A program made the position numbers and the translations under genes. Shown piece after piece: positions 1 through 64,000 of a DNA stretch of 64,000 nt (positions are counted from its first letter, which is position 1; each line of letters starts with the position of its first letter). The stretch comes from Pseudacidovorax sp. NFM-22 (GTDB lineage: Bacteria; Pseudomonadota; Gammaproteobacteria; Burkholderiales; Burkholderiaceae_C): positions 992,001-1,056,000 of the forward strand of contig NZ_JACBFY010000001.1 in the NCBI RefSeq assembly GCF_021401245.1, read 5' to 3'. The notes beneath the pieces are model-generated. The model saw only the letters and a list, made by a program, of their open reading frames with translations, was not told where the DNA came from and did not search any database.

Positions 1-574
1 CGAAGCACAGGCCATGGTCGGTGCAGACGCCGCAGCTGGGCGACTTGCAGACGAAGATCTCTTCCCGCTCGCACAGCTGCTTGTAGAAGAACTTCTTCCA
101 TTTCATGTCGCCGGTGTTGCGGGCCGCGAGCGCCGGGAACCAGCCGCCGATCAGCGCCGAGAGTTCGCGGCGCGAGGGCAGGAACAGGTCCTGCCACAGG
201 TGGTTGCCACCCAGGCTGGCGCAGGCCAGCGCATGGGCGACCGAGCGCCCATCCTCGGCGGGGCCGGCCGCGGGCGAGAGATGGTCGAGCAGCAGCGCCA
301 CGAGGTCCTCGACCTCGTCCTGCCGCGGCTCGGGGCGTTCGGCACCCTCGAGCGCCAGCCAGTCCAGTCCGAGCGCCGCGTCGGCACCGGGAAAGCGGCG
401 CGCCATCACCGCGCGCGTGGCCGCTGCCGACAAGCCCGTGAGGGGCAACCACTGCGTGCCATGGTCGGCAAAGGCCGCGCCGATGACGCCGGCCAGCGCC
501 AGGCTGGCGGGATCGCCCGGCTGCACGGCGCAGGCCAGCAGCAGGGCACGGGGATGCAGGGCCTGCGCATTCAT
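1..574 (-). CDS. nifQ: NifQ, molybdenum-donating nitrogen fixation protein (3' end outside window)
   Basis: The gene reads leftward from an ATG at 574 and runs open off the left edge, giving about 191 visible residues. Near the visible end are KWKKFFYKQLCEREE and then a cysteine cluster C-X4-C-X2-C-X5-C (CKSPSCGVCTDHGLC), the signature of NifQ. In the family this cluster binds a Mo-Fe-S group used to supply Mo for FeMo-co on NifEN/NifH. It is the last visible gene of the nifENX operon, 13 bp after the ferredoxin III stop. Only the final residues and the stop are missing. Confidence 0.9.
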   Translation of the reverse strand, partial: MNAQALHPRALLLACAVQPGDPASLALAGVIGAAFADHGTQWLPLTGLSAAATRAVMARRFPGADAALGLDWLALEGAERPEPRQDEVEDLVALLLDHLSPAAGPAEDGRSVAHALACASLGGNHLWQDLFLPSRRELSALIGGWFPALAARNTGDMKWKKFFYKQLCEREEIFVCKSPSCGVCTDHGLCF

Positions 575-587
575 CGCCGCACCGCCC

Positions 588-893
588 CTACACCTGCGCC
601 GCGGCGTGCGTGTAGCACTTCTTGGGGCAGATCTTGGCGCAGGCCGTGCAGCCGATGCACAGCTCCTGGTGGGCGATGGTCATCACCTTGCGCTCGTACT
701 CGTCGTCATCGTCGTCGTCGCCAGCGAGGGCGATGTGCTCGCCCTCGTCGTCCAGGCCGACGAGTTCGAGCACGCCGCGCGGGCAGACCTTGAAGCAGCG
801 GCCGCAGCCGATGCACTTGCCTTCGTCCAGTTCGGCGACGAAGGTGGGCGTCCAGGTGGCGCCGCTGGGCAGGGTGACGTTGAAGGTGGTCAT
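588..893 (-). CDS. fdxB: nif-specific ferredoxin III, 2[4Fe-4S] type
   Basis: A 101-residue protein (start [11 protein letters not shown]) with two cysteine clusters, [12 protein letters not shown] and [12 protein letters not shown], each expected to bind a [4Fe-4S] cluster. This is the arrangement of the ferredoxin III found after nifX in many diazotrophs, and it probably feeds electrons to cofactor assembly. An in-frame ATG 13 codons upstream (932) is possible, but 893 fits the family start better. Between the two clusters lies an acidic run, [10 protein letters not shown], that looks lineage-specific. It lies between the CCE_0567-type gene and nifQ. Confidence 0.88.
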
Positions 894-940
894 GGCTGGC
901 TCGGGGCTGGCGGGGTGCGGGCCATCAATCAATCAATTAA

Positions 941-1141
941 TCAGGCTGCTGCCGCGGCGGCGGCCTGGCGGGCCGCCATCAGCGCGGCATGGGCGTCGTG
1001 GCAGCGCTGGGCCACCTCCAGGATGCGCTCCCAGCCGGTGGGCAGCTCTTCCGACAGGTCATGCAGGTCCATCTTGGCCTGCACGGCCTGGGCGTTGAGC
1101 TTCTTGAGGCGGGCTTTCAGTTCTTCGGCGGTCTCGGCCAT
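941..1141 (-). CDS. CCE_0567/DUF683-type small helical nif protein
   Basis: A 66-residue protein, MAETAEELKARLKKLNAQAV onward, predicted as two amphipathic helices ending in an alanine tract. Its size and position directly after the DUF269 gene match the Rop-like DUF683/CCE_0567 family, which is almost always found in nifENX operons. Its biochemical role is unsettled; metal binding has been proposed for a family member. The start codon is 3 bp after the upstream stop, so translation is probably coupled. Confidence 0.8.
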   Translation of the reverse strand: MAETAEELKARLKKLNAQAVQAKMDLHDLSEELPTGWERILEVAQRCHDAHAALMAARQAAAAAAA

Positions 1142-1144
1142 GGC

Positions 1145-1639
1145 TCATGCTCCGTAATTCGCGACTTCGGGGTAGGTGCGGATCATCTGCACCGCCTCGT
1201 CCAGGAACTTGCCGCCGGCCTCCGCCAGCTTGGCCAGCGACGGAAAGCCGAAACGGTGCACGTCGCGCAGCTGCTTGTTGACCACCACCAGCCGCCCCGC
1301 GATGAGCACCATGCGGCCGAAGCCCTCGTGGCTCATCTTCATCATGGGCGAGACCATCTGCTTCGTCTCGCGCTCGATGGCCACCGCGATGGCGTTGTAG
1401 AACAGCTCCAGGTGCCACAGCGTCTCGGGGTCGGGGTCGCCCATGATCGGAATGGCACGCCGCTCCTCGGGCGTGAGGATGTAGGGCTTGAGCAGCTGCA
1501 GGTCGCTCTTGCCTTCCCAGGTGCCGTGGGTGTCCTGGGCGCGCAGCTGCTTGACGAGTTGCTGCACGAAGGGCGACGCCAGGTGCGCCGCGTCGTCGTC
1601 GGCCGCCGGGGCGGCGGCCAGGGTTGCTTCTTCAGCCAT
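1145..1639 (-). CDS. NifX-associated protein (DUF269)
   Basis: A 164-residue protein starting [11 protein letters not shown]. The core from about residue 22 ([20 protein letters not shown] through [15 protein letters not shown]) is the DUF269 or NifX-associated family, which occurs only in nif operons after nifX. Its function is unknown, but it accompanies FeMo-co assembly genes. The ATG at 1639 lies inside the end of nifX (8-bp overlap), which supports this start over the longer reading frame. Confidence 0.88.
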
Positions 1640-2051
1640 GGGGATGGGCTTCCTCTTCGTCCTCGAAATCGAAAGCACGGCCACCGTCCTTGGCCAGCGC
1701 CTTGCGCAGCCAGGGTGGGGGCGTGCCCTTGAGCACGTCCTGGAGCTTGTCCAGGATCTCTGCAATGGGTTCGGGCTGCGGCACCTTGATCGGATGGATC
1801 TTCAGCGCCACCACCCGTGCCGCGCCCGAGCCGCCGATGGCCGCCACGTACAGGATGGCGCAGTCGCGGATGGCGTCCAGCTTGGGCGCGAGCTTGTCCT
1901 CGTCGCCGTCCTCCTCCAGCTTGCCGCCGAAGTCGAAGCTCTCGACGAAGCGGTGGCCCTCGGGCGTGACCTCGTAGACGACGATGGCCTTGGCCCAGCC
2001 GAAGTGGGCGTCGACGTGGACCTTGTCCTGGGTGGCGAATGCGATCTTCAT
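1632..2051 (-). CDS. nifX: NifX, FeMo-co precursor carrier
   Basis: A 139-residue protein, [20 protein letters not shown] onward, matching NifX of the NifX/NifB-C-terminal/NafY superfamily. It binds NifB-co or VK cluster and shuttles it to NifEN. His and Cys residues usual in the family are present near the start (DAHFG). The C-terminus is acidic and ends HPHG. It follows nifN by 38 bp and overlaps the DUF269 gene by 8 bp. Confidence 0.93.
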
Positions 2052-2089
2052 GGCAGCTCCGTTCGGTGCGATGCGGGGAATCGGGGGCG

Positions 2090-3520
2090 TCAGGCGCTGG
2101 CGGCGGCCACGGCCGCGTGGTCGCCACCGCAACCGCAGCCCGTGCCGCACGCCGGGGCGGACTTCGGCGTCGGCTGCGCCGCGCGCAGCGCCTCGGGCGT
2201 GAGCGGCCAGTCGCCTTCGTGGTGGTGCGGGATCTGCTCGATCATCAGGTTGGCGATCTCGAAGATCAGGTTCATCGTGCCGCGGTAGCCCACATAGCGG
2301 CGGTGCGAATTGCCGATGCGGTCGAACACCGGAAAGCCCACCCGGAAGAAGGGCTTGCCCAGCCGCTCGGCCATCTGCCGACCATGCGAATGCGTGACCA
2401 GCAGGTCGCAGTCGGCCTCGGCCGCGGCGCGCTCCATGTCCTCCAGGTCGCCGATCAGCACCTGCGCCGCCGGCAGCAGCGCATGCGCGGGCGAGGCCGT
2501 GGTGCTGACGCACACCTTCAGCTCGGCGCCCATCTCGTGCAGCAGGCTGCCCACGGCCAGCAGCAGGTCGGGCTCGGCGCCGATCGCCACCTTGGTGCCG
2601 CCGGTGTAGAAGTGGCCATCGAGCATCGCGTCCAGCAACTGGCTGCGCTGGCGCCGGTACTTGGCCGGTACGGGGCGTCCGCTGAGCTGCGACAGCCGCT
2701 GCATCAGCCGGTCGTTGCAGGCCAGACCGGTGAGGCGCTCGTGCACCTCGAAGGGTGTGCCGGCGATGGCCTGCAGCGCCTTGGCCGCATCGCGCATCTG
2801 CTCGCCCACCGCCAGCGTGAAGGCCGAGGCGCCGGCGGCGCGGATCTCTTCCACCGTCGTGCCGCCCAGCGTGGTGCCGCGCCAGTCGGGCGCGATGTGG
2901 CCGTCGAGCGAGCCCGACAGGTCCGGCAGCACCACGGCCGTGAGGCCGAAGGCCTCGACGATCTCGCGCAGCTCGTCGATGTCGGCCGGCGAGAGATGGC
3001 TGCCCGGCAGCAGCGTGAGCTGGGTGGCGACCGGGGGCAGCGGCTTGACCAGGGTGCGGACGATGGCCGTCACCGCGTGGCGGTAACCGTCCTCGAAGGC
3101 GCCCACGTAGTCGGGCGTGGAGACATAGACGATCTCCGTGCCCGCCAGCTCGGGCTTGCGCTGGCGCACCAGGGCCAGGAAGCCCTCCACATCGTCGCCC
3201 TTGGTCTCGGTCAGGCCGGTGGAGCAGATCGCGATGATGCGCGGCGCCGCGCGCTGGTGGATGTTCATCAGCGCGGCTTCGATGTTCTCGTAACCGCCCA
3301 GGATGGTGGTCACCTCGTTCATCGCCGTGGTCTGCAGCGGAATGGCTTCCTTGAAGTGGCGCACCAGCAGCACCAGCCCGAAGGAGGTGCAACCCTGCGA
3401 GCCGTGCATCACGGGCATGCAGGCATCCAGTCCCATGAAGGCGAAGCTCGCCCCCAGCGGCTGGCTCATCTTGAGCGGATTGACCGCGCAGGCTTTCTTC
3501 GATTCGACGACCTCGGCCAT
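2090..3520 (-). CDS. nifN: NifN, FeMo-co scaffold beta subunit
   Basis: A 476-residue homologue of NifK, starting MAEVVESKKACAVNPLKMSQ. HGSQGCTSFGL (about residue 39) is the cluster-ligand region. The lysine in NPLKMSQPLG replaces the first P-cluster cysteine of NifK, as usual for NifN. The C-terminus has a Cys-rich tail, ACGTGCGCGGDH, that may bind metal. NifN pairs with NifE as the alpha2beta2 scaffold on which NifB-co matures to FeMo-co. It starts 11 bp after the nifE stop. Confidence 0.95.
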   Translation of the reverse strand: MAEVVESKKACAVNPLKMSQPLGASFAFMGLDACMPVMHGSQGCTSFGLVLLVRHFKEAIPLQTTAMNEVTTILGGYENIEAALMNIHQRAAPRIIAICSTGLTETKGDDVEGFLALVRQRKPELAGTEIVYVSTPDYVGAFEDGYRHAVTAIVRTLVKPLPPVATQLTLLPGSHLSPADIDELREIVEAFGLTAVVLPDLSGSLDGHIAPDWRGTTLGGTTVEEIRAAGASAFTLAVGEQMRDAAKALQAIAGTPFEVHERLTGLACNDRLMQRLSQLSGRPVPAKYRRQRSQLLDAMLDGHFYTGGTKVAIGAEPDLLLAVGSLLHEMGAELKVCVSTTASPAHALLPAAQVLIGDLEDMERAAAEADCDLLVTHSHGRQMAERLGKPFFRVGFPVFDRIGNSHRRYVGYRGTMNLIFEIANLMIEQIPHHHEGDWPLTPEALRAAQPTPKSAPACGTGCGCGGDHAAVAAASA

Positions 3521-3531
3521 GGTGCGACTCC

Positions 3532-5094
3532 TCAGGCGGGCATTTCGTCGAGGGTCAGGCCCATGGCGCTGCGCGCCACGTCGGCCAGGAAGGCCAGGCC
3601 CGGCAGGGGTGCGCAGTCGGCCAGGGCGGCCGGCTGCGGGGCCTGCGGCGGAATGGGCGCGGGCGCCGGCACCGGCGTGCCCGCGGTCACGGCGCCCAGG
3701 CTCTCGCCGTCGTCGCCCCAGGGTGCGGGAATGCGCACCTGCTGCCACACGGGGTTGGACAGCGCCCGGTCCACCTGGTGCACCAGCTCCACCATGCCTT
3801 CGTAGCCGCCATAGGGGTAGTAGCGCTCCTGGTTGATGTCCAGCCAGGGCATGCGGGCCTTGAGCGCCACGAACTGCGAGCGCCCGCCCGACAGCATGAT
3901 GTCGGCCTTGGCGTCGCGCAGCATGGCGTACATCTGGCGCGGCGTCATGTCGTCGATCATGTGGGCGTCGTCGCCCATGATCTCCTTGATCTTCTCCTTG
4001 TCTTCCTTGGTGGACTTCTTGATGCTGGTGCCCACCACCTCGATGCCGGCCTCCTGCAGGGCCGACACCACCGACCAGGACTTCACGCCGCCCGTGATCA
4101 GCAGGGCCCGCTTGCCGGCCAGCCGCTCGCGGTAGGTGGCGATGCGCTTCCAGGCGCGGGCCTCCTCCACCTCGACCAGCCGCTCGGTGCGCGCGATCAG
4201 GTCCTCGGGCGCTCCCTGGCGCACCAGCAGCCGCGCGATGTTGCGCAGCGTCTCGCTCATGTCGGAAATGCCGTAGAACGAGCCTTCGAAGTACGGAATG
4301 CCCCAGCGCTGCTCCATGCGGGTGGCGATGTTGATCATCGACTTGGAGCACACCATCATGTTCACCTTGGCGCGGTGGCTGCTGGCGATCTCGTTGTAGT
4401 GGCCGTCGCCCGAGATGCACGAGAGCACGCGCACGCCCAGTGCATCGAGCAGCGGCTTGGTCTGCCACAGCTCACCCACCAGGTTGTACTCGCCGATGAT
4501 GTTGATGTCATAGGGCGTCGTGTACTCGGGCTCGCGCGTGCCGATCACGTAGTCCAACACCGACTCGCCGCCCAGCTTGTTGCCCAGGTTCTTGGGGCCT
4601 GCGAAGCCGGGCGAGTTGACCGGGATCACCGGCTTGCCGAACTTCTCGCTGGCGCGCTTGCACACGGCCTCGATGTCGTCGCCGATCAGCGCCGTGACGC
4701 AGGTCTGGTAGACGAAGACGGCGGGCGGGTCGTACTTCTCGATGATCTCGCGCACGCTCTTGAAGAGTCGCTTCTCGCCGCCGTAGATCACGTCCAGCTC
4801 GTTGATGTCGGTGGTGAAGCCGGTGCGGTAGAGCTGCGAGCCGCTGCTGGCGCTGTGCCGGTTGTCCCAGGAGTTGCCTTCGCAGGCGATGGGGCCGTGC
4901 ACGAGGTGCGCCACGTCCACGATGGGCTGCAGCGCGATCTTGGCGCCGTCGAAGGCGCAGCCGCCCGCTGCCGCACCGGGCGACAGCTGCTTGGTGCAGC
5001 CCTTCTTCTTCTCCTTGGCGCCCTTGGCCTGGTTCTTGTCGCAACCGGGTTCGTCGAACACCTGGGCGATCTTGGCTTTGAGCGAGGGGGACAT
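3532..5094 (-). CDS. nifE: NifE, FeMo-co scaffold alpha subunit
   Basis: A 520-residue NifD homologue beginning MSPSLKAKIAQVFDEPGCD. The ligand segments GCAFDGAKIALQP, HGPIACEGNSWDNR and YQTCVTALIGDD correspond to the bridging-cluster cysteines of the NifEN complex. The last 60 residues form a Pro/Ala-rich linker and a short hydrophobic tail. It is the first gene of the nifE-N-X-DUF269-CCE_0567-fdxB-nifQ operon. The ATG at 5094 is about 29 nt downstream of the predicted sigma54 start site. Confidence 0.96.
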   Translation of the reverse strand: MSPSLKAKIAQVFDEPGCDKNQAKGAKEKKKGCTKQLSPGAAAGGCAFDGAKIALQPIVDVAHLVHGPIACEGNSWDNRHSASSGSQLYRTGFTTDINELDVIYGGEKRLFKSVREIIEKYDPPAVFVYQTCVTALIGDDIEAVCKRASEKFGKPVIPVNSPGFAGPKNLGNKLGGESVLDYVIGTREPEYTTPYDINIIGEYNLVGELWQTKPLLDALGVRVLSCISGDGHYNEIASSHRAKVNMMVCSKSMINIATRMEQRWGIPYFEGSFYGISDMSETLRNIARLLVRQGAPEDLIARTERLVEVEEARAWKRIATYRERLAGKRALLITGGVKSWSVVSALQEAGIEVVGTSIKKSTKEDKEKIKEIMGDDAHMIDDMTPRQMYAMLRDAKADIMLSGGRSQFVALKARMPWLDINQERYYPYGGYEGMVELVHQVDRALSNPVWQQVRIPAPWGDDGESLGAVTAGTPVPAPAPIPPQAPQPAALADCAPLPGLAFLADVARSAMGLTLDEMPA

Positions 5095-5132
5095 CGGAAG
5101 GCTCCTTGCACGTGGCGTGGGTAGCGGCTTCA

Positions 5133-5150
5133 TTGCAGGTTCGGTGCCAG
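5133..5150 (-). promoter_or_regulatory. sigma54 promoter of the nifENX operon
   Basis: On the minus strand the sequence is TGGCACCGAACCTGCA, with GG at 5148-5147, exactly ten bases, then GC at 5136-5135. This is the -24/-12 arrangement of RpoN promoters. The predicted transcription start is near 5123, 29 nt before nifE. Confidence 0.82.
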
Positions 5151-5220
5151 GGCCTATGCGTGCGAAACCCCACGCAGAAGCGGCTTTGCGGCAGGCCTGT
5201 GCCTCGGGCCGTGGCGGGTT

Positions 5221-5236
5221 TGAAGCAATCGCGACA
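5221..5236 (-). promoter_or_regulatory. imperfect NifA upstream activator site for nifE
   Basis: The minus strand reads TGT-N10-TCA, one base from the NifA consensus TGT-N10-ACA, about 73 bp upstream of the nifE -24 element. The spacing is right for NifA, but the match is imperfect. Confidence 0.45.
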
Positions 5237-5368
5237 TTCGCGCCAACCGGCCGTCGGGGCCGGTGCCCGTTCCTATAATCCGCGCCGTCCGCGCGCCCCG
5301 TCCGGGGCCGCATCCCGCGCCAGCCAGCCGCTGCCAGCCGCGCACCTCCTTCCTCCCGGAGTCCGGCT

Positions 5369-7582
5369 GTGCCCTCGCTGCCCCCTCGCCATCTGCCACC
5401 CCGGCGCCCGCGCGCCCTGGCCCCTTCCCGACAACATGCCTCGTGGCCCCTGGCCCTGGTGCTCGCCGGCCCGCTGCCGGTGTGGGCGCAGGACGCGGCC
5501 CCGGCCAGCCCCCAGCTGCCCACCGTCCAGGTGGAGGACGACCGGGTGCTTGACCTGCGGCAGGACGGCTCGGCCGCCCGCGGCTACCGGCCCCGCACCG
5601 CCGCACAGATCGGCCCACTGGATGCCCGGCCGCTGCTGGAGACGCCCTACTCGGTCAACGTGGTGCCGCAGGCCCTGATCGAGAACCTGCAGGCCACCAA
5701 GCCCGACGACGTGCTGCGCATCAACCCCGTCACCCAGCTCACCACGCCGCAGTCGCGCTTCTTCACCGGCGTGACGGTGCGCGGCTTCAGCCTGGGCGCC
5801 ACCAAGCGCATCGACGGCATGCCCAACACCAACATGGTCAGCGTCGACATGGAGGACAAGGAGCGGCTGGAGGTGCTCACCGGCCTCTCCGGCTTTCTCT
5901 GGGGCGCTGGCAACGTGGGCGGCACGCTCAACTACGTGCTCAAGCGGCCCACCTACGAACCCCTGCGCAGCATCACGGCAGGCGTGACCGAGGGCCGCAA
6001 CGGCTATCTGCATGGCGACTTCGGCGGGCGCATCGACGACGGCGGCAAGCTGGCCTACCGGCTCAACGTCGTCGGACAGGACGGCGACACGGCCACCGAC
6101 CACCAGTCGATCCGGCGCGGCCTGGTCAGCGGCGCCCTCGACTGGAACCTGAGCGACCGGCTGCAGCTGCAGTTCGATGCGTCGCGCAGCGTCTACCGCA
6201 TGCGCGGCAGCGAGGCCTACTGGAGCGCTGCCACGGGCGCCAGCTATCCCTCGGCCGACCGCGCCCGCAGCAACTTCTACGGCCAGCCCTTCACGCTGAC
6301 CGACACCGCGCAGGACCATGTGGCCAGCCGCCTGCGGTGGCAACTGAGCGACAGCGTGGTGGTGCGCGCCGGCCTGGCCCGCCGCACCAGCCGCTCCGAC
6401 CTCGTGGTGGCCAACAACAGCTTCATCGCCGGCAGCGACGGCCGCTACCTGATGCAGACCAGCGCCTGGGAGTACCCCGACTACCTGAACCAGGGCGCCT
6501 ATGCCTACGCCGACTGGCGCTTCGCCACCGGGCCGGTGCAGCACACCCTGACCGCCGGCTGGTCGGCCGACCGCACCACCGCCACCAACTACCGCTCGTC
6601 CGCGGGCGGCTGGACCACGCTCACCAGCATGCCGGTGAGCTTCGGCCAGCCCGTGTACCTGGCGGACCCCGGCCTCTCGCCCACCGGCAGCAAGTACCTG
6701 GCCCAGCGAACGCTGCGCCGCAACGTGCTGCTGGGCGACGACATCCGCTTCAACGACCAGTGGTCGGCCCTCGTCGGCGTGAACCAGGCGGGCATCCTCG
6801 ACACCGGCTACGACGCCAGCCGCACCAGCACCAGCCGTTACGACGACAGCCGCGTCACGCCCACGGCGGCGCTCACCTACAAGCCGATGCCCTGGCTGTC
6901 GCTCTACGGCAGCACCATGCGCAGCCTGGAACAGGGCGGCGTGGCCGCCGCCACCTACAACGGTCGCCTGGTGAGCAATGCCGGCGCGGTGATGGCGCCA
7001 CTGCAGAGCAGGCAGGTCGAGCTGGGCCTCAAGGCCGAGGCACGCGACGTGCTGTGGACGGCCGCCCTCTTCAAGATCGACAAGGGCCTGCAGTACTACG
7101 ACGTGAGCGGCAGCGGCCCGGTGACCTATGTGCAGGACGGACGGCAGGTGCACCAGGGCCTGGAGTTCACCGCCACGGGCAAGCCCATGCGCAACCTGAC
7201 GGTGGTGGGCGGCCTGACGCTGCTCGACGCCAAGGTCAAGGAGAACCACCAGACGCCCGCCCTGGAAGGCAAGACGCCCATGAACGTGGCCGAGCGCAGC
7301 GCCAAGCTCTACCTCGAATACGACCTGGACGGCGTGCCCGGGCTCACGCTGACCGGCGGCGCCTTCTACACCGGCCCGCAGTACGCCGACGCGGCCAACA
7401 CCCAGCGCCTGCCCGGCTTCGCCACCTTCGACCTGGGCCTGCGCTACACCCTGCGCGCCGCCGGCCTGCCGCTGACCTTACGGCTGAACGTGGCCAACGT
7501 CGCAGACAAGCGCTACTGGCTCAATGCCAACTACCTGGGCAGCCCGCGCACGGTGGCGCTGTCGGGGCAGGTCAAGTTCTAG
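5369..7582 (+). CDS. TonB-dependent outer-membrane receptor (siderophore/metallophore type)
   Basis: A 737-residue protein starting at GTG. A long Arg/Pro-rich N-region precedes a hydrophobic segment ending in WAQDA, a plausible signal peptidase site. The plug domain (TPYSVNVVPQALIENLQ, then VRGF and IDGMPN) and beta-barrel are typical of the FecA/FpvA/FhuE class, and the chain ends in a canonical aromatic F (GQVKF). It should import a ferric or molybdate chelate across the outer membrane with TonB. Divergent from nifE over 274 bp and embedded in the nif island, it may serve Fe or Mo supply, but the ligand cannot be read from sequence. A TATAAT-like motif lies at 5273. Confidence 0.85.
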   Translation: MPSLPPRHLPPRRPRALAPSRQHASWPLALVLAGPLPVWAQDAAPASPQLPTVQVEDDRVLDLRQDGSAARGYRPRTAAQIGPLDARPLLETPYSVNVVPQALIENLQATKPDDVLRINPVTQLTTPQSRFFTGVTVRGFSLGATKRIDGMPNTNMVSVDMEDKERLEVLTGLSGFLWGAGNVGGTLNYVLKRPTYEPLRSITAGVTEGRNGYLHGDFGGRIDDGGKLAYRLNVVGQDGDTATDHQSIRRGLVSGALDWNLSDRLQLQFDASRSVYRMRGSEAYWSAATGASYPSADRARSNFYGQPFTLTDTAQDHVASRLRWQLSDSVVVRAGLARRTSRSDLVVANNSFIAGSDGRYLMQTSAWEYPDYLNQGAYAYADWRFATGPVQHTLTAGWSADRTTATNYRSSAGGWTTLTSMPVSFGQPVYLADPGLSPTGSKYLAQRTLRRNVLLGDDIRFNDQWSALVGVNQAGILDTGYDASRTSTSRYDDSRVTPTAALTYKPMPWLSLYGSTMRSLEQGGVAAATYNGRLVSNAGAVMAPLQSRQVELGLKAEARDVLWTAALFKIDKGLQYYDVSGSGPVTYVQDGRQVHQGLEFTATGKPMRNLTVVGGLTLLDAKVKENHQTPALEGKTPMNVAERSAKLYLEYDLDGVPGLTLTGGAFYTGPQYADAANTQRLPGFATFDLGLRYTLRAAGLPLTLRLNVANVADKRYWLNANYLGSPRTVALSGQVKF

Positions 7583-7613
7583 GAACGGCGTCCCTCAGTC
7601 CGGCCGAAGCCGC

Positions 7614-8417
7614 TCAGCGCGAACTGGCCGATCCACCCAGCGCACGCGCCACCGCCAGGGCACGCGCCTGCGGATCGGCCCCCGCCCGCGCGAAGGCCGC
7701 CAGTGCGCGCCGCATGCGCGGTGCCTTGGCGTAGTCGGCTTCGCCGTGGCCGGCATAGGCGGCAAAGTCGCAGATGCACACCTGCAGCAGCTGCTCGAAG
7801 CGATCGGGCCGCGCCACGGCCTCCACCCGCGCCAGCAGCTCGGCGATGGGGCCGGCACGCATGTCGCTGGCGCGGTGCACCCGGTCGGCCTCGGCGATGG
7901 CCAGGCCCGCCAGGTCCAGCGCCTCGACAGGCAGCGTCATGCGGCCGGCCAGGTCCCGCAGCCGGGCCTGGCCGCGAACTTCGTGGCCCACATGGCTGGG
8001 CCAGCAGTGGGGCGGCGTGCCCGCCATGCCGAACTTGTGGGCCAGCACCGCGAAGCGCACCGCCAGCGGCGCATGGCGCCGCGCGGCCATGGCCAGGGCG
8101 CGCAGCTGATGCTCGCCCACGTCCACCGGCAGAGGCTCGTCCGACAGATGGGGCACGCCGAAGAGCGCGTCCAGCTCCGGCAGGAAGCGCCGGAGACCTG
8201 CGCAGGCCCGCAGCGCCAGGAAAAAGCCGGGCGGATGCGGCGCCATCAAAGCCCGCTGCAGCGCGGCACCAGCCTGCGCGGGCGTCAGCCGCTCGATGGC
8301 ATCGCGCTGCACGGCACTCACCATCAGGGCCAGCTCGGCCGCATCGGGCACTGCCGCGGCGCTCTGGGCCGCGGCCAGGGCGATGCGGATCAGCGGCTGG
8401 CCGACGGCCTGCGACAC
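7614..8417 (-). CDS. orphan HD-domain protein related to the C-terminal half of tRNA nucleotidyltransferase
   Basis: About 267 residues. The region FLPELDALFGVPH, then FAVLAHKFGMAGTPP, CWPSHVGHEVRG and RPDRFEQLL, follows the HD and C-terminal parts of bacterial CCA-adding enzyme in order. The N-terminal nucleotidyltransferase head is absent. The catalytic HD (CHDLGKG in the family) is HK here, so phosphohydrolase activity is doubtful. GTG at 8417 is preferred (AGGGG upstream, 14 bp after the upstream stop); a GTG at 8453 would overlap the previous gene by 22 bp. It is the last gene of a four-gene sigma54-type operon and converges on the TonB receptor. Its role is unknown. Confidence 0.6.
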   Translation of the reverse strand: MSQAVGQPLIRIALAAAQSAAAVPDAAELALMVSAVQRDAIERLTPAQAGAALQRALMAPHPPGFFLALRACAGLRRFLPELDALFGVPHLSDEPLPVDVGEHQLRALAMAARRHAPLAVRFAVLAHKFGMAGTPPHCWPSHVGHEVRGQARLRDLAGRMTLPVEALDLAGLAIAEADRVHRASDMRAGPIAELLARVEAVARPDRFEQLLQVCICDFAAYAGHGEADYAKAPRMRRALAAFARAGADPQARALAVARALGGSASSR

Positions 8418-8431
8418 CCTGGCCCCTGTGA

Positions 8432-8794
8432 TCAGTAATCGGTGTCGAACCACGCCGGCTCTTGCCGGCGCAGCTGCTCGATGAGGTGCACGGTGGCGGG
8501 CAGCAGCGCGCGCACCGCGTACCAGACCGCATCGCGGCGCGCCGTTCCGTCGTCGGCCAGCAGCCGTTCGAGTTCGCCCCAGCTGCGCCAGTCGACCCAG
8601 GCCAGGCGGGCCTGCAGCGCCGCGGGCAGATGGGCCAGGGTCTGGGCCGCGATCAGCAGCTGCGCCTCGACAGCGGCCAGGGTGTTGCGGCTGGCGAAGA
8701 GTTCGGGCTCACCCGACATCTCGCGCGTGAGTCGCTCCACCGCCTCGGCGCACTGGCGCACGATGTCGCATTGAAGGCGGGGCAGCATGGGCAT
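8432..8794 (-). CDS. small helical protein, HepT/DUF86-like by eye
   Basis: A 120-residue all-helical protein beginning MPMLPRLQCDIVRQ. The pattern LIAAQTLAHLPAALQARL, VDWRSWGELE, then AVWYAVRALLPATVHLIE, resembles the DUF86/HepT fold. The RNase motif R-X4-6-H of HepT toxins is not present, and no MNT antitoxin gene is adjacent. The protein at 19524-19898 is a recognisable paralogue with the same LP...R...DW...LPAT spacing. It is the third gene of the operon. Function unknown; the fold assignment is inference from pattern only. Confidence 0.5.
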   Translation of the reverse strand: MPMLPRLQCDIVRQCAEAVERLTREMSGEPELFASRNTLAAVEAQLLIAAQTLAHLPAALQARLAWVDWRSWGELERLLADDGTARRDAVWYAVRALLPATVHLIEQLRRQEPAWFDTDY

Positions 8795-8825
8795 GGCGGT
8801 GAGGGCAAGGCGGGCGCGGCGACGG

Positions 8826-9311
8826 TCACTGGTCGTCGGCCAGCACCTCCAGCTCGACGAGCTGCTGGTGCAGCGCGCGCCGGGCCCACCAGCGCGCCTC
8901 GCCGGCCAGGCGCGGATCGGCGCCTTCGAAGGCGGCGATGGCCTCGGCGTCGCTCCAGTAGAGGCAGGCGACGCCGCCGCGCGCCGACAGGGCCGCGGCC
9001 AGCGCCTCGCGCGGGGGCACCGGCTCGGGCCGAAGCACGCCACGGCCGAGCAGGTGGTCGGCGCGGTACAGCGGCGTGTGCCAGCCATGCGCATCGCCCA
9101 GGGCGCAGATGGCCGGCAGCGCGGCCCGGGCCGCGGCATCGGGCGCATCGTGGCCCGAGGCGGCCAGCAGCTCCTGCGGTGTGAGCACGTCGTGGATCTC
9201 CCAGGGCTGCAGCGCGTCGGTGGCAGCCACCTTGCGCGCGAGGTCGGCCTCGTCGTGGGCGAACCAGGCCCGCGGCATGCCCGCGGGCGGCAGTTCCAGC
9301 ACATGGATCAT
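8826..9311 (-). CDS. hypothetical protein, nif-island operon
   Basis: A 161-residue soluble protein starting MIHVLELPPAGMPRAWFAHD. I do not recognise a family. It has no membrane segment or signal peptide, only one cysteine, and several Trp/His residues (HGWHTPLYRADHLLGRG, EARWWARRALHQQ). The ATG at 9311 overlaps the end of the preceding gene's coding stretch only by frame, with a 22-bp gap to its stop at 9334, and it is followed 31 bp later by the HepT-like gene. Being second behind a sigma54 promoter suggests a nitrogen-fixation-related role. Confidence 0.6.
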   Translation of the reverse strand: MIHVLELPPAGMPRAWFAHDEADLARKVAATDALQPWEIHDVLTPQELLAASGHDAPDAAARAALPAICALGDAHGWHTPLYRADHLLGRGVLRPEPVPPREALAAALSARGGVACLYWSDAEAIAAFEGADPRLAGEARWWARRALHQQLVELEVLADDQ

Positions 9312-9333
9312 GCGACCGGCCTCCGCGCCCGGG

Positions 9334-9657
9334 TCATTCCACACCGTCCGCCACCGCCTTGGCCCAGGCGGCCCGGCGGATGCGCTGCGCCAGCGCCTGC
9401 GGCCGGGCGTCGAGGTCCTCGCGCCGCGCGGCCGCGAGCGCGCCCTGCGCGATGGCCGCCTGCTCGTGCGTGAGCGGCAGGCGCCCCGCCACATGCGTGG
9501 CACCGGGCACCGCCCGCAGGATGGCCTGCCGGTTGGGATGCTCGAGGATCTCGACCAGCCGGTCGGCCTCGGGCACACCCGCCAGGCAGACCCAGCCGTC
9601 CATTACCTCGACGCGGCGGCCGTCTTCGGTCGTCTTGATCAGCACTCCATGCGACAT
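9334..9657 (-). CDS. hypothetical protein, first gene of a sigma54-type operon
   Basis: A 107-residue protein starting MSHGVLIKTTEDGRRVEVMD. No family recognised. The N-terminal third looks like a short beta structure and the rest is helical (THEQAAIAQGALAAARRED). ATG at 9657 is 24 nt downstream of the predicted transcription start of a GG-N10-GC promoter whose core is nearly identical to that of nifE. This makes it the lead gene of the 9657-7614 operon. Confidence 0.6.
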   Translation of the reverse strand: MSHGVLIKTTEDGRRVEVMDGWVCLAGVPEADRLVEILEHPNRQAILRAVPGATHVAGRLPLTHEQAAIAQGALAAARREDLDARPQALAQRIRRAAWAKAVADGVE

Positions 9658-9692
9658 TCGAGCTCCTGCGGTGAGAACCAGTGCATGCGCCA

Positions 9693-9708
9693 TGCAGGTT
9701 CGATGCCA
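9693..9708 (-). promoter_or_regulatory. sigma54 promoter of the four-gene unknown operon
   Basis: The minus strand reads TGGCATCGAACCTGCA, with GG at 9707-9706 and GC at 9695-9694, ten bases apart. It differs at only one base from the nifE promoter core at 5135-5150. No good NifA site was found upstream. The expected start site is near 9682. Confidence 0.75.
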
Positions 9709-9850
9709 TGCCGCGGGTGGCCCGAAGCCGACAAACGCGACGACATTCCAGCCATTGCCTTCAATGCCGCCGCCTGGTGGGCGACGCAGCGAATCGGAGT
9801 CGACGCTGCCCTGCCGCGATTGCCGCAAAATCCCGGCCTCTGGAGACCTT

Positions 9851-11056
9851 ATGGGACTTTACTTTTCTCGCGTCGAACTGAAGAACTGGCGCAACTTCAA
9901 GACGGCCGATGTGGCGCTGGCCCACAGAGTGTTCCTGATCGGCCCAAACGCAGCAGGCAAGTCGAACTTCCTCGATGTCTTCCGTTTTCTGCGCGACCTT
10001 GTGACCGAGGGCGGCGGCCTGGTCAGCGCGTGCAACAGTCGCGCGCGCGGCGGGGTGGGCAAGATCCGCTCGGTCTACGCCCGAAACAATCCCGACATCG
10101 CGATCCATGTCGAGGTCTCGAGCACGGAGGATGGACAGCCGCGCTGGCGCTATGAGCTGGGCTTCGGCACCACCTCTTCCAAGGACGACACCCCTGCCGT
10201 GCGGCGCGAAGCCATCTACCGCTGGAGCGAAGTCGATGCCAGCTTCGTATCGATGCGACAGGAGCGGCCCGACAGATACGACGTGGACGACCCGGTACGT
10301 CTTCGTCAGACCCTGATCCAGCAGACGTCGGAGAACAAGGACTTCCGCGAGCTGGCGGAGTTCTTCCAAAGCGTGCATTACCTCCATCTGGTGCCGCAGC
10401 TGGTGCGCGAGGGCCAGGACCCCGTTCCGGGAACCATCGGCCTGGATCCCTTCGGCAGAGACCTGCTGGATCGCATCCGCCACACGCGAAAGTCGACGCA
10501 AGAGGCTCGCCTCAAGCGCATCGGCGAAGCGGTCAAGCTGGCCGTGGAGCCCCTGGAGAACCTGGAACTCACGATCGACGACAAGGGCCGGCCCCACCTG
10601 CAGGCCTCGTTCCAGCACTGGCGCCCGCGCGGCGCCTATCAGGACGAGCGACAGTTCTCCGACGGCACCTTGCGCCTGGTGGGCCTGCTGTGGTCGCTGC
10701 AGGAAGCGGGCGGCCCCCTGTTGCTCGAAGAGCCAGAGCTCTCGCTGCACACAGCCTTCGTCGCCCGCCTCGCGCCCTTCATCGCCCGTGCGCAGAAGCG
10801 AAGCAGCGGCCGGCAGATCCTGCTGTCCACGCACAGCGCGGGACTGCTCAGCGACGAAGGCATCGGGCCGGACGAGATTGTGTTGATCCGGCCGGCCAAG
10901 GCAGGCGCCAAGGCCGGCGAAGGCTCGGAAGCGGTGTCGGGTGCCTCGCAGGCCCAGATCCGTTCACTGATGGAAGCCGGCCTGACCGCTGCCGAAGCCG
11001 CCCTGCCCAGAACCGAGCCGGCCCAGGCGGAGCTGTTCGGCCGTCAGCCCATCTGA
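9851..11056 (+). CDS. AAA/ABC-type ATPase, RecF/OLD-like (probable defence protein)
   Basis: A 401-residue ATPase starting MGLYFSRVELKNWRNFK. The N-terminus shows the RecF/SMC-like entry (LKNWRNF) and Walker A GPNAAGKSN at about residues 31-39. Later come the signature-like region FSDGTLRLVGLLW, Walker B LLLEEPELSLH and the H-switch LLSTHSAGL. This is the AAA_21/DUF2813 class, often paired with a TOPRIM-like or DUF4276 partner in defence loci. The stop is 2 bp before the partner's ATG. It sits on the plus strand between two minus-strand nif operons, with no sigma54 site of its own, and looks like cargo. Confidence 0.8.
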   Translation: MGLYFSRVELKNWRNFKTADVALAHRVFLIGPNAAGKSNFLDVFRFLRDLVTEGGGLVSACNSRARGGVGKIRSVYARNNPDIAIHVEVSSTEDGQPRWRYELGFGTTSSKDDTPAVRREAIYRWSEVDASFVSMRQERPDRYDVDDPVRLRQTLIQQTSENKDFRELAEFFQSVHYLHLVPQLVREGQDPVPGTIGLDPFGRDLLDRIRHTRKSTQEARLKRIGEAVKLAVEPLENLELTIDDKGRPHLQASFQHWRPRGAYQDERQFSDGTLRLVGLLWSLQEAGGPLLLEEPELSLHTAFVARLAPFIARAQKRSSGRQILLSTHSAGLLSDEGIGPDEIVLIRPAKAGAKAGEGSEAVSGASQAQIRSLMEAGLTAAEAALPRTEPAQAELFGRQPI

Positions 11057-11058
11057 CC

Positions 11059-11652
11059 ATGTTCGATGCGGTATTCGTGGAAGGCGATCTGGAAGTCGCC
11101 GTGGTGCCTGCATTGCTGGGCGCCTGTGGCATCGGCGTCGATCCGCACACGATCATCAACAAGCGCGGAATCCAGAACTTCTGGAAGGACGTGCCGCGGC
11201 TGAACAAGGCCGCGCAGCACAAGCGCATCTTTGCGCTGGCCGACCTCGAACAGGAGCCATGCCCGAGCGATGCCATTGCGTCGCGGCTGGGCGGGGCGCC
11301 CCATCCGCAGTTCATCCTGAGGCTGTCGGTGCGCATGACGGAGTCGTGGCTGTTGGCCGATGCTGCCGCCATGGCGCCTTACCTTGGCATCGCTCGGAAG
11401 CTCGTCCCGACCGATCCGGAGGCATTGCCCAATCCGAAGCAAACCCTGGTCAACCTCGCGCGCCGTTCGAGGCTGCGCCATATCCGGGACGGCATCGCGC
11501 CGGAGCCGGGAACCAGCCGGCCCGTGGGCGTGGATTACCTGCCCCTGCTTTCGGACTTCGCGAGGACCCGGTGGGACCCGGACCGCGCCAGTGCATCGAG
11601 CCCGAGCCTGGCACGGGCCCTGGGTCGGTTGAGGCAATACGCTGGCGCATAG
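11059..11652 (+). CDS. DUF4276-like (TOPRIM-type) partner of the ATPase
   Basis: A 197-residue protein, MFDAVFVEGDLEVAVVPALL onward. The start VEGDLE (glutamate of a TOPRIM-like fold), INKRGIQNF, then ALADLEQEPCPSD (acidic pair) and RMTESWLLAD match the DUF4276 family by eye. These proteins are typically encoded next to an AAA ATPase and are thought to be nuclease-like. It is tightly coupled to the upstream ATPase gene. Activity and target are unknown. Confidence 0.65.
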   Translation: MFDAVFVEGDLEVAVVPALLGACGIGVDPHTIINKRGIQNFWKDVPRLNKAAQHKRIFALADLEQEPCPSDAIASRLGGAPHPQFILRLSVRMTESWLLADAAAMAPYLGIARKLVPTDPEALPNPKQTLVNLARRSRLRHIRDGIAPEPGTSRPVGVDYLPLLSDFARTRWDPDRASASSPSLARALGRLRQYAGA

Positions 11653-11750
11653 ACGCCCGTCAGCCCCCGCGGCCTCCTTGCCGGCAAAGCCGCTGGTCGC
11701 CGCGTGGTGCACCTCAGCCGCCGCCGCGAGGGCGGCCGGGGCGATCACCC

Positions 11751-13310
11751 TCAGCGGATGATGTCGTAGCTGTAGTCCGTCTGGCCCGGGACGATGGTGT
11801 TGGCGTCCAGGGTCTCGAAGAACTCGTCCAGCAGCATCACCAGCGTGCGCAGCGCACCCTCGTAGCCCCAGGTGGGATAGCGGTGGTAGTGGTGGCGGTC
11901 GAAGATCGGGAAAGTCATGCGCACCAGGGGCGTCTTGGTGTCGCGCTCCAGGTACTTGCCGTAGGTGTTGCCGATCAGGAAGTCCACCGGCTCGGTGAAC
12001 AGCAGCGAGCGCAGGTGCCACAGGTCGCGCTTGGGATAGACCTTGCAGCCGGCACCGTAGGGCGACGCATCGAACAGCGCCTGCACCTTCGCGGCCCAGT
12101 CGTCGTTGCCGTTGGTGGCCAGCACATGCGCCGGCTCGGCGCCCAGCTCCAGCAGGAAGCGCGTGGTGCCCAGCATCTGGTCCGGGTCGCCGTACAGGGC
12201 GAAGCGCTTGCCGTGCAGGTGGGCCTGGCTGTCGGCCATGGCGTCCACCAGTTGGCCGCGCTCCTTCTCCAGCTCGGCCGGGATGGGCTTGCCCGTCAGG
12301 CGCGAGATGGCCATCAGGAACTCGTCGGTGCCGGCCACGCCCAAGGGCGCGTTCAGCACCACGACTTCCTGGCCGTGCTCGGCGATGAACTTGCTGGTCT
12401 TCTCGCAGCAGTACTCCTGGAAGACGATGGTGGCCTTGGCATGCAGCGCTGCCTCGACCTCTTCCTTGGTGGTGCCGCCCTCGTACATGCGGAACTCGCC
12501 GTCGGTGGGCGTGTTCCAGGTCTCGGAGGGATCGCACAGCACGTTCACCTTCACGCCGAAGAGCGAGAAGATGCGGCGGATCTCCTTCATGTTGCCCACG
12601 ACGAAGCCGTCGAAGCCGCCGATGAAGTTGATGCTCTCGTCGGGAACGCGCTCCAGCTTGGGCGCCGTGCCGGCCTTGCCGTCCCAGAAGTGCTTGAGGA
12701 TGCCCAGCAGCGCGTTGTCGTAGCCGGTGATGTGGCTGCCGACGAAGGCGGGCGTGTGGGCGAAGGGCACGTCGTACTCGGCCGGCACGCTGCCCTTCTG
12801 CTTGCTGTTCTTGATGAAGGCGTCCAGGTCATCGCCGATCACCTCGGCCATGCAGGTGGTGCTGACCGCGATCATCTCGGGCTTGTACAGGTTGTAGGCG
12901 TTGGCCAGGCCGTCGATCATGTTGTTCAGGCCGCCGAACACCGCCGCGTCCTCGGTCATCGAGGAGCTGACGCAGGAGGTCGGCTCCTTGAAGTGGCGGC
13001 TGAAGTGGCTGCGGTAGTAGGCCACGCAGCCCTGCGAGCCGTGCACGAAGGACAGCGTCTTGTGGAAGCCGTTGGCCACGTACACCGCACCCAGCGGCTG
13101 GCAGGCCTTGGCCGGATTCACGGTCAGCGAATCGCGGGCGAAGTTCTTCTCTTTGTAGTCCTCGGTCTTGGTCCACTCGATGACCTGCTTGATCTTGTCG
13201 TCGGGGTGGTTGAACTCGAACTCCGCCTTCTTGCGGGCGAAAATGTCCTGGTATTCCGGCTCGCGGAACAGCAGTTCGTGGTCGAGGATCTTGTCGGCGG
13301 ATTGGGGCAT
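11751..13310 (-). CDS. nifK: Nitrogenase MoFe protein beta subunit
   Basis: A 519-residue protein, [20 protein letters not shown] onward. The P-cluster ligands are present at Cys70 (AKACQPLG), Cys95 ([10 protein letters not shown]) and Cys153 ([12 protein letters not shown]), and the serine of FVGSHITGY is also present. It forms the alpha2beta2 MoFe protein with NifD. It lies 89 bp after nifD, across a GC-rich hairpin, and ends the nifHDK transcript; the next gene downstream is on the opposite strand. Confidence 0.98.
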
Positions 13311-13349
13311 GGCGGGCTCCGATGGAAAAGAGGTCGTGGGGCGGCTCGG

Positions 13350-13380
13350 GCGGCCCGCGCACGGGGTGCGCGCGGGCCGC
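13350..13380 (-). other. stem-loop between nifD and nifK
   Basis: A perfect 11-bp inverted repeat, 13350-13360 GCGGCCCGCGC and 13370-13380 GCGCGGGCCGC, with a 9-nt loop. There is no following U-tract, so it is more likely an mRNA stability or attenuation hairpin than a terminator. Confidence 0.6.
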
Positions 13381-13399
13381 GGCGTTGCGCAGGCGTGGG

Positions 13400-14857
13400 T
13401 CAGGACTTCCAGGGCGCCTTGGTCAGGCCCCAGATCGGCGAGCTGATCGCCATGTCCATGTCGCGGGCGAAGATGGCGAAGCCGTCGTAGCCGTGGTAGG
13501 GGCCCGAGTAGTCCCAGCTGTGCATCTGGCGGAAGGGCACGCCCATCTTCTGGAAGACGTACTTCTCCTTGATGCCGGAGCCGATCAGGTCGGGCTTGAT
13601 CTTGTCGACGAAGTGCTCGAACTCGTAGCCGGTCACGTCGTCGTAGATCAGCGTGCTGTCCTTGATGTAGTGCGTGGTGCGCTGGTAGTCGTCGTTGTGG
13701 CCGAACTCGTAGCCCGTGCCCACCACTTCCATGCCCAGGTCCTCGTAGGCGCCGATCACGTGGCGCGGACGCAGGCCGCCCACGTACAGCATCACCGTCT
13801 TGCCCTGCAGGCGCGGCTTGTACTTGTCGACCACGGCCTGCATCAGCGGCTTGTACTTGGCGATGACCTTCTCGGCGTTGGCCTTGATGGTGTCGTCGAA
13901 GTGGCTGGCGATCTCGCGCAGGCTCTTCTCGATCATCGTGGGGCCGAAGAAGTTGTACTCCACCCATGGGATGCCGTACTTCTCTTCCATGTGCCGGCTG
14001 ATGTAGTTCATCGAGCGGTAGCAGTGCAGCACGTTGAGCTTGGCACGCGGCGTGTTCTCCAGCTCGGCGATGGTGCCGTCGCCCGACCACTGGGCGATCA
14101 CGCGCAGGCCGATCTCTTCCAGCAGGATGCGGCTGGACCAGGCGTCGCCGCCGATGTTGTAGTCGCCAATGATGGCCACGTCGTAGGGCGTGGAGACGAA
14201 GTCGGGGCGCTTGTCGGGGTCGACCTTGTCGAACACCCAGTCGCGGATGGCATCGTTGGCCAGGTGGTGGCCCAGCGACTGGCTCACGCCGCGGAAGCCC
14301 TCGCAGCGCACGGGCACGATGGTGTGGCCTTCGTACTCCTTGCTCTTCTTCTTGCTGACGGCCTCGATGTCGTCGCCGATCAGGCCGATGGGGCATTCGG
14401 ACTGGATCGAGATGCCCTTGTTCAGCGGGAACAGCTCCTGGATCTCGTCGATGATCTTGTCGAGCTTCTTGTCGCCGCCGAAGACGATGTCCTTCTCCTG
14501 GAAGTCGGAGGTGAACTGCATCGTCACGAAGGTGTCCACGCCGGTGATGCCGATGTAGTAGTTGCGGCGTGCGGCCCAGCTGTACTGGCCGCAGCCCACC
14601 GGGCCGTGGCTGATGTGGATCATGTCCTTGATGGGACCCCAGACCACGCCCTTGGAGCCGGCGTAGGCACAGCCGCGGATGGTCATCACGCCCGGCAGGG
14701 ATTTGATGTTGGACTTCACGCCGCAGTCGGGCTTGCCTTCTTCGAAGGTGCCCAGGTGCTTGGCGCGCCGCTTGGCCATCTTCTCGGGATAGGCCTTCAG
14801 CACTTCATCGATCAGGGCCTTGTTCGCGGCCTTGCGCTCTTCAACGGTGGCGGTCAT
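13400..14857 (-). CDS. nifD: Nitrogenase MoFe protein alpha subunit
   Basis: A 485-residue protein starting [21 protein letters not shown]-cluster ligands Cys63 (RGCAYAG), Cys89 ([10 protein letters not shown]) and Cys155 ([11 protein letters not shown]) are present, as are the FeMo-co ligands Cys279 ([11 protein letters not shown]) and His446 ([14 protein letters not shown]). The protein is the molybdenum-type enzyme and carries the N2-reducing cofactor. It lies 76 bp after nifH, across a GC-rich hairpin. Confidence 0.98.
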
Positions 14858-14892
14858 GGGGGATGCTCCGTAAGGATGGAAAGGGGGCGGCG

Positions 14893-14917
14893 CCGGGCCC
14901 CGCCGCGCGGGGCCCGG
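14893..14917 (-). other. stem-loop between nifH and nifD
   Basis: The inverted repeat CCGGGCCCCGC (14893-14903) and GCGGGGCCCGG (14907-14917) has a 3-nt loop and no U-tract. Hairpins at this place are known in other diazotrophs to stabilise the nifH message or make nifH more abundant than nifDK. That role here is inferred. Confidence 0.6.
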
Positions 14918-14933
14918 GCTTGCGCGCCTGGAA

Positions 14934-16040
<1,107 letters not shown>

Positions 16041-16065
16041 CTATTCAAGGGGCGGAATCGGGCCT

Positions 16066-16081
16066 TGTACGGTTCGCGACA
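16066..16081. promoter_or_regulatory. NifA-binding site between nifH and the hemoglobin gene
   Basis: A perfect TGT-N10-ACA palindrome (TGTACGGTTCGCGACA). It lies about 96 bp upstream of the nifH -24 element and about 114 bp upstream of the -24 element of the divergent gene, so one site could activate both promoters. Confidence 0.8.
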
Positions 16082-16193
16082 AACCCTGCATCGCGCGTCG
16101 CGAACGGCGGCGTTCGGCCGCACACCGCACGCCCGCCTGTCGCACATGTCGCACCTGTCGTGTTTTTGACCGCCCTGTCGGACGCAAAGGCGC

Positions 16194-16209
16194 TGGTATG
16201 CCGATTGCA
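16194..16209 (+). promoter_or_regulatory. sigma54 promoter of the truncated-hemoglobin operon
   Basis: TGGTATGCCGATTGCA has GG at 16195-16196, ten bases, and GC at 16207-16208. The expected transcription start is 16219-16221, essentially on the ATG at 16221, so the first message would be almost leaderless. Confidence 0.72.
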
Positions 16210-16220
16210 GAACGCTGTCC

Positions 16221-16685
16221 ATGACCGCGTCCGTTGCCACGACCCCATCACCGCCGAACACGCACTACGAGCGCCTGGGCGGCGATGCGGCCATCGCGCG
16301 GCTGGTGGAGGCCTTCTACCGCCACATGGACACCTGGCCCGGCGCACACGGCATACGCGCCATGCACGAGCCCGACCTCGGCCCAACCAAGGCAGTGCTG
16401 GTGCTCTACCTGCGCGAATGGCTGGGCGGGCCGAAGGACTATTCCGCCCATCGCGGCCATCCGCGGCTGCGCATGCGCCACGGCGGCTTCGCCATCGGCG
16501 CTGCCGAGCGCGACGCCTGGCTGGCCTGCATGCAGGCCGCCCTGCAGGCCGTGGACGCCGACGCCGGGCTGCAGGCCGAGCTGATGGCCGCCTTCTTCAA
16601 GACCGCCGACTGGATGCGCAACACCGACACCCGGACGGCCCCCCAGCACCCCCTTTCCCTCACCACCCTCAAGGAAGCCCCATGA
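16221..16685 (+). CDS. group II truncated hemoglobin
   Basis: A 154-residue globin starting MTASVATTPSPPNTHYERLG. RLGGDAAIARLVEAFYRHMD opens the fold. The proximal histidine is His87 in RMRHGGFAIG, and the following DAWLACM contains the Trp typical of group II. Such proteins bind O2 or NO; next to nifH it may scavenge O2 or NO near nitrogenase or deliver O2 to respiration. It is expressed from a sigma54 promoter divergent from nifH. Its stop overlaps the next ATG (ATGA). Confidence 0.88.
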   Translation: MTASVATTPSPPNTHYERLGGDAAIARLVEAFYRHMDTWPGAHGIRAMHEPDLGPTKAVLVLYLREWLGGPKDYSAHRGHPRLRMRHGGFAIGAAERDAWLACMQAALQAVDADAGLQAELMAAFFKTADWMRNTDTRTAPQHPLSLTTLKEAP

Positions 16686-17290
16686 CCGCCACGGCCACCC
16701 AGACCGAGATCCAGGACACCGCCTTCGCGCGCCTCGAAGCCGAAGGCCGCCTGCTCAACCCGGTGCTCAAGGCGCCCACCCACAAGCCGGGCCGCTTCGG
16801 CTTCCGCGGCGAACTGGCACTGCGCTTCTCGGTCAAGCTGGCCGACGAGGCCCGCCCGCCCGAACTCACCTGCGACCAGGTGATGGCCGTGGCCACCGCC
16901 GGCAGCACGCACCTGCCCTTCTTCTGCGGCTGGCTGCTGTCCTTCGAATCGCTCAAGGACGTGGCCGAGACGCTGGGCGACACGCTCAGCGCCGGCGGCA
17001 AGTACTTCCTCTTCTGCGACAACATCGACCTGTCGAAGAAGTACCAGGTGCCCTACAAGGGCGCGATGTTCTACGTGCTGCCCATCCTGGAGAACACGGT
17101 CTACAACGAGATGCTCGAACTGCTCTACCTGGAGAAGGGCGATCTCAAGAAGAAGGACACCGCGGGCAAGCTCGACGCCGTGGCCGATGCGGCGCTCAAG
17201 TTCGACGTCACCTTCGACACCATCACCTACGCCGAAGGCCTGGAACTGATGGGGCCGGTGCGCAACCCCAACGAGAACCGGCCGGTTTGA
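16682..17290 (+). CDS. hypothetical protein co-transcribed with hemoglobin
   Basis: A 202-residue soluble protein, MTATATQTEIQDTAFARLEA onward. I cannot name its family. Visible traits are two cysteines close to aromatic residues (LPFFCGWLLSF and YFLFCDNIDL), a basic LEKGDLKKKD stretch and no signal peptide. It overlaps the hemoglobin stop by 4 bp and the following ankyrin gene begins 17 bp after its stop, so it belongs to the NifA/sigma54 accessory operon. Confidence 0.65.
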   Translation: MTATATQTEIQDTAFARLEAEGRLLNPVLKAPTHKPGRFGFRGELALRFSVKLADEARPPELTCDQVMAVATAGSTHLPFFCGWLLSFESLKDVAETLGDTLSAGGKYFLFCDNIDLSKKYQVPYKGAMFYVLPILENTVYNEMLELLYLEKGDLKKKDTAGKLDAVADAALKFDVTFDTITYAEGLELMGPVRNPNENRPV

Positions 17291-17307
17291 AGCCGGACGG
17301 CGCCGCC

Positions 17308-17832
17308 ATGCCCGCCCCGCTTCCCGCCCACGGGCCCGGTGTCCTGGAAGACGAGCCGCCCATCGCCCGCCTGCCACCCGCGCGGGCCGGGTCTGCCACC
17401 GTGCTCTCCACCTGGCTGGCGCAGCAGGGCTTTCCGGGCCCCTTCGCGCGTGCCGAGGACGGCGAGACCGCCCTCATGCGCGCCGCGTGGCTGGGCAACA
17501 CGGCGGCGACGGCCACGCTGCTGGGCCGCGGCCTGCCGGTCGATGCCGAGGACGACCAGGGCCGCACCGCGCTCTGGTATGGCTGCCTGCAGGGCTGGCC
17601 CGCCACCATCGTGCAACTGCTGCAGGCCGGGGCCGACATCGACCATGCCGACGACGACGGCCTCACCTGCCTGATGCAGGCCGCCGCCAGCGGCCGCGCC
17701 GAGCTGATGGCGCTGCTGCGCCAGCTGGGCGCCAGCCCCGCCCCCTGCGCACCCGACGGCCGCGCCGCGGCCGACATGGCGGCCGATCGCGCGCGCGAGC
17801 TGCTGCGCCATGCACGGCGGCTGAGCGCCTGA
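17308..17832 (+). CDS. ankyrin-repeat protein
   Basis: A 174-residue protein with about three ankyrin repeats, seen as DGETALMRAAWLGNTAATA, DQGRTALWYGCLQGWPATI and DGLTCLMQAAASGRAELMAL. The N-terminal 40 residues are a Pro-rich lead and WLAQQGFPGPF precedes the repeats. ATG at 17308 is preferred; a TTG at 17287 would overlap the upstream stop. Ankyrin proteins mediate protein binding, and its partner is unknown. It shares the WLAQQG-F/L-GP lead and repeat layout with the C-terminal half of the next protein, pointing to duplication. Confidence 0.75.
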   Translation: MPAPLPAHGPGVLEDEPPIARLPPARAGSATVLSTWLAQQGFPGPFARAEDGETALMRAAWLGNTAATATLLGRGLPVDAEDDQGRTALWYGCLQGWPATIVQLLQAGADIDHADDDGLTCLMQAAASGRAELMALLRQLGASPAPCAPDGRAAADMAADRARELLRHARRLSA

Positions 17833-17890
17833 GCGTCCTGCACGACGAGCGCATCCGCACCGAAGCGCCCTGCCCCACCTGAGCCCCGCC

Positions 17891-18721
17891 ATGACCGGAC
17901 AACGCACCTACCGCCGCATCACCGCCGCCGAACTGCCCGCCTGGCGCGAGCGCCATCCCCAGGCCCTGGTGCTGGACGCGCGCGACGCCGCCCACCATGC
18001 CCGGGACGCCCTGCCCGGCGCGCTGTGCCTCGGCCGCGACAACCAGGACGCCCTGCTGCTGCACACCGACCGCCGGCGGCCCGTGCTCATCTACTGCTAC
18101 CACGGCCGCGCCAGCCAGACCTGGGCGCAGATGTTCGCGGACTTCGGCTTCACCGAGGTGGTGGACCTGATCGGCGGCCATGCGGCCTGGCTCGCCCACG
18201 CGCAGGCCGCCGCGCGGCCGGCCGATCTGCACCTCGTGCCGCCCGCCGCATCCGCCCGCCCCGTGGCGCCGGCACTGGCCGGCTGGCTCGCGCAGCAGGG
18301 CCTGGCCGGACCGGAGGCCCGGGGCGCCCACGGCAACACGCCGCTGATGCTCGCCGCCTGGCGCGGCCAGACGGGCGCGGTGCAGGCCCTGCTGGCCCAC
18401 GGCGTGGCACTGGACGCCACCAATGCCGATGGCAACAACGCCCTGTGGCTGGCCTGCGTGCATGGCGAGCCGGCGCTGATCGAGCGCCTGGTGCGGGCCG
18501 GCGTGCCGCTGGACCATGCCAACAAGGTCGGCGCCACCTGCCTCATGTACGCCTCCTCCGCCGGCAAGACCCCGGTGCTGCGCACCCTGCTCGCCCTGGG
18601 CGCCGACTGGCGGCCCCGCACGCAGGACGACTTCACCGCGCTGGACATGGCGGCCAACCTCGAATGCCTGCAGCTGCTGCGCGAGGCCGAGCGCCGCGCG
18701 CGGCCCGCGCTGGCGGCCTGA
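17891..18721 (+). CDS. rhodanese-ankyrin fusion protein
   Basis: 276 residues. Residues 1-105 form a rhodanese domain (VLDARDAAHHARDALPGAL) with active-site loop Cys69-Tyr-His-Gly-Arg-Ala-Ser. Residues 130-270 hold three or four ankyrin repeats (NTPLMLAAWRGQTGAVQALL, NNALWLACVHGEPALIERL). The rhodanese part could carry persulfide sulfur for Fe-S or cofactor assembly and the ankyrin part could dock it. The fusion sits in the nif accessory operon between an ankyrin gene and a NifO/ArsC-like gene. The specific partner is not known. Confidence 0.82.
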   Translation: MTGQRTYRRITAAELPAWRERHPQALVLDARDAAHHARDALPGALCLGRDNQDALLLHTDRRRPVLIYCYHGRASQTWAQMFADFGFTEVVDLIGGHAAWLAHAQAAARPADLHLVPPAASARPVAPALAGWLAQQGLAGPEARGAHGNTPLMLAAWRGQTGAVQALLAHGVALDATNADGNNALWLACVHGEPALIERLVRAGVPLDHANKVGATCLMYASSAGKTPVLRTLLALGADWRPRTQDDFTALDMAANLECLQLLREAERRARPALAA

Positions 18722-18742
18722 GCAGCGGTGAACGAGCCGGCC

Positions 18743-19177
18743 ATGGCCCACATCGTCTTCTACGAGAAGCCCGGCTGCGGCGGCAACGCGCGGCAGAAGG
18801 CACTGCTGCGCGGCGCCCGCCACACGCTGGAGACCCGCGACCTGCTCGCCTGGCCCTGGACGGCCGCCGCGCTGCTGGACTTCCTGTCGCCGCTGCCGGT
18901 GGCACAGTGGTTCAACCGCGCGGCGCCGCGCGTCAAGTCGGGCGAGGTGGTGCCCGAGCAGCTGGACGCCGAGGCCGCCCTGGCCCTGCTGCTGGCCGAA
19001 CCGCTGCTCATCCGCCGCCCGCTGATGCAGTGGGGCGACAGCCGCCTGGTGGGCTTCGACACGCAGCAGGTGCACGACTGGGTGGGCCTGGGCCCCAACG
19101 CCCCGGCACCCACGGCGCTGGAAGGCTGCGCCGCCGCGCCCCATGCCGCGGGGGGCTGCCGCGCCCCAACGTCCTGA
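18743..19177 (+). CDS. nifO: ArsC-family nitrogenase-associated protein (NifO type)
   Basis: A 144-residue protein starting MAHIVFYEKPGCGGNARQKA. This matches the thioredoxin-fold ArsC/Spx-like nitrogenase-associated family, with the PGC-X2-N motif, RDLLAWPWT and LLIRRPLMQWGDSRLVGFD. NifO has been linked to molybdenum partition between nitrogenase and nitrate assimilation in Azotobacter. ATG at 18743 is chosen over a GTG at 18728 because family members start directly with the beta strand. The C-terminus has several extra Cys residues. Confidence 0.78.
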   Translation: MAHIVFYEKPGCGGNARQKALLRGARHTLETRDLLAWPWTAAALLDFLSPLPVAQWFNRAAPRVKSGEVVPEQLDAEAALALLLAEPLLIRRPLMQWGDSRLVGFDTQQVHDWVGLGPNAPAPTALEGCAAAPHAAGGCRAPTS

Positions 19178-19206
19178 GATCCCTTTCCCGCCACCTGGAG
19201 CGCCCC

Positions 19207-19452
19207 ATGCCCCTCTACGACTACCACTGCAGCGTCTGCGGCCACGGCTTCGAGGCGCTGGTGCGGGCCGGTGCCACGCCACCGGCCTGCCCCGCCTGCG
19301 GCAGCACCGCCGTGGACAAGGCCCTCTCGCGCATCGCGCCCGCCGGCAGGATCGAAGCCATCCGCATGTCCAACCGGCGTGCGGCGGCCGCGGCCGGCCA
19401 CCTGAGCCACTTCAGCCCGGCCGAACGCAAGAAGCTGTTGAAGCAGCGCTGA
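19207..19452 (+). CDS. FmdB-type zinc ribbon protein
   Basis: An 81-residue protein. MPLYDYHCSVCGHGFEALV is followed by PPACPACGSTAVDKALSRI, so there are two CxxC pairs forming a zinc ribbon. This is the FmdB regulatory family. A basic C-terminal tail (AERKKLLKQR) could bind nucleic acid. It is the last gene of the plus-strand accessory operon and converges on the 19524 gene. Confidence 0.85.
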   Translation: MPLYDYHCSVCGHGFEALVRAGATPPACPACGSTAVDKALSRIAPAGRIEAIRMSNRRAAAAAGHLSHFSPAERKKLLKQR

Positions 19453-19523
19453 GCGCCCGACCCGTCACGCCCTGTCGTCCAGCCGTCGCAGTCCACTGCG
19501 CAGCGACACGGGGCGCTGGCCCT

Positions 19524-19898
19524 TCAGGGCACCATCTGGAACAGCTCGGGCTGCCCTTGCCGGTACACGCGCAGCCACAGCAGCGTGGCCGGCAGCACGG
19601 CCTCGCAGCCGAAGGCCAGCGCCTCGTCCAGCGCGGGGCCGGGCGGCAGCGCCAGGCGCTGTGCCAGCGATTGCCAGCCGTCCCAGTCCAGCTCGGGCAT
19701 GCGGGCGCGTACGCCGGGCGGCAGCGCGGCCAGGGTCGCCGCCATCCGCGCCAGCAGGCGCAACACCTCCTGCCGGGTGAGGCGTGAGCGCAGCAGCTCC
19801 TCGCGGGTCAGGCCCTCGATGAGCGTGGCGACGTCGGTGCCCGCCTGCTCCACGATGCCCAGCAGGGCACCGATCTCGATGCTGCCGAAGGCCGTCAT
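19524..19898 (-). CDS. small helical protein, HepT/DUF86-like, paralogue of 8432-8794
   Basis: A 124-residue helical protein starting MTAFGSIEIGALLGIVEQAG. The order LPPGVRARMPELDWDGWQSL, then EAVLPATLLWLRVYRQGQP, parallels the protein at 8432-8794 (LPAALQARLAWVDWRSW, ALLPATVHLIEQLRRQEP). The R-X4-6-H motif of HepT RNases is absent. The start overlaps the stop of the amine oxidase gene (ATGA), so it is translationally coupled and is the terminal gene of the nifB operon. Function unknown. Confidence 0.5.
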   Translation of the reverse strand: MTAFGSIEIGALLGIVEQAGTDVATLIEGLTREELLRSRLTRQEVLRLLARMAATLAALPPGVRARMPELDWDGWQSLAQRLALPPGPALDEALAFGCEAVLPATLLWLRVYRQGQPELFQMVP

Positions 19899-21571
19899 GC
19901 CGCCGGCTCCCGCGCCGCTTCGGCCGCCACGCACAGGCGCGCGTTGAGCTCCAGCGCGAAGGCCTGCCAGGCCGCGGCCAGGGCACGGGCGATGGCGCGC
20001 CGGTCCTCGGCGTCGGGCTGGTGTTCGTGCGGCAGCTTGGACAGCGCGCAGGAGCGCGCGTTGAAAGCCAGCGCCTCGTCCACCAGCGACTGGCTCCAGC
20101 CCGCAAAGGCCGACAGCAGCGCCGGCGTGAGCGGATGACGGCCCTGCACCGGCGCGCCGGCCTCGGCCGCCGGCGCCGGCAGCAGCGCATCCAGATGGCC
20201 CAGAGCCTCGGCGTAGCACTGCTCGGCGGCGGCGCGCAGCGCACGGGCGCTCAGGCCGCCCTGCGCGTCCGCGCCTGCCGCCGTGCCCGACAGCATCCGC
20301 ACCAGATGGCGCTGGTAGCGCTCCGGCCCCTGGGCGCGCAGGCCCTGCACGGCCTGCCGGAAGGCCGCCACGGCGGTGGCCGCGTCCGCGGGCGTGGAAG
20401 GGCGGGCGTCCGCCGGACGCAGCAGCAGCTGCGACGCGACGCGCTCGGCGCTGTCCAGCGCGCCTTCCATGTGGCCGGCGCCGTGCAGGGCGGTCTCGGT
20501 GCCGGCAAAGAACAGCCGGCCGCCCCACCAGGGCTGGCGCAGGCGGGCATCAGCGCGAGGCGGTTCGGCGGGGCCGGCAAGGTCGGCCTGCGCGCAGGTC
20601 CAGGGCTCTTCGGCCCAGTCCTGCAGGTGCAGTTCACCCTCCTGCGCGTCCACGCCATAGAGCTGGCCCAACTGGCTGTGGATGAGCAGCGGCAGGCCAC
20701 GGCGGAAGTGCTGGCGCTGCTGGGCGTCCAGCGCCACGAAGCCGCCCAGCGCGCCGTGCGGCGCGGTGCCGGCGTCGAACACCTCGCCCAGCACGGCCTG
20801 CGGATGGCGCACGAAGGCGTTGCCGGAATGGCCCGCCGCGCGCCAGAAGGGCCGGCCGAAGGCACTGGCCGCCTTGGCCTGCGCGGCCATCCAGGTGGGC
20901 ACGGCGGCCAGGGCCTCCGCCAGCGGCGGCGGCAGCGCCGGCACGAAGCGGATGCGCTCGGCGACCAGCCGCGGCGGCAGGGCCAGCACCAGCTGCGCGA
21001 CGTGCAGGCGCTGGCCGTCGGCCAGGTGCAGCAGCACGCCGCCACCGTCGGCCCGGTGCACTTCGCAGACCGCGGCCTTCAGGCACAGGGCCTGCGGCGG
21101 CAGGGCGTCGGCCAGCGCCTGCGCCAGCCGTGCGCTGCCGCCCTCGATGCGGCGCGCGCCCTGGTGCACCTGGCCCGGGGCGGCGTCGTGTCGTTCGGGG
21201 GCGCGATCGGGGTCGTCGAGCCAGAGCGCATCGCCGGGGTCGTGCTGGGGCACGCTGGCCAGGCCCAGTTCGGCCAGCAGTGCAGCGACACCGGGCTCGG
21301 TGGCGGGCCAGAACCAGGCGGCGCCCAGGTCCAGCGGCTGGTCGGTGGCGGCGCTGAAACGCGTGAGCAGCCGGCCGCCGATGCGCTCGCGCGCCTCCAG
21401 CACGCGCACCTGGCGGCCGGCCAGGTGCAGGCGACGCGCCAGCGCCAGTCCGGCCAGTCCGGCGCCGACGATGGCCACGTCGCATACAAGGGACTCGGCC
21501 TCATCGGCCGCAGGCCCGGGCGTCCCGCCGGAAGGCAGGTGCCGCGCGTCGGAAGTGCCGACCATGTTCAT
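19895..21571 (-). CDS. FAD-dependent amine-oxidase-like protein with helical extension
   Basis: 558 residues. A Rossmann FAD site is seen as VAIVGAGLAGLALARRL, then VLEARERIGGRLLT, and LDLGAAWFWP. The C-terminal FAD motif GRLFFAGTETALHGAGHMEG is the hallmark of the flavin monoamine oxidase family. The last 170 residues are an Ala-rich helical region not part of the enzyme core. The substrate is unknown. It follows the 2Fe-2S ferredoxin gene, which might serve as its electron partner, and overlaps the next gene by 4 bp. Confidence 0.72.
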   Translation of the reverse strand: MNMVGTSDARHLPSGGTPGPAADEAESLVCDVAIVGAGLAGLALARRLHLAGRQVRVLEARERIGGRLLTRFSAATDQPLDLGAAWFWPATEPGVAALLAELGLASVPQHDPGDALWLDDPDRAPERHDAAPGQVHQGARRIEGGSARLAQALADALPPQALCLKAAVCEVHRADGGGVLLHLADGQRLHVAQLVLALPPRLVAERIRFVPALPPPLAEALAAVPTWMAAQAKAASAFGRPFWRAAGHSGNAFVRHPQAVLGEVFDAGTAPHGALGGFVALDAQQRQHFRRGLPLLIHSQLGQLYGVDAQEGELHLQDWAEEPWTCAQADLAGPAEPPRADARLRQPWWGGRLFFAGTETALHGAGHMEGALDSAERVASQLLLRPADARPSTPADAATAVAAFRQAVQGLRAQGPERYQRHLVRMLSGTAAGADAQGGLSARALRAAAEQCYAEALGHLDALLPAPAAEAGAPVQGRHPLTPALLSAFAGWSQSLVDEALAFNARSCALSKLPHEHQPDAEDRRAIARALAAAWQAFALELNARLCVAAEAAREPAA

Positions 21572-21625
21572 GGCGCCCGGGTGCCTGGGGCGGTCACAAG
21601 GCGTGAATGGATCCGGCGCGGCTCG

Positions 21626-21943
21626 TCAGACGAAGCTGAGCACTTCGACCGTCACCGGCTGGTCGCCCAGCACGGCGCGGCAGGCCAGGCGCGACTTGGC
21701 GCCCACGCCGACGATGGCGTCCAGGCGCTCGTTCTCCTCGCGCGTGGTCTTCGACAGGCTCTTGCGGCCTTCGAGCACGAAGAGGTGGCAGGCGTCGCTG
21801 CACTTGGCGCCCCCGTCGCATTCGTGCGCGAGCACGCCGGCGCGGCGCAGGGCCTCCAGCAGCGTGATGCCGGACTCGGCGTCGAAGGTCTTGCCGCTGG
21901 GCATGACGGTGAGGGGAACGGTGGTGGTGACGGTGTCGCTCAT
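21626..21943 (-). CDS. [2Fe-2S] ferredoxin with altered cysteine spacing
   Basis: A 105-residue protein, MSDTVTTTVPLTVMPSGKTF onward. Cysteines are in ECDGGAKCSDACHLF and LACRAVLGD, giving C-X5-C-X3-C...C. Adrenodoxin/Isc-type ferredoxins have C-X5-C-X2-C, so one residue is inserted in the loop. The fold and the fourth cysteine agree with a [2Fe-2S] ferredoxin. It lies between the SIR2-like and amine-oxidase genes of the nifB operon. Confidence 0.78.
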   Translation of the reverse strand: MSDTVTTTVPLTVMPSGKTFDAESGITLLEALRRAGVLAHECDGGAKCSDACHLFVLEGRKSLSKTTREENERLDAIVGVGAKSRLACRAVLGDQPVTVEVLSFV

Positions 21944-22001
21944 GGCGGGGTCTCGTGGTGGTGGTGGTGAAAAGGGAATGGCGGCAGCATCAGGCTCAGA
22001 C

Positions 22002-22856
22002 TCAGGCCGCCAGCGCGGCCGGCGCCAGGGCCTGCACCAGCGCATCGGCGAAGTCCGGCAAGGGCATGGCGATGCGCTCGATGCCCTGCTCTTCCAGGAA
22101 GCGCGCCTCCATGCGCGTGGGCGGCTCCGGCAGCACGGCCCAGTGCCGGTCGCTGGAGCGCTTCATGATCTGCCGCGCGAAGCTGCGCGTGAGCTGGTCG
22201 TCGAAGCGGCAGCCGACGAACAGGAAGCCGCGCCCCGCACGCTGCTGCTGCACGAGGGCAGGGATGGGCGTCTGGATGTCGATCTCGGTCAGCACCTCGA
22301 CGTAGTCGCTGTCCGAGACCAGGTAGTTGCTGGCCGGCCTGCGGTTGCCGATGGGCTGGTAGAGCACGCGACCGGGCTCGGCCGGCAGCTCGGCCAGGCG
22401 CTCGCCGTCGTCGGCGTAGACACACGTCCAGTGGCCGAAATGTTCGGACTGCGACAGGCCCTGGATGCGCACCCAGCCGCCCTCGGGCCGGGCCATGGCC
22501 AGGGCACGGCCGAAGGTGTCGTCGTACCAGGTGTCGATCCACAGCGGTGCGCCGCTGGCGGCCAGCGCCGCATGCAGGGCCGAGGGCTGCGGCGTCGTCG
22601 CGAAGGCCTCGTCCATGAGCGACACCACCGACTTGCGGTGCTTGAAGTTCTCGATGAACTGCGCCGCCTGCGTGAGACGCTTGCGGATCTTGTGCGGCAC
22701 GCTGACCTTGGCGGTCATGATCTCGGCCAGGGCCAGCGGCGTGGCAGGCACCTTGGCGTCGGGGCACAGGGCCAGCAGGCCGGGGCCCATGTAGGGGATG
22801 AGCGCACCGGCATCGAGCCGGCGGGCAAGGTCGTGGATCAGGGCGTCGTCGTTCAT
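22002..22856 (-). CDS. SIR2-like domain protein
   Basis: A 284-residue protein starting MNDDALIHDLARRLDAGALI. Features of the SIR2_2-like fold are IPYMGPGLLALCP at the N-terminus, replacing the usual GAGAS loop, and FLFVGCRFDDQLTRSFA near the C-terminus. SIR2-like domains often bind NAD and occur in defence proteins. Here the gene is inside a nif operon and the NAD loop is altered, so a structural or regulatory role is as likely. It lies 62 bp upstream of the ferredoxin start. Confidence 0.6.
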   Translation of the reverse strand: MNDDALIHDLARRLDAGALIPYMGPGLLALCPDAKVPATPLALAEIMTAKVSVPHKIRKRLTQAAQFIENFKHRKSVVSLMDEAFATTPQPSALHAALAASGAPLWIDTWYDDTFGRALAMARPEGGWVRIQGLSQSEHFGHWTCVYADDGERLAELPAEPGRVLYQPIGNRRPASNYLVSDSDYVEVLTEIDIQTPIPALVQQQRAGRGFLFVGCRFDDQLTRSFARQIMKRSSDRHWAVLPEPPTRMEARFLEEQGIERIAMPLPDFADALVQALAPAALAA

Positions 22857-22905
22857 GGCGTGGGCGGTGGCAGCGGGGTGGATGGAAGGCCCGGGCGGGC
22901 CGGGT

Positions 22906-24069
22906 TCAGAGATAGATCGCCGCCCCCGCGCCCACGTTGGTGGCGGTGTCCTTGAGCGTCTTGACGATGTACTTGATCTGGTCCGCGTCCAGCTGCGTGT
23001 GGAAGGGCAGCGCCAGCGCACGGTCGCCGATGCGGTCGGTGTCGGGCAGCACGCCGCGCTTGCGGCCGATGGCATCGCCCGCGTTCATGTAGAAGAACTG
23101 CTGGTGCAGCGGATGGCTGTAGGCGGCGGTTTCGATGCCGCAGGCCGCCAGGTCCTCGATCATCTGGGTGCGGGCACTGGCGGTGAAGCGCTTGCCCAGG
23201 TGCACCACGTAGAGCATCCAGTGCACCTCGTCCACGTCCTCGCCCAGGTAGGGCGGCTTGATGCCCTCGAAGCTCTGCATCTGCGCGTGGTACCAGGCCT
23301 CCACCTGCTTGCGCACGGCCAGGCGGTCGTCCAGGCCCGCCAGTTGCGCCAGGCCCAGCGCGGCCGTGAGTTCGCTCATGCCGGCCTGCAGCGGCACGCG
23401 CGCGCCCACCGACACCGAGCCCCGGTCGGACAGCCGGCGCTGGCGCAGGTAGCGCAGCTCGTGCGCGAGGCGCTCGTCGTCGGTGACCAGCATGGCGCCC
23501 TCGCCCGTGCACAGGGCCGAGGGCGCGGAGAAGTCGAACACCGCCACATCGCCGAAGCTGCCCACCGTCTGGCCGCGGTAGCGCGAGCCCAGGGCCTCGG
23601 TGCTGTCCTCGATCAGGGCGATGCCGTGCGCCGTCGCCAGCGCGCGCAGCGGTCCCCAGGCCGCCGGATGCCCGTTGGTGTTGCCGGCCAGCAGCGCGCG
23701 GGTCTTGGGGCCGATGCGCGCCGCCGCCTTCTCGGCGCTCAGGCAGCCGCTCCAGTAGTCGATGTCGGCGAAGACGGGCGTGGCCCCGGCCAGCGTGATG
23801 GCCTGCGCGATCTGGTGCCAGGTGTGGGCGGCGCACACCACCTCGTCGCCGGGACCGATGCCGTGCGCGCGCAGCACCATCCACAGCCCCAGCGTGCCGC
23901 TGGCCACGCCCACCGCGTGGCTGCGGCCGGCCCAGCCGGCAAAGGCCTGCTCGAAGGAGGCGAGCATGGGGCCGTCGCCCCACCGGGCGGCCTCCAGCAC
24001 CGCGTGGACCAGCTCGATCTCGCGCGGGCCGCAGTCGGGTTCGGCCAGGCCGATGGCGTCGATGTCCAT
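22906..24069 (-). CDS. DegT/DnrJ/EryC1-like protein lacking the PLP lysine
   Basis: A 387-residue fold-type-I aminotransferase homologue (SHAVGVASGTLGLWMVLRA, GDEVVCAAHTWHQIAQA, LIEDSTEALGSRYRG). In active members the Schiff-base lysine lies in an FSFxxTKxxTTGEGG segment. Here the segment reads FDFSAPSALCTGEGAM, with serine at that place, so PLP chemistry of the usual kind is not expected. In the nifB operon between the 24088 gene and the SIR2-like gene, it may be a binding protein. The substrate is not predictable. Confidence 0.75.
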   Translation of the reverse strand: MDIDAIGLAEPDCGPREIELVHAVLEAARWGDGPMLASFEQAFAGWAGRSHAVGVASGTLGLWMVLRAHGIGPGDEVVCAAHTWHQIAQAITLAGATPVFADIDYWSGCLSAEKAAARIGPKTRALLAGNTNGHPAAWGPLRALATAHGIALIEDSTEALGSRYRGQTVGSFGDVAVFDFSAPSALCTGEGAMLVTDDERLAHELRYLRQRRLSDRGSVSVGARVPLQAGMSELTAALGLAQLAGLDDRLAVRKQVEAWYHAQMQSFEGIKPPYLGEDVDEVHWMLYVVHLGKRFTASARTQMIEDLAACGIETAAYSHPLHQQFFYMNAGDAIGRKRGVLPDTDRIGDRALALPFHTQLDADQIKYIVKTLKDTATNVGAGAAIYL

Positions 24070-24087
24070 GGAGGGCTCCTGCGAGGT

Positions 24088-24348
24088 TCAGCTTTGCGTG
24101 AGGATCAGCACCGTGGCCTCTTCGGGCCGGGCGGTGACATGCCAGCAGTGGCCCTGGCTGGCCGCCAGGTAGACGTTGCGCGCGCCCAGCTGCAGGGCGG
24201 GCGTCTCGCCGCGCATGTCCAGCGCGTCGACCACGATGGCGCGCACCTCCGGGTGGCGGGCGCGCCAGAGCGCGGCGGCGTCGCGCACGGTGGGCGCGGC
24301 GCCCACCAGCTCACAGGCCGTGCGCAGTTGTTCGCTGGTGAGGGCCAT
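24088..24348 (-). CDS. small hypothetical nif-operon protein (DUF6129-like, tentative)
   Basis: An 86-residue protein, MALTSEQLRTACELVGAAPT onward, with a helical N-half and a beta-rich C-half containing LGARNVYLAASQGHCWHVTA. It resembles small proteins I recall next to nifT in other diazotrophs and annotated as DUF6129, but I cannot confirm this. It is 7 bp after the nifT stop and 18 bp before the DegT-like start. Role unknown. Confidence 0.55.
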   Translation of the reverse strand: MALTSEQLRTACELVGAAPTVRDAAALWRARHPEVRAIVVDALDMRGETPALQLGARNVYLAASQGHCWHVTARPEEATVLILTQS

Positions 24349-24355
24349 GGCCGCC

Positions 24356-24571
24356 TCACTCCGCCGCGGCGATGCGCCGGGCCTCCACCGTCACCGGCAG
24401 CGTGGTGCCCTCGGGCATGGCGGGCAGGTCCAGCTGCCAGCCGTTGCCCAGCGTGACCAGGCCGCCCCACATGCCGGGCTGCACCATCGACACGATGGGT
24501 TCTTCCAGATCCTTCTTGGGGACATAGGCCGAGAGCAGGCCCTTGCTGTCTTTGCGGATCATGACTTTCAT
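24356..24571 (-). CDS. nifT: NifT/FixU protein
   Basis: A 71-residue protein, MKVMIRKDSKGLLSAYVPKK onward, with VNPG-like loop QPGMWGGLVTLGNGWQL. It matches NifT/FixU over its whole length. The function is unknown and knock-outs in other species are mild. It is separated from the upstream nifS paralogue by a 162-bp palindromic repeat. Confidence 0.93.
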   Translation of the reverse strand: MKVMIRKDSKGLLSAYVPKKDLEEPIVSMVQPGMWGGLVTLGNGWQLDLPAMPEGTTLPVTVEARRIAAAE

Positions 24572-24606
24572 TGCGGTGCTTTCTCGGTGGATGCAGGAAT
24601 GGGTTC

Positions 24607-24768
24607 AGAGGCTGAGCGTTTTTTTGGCCGTGCCCGAAAGGCGCGTCAAAACGCCCCGGATCGAGGCGCAAAGCGCAGCCATAGCTCGGGCTATGGCGAG
24701 CATTTGCAACGACGAGCCGGGGTGTTTTGGCGTGCAAGGCGGGCATGGACAAAAGACTCTCAGCCTCT
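24607..24768. repeat. 162-bp imperfect palindrome between nifS paralogue and nifT
   Basis: The ends are AGAGGCTGAG (24607-24616) and CTCAGCCTCT (24759-24768). Inside, CAAAACGCCCCGG is mirrored by CCGGGGTGTTTTGGCG, and the centre is the hairpin CCATAGC-TCG-GGCTATGG. The palindrome reaches the stop codon of the nifS paralogue. It resembles an intergenic palindromic mobile element and could attenuate transcription into nifT. Confidence 0.7.
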
Positions 24769-25922
24769 TAGGCCGGGGCCTCTTCGAGCAGGGGCCGCAG
24801 CAGGCGCGGCAGGCCGGCCAGCAATGCGTGGACGTCGGGCGTCTGGCTGCCCTGGCCCAGCGACAGGCGCACTGCCGCCAGCGCCTCTTCCGCCGGCACG
24901 CCCATGGCGCGCAGCACATGCGAGGGCTCGCTGCCGCCGGAGGAGCAGGCAGCGCCCGAAGACGCGGCAATGCCCAGGCGCTCCAGCCGCTGCAGCAGCA
25001 CCTCGGCCGACAGGCGACCCACGCGCAGGTAGCTGGTGCCGGGCAGGCGCGGCAGGCCGCGGCCCCACACATGCACGGCGCCGGGCAGCGCCGCCATCAG
25101 GCCGGCCTCCAGCGTGTCGCGCAGGCTGGCCTGGCGCGCGGCCTCGGCCTGCATGGCCGCGGCATCGCCCAGGCGCTCCAGCGCTGCGGCCAGGCCGACG
25201 ATGCCGGGCAGGTTCTCGGTGCCGCCGCGGCGGCCGCGCTCCTGGCTGCCCAGGGTCTGGGGCGCGAGCGGGGCGCCCTGGCGCAGCAGCAGCGCGCCCA
25301 CGCCCTTCGGCCCGTGGAACTTGTGGGCGGAGAAGGAGACGGCGTCGGCGCCGCAGGCATCGAAGGCGAAGGGCAGCTTGCCGACGAACTGGGTGGCATC
25401 CACATGCAGCCGCGCGCCCGCGGCGCCGGCCAGCGCCGCCACCTCGGCCACGGGCATGAGCAGGCCGGTCTCGTTGTTGGCGGCCATCAGCGACACCAGG
25501 GCCACGTCGGGCCCGATGCGTTCGGCGGCGGCCTGCAGGTCGAGGCGGCCGTCGGGCCGCACAGGCAGCAGCTCGACCGGCACGCCGGCCTCGGCCAGGG
25601 CCCGGGCCAGTCGCAGATGGCCGGCATGCTCGACGGCGCTGAACAGCACCCGCGTGCGCCCGGCGGGCGCCGCGGCCAGCAGGCCGCGCACGGCCAGGTG
25701 GTTGGCCTCGGTGGCGCAGCTGGTGAAGATCACCTCGGCCGGCTTGCAGCGCAGCACCCGCGCCACCGTGCCCCGGGCGGCGGCCAGCGCACGCCGCGCG
25801 TCCTGCCCCGGCGCATGCTGCGACGAGGCATTGGCCCAGAGCCGCTCGTACACCGGCCACATGGCGGACAGCACCTCGGGGGCGGGCGCGGTGGTGGCGT
25901 TGTGGTCCAGATAAATCGTCAT
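24768..25922 (-). CDS. nifS: NifS-like cysteine desulfurase (second copy)
   Basis: A 384-residue PLP enzyme starting MTIYLDHNATTAPAPEVLSA. The PLP lysine is Lys201 (SAHKFHGPKG) and the catalytic cysteine is Cys326 (SSGAACSSGGSEPS). It supplies persulfide sulfur for Fe-S clusters. It is clearly diverged from the second desulfurase at 34190-35434, so the island has two. It overlaps the preceding gene by 4 bp. Confidence 0.9.
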   Translation of the reverse strand: MTIYLDHNATTAPAPEVLSAMWPVYERLWANASSQHAPGQDARRALAAARGTVARVLRCKPAEVIFTSCATEANHLAVRGLLAAAPAGRTRVLFSAVEHAGHLRLARALAEAGVPVELLPVRPDGRLDLQAAAERIGPDVALVSLMAANNETGLLMPVAEVAALAGAAGARLHVDATQFVGKLPFAFDACGADAVSFSAHKFHGPKGVGALLLRQGAPLAPQTLGSQERGRRGGTENLPGIVGLAAALERLGDAAAMQAEAARQASLRDTLEAGLMAALPGAVHVWGRGLPRLPGTSYLRVGRLSAEVLLQRLERLGIAASSGAACSSGGSEPSHVLRAMGVPAEEALAAVRLSLGQGSQTPDVHALLAGLPRLLRPLLEEAPA

Positions 25923-26323
25923 GGCCAGTACACCCGCTCGGTGTCCGCGCACAGCTGCGCCAGCAGTTCCGGCAGCGGCGCAGCGGGGCCCGGCTCGGCC
26001 CAGCGGCCGGCGGCATGGTCGCGGGCCTGCAGCTGCCACAGGGGCTGGCCGCCCTGCAGACAGGGCTGGCCGCCGGCATCGGTCATGGGTTGCAGGCGCG
26101 CGATGTCGATGACGCCGCCCTCCGCGTCCACGTTGCGCGAGCAGCACGGGCTTTCGATGCGGTAGCCCGCGCCATCGCCCAGCACGCGCGGGCGCACGTA
26201 GCGGTAGCGGGCCCGCTCGCGCAGCGCATGCGCGATGCGGTGCCGCAGGAAGTCGGCCACCCAGCCGCTGGAGGGTGCGGACGTGTCGGCCATGGACAGG
26301 CGCCGGGCCATGTGTGCGCTCAT
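25919..26323 (-). CDS. hypothetical protein, DUF3024-like (tentative)
   Basis: A 134-residue protein starting MSAHMARRLSMADTSAPSSG. The centre, RYVRPRVLGDGAGYRIESPC, then WQLQARDHAAGRWAE, looks like a small beta-barrel of the DUF3024 kind, which is uncertain. There is one CC pair (SPCCSRNVD). ATG/stop overlaps on both sides couple it to nifZ and the nifS paralogue, so a role in sulfur or cluster supply is plausible. Confidence 0.55.
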   Translation of the reverse strand: MSAHMARRLSMADTSAPSSGWVADFLRHRIAHALRERARYRYVRPRVLGDGAGYRIESPCCSRNVDAEGGVIDIARLQPMTDAGGQPCLQGGQPLWQLQARDHAAGRWAEPGPAAPLPELLAQLCADTERVYWP

Positions 26324-26661
26324 GGCTGCGGCAGCGCGCCGGCCGGCGGCGCTTCGTGGGCAGAGGGGCCGTCGTCCTCAGGCAGCAGGCCGGCCGGCGC
26401 CGGCGCGATTTCCTCCTCGAAGCAACCGACCACGCGGCGGCCGAATTCGACGAGGTAGATGGGCTCGTTGGTCTCGGTGGAATGGCCGATGTTGACGATC
26501 TCGCCCACGGCGCCTTGCGGCGCGAGCACGGCGCCTTCGCCCAGCTCGGGATGACTGCCATCGTTGATCAGGTCGTCCAGCGCCACCACGCGCAGGCCCC
26601 AGCCGTATTCGGGCGCGCGGGGCTCGGCAAAGGCGGCGACGTCGGCGGGCAGCGTGTTCAT
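26320..26661 (-). CDS. NifZ-domain protein, second copy
   Basis: A 113-residue protein, MNTLPADVAAFAEPRAPEYG onward. The core YGWGLRVVALDDLINDGSHP, GAVGEIVNIG and IYLVEFGRRVVGCFEEEI is a single NifZ-type SH3-like domain. It lies directly after the longer NifZ (4-bp overlap) and is more diverged. NifZ assists P-cluster formation on NifDK; this one may act at a second step. Confidence 0.72.
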   Translation of the reverse strand: MNTLPADVAAFAEPRAPEYGWGLRVVALDDLINDGSHPELGEGAVLAPQGAVGEIVNIGHSTETNEPIYLVEFGRRVVGCFEEEIAPAPAGLLPEDDGPSAHEAPPAGALPQP

Positions 26662-27050
26662 GGGGCGTTCTCCGGAAGGGACGAGGGGTCGGTGTGGCCG
26701 GCGGGCTGCTGCGGGCGGCCGAGCGTCTGGAGGGTCTGGGCATCCACGCCCAGGCGGGCCAGCACGTCGTCGGGCAGGTGGTCCAGCGTGCACAGCTCCT
26801 TTGCGCGCATGCCCACGCGGTGGCCCGTCTCCACGAAGTCCACGGCGTAGATGTAGAACTGCTGCAGGAAGGTGTTGATGCTGGTCACGTAGCCGATGTC
26901 GCCCTTGTTGACCAGCACTTCGCCGATGTCCTTGCCGTTGTAGGTGCCGTCGTTGCGGATCACGCTGCGGGCGATGACGCGCTCGCCGTAGTTGAAGCGC
27001 GGCGGAAACGCGACCTCGATCAGGTCGTCGTCGCGGTTGATGTCAGCCAT
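26658..27050 (-). CDS. nifZ: NifZ, P-cluster assembly protein
   Basis: A 130-residue protein starting MADINRDDDLIEVAFPPRFN. FNYGERVIARSVIRNDGTYN, then GDIGYVTSINTFLQQFYIYA and HRVGMRAKEL, matches NifZ. It helps NifH convert the [4Fe-4S] pair to the P-cluster. The start overlaps the LRV gene by 8 bp. The tandem second nifZ-like gene follows. Confidence 0.9.
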   Translation of the reverse strand: MADINRDDDLIEVAFPPRFNYGERVIARSVIRNDGTYNGKDIGEVLVNKGDIGYVTSINTFLQQFYIYAVDFVETGHRVGMRAKELCTLDHLPDDVLARLGVDAQTLQTLGRPQQPAGHTDPSSLPENAP

Positions 27051-27852
27051 GGGCCGCTCCCTGGGCGGGCAGCGCCGCCAGTCGCTCGGCAACGGCGCGG
27101 CGCACTTCGGGGTCCGCGTCGTCCTGCAGGCGACGCACCGCCTCGGGCGCGGCGCGCCGGGCCACTTCCCAGCGCACGCGCCAGTCCTCGTCGTCCGCCA
27201 TCGGCGCCAGCAGCGGCACGGGCAGGCGCTCGGCCACGATGCGGCGCACTTCGGGCTCGGCATCGGTGGCCAGGCCCAGCAGGGCCGGCATCTCCAGCCG
27301 CTGGGCGACGCGCATGCGCACGCTGCGGTCGACGTCGTGCGCCAGCGTGGCCAGCAGCGCCAGGGGCAGGCGGCGGGCCACCAGCTCGCGCACGCCGTAG
27401 TCGGGGTCGTGGCGCATCGCGGCGAGGGCGCCGCCTTCGAGGCGCTGGGCGACGCGGATGCGCACCTCGCGGTGCGGGTCGTGCATCAGCCGCACCAGCT
27501 GCGCCTGCGGCAGGCGCAGGGCCACCTGCAGACGCACGGTCTCGTCCGGGTCCTCGATCAACGCGGGCAGCCGGAACAGGCTGGCATACCGGGCGGCGAT
27601 GGCGCGCACTTCGAAGTAGGGATGGGCCAGCTCGCCGTCGGCCAGCCGCGGATGCCAGCGGAAGAAGCGGTCGATGCGGCGGGCGTAGGCGTCCTGCATG
27701 CAGGCATGGCCGGGCTCGCAGCCGTGCGGCTCGGGCCGGCCGCGCAGCGCCCGGTGGGGGCAGCGGCCGCAGTCGACGGGGCCGCCGCGCCAGTACAGCG
27801 GCGCGATGTCGCCGGCAGGCGCGCGGGCGGTCGCGCTGGTGGTGGCCGTCAT
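27043..27852 (-). CDS. LRV-repeat Fe-S protein (LrvA-like)
   Basis: A 269-residue protein with an N-terminal cysteine cluster, Cys28, Cys31, Cys45 and Cys51 (CGRCPH...HGCEPGHAC), followed by about eight 24-residue leucine-rich-variant repeats of the form hydrophobic-DPDxxVRxxVAxRL. This is the architecture of LrvA, the [4Fe-4S] LRV protein first seen beside Azotobacter nif genes. Its role is unknown. It overlaps the TPR gene by 4 bp and nifZ by 8 bp. Confidence 0.85.
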   Translation of the reverse strand: MTATTSATARAPAGDIAPLYWRGGPVDCGRCPHRALRGRPEPHGCEPGHACMQDAYARRIDRFFRWHPRLADGELAHPYFEVRAIAARYASLFRLPALIEDPDETVRLQVALRLPQAQLVRLMHDPHREVRIRVAQRLEGGALAAMRHDPDYGVRELVARRLPLALLATLAHDVDRSVRMRVAQRLEMPALLGLATDAEPEVRRIVAERLPVPLLAPMADDEDWRVRWEVARRAAPEAVRRLQDDADPEVRRAVAERLAALPAQGAAHG

Positions 27853-28433
27853 GGACGGGCCTCCGGACCCCAGCCGTAAGCCGGATAGGCACCGGGCCCT
27901 TCGGCGGGGTCGATCAGGCCTGCGGCCATCGCCTCGTGCCGCTGCAGCACATGCGCCAACAGGGCACCGCCGACGCGGTCGCCCGGGTCGAGCCGGCGCA
28001 GCTCGCCCAGCATGAGCCGGGCCTCCTCCAGTTCGCCCAGCCGCAGGTTGAGGTAGGCCAGGCCCTTGAGGGTGAAGAGGTAGAAGCGCACCGCGGCGTC
28101 GTGGCGTGCCTCGTCGTCGGTGGGCGGCCGATCGCCGAAGGTGGGGCCCAAGGCCGTGCGGGCGACGGCAAGTGCGTCCTCGCCGGCCGCCTTGGCGCGC
28201 GCCAGGTCATGGCCGTAGAAGTGAAAGCGGTAGAGCGCGATCAGCGGCACCGGGTGGCGCGGCGCCAGCGCACGGGCACGCTCCAGCAGCGGCAGGGCCT
28301 GGTCGGGCCGGTGGCGCAGCAGGCCGGCGCTGGCGATGAGCGCGGCGGGCTCGGCCGGCAGGCCATGGCCCAGTGCCGAATCGGCAAAGGCGGCCAGTCC
28401 GTCGTCGTCGAAGCCCAGGCCCATGGCGTTCAT
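27849..28433 (-). CDS. TPR-like helical protein
   Basis: A 194-residue protein starting MNAMGLGFDDDGLAAFADSA. TPR-type helices are visible (LPLLERARALAPRHPVPLIA; RFYLFTLKGLAYLNLRLGEL). The protein at 46483-46992 shares the segment RF-LFTLK-A...G E..A...L..LR.LDP and is a paralogue. It is probably an assembly adaptor. It lies in the nifB operon between the HesB-type gene and lrv. Confidence 0.7.
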   Translation of the reverse strand: MNAMGLGFDDDGLAAFADSALGHGLPAEPAALIASAGLLRHRPDQALPLLERARALAPRHPVPLIALYRFHFYGHDLARAKAAGEDALAVARTALGPTFGDRPPTDDEARHDAAVRFYLFTLKGLAYLNLRLGELEEARLMLGELRRLDPGDRVGGALLAHVLQRHEAMAAGLIDPAEGPGAYPAYGWGPEARP

Positions 28434-28467
28434 CACCGTCGCTCCCCTGCCCTGCCGACCGCCACGC

Positions 28468-28881
28468 TCAGTGGACCGGCACGGCCGGGCGGCCGCCGCG
28501 GCCGATGGAACCCACGTCGATGCGGGCCACGCCGGGCGGGGTGGCCGCGGCATCGCCGCTGCTGCTGCAGGCGCAGGGCGCCTGCTTGGGGTCGATGAAG
28601 GCCAGGCCCGACTTGGTGGGCGTGTCCACGAAGTCCATGGTCACGCCGTCCAGCAGCAGCCGGCTTTCGGCGGGCAGGAACAGGCGCAGGCCCTCCCCCA
28701 CCTCCACCACGGCCTCGCCGGGCTGCGGCGCGGCCTCGGCGCTGAACTCCGAGTTGAAGCCCGAGCAGCCGCCCGCGCTGACCACCAGCCGGAAGCCCGC
28801 CGTCGCCGGCAGGCCCGAGAAGCGCAGGATGCGCCGCACGAACTTCTCGGCGGCGGGCGTGAGGGTGAGGCTGGGAAGCAT
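28468..28881 (-). CDS. HesB/IscA-type Fe-S carrier
   Basis: A 137-residue protein, MLPSLTLTPAAEKFVRRILR onward. The A-type carrier cysteines are present as SAGGCSGFNSEF and, near residue 103, APCACSS (C-X-C). The C-terminal 30 residues are an extension beyond the usual carrier length. Third A-type protein in the island besides 35980 and 36370. The ATG at 28881 is chosen over a TTG six bases earlier. Confidence 0.85.
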   Translation of the reverse strand: MLPSLTLTPAAEKFVRRILRFSGLPATAGFRLVVSAGGCSGFNSEFSAEAAPQPGEAVVEVGEGLRLFLPAESRLLLDGVTMDFVDTPTKSGLAFIDPKQAPCACSSSGDAAATPPGVARIDVGSIGRGGRPAVPVH

Positions 28882-28974
28882 GGTCAAGGGTCTCTGTGAT
28901 GGATGAAGAAAAAGGAACAGGCGGGCATGGGCAGGGCGGGGACCAGAGATGCGCCAGCGGCATCGACGCCCCCG

Positions 28975-29098
28975 CGCATCGAAAGGCCGCGGAGCAGGCC
29001 ATGCGCGAACATCCGCGGAACCGGCTTTGCCGGGCCGCTGGATGTGCCCCCCTTGGGGGGGGTTGGCGGAGCGCGAAGCGCGCAGCCTGGGGGGGCTA
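28975..29098 (-). repeat. GC-rich intergenic repeat, family R copy 4 (diverged)
   Basis: On the minus strand it contains GCATGGCCTGCTCCGCGGCC and CGGCAAAGCCGGTTCCGCGG after a C/G-run hairpin. The same blocks occur on the plus strand at 36697-36830, 39122-39306 and 39307-39491. It fills the gap between fdxN and the HesB-type gene. Confidence 0.75.
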
Positions 29099-29290
29099 CA
29101 CCTTCGTTATGCAGCCGTCCACAGGGCACACGGCGATGCACTGCGGCTCGTCGTAGTGGCCTTCGCACTCGGTGCACTTCTTGGGATCGATGACGAAGAT
29201 GCCGCCCTTCTCGCGGATGGCGACATTGGGGCATTCGGGCTCGCAGGCGGAGCACCCGGTGCAGGTGGAGGCGATGATCTTCAGCGACAT
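29096..29290 (-). CDS. fdxN: FdxN-type 2[4Fe-4S] ferredoxin
   Basis: A 64-residue ferredoxin with [12 protein letters not shown] and [18 protein letters not shown]. The extended C-X2-C-X8-C-X3-C second cluster loop is typical of ferredoxins encoded beside nifB. It probably reduces NifB during NifB-co synthesis. It starts 63 bp after the nifB stop. A family R repeat begins at its stop codon. Confidence 0.92.
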
Positions 29291-29353
29291 GGCTTTCCTC
29301 GTGGATTGCTAGGGAGTGGGAGGGGTGAAGCAGAGGCGCGCGCGGGCCTGCCT

Positions 29354-30946
29354 TCAGGCGGCCTGCGCCGCGGTGTAGGCGCCCTGGCGGATGGCGGCAT
29401 CGCCGCGGTCCTGGTGCACCAGCGCGCCGCTGGCGATGCGGCCGCGGTAGTCGTTGAACCAGGCCAGCGCCGCCTTCTCGATGAACTCGCCGACGTACTG
29501 GTCCACCGGCTCGATGCCGGCCGCGGCGAGTTCGTCCTTGGGGCAGGCGCCGATCTTGGCGACCAGCACGGCATGGCAGTCGTTGATGGCACGCACCACC
29601 GACGGCAGCTGCTCGTCGTCGCCGAAGCCGCCCTGGCAGTACAGGTCCACCCGGCGGTGGCCGACGAACAGGGCCTCGTTGCGGCTGACCTCGAAGATCT
29701 GGAACTCGGTCACATGGCCGAAGTGCTCGTTGACGCGGCCACCGCCCTTGGTGGCCACGGCGACCAGCACCTTCAGGTCGTCGGCCACGCCCAGGTTGGC
29801 GGCCTCGGCCAGGGCTTCCTGCTTGGCCTCGTGCTGCGCCTGGCGCTCGGATTCCACCTTGTCCTGGTAGGCGCGGCGGCGGTCGAGGTCGTACACGACC
29901 TCCATCTCCTCAATCTTGTCGAGGGTGAACTCCTCGCTGCGGTCCTCGCCCAGCAGGCCCACGGCGTCGGCCCGGCACTGGCGGCAGTGGCGCATGAGGT
30001 TGGCGCCGCCGGCGCAGGCGTCCTGCACGGCCTTGAGTTCCTGGGCCGTGGGGCCGCGCTGGCCGGTGAGGCCGAACACGGTGCCGTGCTCGGGCTCGGA
30101 GATCAGCGGCATGATGTTGTGCAGGAAGGCGCCGCGCTTCTTGACCTCGCGGTTGACCTCGATCAGGTGCTCGTCGTTGATGCCGGGGATGAGCACCGAG
30201 TTGATCTTGGTGAGCACGCCGCGGGCCGTGAGCATCTCCAGACCCTTCATCTGCTGCTCGTGCAGGATCTTCGCGGCCTCGTAGCCGGTGACACGCTTGT
30301 GCTTCCAGAAGATCCAGGGATAGATCTTCTCGCCCACCGCCGGGTCCACCATGTTGATGGTGATGGTGACGTGGTCGATGTTGTACTTGACGATCTCGTC
30401 CACCTGCTCGGGCAGGGCCAGGCCGTTGGTGGACAGGCACAGCTTGATGTCGGGCGCCTGCTCGTGGAGCATGCGCATGGTGTCGAAGGTCTTGGCCGGG
30501 TTGGCCAGGCTGTCGCCGGGGCCGGCAATGCCCAGCACGGTCATCTGCGGGATCTCGCTGGCGACGGCCAGCACCTTCTTGACGGCCTGGTCGGGCGTGA
30601 GCTTCTGGCTGACGACGCCTGGCCGGCTCTCGTTGCTGCAGTCGTACTTGCGATTGCAGTAGTTGCACTGGATATTGCAGGCGGGCGCCACGGCCACGTG
30701 CATGCGGGCATAGTGGTGGTGGGCCTCTTCGGAATAGCAGGGATGGTTCTTGACCTTCTCCCAGATCTCGGGGGGCATGTCCTCCGGGCCGCCCGAGGAG
30801 CCGCAGCTGGCCTTGCCCTCGCCACCCTGGGTGCCGCAGCCGCCGCCCGCGTCGGGCAGTTCGAACTTGGCGCCGAGGGGCTTGATCTGCCCGATGCCGA
30901 CGTAGGTGGTGGCGGGCATGGTGCTGGCTGGGCTGGCTTGCTGCAT
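29354..30946 (-). CDS. nifB: NifB, radical SAM FeMo-co precursor synthase
   Basis: A 530-residue protein starting [20 protein letters not shown]. Radical SAM cysteines are Cys90, Cys94 and Cys97 ([15 protein letters not shown]), with GPGDSLANP as SAM-site motif. The C-terminal third (from about residue 385, [20 protein letters not shown]) is a NifX-like domain that can hold NifB-co. It carries out the SAM-dependent carbide insertion forming NifB-co. It heads the long minus-strand operon ending at 19524. ATG 30946 is about 42 nt after the predicted start site. Confidence 0.97.
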
Positions 30947-30998
30947 GGATGTACCTCGCGGGGTGGCGGCACGACGGGGCCGCATACGGGGGCCTTAC

Positions 30999-31014
30999 TG
31001 CCAAAAACATGCCA
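30999..31014 (-). promoter_or_regulatory. sigma54 promoter of the nifB operon
   Basis: The minus strand reads TGGCATGTTTTTGGCA, with GG at 31013-31012, ten bases, and GC at 31001-31000. The predicted start site is near 30988. Confidence 0.78.
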
Positions 31015-31119
31015 CGCGCTCGTTGGGCTCCAGCGTTGGGTTTTTCGCGGTTTCGCGTTGGTTTTGGAGCGTTTGTCTGGCGGGGTTGCGACAGGGCTTG
31101 ATGTGTGTCGCGTTGGGTG

Positions 31120-31135
31120 TGTTGGCGTTGCGACA
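31120..31135. promoter_or_regulatory. NifA-binding site upstream of nifB
   Basis: A perfect TGT-N10-ACA (TGTTGGCGTTGCGACA), about 107 bp upstream of the nifB -24 element. Confidence 0.75.
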
Positions 31136-31166
31136 AAGGGCGTTGGTTGCTTGGGTGTGTGGTTCG

Positions 31167-31290
31167 ACCGTTGACGCTGGACGGGCGCCTGGCTGGCTTG
31201 GGTCGCGGTCTTTACCGTTGACGCTGGATGGGCGCCTGGCTGGCTTGTGTGGCCATCTTTACCGTTGACGCTGGATGGGCGCCTGGCTGA
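31167..31290 (+). repeat. 47-bp tandem repeat, three copies (last partial)
   Basis: Units begin ACCGTTGACGCTGG at 31167, 31214 and 31261, exactly 47 bp apart. Unit two keeps GGGCGCCTGGCTGGCTTG with a few changes, and unit three stops after about 30 bp at GCCTGGCTGA. It immediately precedes structured element A. Confidence 0.85.
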
Positions 31291-31511
31291 CCCCGGCGCC
31301 CAGCGCGGCCCCACATGCTGCGTCCCTCGCTGAACGCTCGGGCAACCTGCGGTGCTCGCCGGATGAGCGCATGGCGTAACTCGCTGCGCGCTTCGCGCTC
31401 CGCTCAAACAAACGCCATGAGTCAGTCACAACCGGCCCGCGGGGGCCGCGGGCCTCGCTCATCCGGCTGCGCTCCTCGGCGCAGCCTGAGGGGCCGCGCT
31501 GGGCGCCGGGG
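31291..31511 (+). repeat. structured repeat element, copy A
   Basis: A 163-bp core (31320-31482) is flanked on each side, at exactly 7 nt, by perfect 22-bp complementary arms (31291-31312 and 31490-31511). The core itself has internal mirror blocks: GCCGGATGAGCG with CGCTCATCCGGC, CATGGCGT with ACGCCATG, and a CCCGCGG-type hairpin. Core copy B lies inverted at 31825-31987 with three differences. This 1.2-kb gap between nifB and nifA contains no convincing gene. Confidence 0.85.
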
Positions 31512-31790
31512 CCAGCCAGGCTCAAGGTTTGGCGTGGACCGCGCCCCTTACCGCCCGCTCCAGACCTCGCCACCACACGGCGCGGCTTGCGGGTCGGTCA
31601 CCGTCGCGGGTTACGCCTGCGTCTGCGTCTGCACCTGTGCCTGTGCGTTTGGCCCTGGCTGTGCCCGTGTGCGATGTGCTCGCTGTCGCTGTTGCCGCTG
31701 TTGGGACTTCTGCGGCTGCGAGCTGAGGAACCGGCGACGAGCGCTGGTGCCTGGCGAGAGCGGGCGTGACGGTCACCTCATCACGAGCCC

Positions 31791-32021
31791 GGCCTGGGGT
31801 GTGCGGCCTGGGCGCCCTGTGGACGCGCCGAGGAGCGCAGCCGGATGAGCGAGGCCCGCGGCCCCCGCGGGCCGGTTGTGACTGACTCATGGCGTTTGTT
31901 CGAGCGGAGCGCGTAGCGCGTAGCGAGTTACGCCATGCGCTCATCCGGCGAGCACCGCAGGTTGCCCGAGCGTTCAGCGAGGGACGCGGCCGCTGGGCGC
32001 CCAGGCCGCACACCCCAGGCC
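31791..32021 (-). repeat. structured repeat element, copy B (inverted)
   Basis: The same 163-bp core as copy A in opposite orientation (31825-31987), again flanked at exactly 7 nt by perfect complementary arms, here 27 bp long (31791-31817 and 31995-32021). The arm sequence is different from that of copy A, yet fully self-complementary. The 279 bp between copies A and B and the 121 bp from here to nifA show no gene. Confidence 0.85.
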
Positions 32022-32142
32022 GGGCGCTTCGTCCAGGGCCCACGGACAGAACCGCCACTACAGCCGCTACAGCCGCTGCCAACAAGCGTCAGAGCCGAAA
32101 GTCCGCACCAGCAAAAAGACGTTGCGCAACGGCCCAAGCCGC

Positions 32143-33873
32143 TCAGAACTTCCTCACCTCGATCCCATGCTTGCGCAGCGCATAGCCCATCTGCCGCGGC
32201 GTGATCTTGAGCAGCCGGGCCGCCTTGGCCTGGACCCAGCCGCAGTGCTCCATGGCCCAGATCAGGCGGGCATGCTCGCCCTCGGGCTTGTCACTGAGCC
32301 CCGACGGACCCGCCACCCCTACGGCCTCGGCGGGCATCGGTGCCGAAGGAGCTGCCGCCGCCACCACCACCTCGGCTGGCAGCACCGGCTGCGGCGGCAG
32401 CACGGGCTGCTGCGGCAGCACAGACTGCGGCGGCAACCCAGGCACCTCGGTGATGGGAATGTCCACCGGCCGCCCCGGCCGCACCGCGTCCTCGCGCTCG
32501 ATGTGGTGCAGCACCTGCGTCAGACAACGGTTGCCCTGGCACGGAAAGGCCAGGTCGCTGATGACCTCGGCATGCGTCATCGTCGCGGTGCGCTCCACGC
32601 AGTTCTCCAGCTCACGCACATTGCCCGGCCAGTAGCAACTGCTCAGCACCCGCATGGCGCCCGGATCGAAACGCATGCGCCGGCCGTTCTCGCGGTTGAA
32701 GCGGTCCAGGAAGTGCTGCGCCATCGCCGGGATGTCCTCGCGACGCTCCCGCAGCGGCGGCAGCTGGATGCTCACCACGTTGATGCGGTAGTACAGGTCG
32801 GCCCGGAACTCACCGGCCTGCACCATGCGCTCCAGGTTGCGGTTGGTCGCCAGGATCAGCCGCACGTCCACCTTCACCGGCGTGCCGCCGCCCACCCGCT
32901 CGAACTGCCGCTCCTGCAGCACCCGCAGCAGCTTGGCCTGGAACGAGGCCGAGATGTCGCCGATCTCGTCGAGGAAGAGCGTGCCACCATGCGCCATCTC
33001 GAAGCGGCCCTTGCGCTGGCCCTGCGCGCCGGTGAAGGAGCCCTTCTCGTGCCCGAAGAGCTCGCTCTCCAGCAGCGATTCGGTCAGCGCCGCACAGTTG
33101 ACGCAGACGAAGGCCGCCTCGTGCCGCGGCGACAGGCTGTGGATGGCGCGGGCGATCACCTCCTTGCCCGTGCCGCTCTCGCCGCGCAGCAGCACCGTGG
33201 TGCGCGCCGGCGCCACCTGGTGCACCTGCTCGAACACCGCCTGGATCGGCGCCGACACGCCCACCACATGGTCGATGCGGTGCTGCGGCTTGAGCGCCTT
33301 CTGGATGCGCCGCACCTCGTCCTGCATGCTGTCGTGGCCCGCCGCCACGGTGCGCTGCAGCAGCAGCGCCTGGCCCATCAGCGTGGCCACCATGCGCAGC
33401 AGCTGCAGATCCTCGGCGAAGACGCGCGTGCCCGCGTTGTTGACGCACTGCATGGCCAGCACGCCCAGCGTGCGCCGGTCGGCACGGATCGGCATGGCCA
33501 GCATGGCGATGCTGTCGAGCCCGTCGCCTCCCCCCGTTCGGTTGAGGAAGAGCGGCTCGGCATGCACGTCGGGCACGATGGCCGGCACGCCGCTGGCGAA
33601 CACGCGGCCCACGATGCCCTCGCCCACACGGAACAGCAGGCGCTGCTGCTCTTCCTGCGACAGCCCGGCCGCGCACAGCCCCCGCAGCGGCCCGCCGGCC
33701 TCGCCCAGCACCACGAAGGCGCGGCGCCAGTCGAAGGCGTGCAGCAGGTAGTTCAGCGCCTCGCGGAAGGTCTTGCCCACGTCGAGCGAGGCGGACAGCG
33801 TCTTGCTGACCTCATACACCGCGTCCAGCTCGCGGCGCGTCTGGGCTTCCTTGGAACGTGCAATCACCATCAT
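32143..33873 (-). CDS. nifA: NifA, sigma54-dependent activator of nif genes (O2-sensitive class)
   Basis: 576 residues. GAF domain about 20-175; AAA+ domain with Walker A GESGTGKE (231-238), sigma54-contact loop GSFTGA (279-284 region; GAFTGA variant) and LFLDEIGD Walker B; C-terminal HTH ([20 protein letters not shown]). Cys413, Cys425, Cys445 and Cys450 give C-X11-C-X19-C-X4-C, the cluster of NifA proteins that sense O2/redox directly. No nifL is present. A Pro-rich linker with repeated QPVLPP-like units joins AAA+ and HTH. It is divergent from iscS; no sigma54 site of its own was seen. Confidence 0.96.
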
Positions 33874-33977
33874 GGGGACCTCGCTTTCCGCCGCCCGCCC
33901 CGTCCACCGGGCCGCCCGGCACCGGCGGGCGCGGGCACGTCGGCTTTGTCGGCTTCATCGCAAGAAACATACCCAAT

Positions 33978-33993
33978 CGTCAAAGCCGTGACA
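33978..33993. promoter_or_regulatory. near-consensus NifA site between nifA and iscS
   Basis: The minus strand reads TGT-N10-ACG (one mismatch to TGT-N10-ACA), about 148 bp upstream of the iscS -24 element. The rest of this 316-bp intergenic region shows only the iscS promoter. Confidence 0.45.
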
Positions 33994-34139
33994 GCCCCCG
34001 GATGCACCGCCGCGGCGCCCCCGGACATTCGCGACAAACAGGACATGCGCCGCCGCGGCGGACCTTGATCCAGCGCACAAATCCAACAAAAGATGCCCGC
34101 CAAGCCCATCGGGAGTGGGATCGGCACGCAAACCGGCCG

Positions 34140-34155
34140 TGGCACCGATGTTGCA
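34140..34155 (+). promoter_or_regulatory. sigma54 promoter of the nif isc operon
   Basis: TGGCACCGATGTTGCA, with GG at 34141-34142, ten bases, and GC at 34153-34154. It is a near-perfect match to the RpoN consensus. The predicted start site is near 34166, 24 nt before the ATG. Confidence 0.85.
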
Positions 34156-34189
34156 GAAGCGTGTGGGTCTAGCCATCCAGGAGCCCGCC

Positions 34190-35434
34190 ATGTCCGACCT
34201 TCCCCGCGACACAGCCACCGCCCGCCCCGCGCGTCCCATCTACCTGGACTACGCCGCCACCACGCCGGTGGACCGCCGCGTGGCCACGCGCATGCTGCCC
34301 TACCTGAGCGAGATCTACGGCAACCCCGCCAGCCGCTCGCATGCCTACGGCTGGGCCGCCGAGGAGGCGGTAGAGCTGGCCCGCGAGCAGGTGTGCGCCC
34401 TGGTCAATGCCGACCCGCGCGAGATCGTCTGGACCTCGGGCGCCACCGAGTCCAACAACCTTGCCATCAAGGGCGTGGCCCGCTTCTACGCCGGCAAGGG
34501 CCGCCACCTGGTGACCGTGGCCACCGAGCACAAGGCCGTGCTCGACAGCATGCGCGAGCTGGAGCGCGAGGGTTATGAAGTGACGGTCCTACCGGTCGAT
34601 GCCGACGGCCTGGTCGACCCGGAACGCTTCGCCGCCGCCCTGCGGCCCGACACGCTGCTGGCCTCGGTCATGGCCGTCAACAACGAGACCGGCGTGGTGC
34701 AGGACATCGACACGCTGGGCGCCCTGTGCCGTGCCAAGGGCGTGTTCTTCCACGTCGATGCGGCACAAGCCGCCGGCAAGATCGCCATCGACCTGGCGCA
34801 ATGGCCGGTGGACCTGATGTCGCTGTCGGCCCACAAGCTCTATGGCCCCAAGGGCATCGGGGCGCTGTACGTGCGCCGCAAGCCGCGCGTGCGGCTCGAC
34901 GCCCAGATGCACGGCGGCGGCCACGAGCGCGGCATGCGCTCGGGCACCCTGCCCGTGCACCAGATCGTGGGCATGGGCGAGGCCTTCTGGCTAGCCCGCG
35001 AGCAGATGGCCGCCGACAACGCCCGCATCCTCGCCCTGCGCGAGCGGCTGTGGAACGGCCTGCGCTCGCTGGAGGCCGTGGCCCTGAATGGCCATGCCGA
35101 GCGGCGCGCGCCCGGCTATCTCAACGTGAGCTTCAACTACGTGGAAGGCGAGTCGTTGCTGATGGGCATCAAGGGCGTGGCCGTGTCCTCGGGCTCGGCC
35201 TGCACCTCGGCCAGCCTGGAGCCCAGCTACGTGCTGCGCGCCATGGGCCGCAGCGACGAACTGGCGCACAGCTCGGTGCGCTTTTCCATCGGCCGCTTCA
35301 CCACCGAGGCCGAGATCGACGCCACCGTCGCCCAGGTGCGCGAAGTGGTGCAGCGCCTGCGCGCCATGAGCCCGCTGTGGGACCTGGTGCAGGCCGGCGT
35401 CGACCTCGACTCCATCCAGTGGGCCGAGCACTGA
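34190..35434 (+). CDS. iscS: cysteine desulfurase, IscS/NifS family
   Basis: A 414-residue enzyme starting [20 protein letters not shown]. Lys216 ([10 protein letters not shown]) binds PLP and Cys338 ([20 protein letters not shown]) is the sulfur-carrying cysteine. The C-terminus, IQWAEH, is the IscU-binding tail of IscS, so this is the IscS type although nif-regulated. It heads iscS-iscU-iscA-iscA-hscA-fdx behind a strong sigma54 promoter. Confidence 0.95.
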
Positions 35435-35488
35435 GCGGCCGGGCCCCCTGACTCTCCTCTTCCAACCTTCGACACGGAGCAAGGCTTC

Positions 35489-35941
35489 ATGGCATACAGC
35501 GACAAGGTCATCGACCACTACGAGAACCCCCGCAACGTCGGCGCCTTCGAGGCCGGCGACGAGAACGTCGGCACCGGCATGGTGGGCGCACCGGCCTGCG
35601 GCGACGTGATGCGCCTGCAGATCCGCGTGAACGCCGACGGCGTGATCGAGGACGCCAGGTTCAAGACCTACGGCTGCGGCTCGGCCATCGCGTCGAGCTC
35701 GCTGGTGACCGAGTGGGTGCGCGGCCGCACGCTGGACGAGGCGCTGGCCATCAAGAACGCGCAGATCGCCGAAGAGCTGGCCCTGCCGCCCGTCAAGATC
35801 CACTGCTCCATCCTGGCCGAGGACGCCATCAAGGCCGCCGTGGCCGACTTCCGCGCCCGCCAGGCGACGCGCCAGGCCGCTGCCGGCGAAGCCCAGGTGC
35901 TGGCCGAGCAGCCGGCCTGCGCCAGCGCCGAGCGCCACTGA
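35489..35941 (+). CDS. iscU: IscU Fe-S cluster scaffold
   Basis: A 150-residue protein, [20 protein letters not shown] onward. Ligands Cys37, Asp39, Cys63 and Cys106 are present and LPPVK (99-103) is the HscA recognition motif. It takes the place of NifU, which is absent from the window. The last 25 residues ([20 protein letters not shown]) exceed the usual IscU end. It starts 54 bp after iscS. Confidence 0.95.
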
Positions 35942-35979
35942 CTTCCCTTCTCTTTTCGCCCCTTTCCAAGGAGAACCCG

Positions 35980-36354
35980 ATGGACGCCATCGCCCTCAAC
36001 CCCGCGGTCGATCCGATCGCCATGCCTGCCCTGCTCGAGTTCACGTCCCGCGCTGCCGCCAAGGTGGCCTCGCTGATCGAAGAGGAAGGCAACCCCGCCC
36101 TCAAGCTGCGCCTGTATGTCACGGGCGGCGGCTGCTCGGGCTTCCAGTACGGCTTCGCCTTCGACGACCAGGTCGCCGAAGACGACACCACCGTGGTCAC
36201 CGAGGGCGTGGCGCTGCTGGTGGATGCGATGAGCCAGCAGTACCTGCTGGGCGCGCAGGTGGACTACGAGGAAGGCCTGGAAGGCTCGCGCTTCGTGATC
36301 CACAACCCCAATGCGCAGACCACCTGCGGCTGCGGCTCGTCCTTCTCCGTCTGA
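35980..36354 (+). CDS. A-type Fe-S carrier (ErpA/IscA-like)
   Basis: A 124-residue protein starting [20 protein letters not shown]. Conserved cysteines are Cys52 ([11 protein letters not shown]) and Cys116/Cys118 ([11 protein letters not shown]). The N-terminal extension before the fold and the [14 protein letters not shown] segment are closer to ErpA than to IscA. A good ribosome site, AAGGAGAA, precedes the ATG. Confidence 0.92.
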
Positions 36355-36369
36355 GCGGGAGCGCTGGCG

Positions 36370-36693
36370 ATGACCGTCTCCCTGACTCCCGCCGCCGCGC
36401 GGCACGTGGCCCGCTCGCTGGTCAAGCGCGGCGGTGGCGTCGGCCTGCGCCTGGCCGTCAAGACCAGCGGCTGCTCGGGCTATGCCTACGCGCTCGAATT
36501 CGTCGACCGGCTCAACGAGGACGACCAGTGCTTCGAGAGCGAGGGCGTGAACGTGGTCGTCGACGCGCGCAGCCTGGCCATGCTGGACGGCACCGAGCTG
36601 GACTTCGTGCGCGAGGGGCTGAACGAGGGGTTCAAGTTCAACAACCCCAATGCCAAGGCGAACTGCGGGTGCGGCGAAAGCTTCGCTGTATAG
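36370..36693 (+). CDS. iscA: IscA-type Fe-S carrier
   Basis: A 107-residue protein, [20 protein letters not shown] onward, with Cys35 ([10 protein letters not shown]) and Cys99/Cys101 ([11 protein letters not shown]), and [18 protein letters not shown] as in IscA. It starts 15 bp after the ErpA-like gene; the pair supplies clusters to nitrogenase precursors or ferredoxins. Confidence 0.93.
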
Positions 36694-36696
36694 AGG

Positions 36697-36830
36697 ACGC
36701 CCCCCCATGCCGCTTCGCGGCTCCCCCCCTCTCTCGCGCCTTCGGCTTGGAGGGGGGACGCACCCAGCGGCCTGGCGAAGCCAGTTCCGCGGGTGCGCCC
36801 GCATGGCCTGCTCCGCGGCCTTTCGATCTG
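36697..36830 (+). repeat. GC-rich intergenic repeat, family R copy 1
   Basis: ATGCCGCTTCGCGGCTCCCC, a C/G-run hairpin around CGCCTTCGGCTTGG, AAGCCAGTTCC and GCATGGCCTGCTCCGCGGCC. The blocks recur at 39122, 39307 and (minus) 28975. It fills the iscA-hscA gap. Confidence 0.8.
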
Positions 36831-36887
36831 TGGCCATGAGGCCGTTTCGTGCGCCGTCAGCGGCGCTCAGCATCCGAAGACATTGAC

Positions 36888-38762
<1,875 letters not shown>

Positions 38763-38781
38763 ACCCCGAAAGCCGTCCGCC

Positions 38782-39117
38782 ATGCCCCAGGTCCGCGTCC
38801 TTCCCCACCCCGACCTGTGCCCCGAGGGCCAGGTGCTCGAACTGCGCCGCGGCGCCTCGCTGTGCGAGGGCCTGCTGGCCGCCGGCATCGCCATCGAGCA
38901 TGCCTGCGAGATGGTGGCCGCCTGCGCCACCTGCCACGTCTACGTGCGCGAAGGCGCCGCCTCGCTGGCACCGCCGGACGACGAAGAGAACGACCAGCTC
39001 GACAACGCCTGGGGCCTGGAAGCCCAGTCGCGCCTGGCCTGCTGCGTGAAGCTCAAGGACGCGGACGTGACCGTCGAGCTGCCCAGGCACACGCGCAACC
39101 ACGCGCGCGAAAAATAG
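38782..39117 (+). CDS. fdx: Isc-type [2Fe-2S] ferredoxin
   Basis: A 111-residue protein with HACEMVAACATCHVYVREG (C-X5-C-X2-C) and LACCVKLKD (fourth cysteine). This is the adrenodoxin-like ferredoxin that ends isc operons. It starts 19 bp after hscA. It donates electrons to IscU or to IscS-generated persulfide. The stop at 39117 is followed by a repeat array. Confidence 0.95.
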   Translation: MPQVRVLPHPDLCPEGQVLELRRGASLCEGLLAAGIAIEHACEMVAACATCHVYVREGAASLAPPDDEENDQLDNAWGLEAQSRLACCVKLKDADVTVELPRHTRNHAREK

Positions 39118-39121
39118 AGAA

Positions 39122-39491
39122 GGCACCCCCCATGCCGCTTCGCGGCTCCCCCCTCTCTGGCGCCTTCGGCTTGGAGGGGGGCGCACCCAGAGGCCTGGCA
39201 AAGCCAGTTCCTCGGGTGCACTGGCATGGCCTGCTCCGCGGCCATTCGATCCTGGCGCCGCACGGGCTTCATGCGATGCGGGTGGCGCGCGGCGCTGAAG
39301 TGAACAGGCACCCCCCATGCCGCTTCGCGGCTCCCCCCTCTCTGGCGCCTTCGGCTTGGAGGGGGGCGCACCCAGAGGCCTGGCAAAGCCAGTTCCTCGG
39401 GTGCTCTTGCATGGCCTGCTCCGCGGCCATTTGAACTTTTCGAGTGCGGCGGCTTCATGCGATGCGGATGGCGCGCGGCGCCATGGAAAAC
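39122..39491 (+). repeat. two tandem 185-bp units of repeat family R
   Basis: Copies begin GGCACCCCCCATGCCG at 39122 and 39307. Each has the hairpin-forming CCTCTCTGGCGCCTTCGGCT block, GCATGGCCTGCTCCGCGGCC and then GGCTTCATGCGATGCGG. They form the bulk of the 529-bp fdx-nifV gap; the NifA site and sigma54 promoter of nifV occupy the rest. Confidence 0.85.
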
Positions 39492-39518
39492 CGGCAAGGC
39501 GTGAACGGACCCGCGTCC

Positions 39519-39534
39519 TGTCCGAAACAGCACA
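39519..39534. promoter_or_regulatory. NifA-binding site upstream of nifV
   Basis: A perfect TGT-N10-ACA (TGTCCGAAACAGCACA), about 74 bp upstream of the nifV -24 element. Confidence 0.78.
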
Positions 39535-39606
39535 TTCGCTACAGGCACGGAGTCCTCCTCGTCGCAGCCATCGCGACAAAACCGCACTCTGCAGCCTCTC
39601 TCCGCG

Positions 39607-39622
39607 TGGCACGCCCTTTGCG
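39607..39622 (+). promoter_or_regulatory. sigma54 promoter of nifV-cysE-nifW-fixABCX
   Basis: TGGCACGCCCTTTGCG, with GG at 39608-39609, ten bases, and GC at 39620-39621. This is a very close RpoN consensus. The start near 39633 lies between two candidate ATGs and rules out the upstream one. Confidence 0.87.
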
Positions 39623-39646
39623 ATGACACCCGCAAGGACACACGAC

Positions 39647-40801
39647 ATGGCACATCCCCCCGTGATCAACGACACCACCCTGCGCGACGGCGAACAGACG
39701 GCCGGCGTCGCCTTCACGGTGCAGGAGAAGTGCGCCATCGCGCACGCGCTGGCCAGGGCCGGCGTGCCGGAGATGGAGATCGGCATCCCCATCATGGGTG
39801 AGGAGGAAGTCGCCTGCATCAACGCCATCGCGGCGCAGGCCCGGCCCGCCACGCTGATGGTGTGGGGCCGCCTCACCGAGGCCGACCTGGCCGCCGCGCT
39901 GCGCTGCGATGCCGACATCGTGCACCTGTCGATCTCGGTGTCGGACATCCAGCTGCAGCACAAGCTGGGCCGCTCGCGCGACTGGGTGCTGCAGGAGATC
40001 GGCCGCATCATCGGCGCCGCCGCCCGCACCGGCCGCAGCATCTCCTTCGGCGCCGAGGACGCCTCGCGCGCCGACCCCGCCTTCCTGGCCGCCGCCGCCT
40101 GCCAGGCCCGCGACCACGGCGCGCGCCGCGTGCGCTTTGCCGACACGCTGGGCGTGCTCGATCCCTTCTCCACGCACGCCGCCATCGCCGCGCTGCGCGC
40201 CGCCGTGGGCGATGCGATGGAGATCGAGATCCATGCCCACAACGACCTGGGCCTGGCCACCGCCAACACGCTGGCCGCGCTGCGCGCCGGCGCCACCCAC
40301 GCCAGCACCACCGTCAACGGCCTGGGCGAGCGGGCCGGCAACGCGGCGCTGGAAGAGGTGGTGATGGCCGCCCGCCACCTGCAGCAGGGCGACACCGGCG
40401 TGGATACGCGCCAGCTGGTCGGCATCTCGCAGCTGGTGGAGCAGGCCTCAGGCCGGCGCGTGGCCTTCAACAAGAGCATCGTGGGCGAGGCCGTGTTCAC
40501 GCACGAGTCCGGCATCCATGTGGACGGCCTGCTCAAGAACGCGGCCACCTACGAAGCCTTCGACCCCGCCGAGGTGGGCCGCGAGCGCCGCACGGTGCTG
40601 GGCAAGCATTCGGGCTCGCAGGCCGTGCGCCACGCCTACCGCGCGCTGGGCGTGGCCCTGGACGACGACGGCCTCACGCGCCGGCTGCTGGCGCGCATCC
40701 GCCACCATGCGGTGCAGGCCAAGCGCGCGCCGACGTCGGACGAGCTGCAGGCCTTCCTGAGCGCGGCACAGTCGCCCGCAGCTGCCGCCCTGGCCGCATG
40801 A
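39647..40801 (+). CDS. nifV: NifV homocitrate synthase
   Basis: A 384-residue protein, [20 protein letters not shown] onward, of the DRE-TIM (alpha-isopropylmalate synthase) family. [12 protein letters not shown] holds the metal/acetyl-CoA site, [14 protein letters not shown] the HxH metal ligands, and [12 protein letters not shown] is conserved. It makes homocitrate from acetyl-CoA and 2-oxoglutarate, the organic ligand of FeMo-co. ATG 39647, with AAGGA upstream, is preferred; the ATG at 39623 precedes the transcription start. It overlaps cysE by 4 bp. Confidence 0.96.
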
Positions 40802-41604
40802 CGCAAGACAGCCCGGAGCCCGCCATGCCACCCCGCGCCGACGCCCTGCCCGCCGCCGCTGTGCCGGCCGACCCTCCGTCCACGGAAGCGCCGGCCTCGT
40901 GGTTCGCGCTGCTGCGCGGCGACGTGCGCTGCGTGCTGCAGCGCGACCCGGCCGCCCGCAGCCTGCTGGAGGTGTGGACCATCTATCCCGGCGTGCAGGC
41001 CATCGCCCTGCACCGCATCGCGCATGCGCTGTGGCGCCGCGGCTGGCGCTACCTGCCGCGCTGGATCTCCTTTGCGGCGCGCGGGTTCACGCAGGTGGAC
41101 ATCCACCCCGGCGCGCGCATCGGCCAGCGCTTCTTCATCGACCACGGCTGCGGCGTGGTGATCGGCGAGACGGCCGAGATCGGCGACGACGTCACGCTCT
41201 TCCACGGCGTCACGCTGGGCGGCACCAGCGGCTCGCCGGGCAAGCGGCACCCCACCGTGGGCAATGGCGTGGTGGTGGGTGCGGGCGCCAAGGTGCTCGG
41301 GCCCATCGTCATCGGCGAGCGGGCGCGCATCGCGGCCAACTCGGTGGTGATCGAGCCGGTGCCCGCGGATGCCACGGTGGTGGGCATCCCGGGCCGTGTG
41401 GTGGCGCGCGGACGCCGGCCGCGCCACGGCTTCGACCTGGACCACCACCTCATTCCCGACCCGGTGGGCAAGGCCATCGCCTGCCTGCTCGACCGCGTGG
41501 CCCAGCTCGAACGCGAGCGCGGCCACGGTACCGACGACGCCGCCTGCAACGACTGCGACGCCGTGTGTGCCGTCCCCCCATCCCAACCCACCTGCGAGGC
41601 ATAA
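40798..41604 (+). CDS. cysE: serine O-acetyltransferase (nif-linked CysE)
   Basis: A 268-residue protein. The hexapeptide left-handed helix is seen as [40 protein letters not shown] and [20 protein letters not shown]. It makes O-acetylserine for cysteine synthesis, thus feeding NifS/IscS during nitrogenase expression. The extended N-terminus ([17 protein letters not shown]) is low complexity. The tail has extra Cys ([12 protein letters not shown]). Alternative start MPPRADA at 40825. Confidence 0.93.
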
Positions 41605-41610
41605 GCAGCC

Positions 41611-41949
41611 ATGGAAAACTTCCTCCAGCAACTCAAGGCCCTCTCGTCGGCCGAGGACTTCCTGCAGTTCTTCGGCGTGCCCTTCGACCAGAAGGTGGTC
41701 AACGTGAGCCGGCTGCACATCCTCAAGCGCTTCTTCCAGTACATCCGGCAGCAGCAGTCGCTGGACCCGTCCGACGAGCTGCAGATGTTCACCGTCTACC
41801 GGGCACTGCTGCAGCGCGCGTATGGCGACTTCGTCAGCTCCACGCCGGCGCAGGAGAAGGTGTTCAAGGTCTTCCAGGACGTGGACGGCAAGCAGCACGT
41901 CACGCTGGAAAGCCTCAAGCGCACGCTGCCCATGCGGGCCGCGGCCTGA
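41611..41949 (+). CDS. nifW: NifW, nitrogenase-stabilising protein
   Basis: A 112-residue protein, [20 protein letters not shown] onward, matching NifW, which associates with MoFe protein and protects it from O2. The body is [20 protein letters not shown], and the whole family length is present. It lies between cysE (6-bp gap) and fixA (15-bp gap). Confidence 0.95.
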
Positions 41950-41964
41950 GGCAGGAGCACCGCC

Positions 41965-42813
41965 ATGCACATCGTCGTCTGCATCAAGCAGGTGCCGGAC
42001 TCGGCGCAGATCCGCGTCCACCCGGTCACCAACACCATCATGCGCCAGGGGGTGCCGGCCATCGTCAACCCCTACGACCTGTTCTCGCTCGAAGAGGCGC
42101 TGCGGCTCAAGGACCAGTTCGGCGGCAAGGTCACCGTGCTGTGCATGGGCCCGCCGCAGGCCGAGGAGGCGCTGCGCAAGTGCATCAGCTACGGGGCCGA
42201 CGACGCGGTGCTGGTCACCGACCGCGCCTTCGCCGGCGCGGACACGCTGGCCACCTCGTACGCGCTGGCGGCCGGCATCCGGCAGATCGGCCGCGAGCAG
42301 GCGGTGGACATCGTCTTCACCGGCAAGCAGACCATCGACGGCGACACGGCCCAGGTGGGCCCCGGCATCGCCAAGCGGCTGGGCCTGCAGCTGCTGACTT
42401 ATGTCTCACGCATCGTCGAAACCGACCTGGACGGCCGCACCATCACCGTCGAGCGCCGGGCCGAGGGCGGCGTGCAGCAGCTGCGCACCGCGCTGCCTTG
42501 CCTGATCACCATGCTGGAGAACACCAACGAGCTGCGCTTCGCCTCGCTGCCGGCCATGATCCACGCCGCCGGCTACCCGGTGCGCAAGTGGAACAAAGAG
42601 CAGGCCGGCATCGAGGACCTCGACAAGATCGGCCTCAAGGGCTCGCCCACCGTGGTCAGCAAGGTCTTCGGCCCCACGCCGCGCAGCGAGAAGGCCGAGA
42701 TGCTGGCGCTGGAGGAGTCCAGCCTGCGCGACGTCTCGCTGAACCTGCTGCAGAAGATCTTCACCCGGCATCCCACACTGGAAGCCGACCTCGCGATGAA
42801 GGAGGACGCATGA
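41965..42813 (+). CDS. fixA: FixA, electron-transfer flavoprotein beta subunit
   Basis: A 282-residue ETF-beta homologue starting [40 protein letters not shown] and [20 protein letters not shown] are typical FixA segments. With FixB, FixC and FixX it forms the electron-bifurcating complex that uses NADH to reduce ferredoxin/flavodoxin for nitrogenase and quinone. It overlaps fixB by 4 bp. Confidence 0.95.
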
Positions 42814-43922
42814 ACGCCGCCGCCACCCCCGCCACGCCTCCCGCCAAGCGCCCCGCCGGCCGCGGACGCAACCTGGAGCTGCCCGAACACCTGAAGGCCT
42901 ACAAGGGCGTCTGGGTGTTCATCGAACACGACCGCGGCCATGTGCACAGCGTCTCGTGGGAACTGCTGGGCGAGGCCCGCAAGCTCGCCGACAAGCTGGG
43001 CAGCAGCGTGGGCGTCGCCATCCTGGGCGGCCCCGACGAGAAGCTGGAGGCCTTCGCCGCCGAGGCCTTCGGCTATGGCGCCGACAAGGCCTACATCGTC
43101 CACGACCCGGTGCTGCTGGGCTACCGCAACGAGCCCTTCACCAAGGGCCTGACGGACCTGGTCAACAAGTACCAGCCCGAGATCCTGCTGCTGGGCGCCA
43201 CGTCCATGGGCCGCGACCTCGCGGGCTCGGTGGCCACCACGCTGCTGACCGGCCTGACGGCGGACTGCACCGAGCTGAACATCGACCCCACCTCCCGCGC
43301 CCTGGCGGCCACGCGGCCCACCTTCGGCGGCTCGCTGCTGTGCACGATCATGACCCTGGCCTACCGGCCGCAGATGGCCACCGTGCGCCCGCGCGTCATG
43401 GCCATGCCGCGCGCCGAGGAAGGCCGCACGGGCGAGGTGGTGCAGGAGACGCTGGGCATGGTGGAGAGCAGCATCGTCACCAAGCTGCTCGCCTTTCTGC
43501 CCGATGCGACCAGCAACCAGATCAACCTGCCCTATGCCGACGTGATCGTCAGCGGCGGCAAGGGCCTGAAGAACCCCGAGAACTTCAAGCTCGTGTTCGA
43601 GCTGGCCCGCGTGCTGGGCGGCGAGGTGGGCGCCACCCGCCCCTGCGTGCAGGCCGGCTGGGTGGAGGCCGACCGCCAGGTGGGCCAGACCGGCAAGACG
43701 GTGCGGCCCAAGCTCTACATCGCGGCCGGCATTTCCGGCGCCATCCAGCATCGGGTGGGCATGGAGAGCTCGGACGTGATCGTCGCCATCAACACCGACC
43801 CCAACGCGCCCATCTTCGACTTTGCGCACTACGGCATCGTGGGCAACGCGCTGCAGGTGCTGCCCGCGCTCACGGCGGCCTTCGCCGAGCACCTGGGCAA
43901 GCGCCGGCGCCTGGTCGCCTGA
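42810..43922 (+). CDS. fixB: FixB, electron-transfer flavoprotein alpha subunit
   Basis: A 370-residue ETF-alpha homologue. The FAD-binding C-terminal domain is seen as [20 protein letters not shown] and [20 protein letters not shown], then [19 protein letters not shown]. The first 25 residues are a low-complexity Ala/Pro lead. It is the partner of FixA in the bifurcating complex. Confidence 0.96.
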
Positions 43923-43942
43923 CACCCCAAGGAGCACGCCCC

Positions 43943-45253
43943 ATGAGAAAGCCATCCCAGTTCGACGCCATCGTCGTCGGCGCCGGTCCGTCCGGCAATG
44001 CGGCCGCCTACACGCTGGCCAAGGCCGGCCTGAAGGTGCTGCAGATCGAGCGCGGGGAATATCCCGGCAGCAAGAACGTGCAGGGCGCCATCCTGTACGC
44101 CAACGCGCTGGAACAGATCATTCCCGACTTCCGCGAAGACGCCCCCCTGGAGCGCCACATCATCGAGCAGCGCCTGTGGGTGCTCGATGACACCAGCTTC
44201 GTCGGCACGCATGTGCGCAGCAGCGACTACGACAAGCCGCCCTACAACCGCTACACCATCATCCGCGCGCAGTTCGACAAGTGGTTCAGCGGCAAGGTGC
44301 GCGAGGCCGGTGCGCTGCTGATCTGCGAGACCACCGTCCAGCAGCTCATCATGGACGGCGACCAGGTGGTGGGCGTGCAGTGCGACCGCGAGGCCGGCGA
44401 CGTGTATGCCGACGTGGTGATCCTGGCCGACGGCGTCAACTCCACGCTGGCGCGCAAGGCGGGCTTCCATGGCGAGATCCAGGCCGGCAACGTGGCCCTG
44501 GCGGTCAAGGAGATCCTCTTCATGCCCGAAGAGACCATCCGCCAGCGCTTCAACATCGGCGAGGAATCGGGCGTGGTCATCGAGATGGTGGGCCGCATCA
44601 CCGACGGCATGATGGGCACCGGCTTCCTCTACACCAACAAGGAGTCGCTGACCATCGGCGTGGGCTGCATGCTGGGCGACTTCAAGTCCAACCCCGCCCG
44701 CACCAGTCCCTACGTGCTGCTGGAGCAGATGAAGCGGCACCCCGCCATCGCGCCGCTGATCGAGGGCGGCGAGATGAAGGAGTACTGCGCGCACCTGATC
44801 CCCGAAGGCGGCTTCCACGCCATTCCGCAGGTCTACGGCAACGGCTGGATGATCGTGGGCGACTCGGGCGGCTTCGTCAACGCGGCGCACCGCGAGGGCT
44901 CCAACCTGGCCATGACCACCGGCCGCCTCGCCGCCGAGACCGTGATCGCGGCCAAGGCCGCGGGCCAGGGCTACCGGGCCGATCGCCTCAAGGCCTACAA
45001 GACCGCGCTGGACGACTCCTTCGTGATGAAGGACCTGCACAAGTACCGCGACATGCCCGGCGTGCTGCACAAGAACCCGCAGTTCTTCACCACCTACCCC
45101 GACCTCGTCGCGCAGGCGGCCCGCACCATGATCACCGTGGACGGCGTCGACAAGAAGACCAAGGAGCGCGAGATCTTCGCCAGCTTCCGCAAGACCCGCC
45201 GCTGGAGCGGCCTGATGGGCGACGCCTACAAACTCTGGAGAGCCTTCCGATGA
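43943..45253 (+). CDS. fixC: FixC, ETF:quinone oxidoreductase-like flavoprotein
   Basis: A 436-residue protein with FAD site FDAIVVGAGPSGNAAAYTLA and VVILADGVNSTLARKAGF, then GWMIVGDSGGFVNAAHREGS. This is the FixC quinone-reducing branch of the FixABCX complex. A good ribosome site (AAGGAGCA) precedes the ATG. It overlaps fixX by 4 bp. Confidence 0.96.
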   Translation: MRKPSQFDAIVVGAGPSGNAAAYTLAKAGLKVLQIERGEYPGSKNVQGAILYANALEQIIPDFREDAPLERHIIEQRLWVLDDTSFVGTHVRSSDYDKPPYNRYTIIRAQFDKWFSGKVREAGALLICETTVQQLIMDGDQVVGVQCDREAGDVYADVVILADGVNSTLARKAGFHGEIQAGNVALAVKEILFMPEETIRQRFNIGEESGVVIEMVGRITDGMMGTGFLYTNKESLTIGVGCMLGDFKSNPARTSPYVLLEQMKRHPAIAPLIEGGEMKEYCAHLIPEGGFHAIPQVYGNGWMIVGDSGGFVNAAHREGSNLAMTTGRLAAETVIAAKAAGQGYRADRLKAYKTALDDSFVMKDLHKYRDMPGVLHKNPQFFTTYPDLVAQAARTMITVDGVDKKTKEREIFASFRKTRRWSGLMGDAYKLWRAFR

Positions 45254-45549
45254 ACGCCATTGCCGTCAACGTGGAAGAGAAGCTCTTCCAGAACCGCTAC
45301 CGCGTGGACGCCGGCCGTCCGCACATCCGCATCAAGGACAGCGAGGTCTGCACCAACGAATGCCGCTCGCAGAGCTGCACCTTCGTGTGCCCGGCCTCCT
45401 GCTACAAGGCCGAGGGCAACGGCCGGGTGACGCTGATCACCGACGGCTGCCTCGAATGCGGTAGCTGCCGGATCATCTGCAGCGAGCACGCCAATGTGGA
45501 GTGGGAGTACCCGCGGGGCGGCCACGGCATCCTCTTCAAATTTGGATGA
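45250..45549 (+). CDS. fixX: FixX ferredoxin-like protein
   Basis: A 99-residue protein with cysteine clusters CTNECRSQSCTFVCPASC and CLECGSCRIIC. FixX carries the [4Fe-4S] clusters of the bifurcating complex. It is the last of the fixABCX genes. The following ferritin-like gene begins 12 bp later, probably co-transcribed. Confidence 0.95.
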   Translation: MNAIAVNVEEKLFQNRYRVDAGRPHIRIKDSEVCTNECRSQSCTFVCPASCYKAEGNGRVTLITDGCLECGSCRIICSEHANVEWEYPRGGHGILFKFG

Positions 45550-45561
45550 AATGGCCCACGC

Positions 45562-46023
45562 ATGATTGACGACATCCGTGTATTCCTGGTCCATGCCATC
45601 ACGCTGGAGCGCGACGCCGCGCGCCGCTACGAGGACCTGGCCCAGGTGATGCGCACCGCCGGCAACGACGAGGTGCGCAAGCTCTTCGAACGCATGGCGC
45701 ACTTCTCGCGCCTGCACCTGAATGAGGCCATGGAGCGCGGCGGCTTCCGCGAGCTGCCGGTGCTGGCACCGGCCGACTTCCAGTGGCCCGGCGGCGACAG
45801 CCCCGAGGCGGCCAGCTGGCATGGCATCGACGGCCTGATCGACGTACCCGCTGCGCTGGAGATCGCGCTCGACGGCGAACGCGCGGGCACCGCCTTCTAC
45901 GAGGGCGTGGCCGATACCGCGCGCGACCCCGAGGTCGTGCGCATGGCCCGCGAGTTCGCCAGCGAAGAGGCCGGCCACGTCTGCGAGCTGCAGCGCTGGA
46001 TGGCGCACATCGCCGCCGCCTGA
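45562..46023 (+). CDS. ferritin-like/rubrerythrin-type diiron protein
   Basis: A 153-residue four-helix protein, MIDDIRVFLVHAITLERDAA onward. Carboxylate ligands of a ferritin-like centre are visible: ERDAARRYEDLAQVM, FSRLHLNEAMERGG, then ALDGERAGTAFYEGVA and ASEEAGHVCELQRWM (E-X2-H). No rubredoxin domain. It may reduce peroxide or O2 near nitrogenase. It sits directly after fixX. Confidence 0.8.
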   Translation: MIDDIRVFLVHAITLERDAARRYEDLAQVMRTAGNDEVRKLFERMAHFSRLHLNEAMERGGFRELPVLAPADFQWPGGDSPEAASWHGIDGLIDVPAALEIALDGERAGTAFYEGVADTARDPEVVRMAREFASEEAGHVCELQRWMAHIAAA

Positions 46024-46162
46024 CCAGCGCGGCCAGCGCCTGCCGGCGGGTGGGCGCGCCGCGGCTGCGCAACACCGCTGCCTCGTCCTGGCCAGCGCTA
46101 CCACGCGCAGCGCTGGGACCGCGGCAGCCTTTCCTTCCATCTCACGATCCCAGGAGGCCCAC

Positions 46163-46486
46163 ATGGCCCGTCCCGAACGACATGTCTTCGTCTGCACTCA
46201 GAACCGCCCGCCGCAGCACCCGCGCGGCTCCTGCGCCGCCAAGGGCTCGACCGCGGTGCTGCAGGCCTTCTGGGCCGAGCTGCAGAAGCGCCAGGCGTAC
46301 GAGAAGGTGGCCATCACCTATTCCGGCTGCATCGGCCCCTGCGACCAGGGCGTGAACGTGCTGGTCTACCCCGAGGCCGTGCTCTACAGCGGCGTGACGC
46401 CCGAGGACGTGCAGGAGATCTTCGACAGCCACCTCGAAAAGGGCGAGCCGGTCGACCGGCTGCGGGCGGCCGAGGCGGTCTGGTGA
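46163..46486 (+). CDS. thioredoxin-like [2Fe-2S] ferredoxin (Shethna-type)
   Basis: A 107-residue protein, MARPERHVFVCTQNRPPQHP onward, with cysteines at VCTQN, RGSCAAKG and YSGCIGPCDQGVN. This is the thioredoxin-fold ferredoxin (FeSI/Fd4 family) often coded near nif genes in Azotobacter and relatives. A 139-bp gap separates it from the ferritin-like gene. Its stop overlaps the TPR gene start (GTGA). Confidence 0.9.
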   Translation: MARPERHVFVCTQNRPPQHPRGSCAAKGSTAVLQAFWAELQKRQAYEKVAITYSGCIGPCDQGVNVLVYPEAVLYSGVTPEDVQEIFDSHLEKGEPVDRLRAAEAVW

Positions 46487-46992
46487 ACCTCTTCACCGGC
46501 GAGGAGGCCGACGTCTTCTTCGGCGGCGAGGTGCCGCCGGCCGTGCGGCACCTGGTGGATGAGGCGCGCAGCAAGCCGCGCGAGGAAGCGGCCGTGGCAC
46601 TGTGGACCGCCGTGCTGGCCTCGCCACAGGCGCTGCCGGTGTACTACCTGCTCTACAAGCTGCATGCCAGCCAGGGCGAACTGGCGCAGGCGCTGCGCGC
46701 CGCAGAGCGCGGGCTGAACGCCGCGGCCGAGGTCGCCGGCCTGCCTTCCGACTGGCGACAGGTGCGGCCCGGCATGGCGGACTTCCTGCAGCCCGGCGCC
46801 GCCCGCTTCTGGCTGTTCACGCTCAAGGCCCAGGCCTTCATCCTTTTGCGGCGCGGCGAGCCGGCGCAGGCCGCCGAACGGCTGGACCAGCTGCGCCTGC
46901 TGGACCCTGCCGACCACATGGGCGCCAGCGTGGTCGCCCAGTTGCTCGCCCAGCACGATGTCGGTGTGCGGCCGACGACGTCGGGCTGCTGA
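46483..46992 (+). CDS. TPR-like helical protein, paralogue of 27849-28433
   Basis: A 169-residue protein starting at GTG. Helical TPR-like segments include YYLLYKLHASQGELAQALRA and ARFWLFTLKAQAFILLRRGE. It shares RF-LFTLK, LDP and VAQLLAQ-type spacing with 27849-28433. It is the last gene of the nif island before the non-nif minus-strand cluster. Confidence 0.7.
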   Translation: MNLFTGEEADVFFGGEVPPAVRHLVDEARSKPREEAAVALWTAVLASPQALPVYYLLYKLHASQGELAQALRAAERGLNAAAEVAGLPSDWRQVRPGMADFLQPGAARFWLFTLKAQAFILLRRGEPAQAAERLDQLRLLDPADHMGASVVAQLLAQHDVGVRPTTSGC

Positions 46993-47151
46993 CAAGAGCG
47001 ACCCGGGAGCGGGGTCAGCTGCTGCCGGGCGACGAGGGATCCACAGCAGGCACTCCCGGACCAGGAGGGGACGGCCGGCCGCTGCGCGGCAGGCTTTCCG
47101 GGCCGAGCGACCAAAGCGCCAGCCCCTGCGAGAAGGTGGCGCGCGGGCGGC

Positions 47152-47691
47152 TCACTTCAGCTCTGGGAAGTCGACCACCGTGTCGTTGACGCGGTTGAAG
47201 ACGTTGGTGAAGGTGATGACCGCCACGGCCAGCGCGACGTCCACCACGGCGGCGTCGGCAAAGCCGGCGGCGCGGAAGGCCTCGAACGCCTCGGTCGGCA
47301 GCGTGCCCGGCTGCTCGTGCAGCGCGCGGACGAAACGCACCAGCGCATCGCGGCGAGCGTCGCCGGTGGGCGCGAGCGCGTGGATCGCACGCACCGTGTC
47401 CATCGGCAGCCCCGCCGCCTTGCCTGCCAGGCTGTGTGCCGCCACGCAATAGTCGCAGCCGGCCAGCGCGCTGACCACGAGCTTGACCGTCTCGCGGTCC
47501 TGCGCCGACAGGGTGCCGCGGGCAAGCACGGCGTCGGCCGAGAGCATCGCCTGCAGGGCCGGCGTGTTGAGCGCGCCGATGGCCGCATAGGCATTGGGCA
47601 CGCGGCCCACCGCCTTGCGGATGCCGGCGAACAGGTCGGCGGTGTCGCCGGTGGCCGCGGTGGCGGCGGGGGTGTCGATACGGGCAGTCAT
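47152..47691 (-). CDS. carboxymuconolactone decarboxylase/AhpD-like peroxidase family protein
   Basis: A 179-residue protein. The CMD/AhpD active-site motif is Cys79-Asp-Tyr-Cys82 with His86 (GCDYCVAAHSLAGKA). Such proteins are alkylhydroperoxidase-like. It overlaps the MFS gene by 4 bp and ends the minus-strand cluster. There is no link with nif by promoter or motif. Confidence 0.85.
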   Translation of the reverse strand: MTARIDTPAATAATGDTADLFAGIRKAVGRVPNAYAAIGALNTPALQAMLSADAVLARGTLSAQDRETVKLVVSALAGCDYCVAAHSLAGKAAGLPMDTVRAIHALAPTGDARRDALVRFVRALHEQPGTLPTEAFEAFRAAGFADAAVVDVALAVAVITFTNVFNRVNDTVVDFPELK

Positions 47692-48890
47692 GGGGAGCAT
47701 TCCTTTCCAGGAGGGTTGACGAATCGGGATCGACGCCGAAGCGCCGCATTCAAGCCCAAGGCCACGACCTCGGCCATCGCCGCCACGGCGCCGATGCCCC
47801 AGACCGCGCCGGTGCCCAGCACGGCGGCACCGATGGCGCTGCCGGCCGAGAAGCCGAAGTACATGGTCGAGGTGTTGAGGGCCAGCGCCACCGGCGCCTG
47901 GGCGGGCGCGCCGGCACCGATGAGCCGCGACATCTGGGCCGGGAAGAAGGACCAGACGGTGAAGCCCCACAGGCTGACCGCAGCCAGCACCGGCAGCACG
48001 GCCAGCCGCTGCGGCAGCAGCGTGGCCACGGCCAGCGCCGCAAAGGCCAGCGCCAGCAGCGCGAGCGAGCCCCGCACCACCCGGTCCGCGCCGAAGCGGT
48101 CGTTGAGGATGCCGCCGGTCATCACGCCCGCCGCCGCCGACAGGCCCCACAGCGACACCGTGGCCGTGATCGCCACCGGCCCGAAGCCGAGCACGGCGGC
48201 CAGGTATTCGGCGACGTACGGGTAGGCCGCGAAGGCGCCGATGGCCCAGGCCAGGCTGACGCCAAGCAGGCGCAGCACCGGCCCCTGGCGCACCACGGCC
48301 ACCCGCTCGCGCAGGCTGGCGACCGCCAGGCCCTGCCCGGCCTGCCTGCCGATGCCGAGCCCGATGCCCACGATGGCAACGGCGCTCATGCCGCCCACCA
48401 GCAGGAAGGTCGCGCGCCAACCGAAGGCATGGCCGATGAGCCCGCCCAGCGGCAGGCCCAGCGCGATGGCCAGCGTCTGCCCGGCGCTGACGATGGCCAG
48501 CGCCCGCCCCCGCATGTCGGGCGGCACGATCACGCCGGCCAGGCCGTTGGCCGCCGGCACGTAGAGCCCGGCCGCCACCGCCATCAACACCCGCGCGACG
48601 AGCAGCAGCGCGAAGGACGAAGACAGCGCCGCCAGCACATTGCCCCCGGCGAACAGCGACATGGCCAGCAGCAGCACCGGCTTGCGCCGCAGGCGCCCGG
48701 TGGCCACGGTGCTCACCGGCGAGGACAAGGCCAGCACCAGCGTGAACACCACCACCAGCAGCGCCACGCGCGTGATCGGCAGGCCGAAGTCCTGCGCCAT
48801 GACCGGCAGCAAGGGCGCGATCATGAAGCCCTCGGTGCCGATGGCGAAGGTGCCGAGGGCCAGGAAGCCCGCGGGAAACAGGGGGCGCAT
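47688..48890 (-). CDS. MFS transporter (drug/arabinose-efflux type)
   Basis: A 400-residue, 12-TM transporter, MRPLFPAGFLALGTFAIGTE onward, with the GRLRRKPVLL loop between TM2 and TM3 and IVPPDMRGRALA between TM4 and TM5. It belongs to the AraJ/YdhP-like efflux group. Co-oriented with the SDR, hydrolase and CMD genes. Confidence 0.85.
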   Translation of the reverse strand: MRPLFPAGFLALGTFAIGTEGFMIAPLLPVMAQDFGLPITRVALLVVVFTLVLALSSPVSTVATGRLRRKPVLLLAMSLFAGGNVLAALSSSFALLLVARVLMAVAAGLYVPAANGLAGVIVPPDMRGRALAIVSAGQTLAIALGLPLGGLIGHAFGWRATFLLVGGMSAVAIVGIGLGIGRQAGQGLAVASLRERVAVVRQGPVLRLLGVSLAWAIGAFAAYPYVAEYLAAVLGFGPVAITATVSLWGLSAAAGVMTGGILNDRFGADRVVRGSLALLALAFAALAVATLLPQRLAVLPVLAAVSLWGFTVWSFFPAQMSRLIGAGAPAQAPVALALNTSTMYFGFSAGSAIGAAVLGTGAVWGIGAVAAMAEVVALGLNAALRRRSRFVNPPGKECSP

Positions 48891-48892
48891 GG

Positions 48893-49651
48893 TTACACCG
48901 GAATGGGGTTGGCCGCGATCTCGGCATTGAAGCCGTCCACCAGCGCATGCTCGCCCGAACCGGGGTTGTCGCGCAGCGGGCGGATCGCCTCGACGAAGAC
49001 CTCCGGCGCGTCGGTCGCCAGGCCCTTCATCGTCTCGGCGATGAAGGCGTCCAGCGGCATGGCGCGCGGGTCGCCGCTCTTCTTGATGAGGTCGGTGTCC
49101 ACCCAGGGCGGCGCGATCTCCTGCACGGTGACGGTGCTGCCCTTGAGCATGAAGCGCTGCGACAGCGCATAGGAATGCAGCGCCGCCTTGGAGGCCGAAT
49201 AGACCGCGTTGGTGGCGATGGGCACATAGGCCAGCACCGAGGTGTTGTGGATGATGGTGGCGCGCGGCTGGGCCTTGAGGTGCTCGATCAGCGCCGAGGT
49301 CAGGCGGATGGGCCCGAGCAGGTTGGTGTCGAGGATGCGCCGCGAGACGGCATCGTCGATGCGGCCCGAGGGATCGTCGAAGGGCATGATGCCCGCGTTG
49401 TTGATCAGCACATTGAGCGCCGGGTAGTCGCGGATCAGCTGCGCGGCCACGCGGTCGATGTCGGCCGGGTTCTCGATGTCGAGGGCCACGCCCTCGATGC
49501 CGGGGTTGGCCCGCGCCACCTCGTCGAGCAGCGCCTGGCGGCGGCCCGCGATGATCACCTTGTTGCCCAGGCGATGGAACTGCTCGGCCAGCGCGCGGCC
49601 GATGCCGGAGGTGCCGCCGGTGATGAAGAGGGTGTTGCCGGTCATCTGCAT
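48893..49651 (-). CDS. short-chain dehydrogenase (DltE-like)
   Basis: A 252-residue SDR. TGGTSGIGRALAEQF binds the nucleotide, NNAGIMP is conserved and the catalytic tetrad is in IIHNTSVLAYVPIATNAVYS with Tyr-X3-Lys (YSASK). It looks like the DltE-type SDR. It is 2 bp upstream of the MFS gene and in the same orientation. Confidence 0.87.
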   Translation of the reverse strand: MQMTGNTLFITGGTSGIGRALAEQFHRLGNKVIIAGRRQALLDEVARANPGIEGVALDIENPADIDRVAAQLIRDYPALNVLINNAGIMPFDDPSGRIDDAVSRRILDTNLLGPIRLTSALIEHLKAQPRATIIHNTSVLAYVPIATNAVYSASKAALHSYALSQRFMLKGSTVTVQEIAPPWVDTDLIKKSGDPRAMPLDAFIAETMKGLATDAPEVFVEAIRPLRDNPGSGEHALVDGFNAEIAANPIPV

Positions 49652-49681
49652 GATGAAGTCCTTTCGATGAATGAGGCGGGA

Positions 49682-50497
49682 TCAGGCGAGGAAGAGGTCG
49701 ACTTGGACCGCGAAGTCCTCGATCTCCTGGAACAGGAAGGCGTGGCCCGCGTCGGGATAGAGCACCAGCCTGGCGTCGGGCGCCTGCTGCGACAGCACGT
49801 ACGAGCGGTAGGCCGGCAACATCACGTCGTGGGCGCCGTTGGCCACGAGCATCGGCAGGCGCAGCTCCCGGGCACGATGCAGCACACCGGGCCAGGACGC
49901 GATGGCCTTGACCTGCGCCATGAAGGCCTCGGCCGTGACGGCCGGGCCGATGTCCGCCTGCGCGGCAATGCGCGCCAGCGACGCCTTGCCCGCGGCCACG
50001 GCCGTCTCGGTCTCGGGATAGAAGAGGAAGAGGAAGTCCGGCGCGTCGTTGACGCCCCGCGTCATCACCTGCGGCACGCGGGGATGCGGCTGCGGCCCGT
50101 CGGTGATGCCGCCGGGGCTGGAGCCCGCCACCACCAGCCGCCTCACCAGATGGGGCGCGTCGAGCGCCAGTTGCTGCGCCACCACCCCGCCCAGGGACCA
50201 GCCCAGCACATCGCCCTGCGACAGCCCCAGCCCCACGATCACCTCGGCCGCGACCGCGGCCATGCCGGCGATGCTGTCGGGCACGCGCCCCTCGGAGCGG
50301 CCGATGCCGGCGCTGTCGAAGCGGATCACCCGGCGCTCGGCCGCGATGGCCTGGATGAAGGCCGGATCCCAGTCGTCCAGCGTGCCGCGGAAGCGCTGCA
50401 GCAGCACCAGCGGAATGCCGCCCTGCGGGCCGTCTTCACGGATGGCGAGGCGGCCGTGGCGGGTCTGCAGCCAGTGATTGCGCGATTCGGAGTTCAT
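49682..50497 (-). CDS. alpha/beta hydrolase
   Basis: A 271-residue alpha/beta hydrolase with GWSLGGVVAQQLALD (nucleophile Ser), RFDSAGIGRSEG and DAGHAFLFQEIEDF (His). No signal peptide. The substrate is unknown. It is the second gene of the cluster that follows the GlxA-type regulator. Confidence 0.83.
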   Translation of the reverse strand: MNSESRNHWLQTRHGRLAIREDGPQGGIPLVLLQRFRGTLDDWDPAFIQAIAAERRVIRFDSAGIGRSEGRVPDSIAGMAAVAAEVIVGLGLSQGDVLGWSLGGVVAQQLALDAPHLVRRLVVAGSSPGGITDGPQPHPRVPQVMTRGVNDAPDFLFLFYPETETAVAAGKASLARIAAQADIGPAVTAEAFMAQVKAIASWPGVLHRARELRLPMLVANGAHDVMLPAYRSYVLSQQAPDARLVLYPDAGHAFLFQEIEDFAVQVDLFLA

Positions 50498-50581
50498 GTC
50501 GTTCGTCCTTGTGCGATGAAGGCCTGAAGATTAGGCCTCGCTCTCACGGCATTAATGACATAGAAGCGGCAATTCAGGACA

Positions 50582-51529
50582 TCACGCGGATTCGTCCTCC
50601 ATCAGGCGCAGGCTGCGCTTCAGGCCGGCGGGCGGTTGTCCGTAGTGGCGCAGGAAGGCGCGGCGCATGCGGTCGCGGTCGGCAAAGCCGGTGTCGCGCG
50701 CCACCACGTCCAGCGGGTGGCGACCCTCTTCGAGCATCACCCGCGCCGCCTCCAGCCGCAGCATCTCGACCGCCTTGGCCGGCGACTGGCCCGTCTCCTC
50801 GCGGAAAAGCCGGCTGAACTGGCGCGGCGACAGGCTGGCCGCATCGGCCAGTTCCTCGACCGAGAGCGGATTGCGCAGGTGCTCGCGCGCATGGGTCAGG
50901 GCGCGCCGGACGCGGTCGGAGCGCGGCTCCAGTTCGAGCATGGCCGAGAACTGCGACTGGCCGCCCGGCCGGCGGTGGTAGACCACCAGCTTGCGCGCCA
51001 CCGAGCGCGACACCGCGGCGCCGTGGTCGTCCTCGATCAGCGCCAGCGTGAGGTCGATGGCCGAGGACATCCCGGCCGAGGTCCAGACCGGTCCATCGCG
51101 GATGAAGATGCGGTCCTCGTCCACCCGCACCTTGGGAAAGCGCCGTTGCAGATCGCGGGCATGCGCCCAGTGCGTGGTGGCCGCCCGGCCGTCCAGCAGG
51201 CCGGCCTGCGCCAGGACGAAGGCGCCGGTGCACACACCGGCCACGCGCCGCGCCTCCTGGCCGGCGCGCGCCACGAACTCGCGCACCCCGGGCGAGACGT
51301 CGGAAGGCACCAGCTCGCCCGCCGCCATCAGCGTGTCGGGCATGACGCCGAAGGGCACCGTCTCGATGCCCGCGTTCATCGACGAGCGCACGGTGCCGCC
51401 GTGCTCGGACAGGACCGTGAGCCGATAGCCCGCCGCGCCCAGCTCGGCATTCGCCAGTTCGAAGGCAGACAACGCCGCCAGGCCCATGAGCTGGAAACCG
51501 TCTTCGAGGATCAGACCGACCTGTCGCAC
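50582..51529 (-). CDS. GlxA-family AraC-type regulator with DJ-1/PfpI domain
   Basis: 315 residues. The N-terminal 170 residues are a DJ-1/PfpI-like domain (RRVAGVCTGAFVLAQAGLLD; nucleophile-type Cys present). The C-terminus has the two AraC HTH units (SVEELADAASLSPRQFSRLF, FADRDRMRRAFLRHYGQPPA). It probably controls the following hydrolase-SDR-MFS-CMD genes. Confidence 0.87.
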   Translation of the reverse strand: MRQVGLILEDGFQLMGLAALSAFELANAELGAAGYRLTVLSEHGGTVRSSMNAGIETVPFGVMPDTLMAAGELVPSDVSPGVREFVARAGQEARRVAGVCTGAFVLAQAGLLDGRAATTHWAHARDLQRRFPKVRVDEDRIFIRDGPVWTSAGMSSAIDLTLALIEDDHGAAVSRSVARKLVVYHRRPGGQSQFSAMLELEPRSDRVRRALTHAREHLRNPLSVEELADAASLSPRQFSRLFREETGQSPAKAVEMLRLEAARVMLEEGRHPLDVVARDTGFADRDRMRRAFLRHYGQPPAGLKRSLRLMEDESA

Positions 51530-52018
51530 TGCGCATCTCCTGAAATGCCGGAAAGTTACTTTCCAGCCACCGGGTTGAGCTTACAGGAATGCGGGCACTT
51601 GGGTGCCGTGTACGGCGAAGCCGACGCTGTTCAGGCGCCCGCCGGCCGCGCCCGCGCGCCGCGGGCCACGTCGGCGGGTGGAGGATGTCCAGCGCTGAGC
51701 CGAATTTTCAATTGTTCCCCTTCGATGGGGTCGAGCGATTTTTTTATGGAGCAACTCGCCGCGGCAAGAACGTGCTTTTTCAATAGGACCGGCGCAGTAC
51801 GCCTGTGGAATTCGCAATACATTCCGGCATTCCCTGGTCTCGTATTCTTCATTCATTGATTCAGCTCGCTCCAGTGAGTTGGGTGGTCTTCAAAACCCGC
51901 CAACATTACCGAATCGCAATGCTCTGTTCACGCGAGGGCGTGAGTTTCGCCCGTACCATTTCCGACCACCCCGCGGGGCCGACATTGTGCGGTTGCAATG
52001 GCGGAGACAAGGAAATCC
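51530..52018. other. 489-bp intergenic region upstream of tctB and the GlxA-type regulator
   Basis: The region separates two divergent units. It is less GC-rich than its surroundings (AATTTTCAATTG near 51700, a T-run at 51740). No gene, tRNA or complete palindrome was recognised. The tctC-like periplasmic binding-protein gene that usually accompanies tctBA is not here. Confidence 0.5.
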
Positions 52019-52456
52019 ATGAAACACAGAGACACGCACGACCTGATCGGCGGTATTGCATTGACGGTCGTCGGCGTATTTTTTGGCCTGTACGCCAGCC
52101 GCTACACCATGGGCACGGCCGCGCGCATGGGCCCGGGTTATTTCCCGATCGTGCTGGGCTGGCTGCTGGCCGTGCTCGGCCTGCTGGTGGCGCTGCCGGC
52201 CTGGTGGCGGCAGGGCAACCCCATCAAGGTGCAATGGCGGAACCTGGCCACTGCCACCGCCTGCCTGGTCCTGTTCGCTGCACTCCTGCAGTCCGCAGGC
52301 GTGCTGGTCGCCGCGTTTGCGGCCTCGATGGTGGCATTGATGCCGGCGCGCACCTCGGTGCGCCAGAAGCTGGTGATCTCCGCCGCGGTGTCTGCACTGA
52401 CCGTGGCGATCTTCGTGTTCGGTCTGCAGATGAACGTTCGCACGTTCCCCTGGTGA
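52019..52456 (+). CDS. tctB: TctB-family tripartite tricarboxylate transporter small subunit
   Basis: A 145-residue membrane protein with four TM segments, starting MKHRDTHDLIGGIALTVVGV; GPGYFPIVLGWLLAVLGLLV is the typical TctB signature. ATG 52019 is chosen over the longer frame. It is the small membrane subunit of the TTT transporter; tctA follows 9 bp after its stop. Confidence 0.88.
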   Translation: MKHRDTHDLIGGIALTVVGVFFGLYASRYTMGTAARMGPGYFPIVLGWLLAVLGLLVALPAWWRQGNPIKVQWRNLATATACLVLFAALLQSAGVLVAAFAASMVALMPARTSVRQKLVISAAVSALTVAIFVFGLQMNVRTFPW

Positions 52457-52465
52457 AGCAGCGTC

Positions 52466-53989
52466 ATGGATCTCGCAAACAATCTTCTTCTTGGGCTCCA
52501 GGTCGCCATGGAGCCGATGACGCTGGCGTATTGCTTTTTCGGCGTATTGCTGGGCACCGTCGTCGGCGTGCTGCCGGGCATCGGCGCACTGGCGGCCATT
52601 TCGCTCCTGCTGCCCATCACCTACCACATTCAACCCACCGCCGCCATCATCATGCTGGCGGGCGTCTATTACGGCGCGCAATATGGGGGTTCGACGGCGG
52701 CCATTCTGCTCAATCTTCCCGGCACGCCCTCTTCGGCGGTGACCTGCCTGGACGGTTATCCCATGGCGCAGAAAGGGCGCGCCGGCCTGGCCTTGTTCAT
52801 CACGACCATCGCCTCGCTGGTGGGCGCCATGACCGGGCTGGTATTGCTGGTGCTCTTTTCGCCGGCCATTGCCGAAATCGGATTGAAATTCGGCCCCGCC
52901 GAATTCTTTTCCATGATGGTGCTCGGGCTGGTGGCGGCGTCTTCGATGAGCATGGGCTCGGCCGCCAAGGGCCTCGCGATGGTGGTGCTGGGCCTCTTGC
53001 TGGGCATGGTGGGCACGGACGTGAATTCCGGCGTCTCGCGCTTCGACTTCGGCATCATCGAACTGACCGACGGCATCAATCTGGTCGCGCTGGCCATGGG
53101 ACTGTTCGGGGTGGCCGAGGTGGTGCGATGCATCAACTCCCCCGACATGGAACGCCAGCCCGAGCCCGTCACGATGCGGTCCATGGTTCCCTCGCGCGCC
53201 GAGTTCCGTGAAAGCGTCGCGCCCATGCTGCGTGGCTCGGCACTCGGAGGCGCCCTGGGTGCGCTTCCCGGGGTCGGCCCTTCGATCGCGGCCTTCATGT
53301 CCTATGCCATCGAAAAGCGGGTGGCACGCGACGCTCGCAAGTTCGGCAAGGGCGCCATCGCCGGCATCAGCGCCCCCGAGTCGGCCAACAACGCCGCGGC
53401 GCAGACGGCGTTCGTCCCCTCGCTCTCACTGGGCATCCCGGGCGACGCCGTCATGGCGGTGATGCTGGGCGCCCTGATCATTCACGGAATCCAGCCGGGG
53501 CCCATGCTGATCAGCGAGCAGCCCGCGCTCTTCTGGGGCCTGGTCGTGAGCTTCGCGATCGGCAACATCATGCTGGTGATCCTCAACCTGCCCACCATCG
53601 GCATCTGGGTCGCGCTGCTGCGAATTCCCTTCGCGTGGATGTATCCGGCGATCCTCGTGTTCGTGGCGCTGGGCGTCTACAGCGTCAACAGCAACGAATT
53701 CGACATCTACATGGTGGCCGTTCTGGGGGTGATGGGCTACGCGCTGATGGTTCTGAAATTCGAGCCCGCTCCCCTCCTGCTGGGCTACATCCTGGGCCCG
53801 ATGCTCGAAGAAAACCTGCGGCGCACGATGCTGCTGTCCCGCGGCGATCCCATGGTGTTCATCGACCGGCCCATCAGCGCCAGCCTGCTGGCGGTGACCG
53901 CGCTCATGCTCGTCTGGACCATCTGGAGCACCGTCCGCAAGTCCATCGCGGAAAAGCGCAAGCTGGACCTCGCAGAAGCCGCGGCGTGA
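52466..53989 (+). CDS. tctA: TctA-family tripartite tricarboxylate transporter large subunit
   Basis: A 507-residue protein with 11-12 TM segments. The signature GVLPGIGALAAISLLLP, GGSTAAILLNLPGTPSSAVT and NNAAAQTAFVPSLSLGIPGD identifies TctA. It should take up a carboxylate with TctB and a TctC-type binding protein. No tctC is adjacent. Confidence 0.95.
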   Translation: MDLANNLLLGLQVAMEPMTLAYCFFGVLLGTVVGVLPGIGALAAISLLLPITYHIQPTAAIIMLAGVYYGAQYGGSTAAILLNLPGTPSSAVTCLDGYPMAQKGRAGLALFITTIASLVGAMTGLVLLVLFSPAIAEIGLKFGPAEFFSMMVLGLVAASSMSMGSAAKGLAMVVLGLLLGMVGTDVNSGVSRFDFGIIELTDGINLVALAMGLFGVAEVVRCINSPDMERQPEPVTMRSMVPSRAEFRESVAPMLRGSALGGALGALPGVGPSIAAFMSYAIEKRVARDARKFGKGAIAGISAPESANNAAAQTAFVPSLSLGIPGDAVMAVMLGALIIHGIQPGPMLISEQPALFWGLVVSFAIGNIMLVILNLPTIGIWVALLRIPFAWMYPAILVFVALGVYSVNSNEFDIYMVAVLGVMGYALMVLKFEPAPLLLGYILGPMLEENLRRTMLLSRGDPMVFIDRPISASLLAVTALMLVWTIWSTVRKSIAEKRKLDLAEAAA

Positions 53990-54047
53990 TGGAAGCGGCG
54001 GCTTCGCTGCCGCGTCGTGGTGGCGAGAGGGAGAAGACCTGAAGGAG

Positions 54048-54121
54048 TGGAGCGGGTGAAGGGAATCGAACCCTCGTATGAAGCTTGGGAAGCTGCCGTT
54101 CTGCCATTGAACTACACCCGC
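54048..54121 (-). tRNA. tRNA-Gly (anticodon CCC)
   Basis: The minus-strand 74-nt cloverleaf has acceptor arms GCGGGTG/CACCCGC, the T-loop GGTTCGATTCC and encoded CCA. Anticodon loop TTCCCAA gives anticodon CCC. One pair of the anticodon stem is mismatched (GCAGC opposite GCTTC, C28 against T42). Confidence 0.9.
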
Positions 54122-54593
54122 GCGGTAAACCCTTGATTTACATGGACTTTTACCGAGGCGAACGGCACCAGTGTGTCAGTTGGTGCAGTTCAGCCGGGCG
54201 ATGATAGCACTCTGCAGAGGCAGAACTTCCCGCTCGGGGCGTGTCAGTTCATAGGATGAAGAGTCACTTGCGGTCGACCGCTGGAGCGCAGGCGGAACGA
54301 CGGCGTCTATTACTTCGGGCAGTGCTGGAGATCAAGAAAAAGCAGATTTCCAAGAGAATCAGGCTTGGGACGGCAGATCCCAGGATCGCAAGTTCATTTC
54401 GCTTTTGATGAAGGCGAGGAGTGAATTGATGGATGCCAGGAACATCGAAAATTCAGTTTCTGGTGATTCCGAAGGCTGGCGGATTTCTGTCCAGACGACA
54501 GACAGCCAGGACGCCCGCAATCTCCACGACTTCTTTAAAACTATTCGACGTTCATCAGCGAAGAGTGTGACGCTGGAGCTTACAGCCACCCAC
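54122..54593. other. 472-bp intergenic region without recognised gene
   Basis: Lies upstream of tRNA-Gly and after the GGDEF-EAL gene. A 69-codon frame at 54405-54614 (+) is open, but has no family and a weak ribosome site, so it is not called. No terminator hairpin was found. Confidence 0.4.
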
Positions 54594-57275
54594 CTAGTGC
54601 AAAGGCTGCTCTGAACGTACCTTCTGCACAATGGCCTGTGCCTCGTGCACGGCGTCAATCTCGCTGCCAAGTAGTTCCACGGGCACCGGCTTGCCGAATA
54701 AGAAGCCCTGGTAGGTCCGGCAGCCGTAGCTCATCAAGAGCTGCTTCTGCTCAACAGTTTCCACCCCCTCCGCGACCACGCTGAGCGACAGATGGTCTGC
54801 CAGCGCAAGGATGGTGCGAATAATGGCCGCATCGTTCGGATCTGTGAGGATGTCGTCGACGAAGGATCGGTCGATCTTGAGCTGGTCAAGGGGCAGCGTC
54901 TTCAGGTAGCTCAAAGACGAGTAGCCGGTGCCGAAGTCGTCCAGAGAAAAAAGCACGCCGAGCGAGCGCAAGGTCTGCATCTTCACGGTCGTCTCGCGCA
55001 GGTTCACTTGCATCATGCTCTCGGTGATTTCGAAGCGCAGCTTGTTTGCAGGTGCGCCTGTGACCTCCAGCGTTTGCAGCACGTTGCTGACGAAGCCATC
55101 GTCGTAGAACTGCTTGGCACTCACGTTGACCGCAATCGTCCAGTGTCTGCGCGCGGGATCCTGCTCCCACGCCTTGAGCTGTGTGCACGCCGTATGCAAG
55201 ACCCATTGCCCAATCGGCAAAATGAGATTGCTCTGCTCGGCGAGCGGGATGAACTGGCCTGGCGAAACGAGACCCAGGCGTTCGGACTTCCAACGGATGA
55301 GGGCCTCGACACTCACGATTTTCATGGCGGTGTCTACGACAGGCTGGTAATACAGCGTGAACTCGGACTTGGTGATCGCGTTGCGAAGTTCGCGCAACAG
55401 TTCGGTGCGAGCATTGATCTCCTCCTGCAATTGCGGATCGAAAAACGCCAGGCGGTTGCGCCCTTCCTCCTTGGCCTTGTAAAGCGCCATGTCGGCGCGT
55501 TTGACCAGCTCGTCGGGCGCCGGAGATCCTTCTCCAAAGAGAATGACGCCGATGCTGGGACTCGTGCTGATGACCTGCGTTCCAAAATGAAAAGGCTCGC
55601 ACAGCGCCTCGCGAATCTGGCTACCAATGTCCAACGCCTGGGACGTTGCTTCCGGGAAATTGGGATCCAGATGTTCGAGGATGACCAGAAACTCATCGCC
55701 GCCGAGGCGTGCCACCGTGTCGCCCTTGCGAACGCATTCAGTCAGCCGAATCGCGACCTGCCTGAGCAGCAGGTCGCCGACCGCATGCCCCAGGCTGTCG
55801 TTGACGTCCTTGAAGTTGTCCATGTCGAGAACCAGGAGAGCGCCGTGTTGGCGCTCGCCCTGCGCGGTATGCAGCGCATGCGTCAGCCTGTCTCCCATCA
55901 ACCGGCGGTTCGGCAGCCCGGTGAGGGCGTCGTGCAGCGCCATTCGCTGGGCTTCGGCCTCCGCCTCCTTGCGCATGGTGATGTCTGCGCGGATGGCGAT
56001 GTATTGCTCGGGATTTCCAGTTGGCCCCAGCAAAGGCACGATGGTGGTGTGGACCCAGTACAGCGAGCCATCCTTGGCCCGGTTGCACACTTCGCCATTC
56101 CAGACCTCTCCACGGGATATGGTTTTCCACATGTCCCCGAAGAACCCCTTGGGGTGGTAGCCCGAATTGATGATCCGATGCGTCTTGCCGACCAGCTCTT
56201 CCCGCGCGTACTTGGAGATCGAGCAGAACTTGTCGTTCACACGCGTGATGAAGCCTTTGGCATCGGTGATAGCGACGATGGCATGCGCGTCCAGCGCGGC
56301 CTTGAGTTCCAGGATCTCCTGAGCAGTCTCTGCGGCCTGAATCAAGGCGGTTTCCCGGTCTGTCACATCGCTGACGATGGCGAGTACCCCATTGAGCATC
56401 CCGTCGCTCTCGCGTGCCGGTGCCAGCACCACGTGCCGATGATGAACCGGCTCGCCAGGCGCTGTCTCAATTGCAAAGTCGAACGCAACCTTTTTGCCGG
56501 CCATCGCTTGGTGCAGGTGAGGCCTCAGCACTGGCAGTCGATCTGGCGCAAGCATTTCGTCGACTGGCAGCCCACCGATGGACTTGTGCTCCAGGCCCAT
56601 CATGAGCTTGAAGTTGCGGTTGGAGTACCGGAGCTTGAGGTTCCCATCCAGGCGGCACATGCCGGCAGGAAGACTTTCGAGGATGTTCTGAAGTTCGTTT
56701 TCACGCTCACGAAGCCGTGCTTCGGAAAGCAGCAAGCGGCGGATCGGCGACTGGAAGCCAGTGATGAATACCGCGCGGTGCAGGCACGCATACGAGCTCA
56801 GGCGAAGAAAGTCCACCGTGAGATCGGCCGTCTTCCCGGAGGCCAAGGTAAAGCCGAACGAGAGCGTGCTAAGACCAGCCAGGAAGCAGGACAGGGCCAG
56901 CCAAAGATCAGCGACTTCGCTATCTTGTTTGAACCGGTGATACAGCGCGAAGCACGCGATGCAGAAGCCCGCAGTGACCAGCAGTGCAAAGCCGTCGTCC
57001 ATCGCCGGCGGCACCCCGCTGATGTTTACCCGCGCAGCCGTCCATGCAAGGAGCGCAACGCACGCCACTGCCAGTTGCAACCAGGCCGAACGAGGGCCCA
57101 GGAGCTGAACGCGAAAGATCAGCAAGCCGATGGCAACCAGCTGAACCACCGCGCCGATGAGCCAGAGCCATGATGTCGTTGCCGAGTCGGTAATCTTTTC
57201 TGGGCTATGGACGATGTCGTGTCTGAGCGCATGCACGAGGCCGACTCCGGCGACAAGCGTGAAGCACAGAATCAA
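54594..57275 (-). CDS. membrane PAS-PAS-GGDEF-EAL c-di-GMP protein (N-terminus frameshifted)
   Basis: 893 residues in this frame. N-terminal TM helices (residues 1-150), two PAS domains (about 185-305 and 320-440), GGDEF with intact ARLGGDEFLVIL, and EAL with VEALIRW and SLDDFGTGYSSLSYLKTLPL. It is probably a dual cyclase/phosphodiesterase or mainly a phosphodiesterase. The frame opens only at a TTG (57275). The missing first TM segments are in another frame at 57276-57531, so a one-base shift in the GCGCGCG run near 57277 splits the gene. Confidence 0.85.
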   Translation of the reverse strand: MILCFTLVAGVGLVHALRHDIVHSPEKITDSATTSWLWLIGAVVQLVAIGLLIFRVQLLGPRSAWLQLAVACVALLAWTAARVNISGVPPAMDDGFALLVTAGFCIACFALYHRFKQDSEVADLWLALSCFLAGLSTLSFGFTLASGKTADLTVDFLRLSSYACLHRAVFITGFQSPIRRLLLSEARLRERENELQNILESLPAGMCRLDGNLKLRYSNRNFKLMMGLEHKSIGGLPVDEMLAPDRLPVLRPHLHQAMAGKKVAFDFAIETAPGEPVHHRHVVLAPARESDGMLNGVLAIVSDVTDRETALIQAAETAQEILELKAALDAHAIVAITDAKGFITRVNDKFCSISKYAREELVGKTHRIINSGYHPKGFFGDMWKTISRGEVWNGEVCNRAKDGSLYWVHTTIVPLLGPTGNPEQYIAIRADITMRKEAEAEAQRMALHDALTGLPNRRLMGDRLTHALHTAQGERQHGALLVLDMDNFKDVNDSLGHAVGDLLLRQVAIRLTECVRKGDTVARLGGDEFLVILEHLDPNFPEATSQALDIGSQIREALCEPFHFGTQVISTSPSIGVILFGEGSPAPDELVKRADMALYKAKEEGRNRLAFFDPQLQEEINARTELLRELRNAITKSEFTLYYQPVVDTAMKIVSVEALIRWKSERLGLVSPGQFIPLAEQSNLILPIGQWVLHTACTQLKAWEQDPARRHWTIAVNVSAKQFYDDGFVSNVLQTLEVTGAPANKLRFEITESMMQVNLRETTVKMQTLRSLGVLFSLDDFGTGYSSLSYLKTLPLDQLKIDRSFVDDILTDPNDAAIIRTILALADHLSLSVVAEGVETVEQKQLLMSYGCRTYQGFLFGKPVPVELLGSEIDAVHEAQAIVQKVRSEQPLH

Positions 57276-57531
57276 CGCGCGCCTCGACCGAGGTTCTGTT
57301 GCTCAGCCCGGACCAAGCAATCGAGATCACGTGCGCGGCCGTGGCCACTCCTGCGAATTCCAGAAGCAGGTGCAAAACGTCCACCCAAGCGCCAAGCAAC
57401 GGCCAAGGCCAGGGAAATTGGAGCAGGACCGCCGTGCAGGCAATCGCTGCTACGGCAAGGAGCGTCACATGGTGCCGCGCGCGTCCTAGATCAACCGGGG
57501 CCTCCAATTTGGATCGAACTTCGCTCTTCAC
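57276..57531 (-). pseudogene. 5' fragment of the GGDEF-EAL gene in a shifted frame
   Basis: A GTG at 57531, preceded by GGAGG six bases upstream, opens a frame encoding HHVTLLAVAAIACTAVLLQF and LLEFAGVATAAHVISIAW, hydrophobic segments expected at the start of the membrane sensor. It then runs out of frame at NRTSVEAR, where the downstream frame continues with ALILCFTLVAG. The read-through therefore needs a one-nucleotide shift. Confidence 0.6.
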
Positions 57532-57783
57532 CGTTTCCTCCAGCTGCGAGGGATGCTTTTCACGAATCGAGCGGCAAGTGGGCGCTGCGGATCCGGATGA
57601 GCGCGAGGCGCAAAGCGCATGACGGCTGCGGCGCGTACGCCCGCAGCGGTCTTGCGCTGCCGTGACAAATGTCAAGCTTACGCCTTCGCAGCGGCCTCCG
57701 GTGTACCGCTTTCGGCCGGAAGATGGCGTGGTCACGGCCACGACACAAATGCCCGGGTGCCCGCGCTACGGGCATTGGCCGCC

Positions 57784-57966
57784 TTACCGTTCGCGGCTGA
57801 GGTACTGCTCGACGTTCTTGGACTCGGGGCCCACGGCCTTCACAGCTTCACGGAGCTGATCAGGCGTAACGCCAAACTTCTTCGCCCAGTCATGCACCTC
57901 GTAGTCTTCGTGAAGGTTGATGCGGGTGCGGTCCTGCCCATGGGCTTGCATGCGGTCATCTGCCAT
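57784..57966 (-). CDS. DUF3606 small protein
   Basis: A 60-residue protein starting MADDRMQAHGQDRTRINLHE. DYEVHDWAKKFGVTPDQLRE is the DUF3606 signature. ATG 57966 has GGAGA upstream. Its role is unknown; it is common in proteobacterial stress regulons. Confidence 0.85.
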   Translation of the reverse strand: MADDRMQAHGQDRTRINLHEDYEVHDWAKKFGVTPDQLREAVKAVGPESKNVEQYLSRER

Positions 57967-58196
57967 CTGTGTATCTCCTTTGTCTTTGCAGCGCAGCATT
58001 CGGGGCGGCGCAGCGCAAGGGCTCAAGTTGGAGATTCACGCGCGGGAATTCCTACAAACTGGGGCCAAGACCTGGATGCCGAGCTTGTGCTTCTGCAGGA
58101 CGACTTCTGGAAGGGGCGTCTGGCCCTACCTCAACCACCAGTGCGGCATCGTTGGGTATGCCTGAGATCCGCGAATGACCGGCGATCAGGGCTCGA

Positions 58197-59300
58197 TCAA
58201 TCCGCTTGGTGAAGCGGGATCGTAAGAGTAAAAAGCACGATCCCATCATCAGACTTGACCACGATGTCACCTCCATGCGCCAGAGCGATCTGCTTGCAAA
58301 TGAAGAGCCCCAGACCAAGATTAGTTCTGTGACCGGTTTCGAACCCTTGTCCGCGCTTCAAGGGGTCGAAGATCCCCTCCAATTTTTCATCGGCAATCTT
58401 GCCCTCGTTGCAGACCTGAATTACCGCCGCATCCTCGGACTTCTTCACTTTAGCTTTGACCACGCCCCCCGTGCCATGCTCGGCCGCATTCGACAGCAGG
58501 TTGGCAAAAGCCTCGCGCAAACGCGACACGTCAAAAGTCCCTTCGATTGTCTGAATGACATCCAGTGATATTTCCTGTTGAGGGAAGGCTGCTCGGAGAA
58601 TCTGCAGCTCTTCTAGCAATTCTTTGCTCAGATTTGCGTTGCTTTTCTTCAGCGTCATTGCAGCGCCGCCTCGGCTGCTGCTGTAATCAAGCAAAGAATC
58701 CAGCATCGTTCCAATGCGCTTTGAGCTGTTGGAAATAGTCAGGACGTGACTCTTCGCCTCGGAGGGCAAGATGCCTTGCAAATACTTTGCCGTCAACGAG
58801 ATGGCGTTGAGAGGGGCTCGTAGATCGTGTCCGATGACGCCGATAAATATATGCCTCCAATGCTCGACCTTGGCTTCAAATGCCTCCGTAGATTCGGCTA
58901 CGGCCTGATCGATGGCTTCATTGAAGCGGACAAGATCGTCGACCACATGGACTTCATCTTTGTTGTTCTCCAGCCAAAGCGCAATGATGGTCGCGCGCAA
59001 AGCCCGATACTCTGAAATAAGCTGACTCACGGTCAGACCGCTCTGCGCCCGGGCCTCTCCATGCTCCTCCGCCGCAGTCACCACTGGAGACTTGGGAGCA
59101 AGTCCCTGGCTCTTGTCATAGGCTTCCGTCCTACTCTGGGCCCTTCGCAAATCTGACGCGATATCATTTAAACACTGCGAAAAATGGTCACGCAGCGTTT
59201 CGTCTGCCGCGGCTTTCAATGTCGGAAGCGTTTTTGCGAATGCAGCGGCCTCGCGCAAGATTTCTTCTTTGTTCTGGTCTAGAAAATCGGCGAGCCTCAT
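58197..59300 (-). CDS. sensor histidine kinase, soluble
   Basis: 367 residues. The N-terminus (about 1-140) is RsbRD-like helical. His158 in IGHDLRAPLNAISL is the phosphorylation site. N box FANLLSNAAEHG and G box NLGLGLFICKQ are present. No TM segment. It is divergent from the response regulator with a 15-bp gap between start codons, so the two probably form a pair. ATG 59300 is chosen over a TTG at 59312. Confidence 0.9.
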   Translation of the reverse strand: MRLADFLDQNKEEILREAAAFAKTLPTLKAAADETLRDHFSQCLNDIASDLRRAQSRTEAYDKSQGLAPKSPVVTAAEEHGEARAQSGLTVSQLISEYRALRATIIALWLENNKDEVHVVDDLVRFNEAIDQAVAESTEAFEAKVEHWRHIFIGVIGHDLRAPLNAISLTAKYLQGILPSEAKSHVLTISNSSKRIGTMLDSLLDYSSSRGGAAMTLKKSNANLSKELLEELQILRAAFPQQEISLDVIQTIEGTFDVSRLREAFANLLSNAAEHGTGGVVKAKVKKSEDAAVIQVCNEGKIADEKLEGIFDPLKRGQGFETGHRTNLGLGLFICKQIALAHGGDIVVKSDDGIVLFTLTIPLHQAD

Positions 59301-59315
59301 GGGTAGTTCCAAATT

Positions 59316-59687
59316 ATGGGAAAAGAAATGAATGGGAAGCGCCTACTCGTGGTGGACGATGAGACGCAGGCAACTACGTTGTTGAAGCTTATCCTAGAGT
59401 CCGAGATCGAGGGCTGTTCTGTGCTCGTCGCTCACGACGGACTTGAGGCCGTGGACACCGCAGACCGTTGCACGCCTCATGCTGTCGTCATGGATCTGGA
59501 GATGCCGAAGCTGGACGGGGAGCGTGCGGCTCGCCTCATCGCCAAGCACTCAGGCGACGCGCATCCTCTCCTGATCGCACTGTCTGGCAACGTTCACCGC
59601 CTGGCCGCCATGAAGATCGGCGATCCATTTCAGCACCTGCTGAGCAAGCCGGTAGACATGGACGAGCTGCTGACCATTCTGCGTTGA
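59316..59687 (+). CDS. single-domain response regulator (CheY-like)
   Basis: A 123-residue receiver domain: Asp14/Asp15 (LLVVDDETQ), phosphorylation Asp60 (VVMDLEMPKLDG), Thr/Ser switch ALSGNVH and LLSKPVD lysine. No output domain. It is divergent from the kinase at 58197-59300, its likely partner. Confidence 0.92.
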   Translation: MGKEMNGKRLLVVDDETQATTLLKLILESEIEGCSVLVAHDGLEAVDTADRCTPHAVVMDLEMPKLDGERAARLIAKHSGDAHPLLIALSGNVHRLAAMKIGDPFQHLLSKPVDMDELLTILR

Positions 59688-60511
59688 TCACCTCTTTCTT
59701 CAGTTTTATCGGTCGGGATTTTTTTGCCTGCGCCTACGCCGCCCTAGGCTTTTTCCGACAGGCGGATTGATCACGGCGACGGGCGCAGACTTCGACTCAG
59801 TATGAGCCGTCGCACGCCACGGTGCTTGAGCCGGACGCAGTGGCGTCGGGTCGCCCCAGCCCCACTCGCTCCCGCTTCGCGCATCGGCAAGGAGGCGCAT
59901 CGAAGTTACGCGAGAGGGCCTATTTCTCAATTCATTGCCTCCAGCTTTCTTTTTTGATCCGAACTGCCTCTTCGTCTCTGATATGAATTCGGCCAAGTTG
60001 GATCAACAGGAGGAACAGCCAAGTAGCATCAATCTGGTGGCCAGACCGTGACAATGAGCCTTCTGAGTCTCACCAGCGCACATGTGCTGAGTTGCCGCGC
60101 ACGTGATCGATGACTTGAGCTGCACGGTGAAATCCGGCACGGACCTGGAATTCATGAACTACTGGGACCTCGTTCACAACTGGGCCTCGATCTCCAAGGC
60201 GGTAAAAGCGGGAGGACAAGCCGCGCAGACGCTCAAAGCGCCGAGCCTTTGCAACGCCGCAGATCACCCGAGCCCGCAGATGCCCACTGCGCGCGAATTC
60301 GTGAAGAGCATCCCCAAGCACATAGACCAGTCGCTGTACGCTGTTTTCAGTTCGTGCCGCTCGTCCACCATGACGAGGTGCGTCCGGCCTTCCCCGAAAT
60401 CGCAGGTCTGGCTGACACGCCTCATTCGTTCGCTGAGGACAGCAGGCGCGATCTCCTGCAGATCATTCCGAAGTAAGTAGGCGAACCTGGAAGCTGCGGC
60501 TTTGACCGGCT
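59688..60511. other. 824-bp region without recognised gene
   Basis: Several short frames are open on both strands (for example 60103-60480 on plus, 59706-59996 on minus), but none shows a family, a good ribosome site or consistent codon use. I call no gene. It may hold a decayed gene. Confidence 0.4.
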
Positions 60512-61513
60512 TTACGCCACGGGTATCGCCCTGCCCCGTCTTGCCGCCGGACCACGACCCAAGTGGGCTGCCGCTGGTTCCGAGTCGGCAACACCCGCCC
60601 CGGGTTTCGCCCGGCGGGGGTTTTGATCGCGTCGTGCGAAGTGCGCGGGGGGACAGCCAACGTTTCGCGTGAATGCGACGCTGAACGCGCTGGCCGAGCC
60701 GTAGCCGACTCGCTCTGCGACATCTCCGACCGTCACCCCGTCACGGAGCAGGCACTTGGCAAGCGCCATGCGCCACCCGAGCAAGTACTCCATCGGCGTC
60801 ACGCCGACGAGTCGGCTGAACCGGGTGAAGAACGCAGAGCGGGACATCGCTGCCTCCCGCGCGAGCTCGGCGACGGTCCAAGGCGCACCTGGCTGCTCGT
60901 GCATCCGCCGCATCGCCGCGGCCAGTCGATCGTCGGCGAGGCCGCGGACGAGGCCAGGCGAGGCCGCGCTCCTGGGCGCCGAGCGAAGTGCTTCGATCAG
61001 AAGCACGTCCAGCAGGCGCGCGAGCACGACGTCGCGTCCGGGGCGCAGAGCACGGAACTCCGCATAGATGAGCGACACGAGCGTGGAGAGCGTCGGCTCG
61101 CCGCGCACTTGAACGAGTTGCGGCAGCAGCGAAACCAGCAGCCCCGCGTCGGGCGACGCAAACACGCAGTAGCCGATCAGCATTCGTACATCGGGCGACG
61201 CAGTCGGGTCACCGTGCCGGATCTCACCGTCAGGGCGGAAGACGTACGCCGTCTCTTCCCCGTCCGCAGGTGGATCGAGGCTTGACATCGTGAAGTCGAA
61301 GGCGGCCGGAACGAGGACGAAGTCATCCTGCTCGAGCACCACGGGATCGTGCCCCTCGACCGTCAGCCGAGCTGTCCCCGCGACGATTGCGCAGAAGAAA
61401 GGTCGTCCGGTTTCCGAGCGGCGCGCGATCCACGTTCCGGCGGCGGTGGCCATCTTCGCGAACGGAGCTGTCGGGCGCAGTAACGTCACGACCTCAGTGA
61501 GTGGATCGACCAT
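60512..61513 (-). CDS. AraC-family regulator with cupin-type N-terminal domain
   Basis: 333 residues from MVDPLTEVVTLLRPTAPFAK (an ATG 12 codons upstream is possible). The N-terminal AraC-binding (cupin) part has FFCAIVAGTARLTVEGHDPV. The HTH units are WTVAELAREAAMSRSAFFTR and VGDVAERVGYGSASAFSVAF. Probably the regulator of the divergent alpha/beta hydrolase gene. The C-terminal 35 residues after the HTH (RRDQNPRRAKPGAGVADSEP) are low complexity. Confidence 0.87.
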   Translation of the reverse strand: MVDPLTEVVTLLRPTAPFAKMATAAGTWIARRSETGRPFFCAIVAGTARLTVEGHDPVVLEQDDFVLVPAAFDFTMSSLDPPADGEETAYVFRPDGEIRHGDPTASPDVRMLIGYCVFASPDAGLLVSLLPQLVQVRGEPTLSTLVSLIYAEFRALRPGRDVVLARLLDVLLIEALRSAPRSAASPGLVRGLADDRLAAAMRRMHEQPGAPWTVAELAREAAMSRSAFFTRFSRLVGVTPMEYLLGWRMALAKCLLRDGVTVGDVAERVGYGSASAFSVAFTRNVGCPPAHFARRDQNPRRAKPGAGVADSEPAAAHLGRGPAARRGRAIPVA

Positions 61514-61645
61514 CCCTGGACTCTTGAACACTAAAAAAGGACTGTGCATTGTATTAAGTCCTGTCCATGGGCGCTATCGTTTGCATCGAGCACCGTTCAT
61601 CGCGTGCGAGCCCAAACGCTGACCACCCTCTAAAGGAACCGTCCA

Positions 61646-62608
61646 ATGTCCACAGCAATATCGTCCGTCGTCCCTCTTGCGTCTGTTGCGCCGGTGCCCG
61701 TCGTGTCCGTCAGCCCGATCGAGCTGTCGGCGCCTGGGCGCGCTGTCCCATTGCAGGTGCGCGTATCCGCCCCGGTGACCGGCCGCGACCTGCCGATCGT
61801 CCTTTTCTCCCATGGGCATGGTTCGTCCAACCACCTGTCTTCGCTGAACGGGTATGGGCCGCTGGCGAATTACTGGGCCGCGCGCGGCTTTGTCGTCATC
61901 CAGCCGACGCACCTTTCGTCGGCCACCCTGCGCGAGGTGGTCGACCCGAACGGACCGGAGGGAGCGCTCTTCTGGCGCTCGCGCGCCGAAGACATGACCC
62001 GACTCCTCGACGCGCTTGATGCGATCGAGGAAGCCGTGCCGGGGCTGCGCGGCCGGATGGACCGGCGTCGTGTGGCTGTAGCGGGGCACTCGCTCGGCGC
62101 CATGACGGCGGGAATGCTGCTGGGCCAGCGCGTCACCGACGTGGACGGTTCGGTGGTCGATCTGCGCGACGCGCGGATCGCCGCCGGCGTCATCATCGCC
62201 GGACCAGGCAACCCGAACTATCTGACTGGGGCCGCTGGTGACCGCTACCCGATCCTGCGCACTCTCGACTTCTCGGCGATGACCGCGCCGGCGCTAGTAG
62301 TGGTCGGCGACCGGGACGTCAATCCGATGTTCTCTGATCAGGCGGAGTATCGCGCCGGCGCCTACACCCTGAGCCCCAGCCCCAAGGACCTGCTCACCGT
62401 GTTCGGGGGCGAACACATCCTTGGCGGAATCTCTGGCTACGACGCGGCGGAGACAACCGACGAGAACCCGGCGCGCGTGGAGGCGGTGGCGCAGCTGACA
62501 TGGGCCTATCTGCGTACCGCGCTCGATGCGGCAGACCCGGCGTGGAGGGCCGCGAGCGAAGCACTGCGCGCTGCGCCCAGCCCGCTGGCCCGCGTTGACA
62601 CGAAGTAA
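61646..62608 (+). CDS. alpha/beta hydrolase (chlorophyllase/platelet-activating-factor-hydrolase-like)
   Basis: A 320-residue protein, MSTAISSVVPLASVAPVPVV onward. PIVLFSHGHGSSNHL is the oxyanion region and VAVAGHSLGAMTAGMLLGQR carries the nucleophilic Ser; VVGDRDVNPMFSDQ gives the acid. It has no clear lipid-anchor signal. It is divergent from the AraC-type regulator by 132 bp. The substrate is unknown. Confidence 0.83.
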   Translation: MSTAISSVVPLASVAPVPVVSVSPIELSAPGRAVPLQVRVSAPVTGRDLPIVLFSHGHGSSNHLSSLNGYGPLANYWAARGFVVIQPTHLSSATLREVVDPNGPEGALFWRSRAEDMTRLLDALDAIEEAVPGLRGRMDRRRVAVAGHSLGAMTAGMLLGQRVTDVDGSVVDLRDARIAAGVIIAGPGNPNYLTGAAGDRYPILRTLDFSAMTAPALVVVGDRDVNPMFSDQAEYRAGAYTLSPSPKDLLTVFGGEHILGGISGYDAAETTDENPARVEAVAQLTWAYLRTALDAADPAWRAASEALRAAPSPLARVDTK

Positions 62609-62817
62609 TGCACGTCTGAAACCTCAACGTGAACAAGGCGCGAGGCACCGCACCTTGGGAGCGTCAGTTGCGTCCGATTCGTGAAGCACGGTGTGGGGAA
62701 GCGAGCCGCCAGGCACCGGACCTCGGATGTCAGTTCCTGGGGGTCAATTCACTCCGCCTCCGGAGGCCGGCACGAAAAGGGGCACCGCAGAGCCCCTCGG
62801 CGCCTACCCCAGGCGCC

Positions 62818-64000
62818 TCAACCCAGCGGCAGGCGCAGGTAGGTGCCGCGCAGCGGCTGCTGCCCCACGCCCGGCTTGCTCCAGTCGCACACGCCGCTCG
62901 GGAAGATCGTCTTCAGCCGCGTCTCCTCGGCCCCGCTGAAGGGCACGGCGTAGTCCGCCACGTTCGCCGGCTTGAGCTGGCACTTGAGTACGTCGTTCGC
63001 GAGCGGCGACCCGGCGACGATGCGCGGCGTGCTGAAGCGCGGGTAGACCACATTGCACGCCGCCGAAGGATCCTGCGACGCGGGCTCATCGATGCGCTTG
63101 CCCGTCTTGTCCCAGCAGGCGTCGTTGGCGCCGGCCGGCTTGTTGCGCACCACCTTGTCGGTCGACGCAGGCGCCGGATCGGCGGCCATGTTGTCCAGCC
63201 ACCGGTTGAGCAGGTCGATCGACGCGGCCATGTAGTTCACGCCGGAGGTCGAGCCCAGCGTCCAGATGATCTGGTTGTCGCTGCGGCCGTTGGCGCGTTG
63301 CAGCCGCGCCCGGATGATCAGGTCCTGCAGCGTGTCGTGGATGTCACCGGTGGCGTCGGCATTGCCGCGCTGCGTGATGATGGGAATGTTCGCGAGGCCC
63401 GGACCGGTGAAGCTGTTCTTGAAGCCACCACCGTAGGTGGCCTCCAGCGCGCCGCTGTCCGCCGTCGAGCGCGCGGCCTGCACGTTGCCGTCACCGTCGT
63501 AGCCCCCCACCTTCTCGTTGAGGTCGAGGAACTCCTTGACCGTGATGGCGCCCTGGTTCAGCGCCGCGAGCCCGTACTGCACGCCGATGTTGTCGAGGGG
63601 GCGGCGGGCCTCCTGCGTGCCGGGGCGCTTGCCCAGCAGATTGACGTTGGTCTGGAAGAGGTCGCAGCGAACGCCGTTGGGGTTGGTCGTGCGGTTGAAC
63701 ACGTTCGCCGCATTGCCGGGCTCGAGAAAGCCGCAACCGGGGGCGTTGTCTGACTTGATGATGCTGGCAAAGGACAAGTCCCAGGCCAGGCAGGTGTTGG
63801 TGTTGAAGCCGTTGACCGCATTCTGCTTGGCAGTGGACCAGGTCACGGCATCCGTGAGATAGACCCGGTTGAGCAGCCGGCACTCCATGACCTCGGGCAT
63901 GAGCGTCTCAGGGAAGGAGACGATGGGCTGGATGCCGTCGAGCAGGCCGGGGTAGAGCTGGGCGATCAGGTATTGCTGGATGGCGCCGCCCGAGCCGCCG
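62818..64000 (-). CDS. DUF6351-like hydrolase protein (5' part outside window)
   Basis: The minus-strand frame runs open past the right edge; 393 codons are visible. Above the last ATG (63900) the frame continues with GGSGGAIQQYLIAQLYPGLL, whose GGSGG looks like a nucleophile elbow. The C-terminus, CDWSKPGVGQQPLRGTYLRL, resembles DUF6351 proteins (assignment tentative). Cysteines are numerous, consistent with export. The start codon is outside the window. Confidence 0.6.
   Translation of the reverse strand, partial: GGSGGAIQQYLIAQLYPGLLDGIQPIVSFPETLMPEVMECRLLNRVYLTDAVTWSTAKQNAVNGFNTNTCLAWDLSFASIIKSDNAPGCGFLEPGNAANVFNRTTNPNGVRCDLFQTNVNLLGKRPGTQEARRPLDNIGVQYGLAALNQGAITVKEFLDLNEKVGGYDGDGNVQAARSTADSGALEATYGGGFKNSFTGPGLANIPIITQRGNADATGDIHDTLQDLIIRARLQRANGRSDNQIIWTLGSTSGVNYMAASIDLLNRWLDNMAADPAPASTDKVVRNKPAGANDACWDKTGKRIDEPASQDPSAACNVVYPRFSTPRIVAGSPLANDVLKCQLKPANVADYAVPFSGAEETRLKTIFPSGVCDWSKPGVGQQPLRGTYLRLPLG

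Follow-up and report, generated by a model that had tools for sequence, protein, structure and literature searches.

The nearest published kind of element that was found is that of the self-complementary dimeric TIR repeats (PMC3733652). According to the accessible portion of that article, TIRtrons and TIRYT are dispersed self-complementary inverted repeats, often dimers, which are linked to Y1 tyrosine transposases. The same portion describes REPs as sequences of 20-40 bp with GTAG or CGTC tags, and the palindromes of REP/BIME as often opposite in orientation and located mostly between convergent or tandem genes; it makes no mention of names in Burkholderi-, nor of Acidovorax, Delftia or Variovorax. 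In the accessible parts of the articles concerned, REPs and BIMEs are tied to RAYTs (PMC3733652, PMC8266576, PMC6006769), the substrate of RAYT (TnpA-REP) being single-stranded folded DNA (PMC8266576), and attC sites are presented as hairpins of kept structure that are recognised as folded single-stranded DNA with a strand preference (PMC6393395). Ralstonia and Burkholderia are not mentioned in the accessible text of a survey of stem-loop families in 40 genomes (PMC2267715). No description of the family reported here was found in the open-access literature, as judged by titles and the beginnings of abstracts, a scope which most subscription papers fall outside.

The window, a stretch of 64,000 nucleotides from the genome of Pseudacidovorax sp. 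NFM-22, contains at 31281-32025 (no strand assigned) one unit of a dispersed repeat family, in which two branched hairpins of ~240 nt face each other, with outer arms of ~40 nt. As originally proposed, the setting is that of nifB and nifA: the flanking genes, both on the - strand, are NifB-like (Radical SAM and Nitro_FeMo-Co) and NifA-like (GAF, sigma-54 and Fis-type HTH). A 163-nt core can be read directly twice, at 31320-31482 (+) and, inverted, at 31825-31987 (-), the copies being 98% identical with three differences. Half A (31281-31521, + strand) encloses its core between outer arms at 31281-31322 and 31480-31521, and half B (31787-32025, - strand) between arms at 31787-31827 and 31985-32025. 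The original prediction had placed fully complementary arms at 7 nt from each core. The spacers are present and the 22-bp arms of copy A are perfect (31291-31312 with 31490-31511), but the inverted-repeat scan revealed that both pairs are longer than was claimed, reaching 42 nt in A and 41 nt in B, each with 93% complementarity. The unit, which comprises inverted repeats I1-I3, has an interior of ~265 nt between the arms (31522-31786, no strand) that is weakly conserved across species (0.72 and 0.71 against two orthologues).

Besides its pair of outer arms, each half contains a small hairpin, a mismatched but conserved helix (CTGCGRTGCTCG / CTGCGCTYCTCG), a variable stem and a pair of branch hairpins. 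On the + strand of half A, the variable stem GCCGGATGAGCG / CGCTCATCCGGC (31358-31467, with 31358-31369 pairing to 31456-31467) corresponds to the stem that covaries in the main subfamily. The first branch stem, CATGGCGT / ACGCCATG (31370-31419), has a loop that holds a conserved AACTCGC and ACAA, and the second branch hairpin is GGCCCGCGG-GGG-CCGCGGGCC (31434-31454). The mirror blocks that had been noticed inside the core proved to be stems within this one branched fold. The predicted fold of half A has an energy of -172.8 kcal/mol, compared with -122.1 ± 5.1 in 200 shuffles (z -9.9). For the whole 750 nt z was -26 against 20 shuffles, and the predicted fold pairs the two halves together. By these predictions, the folding of the window halves is not a matter of chance, and the initial observation was correct, yet understated.

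Core matches were found at 25 places in the genome of the window, mostly in pairs some hundred bases apart. A covariance model, R1, was built from 17 cores of this genome with a structure drawn by hand. It matched all 15 Pseudacidovorax genomes (2-27 matches each) and, with at most 11 candidates scored per genome and strict filters, 140 of 250 sampled genomes of the bacterial family, in 87 of 141 genera. More than half of the 250 genomes in one bacterial family hence carry a large structured repeat which is absent from Rfam 15. A class-level sample gave 20 genomes with a match out of 321; three of these belong to the same family, and the matches of the other 17 were short and weaker. No match was found in phages with one 241-nt query, in plasmids with one 157-nt query or in viral contigs with one exact pattern. 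A solo hairpin, GATGCTCGCC..GGCTGCGCTTCTC, was considered as an independent module; the pattern matched one locus in each of 6 out of 40 genomes, and the idea was dropped because five of the six loci adjoin a core.

Two matches were present at 68 of a first set of 96 loci and one at the remaining 28. All 68 two-match loci converge (+ then -), 66 having been tallied together and two (L003 and L027) added from the match list. Among 37 further loci, 28 had two matches, all + then -, once three weak matches overlapping a stronger opposite-strand match were left out; an exception was seen outside these two sets, in genome G157, with two + matches and then one - inside 1 kb. The arm-to-arm span was 513-890, with a median of 672 (76 units). 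These counts show that the unit of the family is the pair.

In the main subfamily two arm kinds were distinguished, X (GGCTCA.. / ..ATCGCC) and Y (TTCA.. / ..AGGCGC). Of seven complete main-subfamily pairs judged by eye, six consist of one X and one Y half, in either genomic direction, and the seventh of an X half with a diverged partner. Other genera show the X and Y signatures as well. The window copy is a member of a second subfamily, whose arm signatures are different, and at four loci of other genera (L192, L194, L196 and L198) a quite different arm kind surrounds the same core. A core-less X palindrome with a TTTTTCA loop was matched nine times, in 5 of 15 genomes. In the aligned loci (L069 being cut by a contig end) it always faces a Y half with a core, and therefore belongs to the element. 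The interiors of several copies (L003 1917-1988, L008 1724-1835, L012 1723-1835) hold other palindromic repeats (TTCGACAAGCTCAGGGCGAACGG; CCCTCTCCCCTCGCGGGAGAGGG).

Compared with the described systems, the family is self-complementary and occurs in dimers, as TIR repeats and TIRtrons do. It differs in that it does not flank the Y1 gene of Pseudacidovorax (10 loci, Pseudacidovorax only), and it displays a branched covarying fold and a strand choice, TIR repeats having been compared by their description. With REP, BIME and REPIN it shares orientation and placement, but its halves are of ~240 nt with a three-way branch instead of a palindrome of 20-40 bp, and the tags are nearly absent from the foot of the halves (GTAG in 1 and CGTC in 10 of 206). 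Nor was a RAYT gene flanked by the repeat, the 10 Y1/RAYT loci of Pseudacidovorax examined giving no R1 match; a Y1/RAYT gene adjoining element copies was thereby rejected for these loci. A Y1/RAYT-like gene (PF01797) was found once per genome in 14 of 15 genomes, and in G000 the nearest element copy lies ~29 kb from it. The genome that has no PF01797 gene, G002, has only two element matches. In two loci that were read (L228, at G000:C16:138034, and its orthologues), the single Y1/RAYT-like gene precedes a gene which, from its N-terminal sequence, we take to be glutamate-synthase-like. Like MITEs, the family is short, non-coding, multi-copy and gained as a unit. It differs from them in its unlike ends (X and Y arms), its branched covarying fold and the lack of a detected target duplication: the longest word common to the outside flanks was 4.63, compared with 4.60 ± 0.10 for shuffled partners (76 units, whose ends are uncertain). 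By eye only, short similar words were seen at both element ends.

For the tallies of locus grouping, identity, arm pairing, nearest relatives, loops, arm changes and strand folding, the best 150 of 164 matches (alignment A4) were used together with matches re-entered from the 96-locus search. The arm-pairing, loop and strand-folding sets exclude halves under 140 nt, duplicates, L191 (which coincides with L214), three antisense matches that were weak and overlapping, and halves too near a locus end. Comparison of flanks sorted the loci into sets of up to 13 each. Across 108 pairwise comparisons drawn from ten sets, the identity was 0.91-0.92 in cores, 0.89-0.90 in arms and 0.91 in the distal, mostly coding flanks, against 0.67 in interiors and 0.69-0.70 in near flanks; the comparisons are non-independent (10 groups), are forced global alignments with a floor near 0.45-0.6, and in 10 of the 108 one distal flank was unmatched (contig ends or rearrangement). 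The halves are conserved like the distal flanks, and the interiors and near flanks have been turned over. For 126 halves, the nearest relative was the orthologous half in 88 cases; in 36 it came from another locus and in 2 it was the partner half. Descent dominates, and exchange occurs too.

The difference between the arms of A and B, which pair all the same, had been taken as covariation. It is not covariation by itself, because the halves of a unit carry two different arm kinds; real covariation was obtained from orthologues, cores and arms. In the orthologue of the window unit in G010, for instance, a change of CAGCGCGG to CAGGGCGG is compensated by CCGCGCTG to CCGCCCTG. Among 146 distinct cores, 95.5% of cells pair, compared with 76.3% when shuffled and 37-42% with slid partners, and 34 of 44 core pairs have changes on both sides. 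The count of further pair types, one of five covariation measures, was not above shuffles (71 vs 74.5). Since the 146-core alignment was fitted to the structure, it leans towards it; an unfitted 17-core alignment gave the same picture (93.1% vs 84.6%, 19 of 44 pairs). The outer arms of 206 halves had a mean pairing score of 62.5 with their own partner and 32.3 with mismatched partners, the scores of L001 and L026 being low since the model match begins inside the small hairpin. Flanks left unpaired in other copies, the outcome that had been named as fatal to the idea, were thus not encountered. At ten orthologous loci the arms displayed 104 compensated double changes, compared with ~3.6 expected; broken doubles numbered 13 and single changes 107. 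The arms thus offer a dense supply of natural covariation. As judged from the aligned arms, these counts show each half to be maintained by compensatory change. Selection for structure, as originally suggested, is strongly supported at the level of sequence comparison by covariation in cores and orthologous outer arms and by the paired arms of other copies.

The complement of the sense strand of the core is called F here. In both halves it points from the interior outwards and is therefore on opposite genomic strands in the two; in the window it is the - strand for core A and the + strand for core B. Of 209 halves at 129 loci, F was predicted to be the better-folding strand in 196 (122 loci) when RNA parameters were used and in 203 (128 loci) under DNA parameters. 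One strand is likewise favoured in the folding of integron attC, from which the family differs in having the GTTRRRY / RYYYAAC boxes in just 11 of 206 arm pairs, in its halves being arranged as inverted pairs and in that no gene cassettes were seen. A DNA cruciform had been put forward among the possible structures. A symmetric, two-stranded one would show no strand choice, and it is disfavoured by the DNA-parameter figures.

The same direction was apparent from the substitutions. Single changes in orthologous arms gave 59 A.C against 11 G.T in sense, an A.C there being a G-U on F, and by half-group 16 favoured F and 1 did not, with 3 ties (p 0.0003). Wobbles were distributed 135 to 24 in the cores and 278 to 107 in all outer arms. 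The core figure leaves out one fixed column, which is T.G in sense in 111 of 141 cells and is opposed to the F-strand rule. The sign was identical in half-groups a and b, despite F being on opposite genomic strands, so a replication-strand mutation bias cannot explain it, since it would give opposite signs. The placement of the F strands thereby provides a built-in control that sets single-strand selection apart from cruciform or mutational accounts. As neither a cruciform nor a replication bias fits the strand choice, the fold is kept as a single strand, namely that strand of each half which is directed outward from the interior.

Hairpin tips of the GNA/GNNA type were found in 293 of 498 cases on F and in 12 of 498 on the other strand. 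The GNA share of one hairpin (98/189) is soft because its tips can fold in two registers, and the branch tip of copy A itself prefers the register with an AAG loop on F. The loops are mainly GNA triloops, the tetraloops being GNYA (14) and GNRA (5). Some seemingly unpaired tips (GTGAAC GCA GTGAAC on F) could be closing via tandem G-A pairs on F. According to the accessible portion of PMC6479982, GNA loops are very stable in DNA.

The best explanation, to which a probability of about 0.5 is assigned, is that the family is a dispersed, non-coding, once-mobile repeat of two convergent branched hairpins that would be recognised as a folded single strand. DNA is slightly favoured over RNA, because the loops are mainly GNA with few GNRA and the preference is more uniform with DNA parameters. 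A putative host or transposon protein would recognise the F strand in its folded form, as single-stranded DNA that replication or transcription exposes, by analogy with the HUH enzymes that read REP hairpins and the integrases that read attC. The family may have spread through such recognition, and settled copies at gene 3' ends may stay selected because either that recognition or the fold as such has a use or is still in operation. The unit, the covariation, the constraint and the strand choice are observed; which factor reads the fold and how the copies moved are what we infer. Against this explanation, copies at settled loci have not decayed, as those of a purely selfish repeat should; no recognising protein, target-site duplication or autonomous copy was found among the copies seen; and the tolerance of G-U and the 3'-end placement would suit RNA equally well. 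A bolder proposal, speculative and unlikely to hold in all its parts, would be that Burkholderiaceae relatives have a novel class of folded, strand-specific element of single-stranded DNA, with GNA-capped twin hairpins whose outward strand is read by a putative dedicated protein and which are kept by the host at fixed intergenic positions across species. With this system one can test directly if repeats of this kind are selfish, work as RNA or serve as places where single-stranded DNA is processed.

An RNA element is possible, although on balance doubtful. Read-through or outward transcripts would fold as F and serve in mRNA 3'-end protection, attenuation or regulation, the pair acting for both directions. 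The tolerance of G-U on one strand and the greater stability of F with RNA parameters are consistent with this, as is the gene context. The 89 loci analysed comprised 32 between convergent genes, 55 between tandem genes and merely 2 between divergent ones (gene directions were taken from codon composition, not annotation, and orthologues were counted separately), which shows that the copies are nearly always located where at least one gene ends. However, no intrinsic terminator (hairpin followed by a T run) was found within the window unit; the sole site in 30950-32250, at 31021, is outside the unit and represents no more than was obtained with shuffles. A sigma-70-type promoter was not found in 30950-32250 either. 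At seven tandem loci the half nearer to the gene was better kept in four and the farther one in three, which does not point to a 3'-UTR role, and transcripts from gene ends reach the sense form first. GNRA loops are rare, and the family has no match at the curated threshold in Rfam 15: none was obtained up to E 1 for window positions 28000-36000, and the six obtained up to E 0.1 at 12 other loci were all to microRNA families, far under gathering scores.

Less probable still is that the copies have no function and are old insertions whose arms would be kept complementary by template switching (palindrome self-correction) and by copy-to-copy gene conversion. Local conversion would be expected to give just what is seen in the window, namely nearly identical cores A and B with arms that differ, and the 38 of 126 halves with the nearest relative outside the orthologous locus, as well as the exchanged or lost halves of the L012 locus (see below), agree with it. 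The main failing of this account is that correction offers no reason for favouring one folding strand, a strand which switches genomic strand from one half to the other. In addition, conservation is higher in unpaired than in paired columns (0.874 vs 0.793), and the halves resist the change that interiors undergo.

The history of the copies was evaluated at loci where the element is missing from some genomes. It is absent from G002, G003 and G004 at the L021 locus, and from these and G012 at the L017 locus. The element-free sites contained only chance-length stems of 6-9 bp and gave no model match, the stem scan covering ~230 nt per site, which is too short to take in the full arms of the two filled controls used for each locus. 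As there is no palindrome at these sites, the pair came whole at the two loci. At the L012 locus, both halves are full in G000, and G008 has a core-less X palindrome, where G000 has a full half, together with a full Y half; the core may therefore have been gained or lost within a single half. In G011 a deletion fuses the halves (L262), so that the 5' part of the X half continues into the Y half's 3' part, the junction being GGCCCGTC. In G010, foreign IS-like sequence breaks the core of the Y half at the start of L261. By these sequence comparisons, units have been gained whole, and halves are open to exchange or loss.

It had also been suggested that the element inserts into the loops of existing palindromes, which for the unit does not agree with the element-free sites at the two loci, a core change within one half being still possible. 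As a general account, insertion of the core into pre-existing palindrome loops is very improbable: core-less X palindromes with the TTTTTCA loop, the same core within other-kind arms and a structured element nested in a hairpin loop at L027 would fit it, but the element-free sites are not palindromes, the X and Y signatures travel with the element across genera, and the core-less X faces a Y half with a core and is hence part of the element.

The nested element, at ~805-970 of L027 (the nif locus of G011), has GGAAGGTG..CACCTTCC ends, presumably IS5-like, and is located within the loop of the small hairpin in one half. At the same spots as L021 and L017, another hairpin family was found in six and five other genomes, respectively. 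This second family (CGGACGCAGAGGACGC.. / ..GCGTCCTCTGCGTCCGG and variants) is found in the sister clade at these intergenic positions, and the nine examples scanned have stems of 10-19 bp. Its loci (L236-L238, L241-L243, L251, L252 and L254-L256) are ~50-250 nt before the aligned gene.

Tandem copies of the arm foot outside the element ends were rejected as a general trait (3 of 116 ends at ≥75% identity, 0.2 expected), though they are striking at the window. Three tandem repeats of ~47 bp are located at 31140-31280, just outside the left arm of half A, and the last two end in the arm's own foot (GCGCCTGGCTG); comparable iterations were seen outside L013 and L065.
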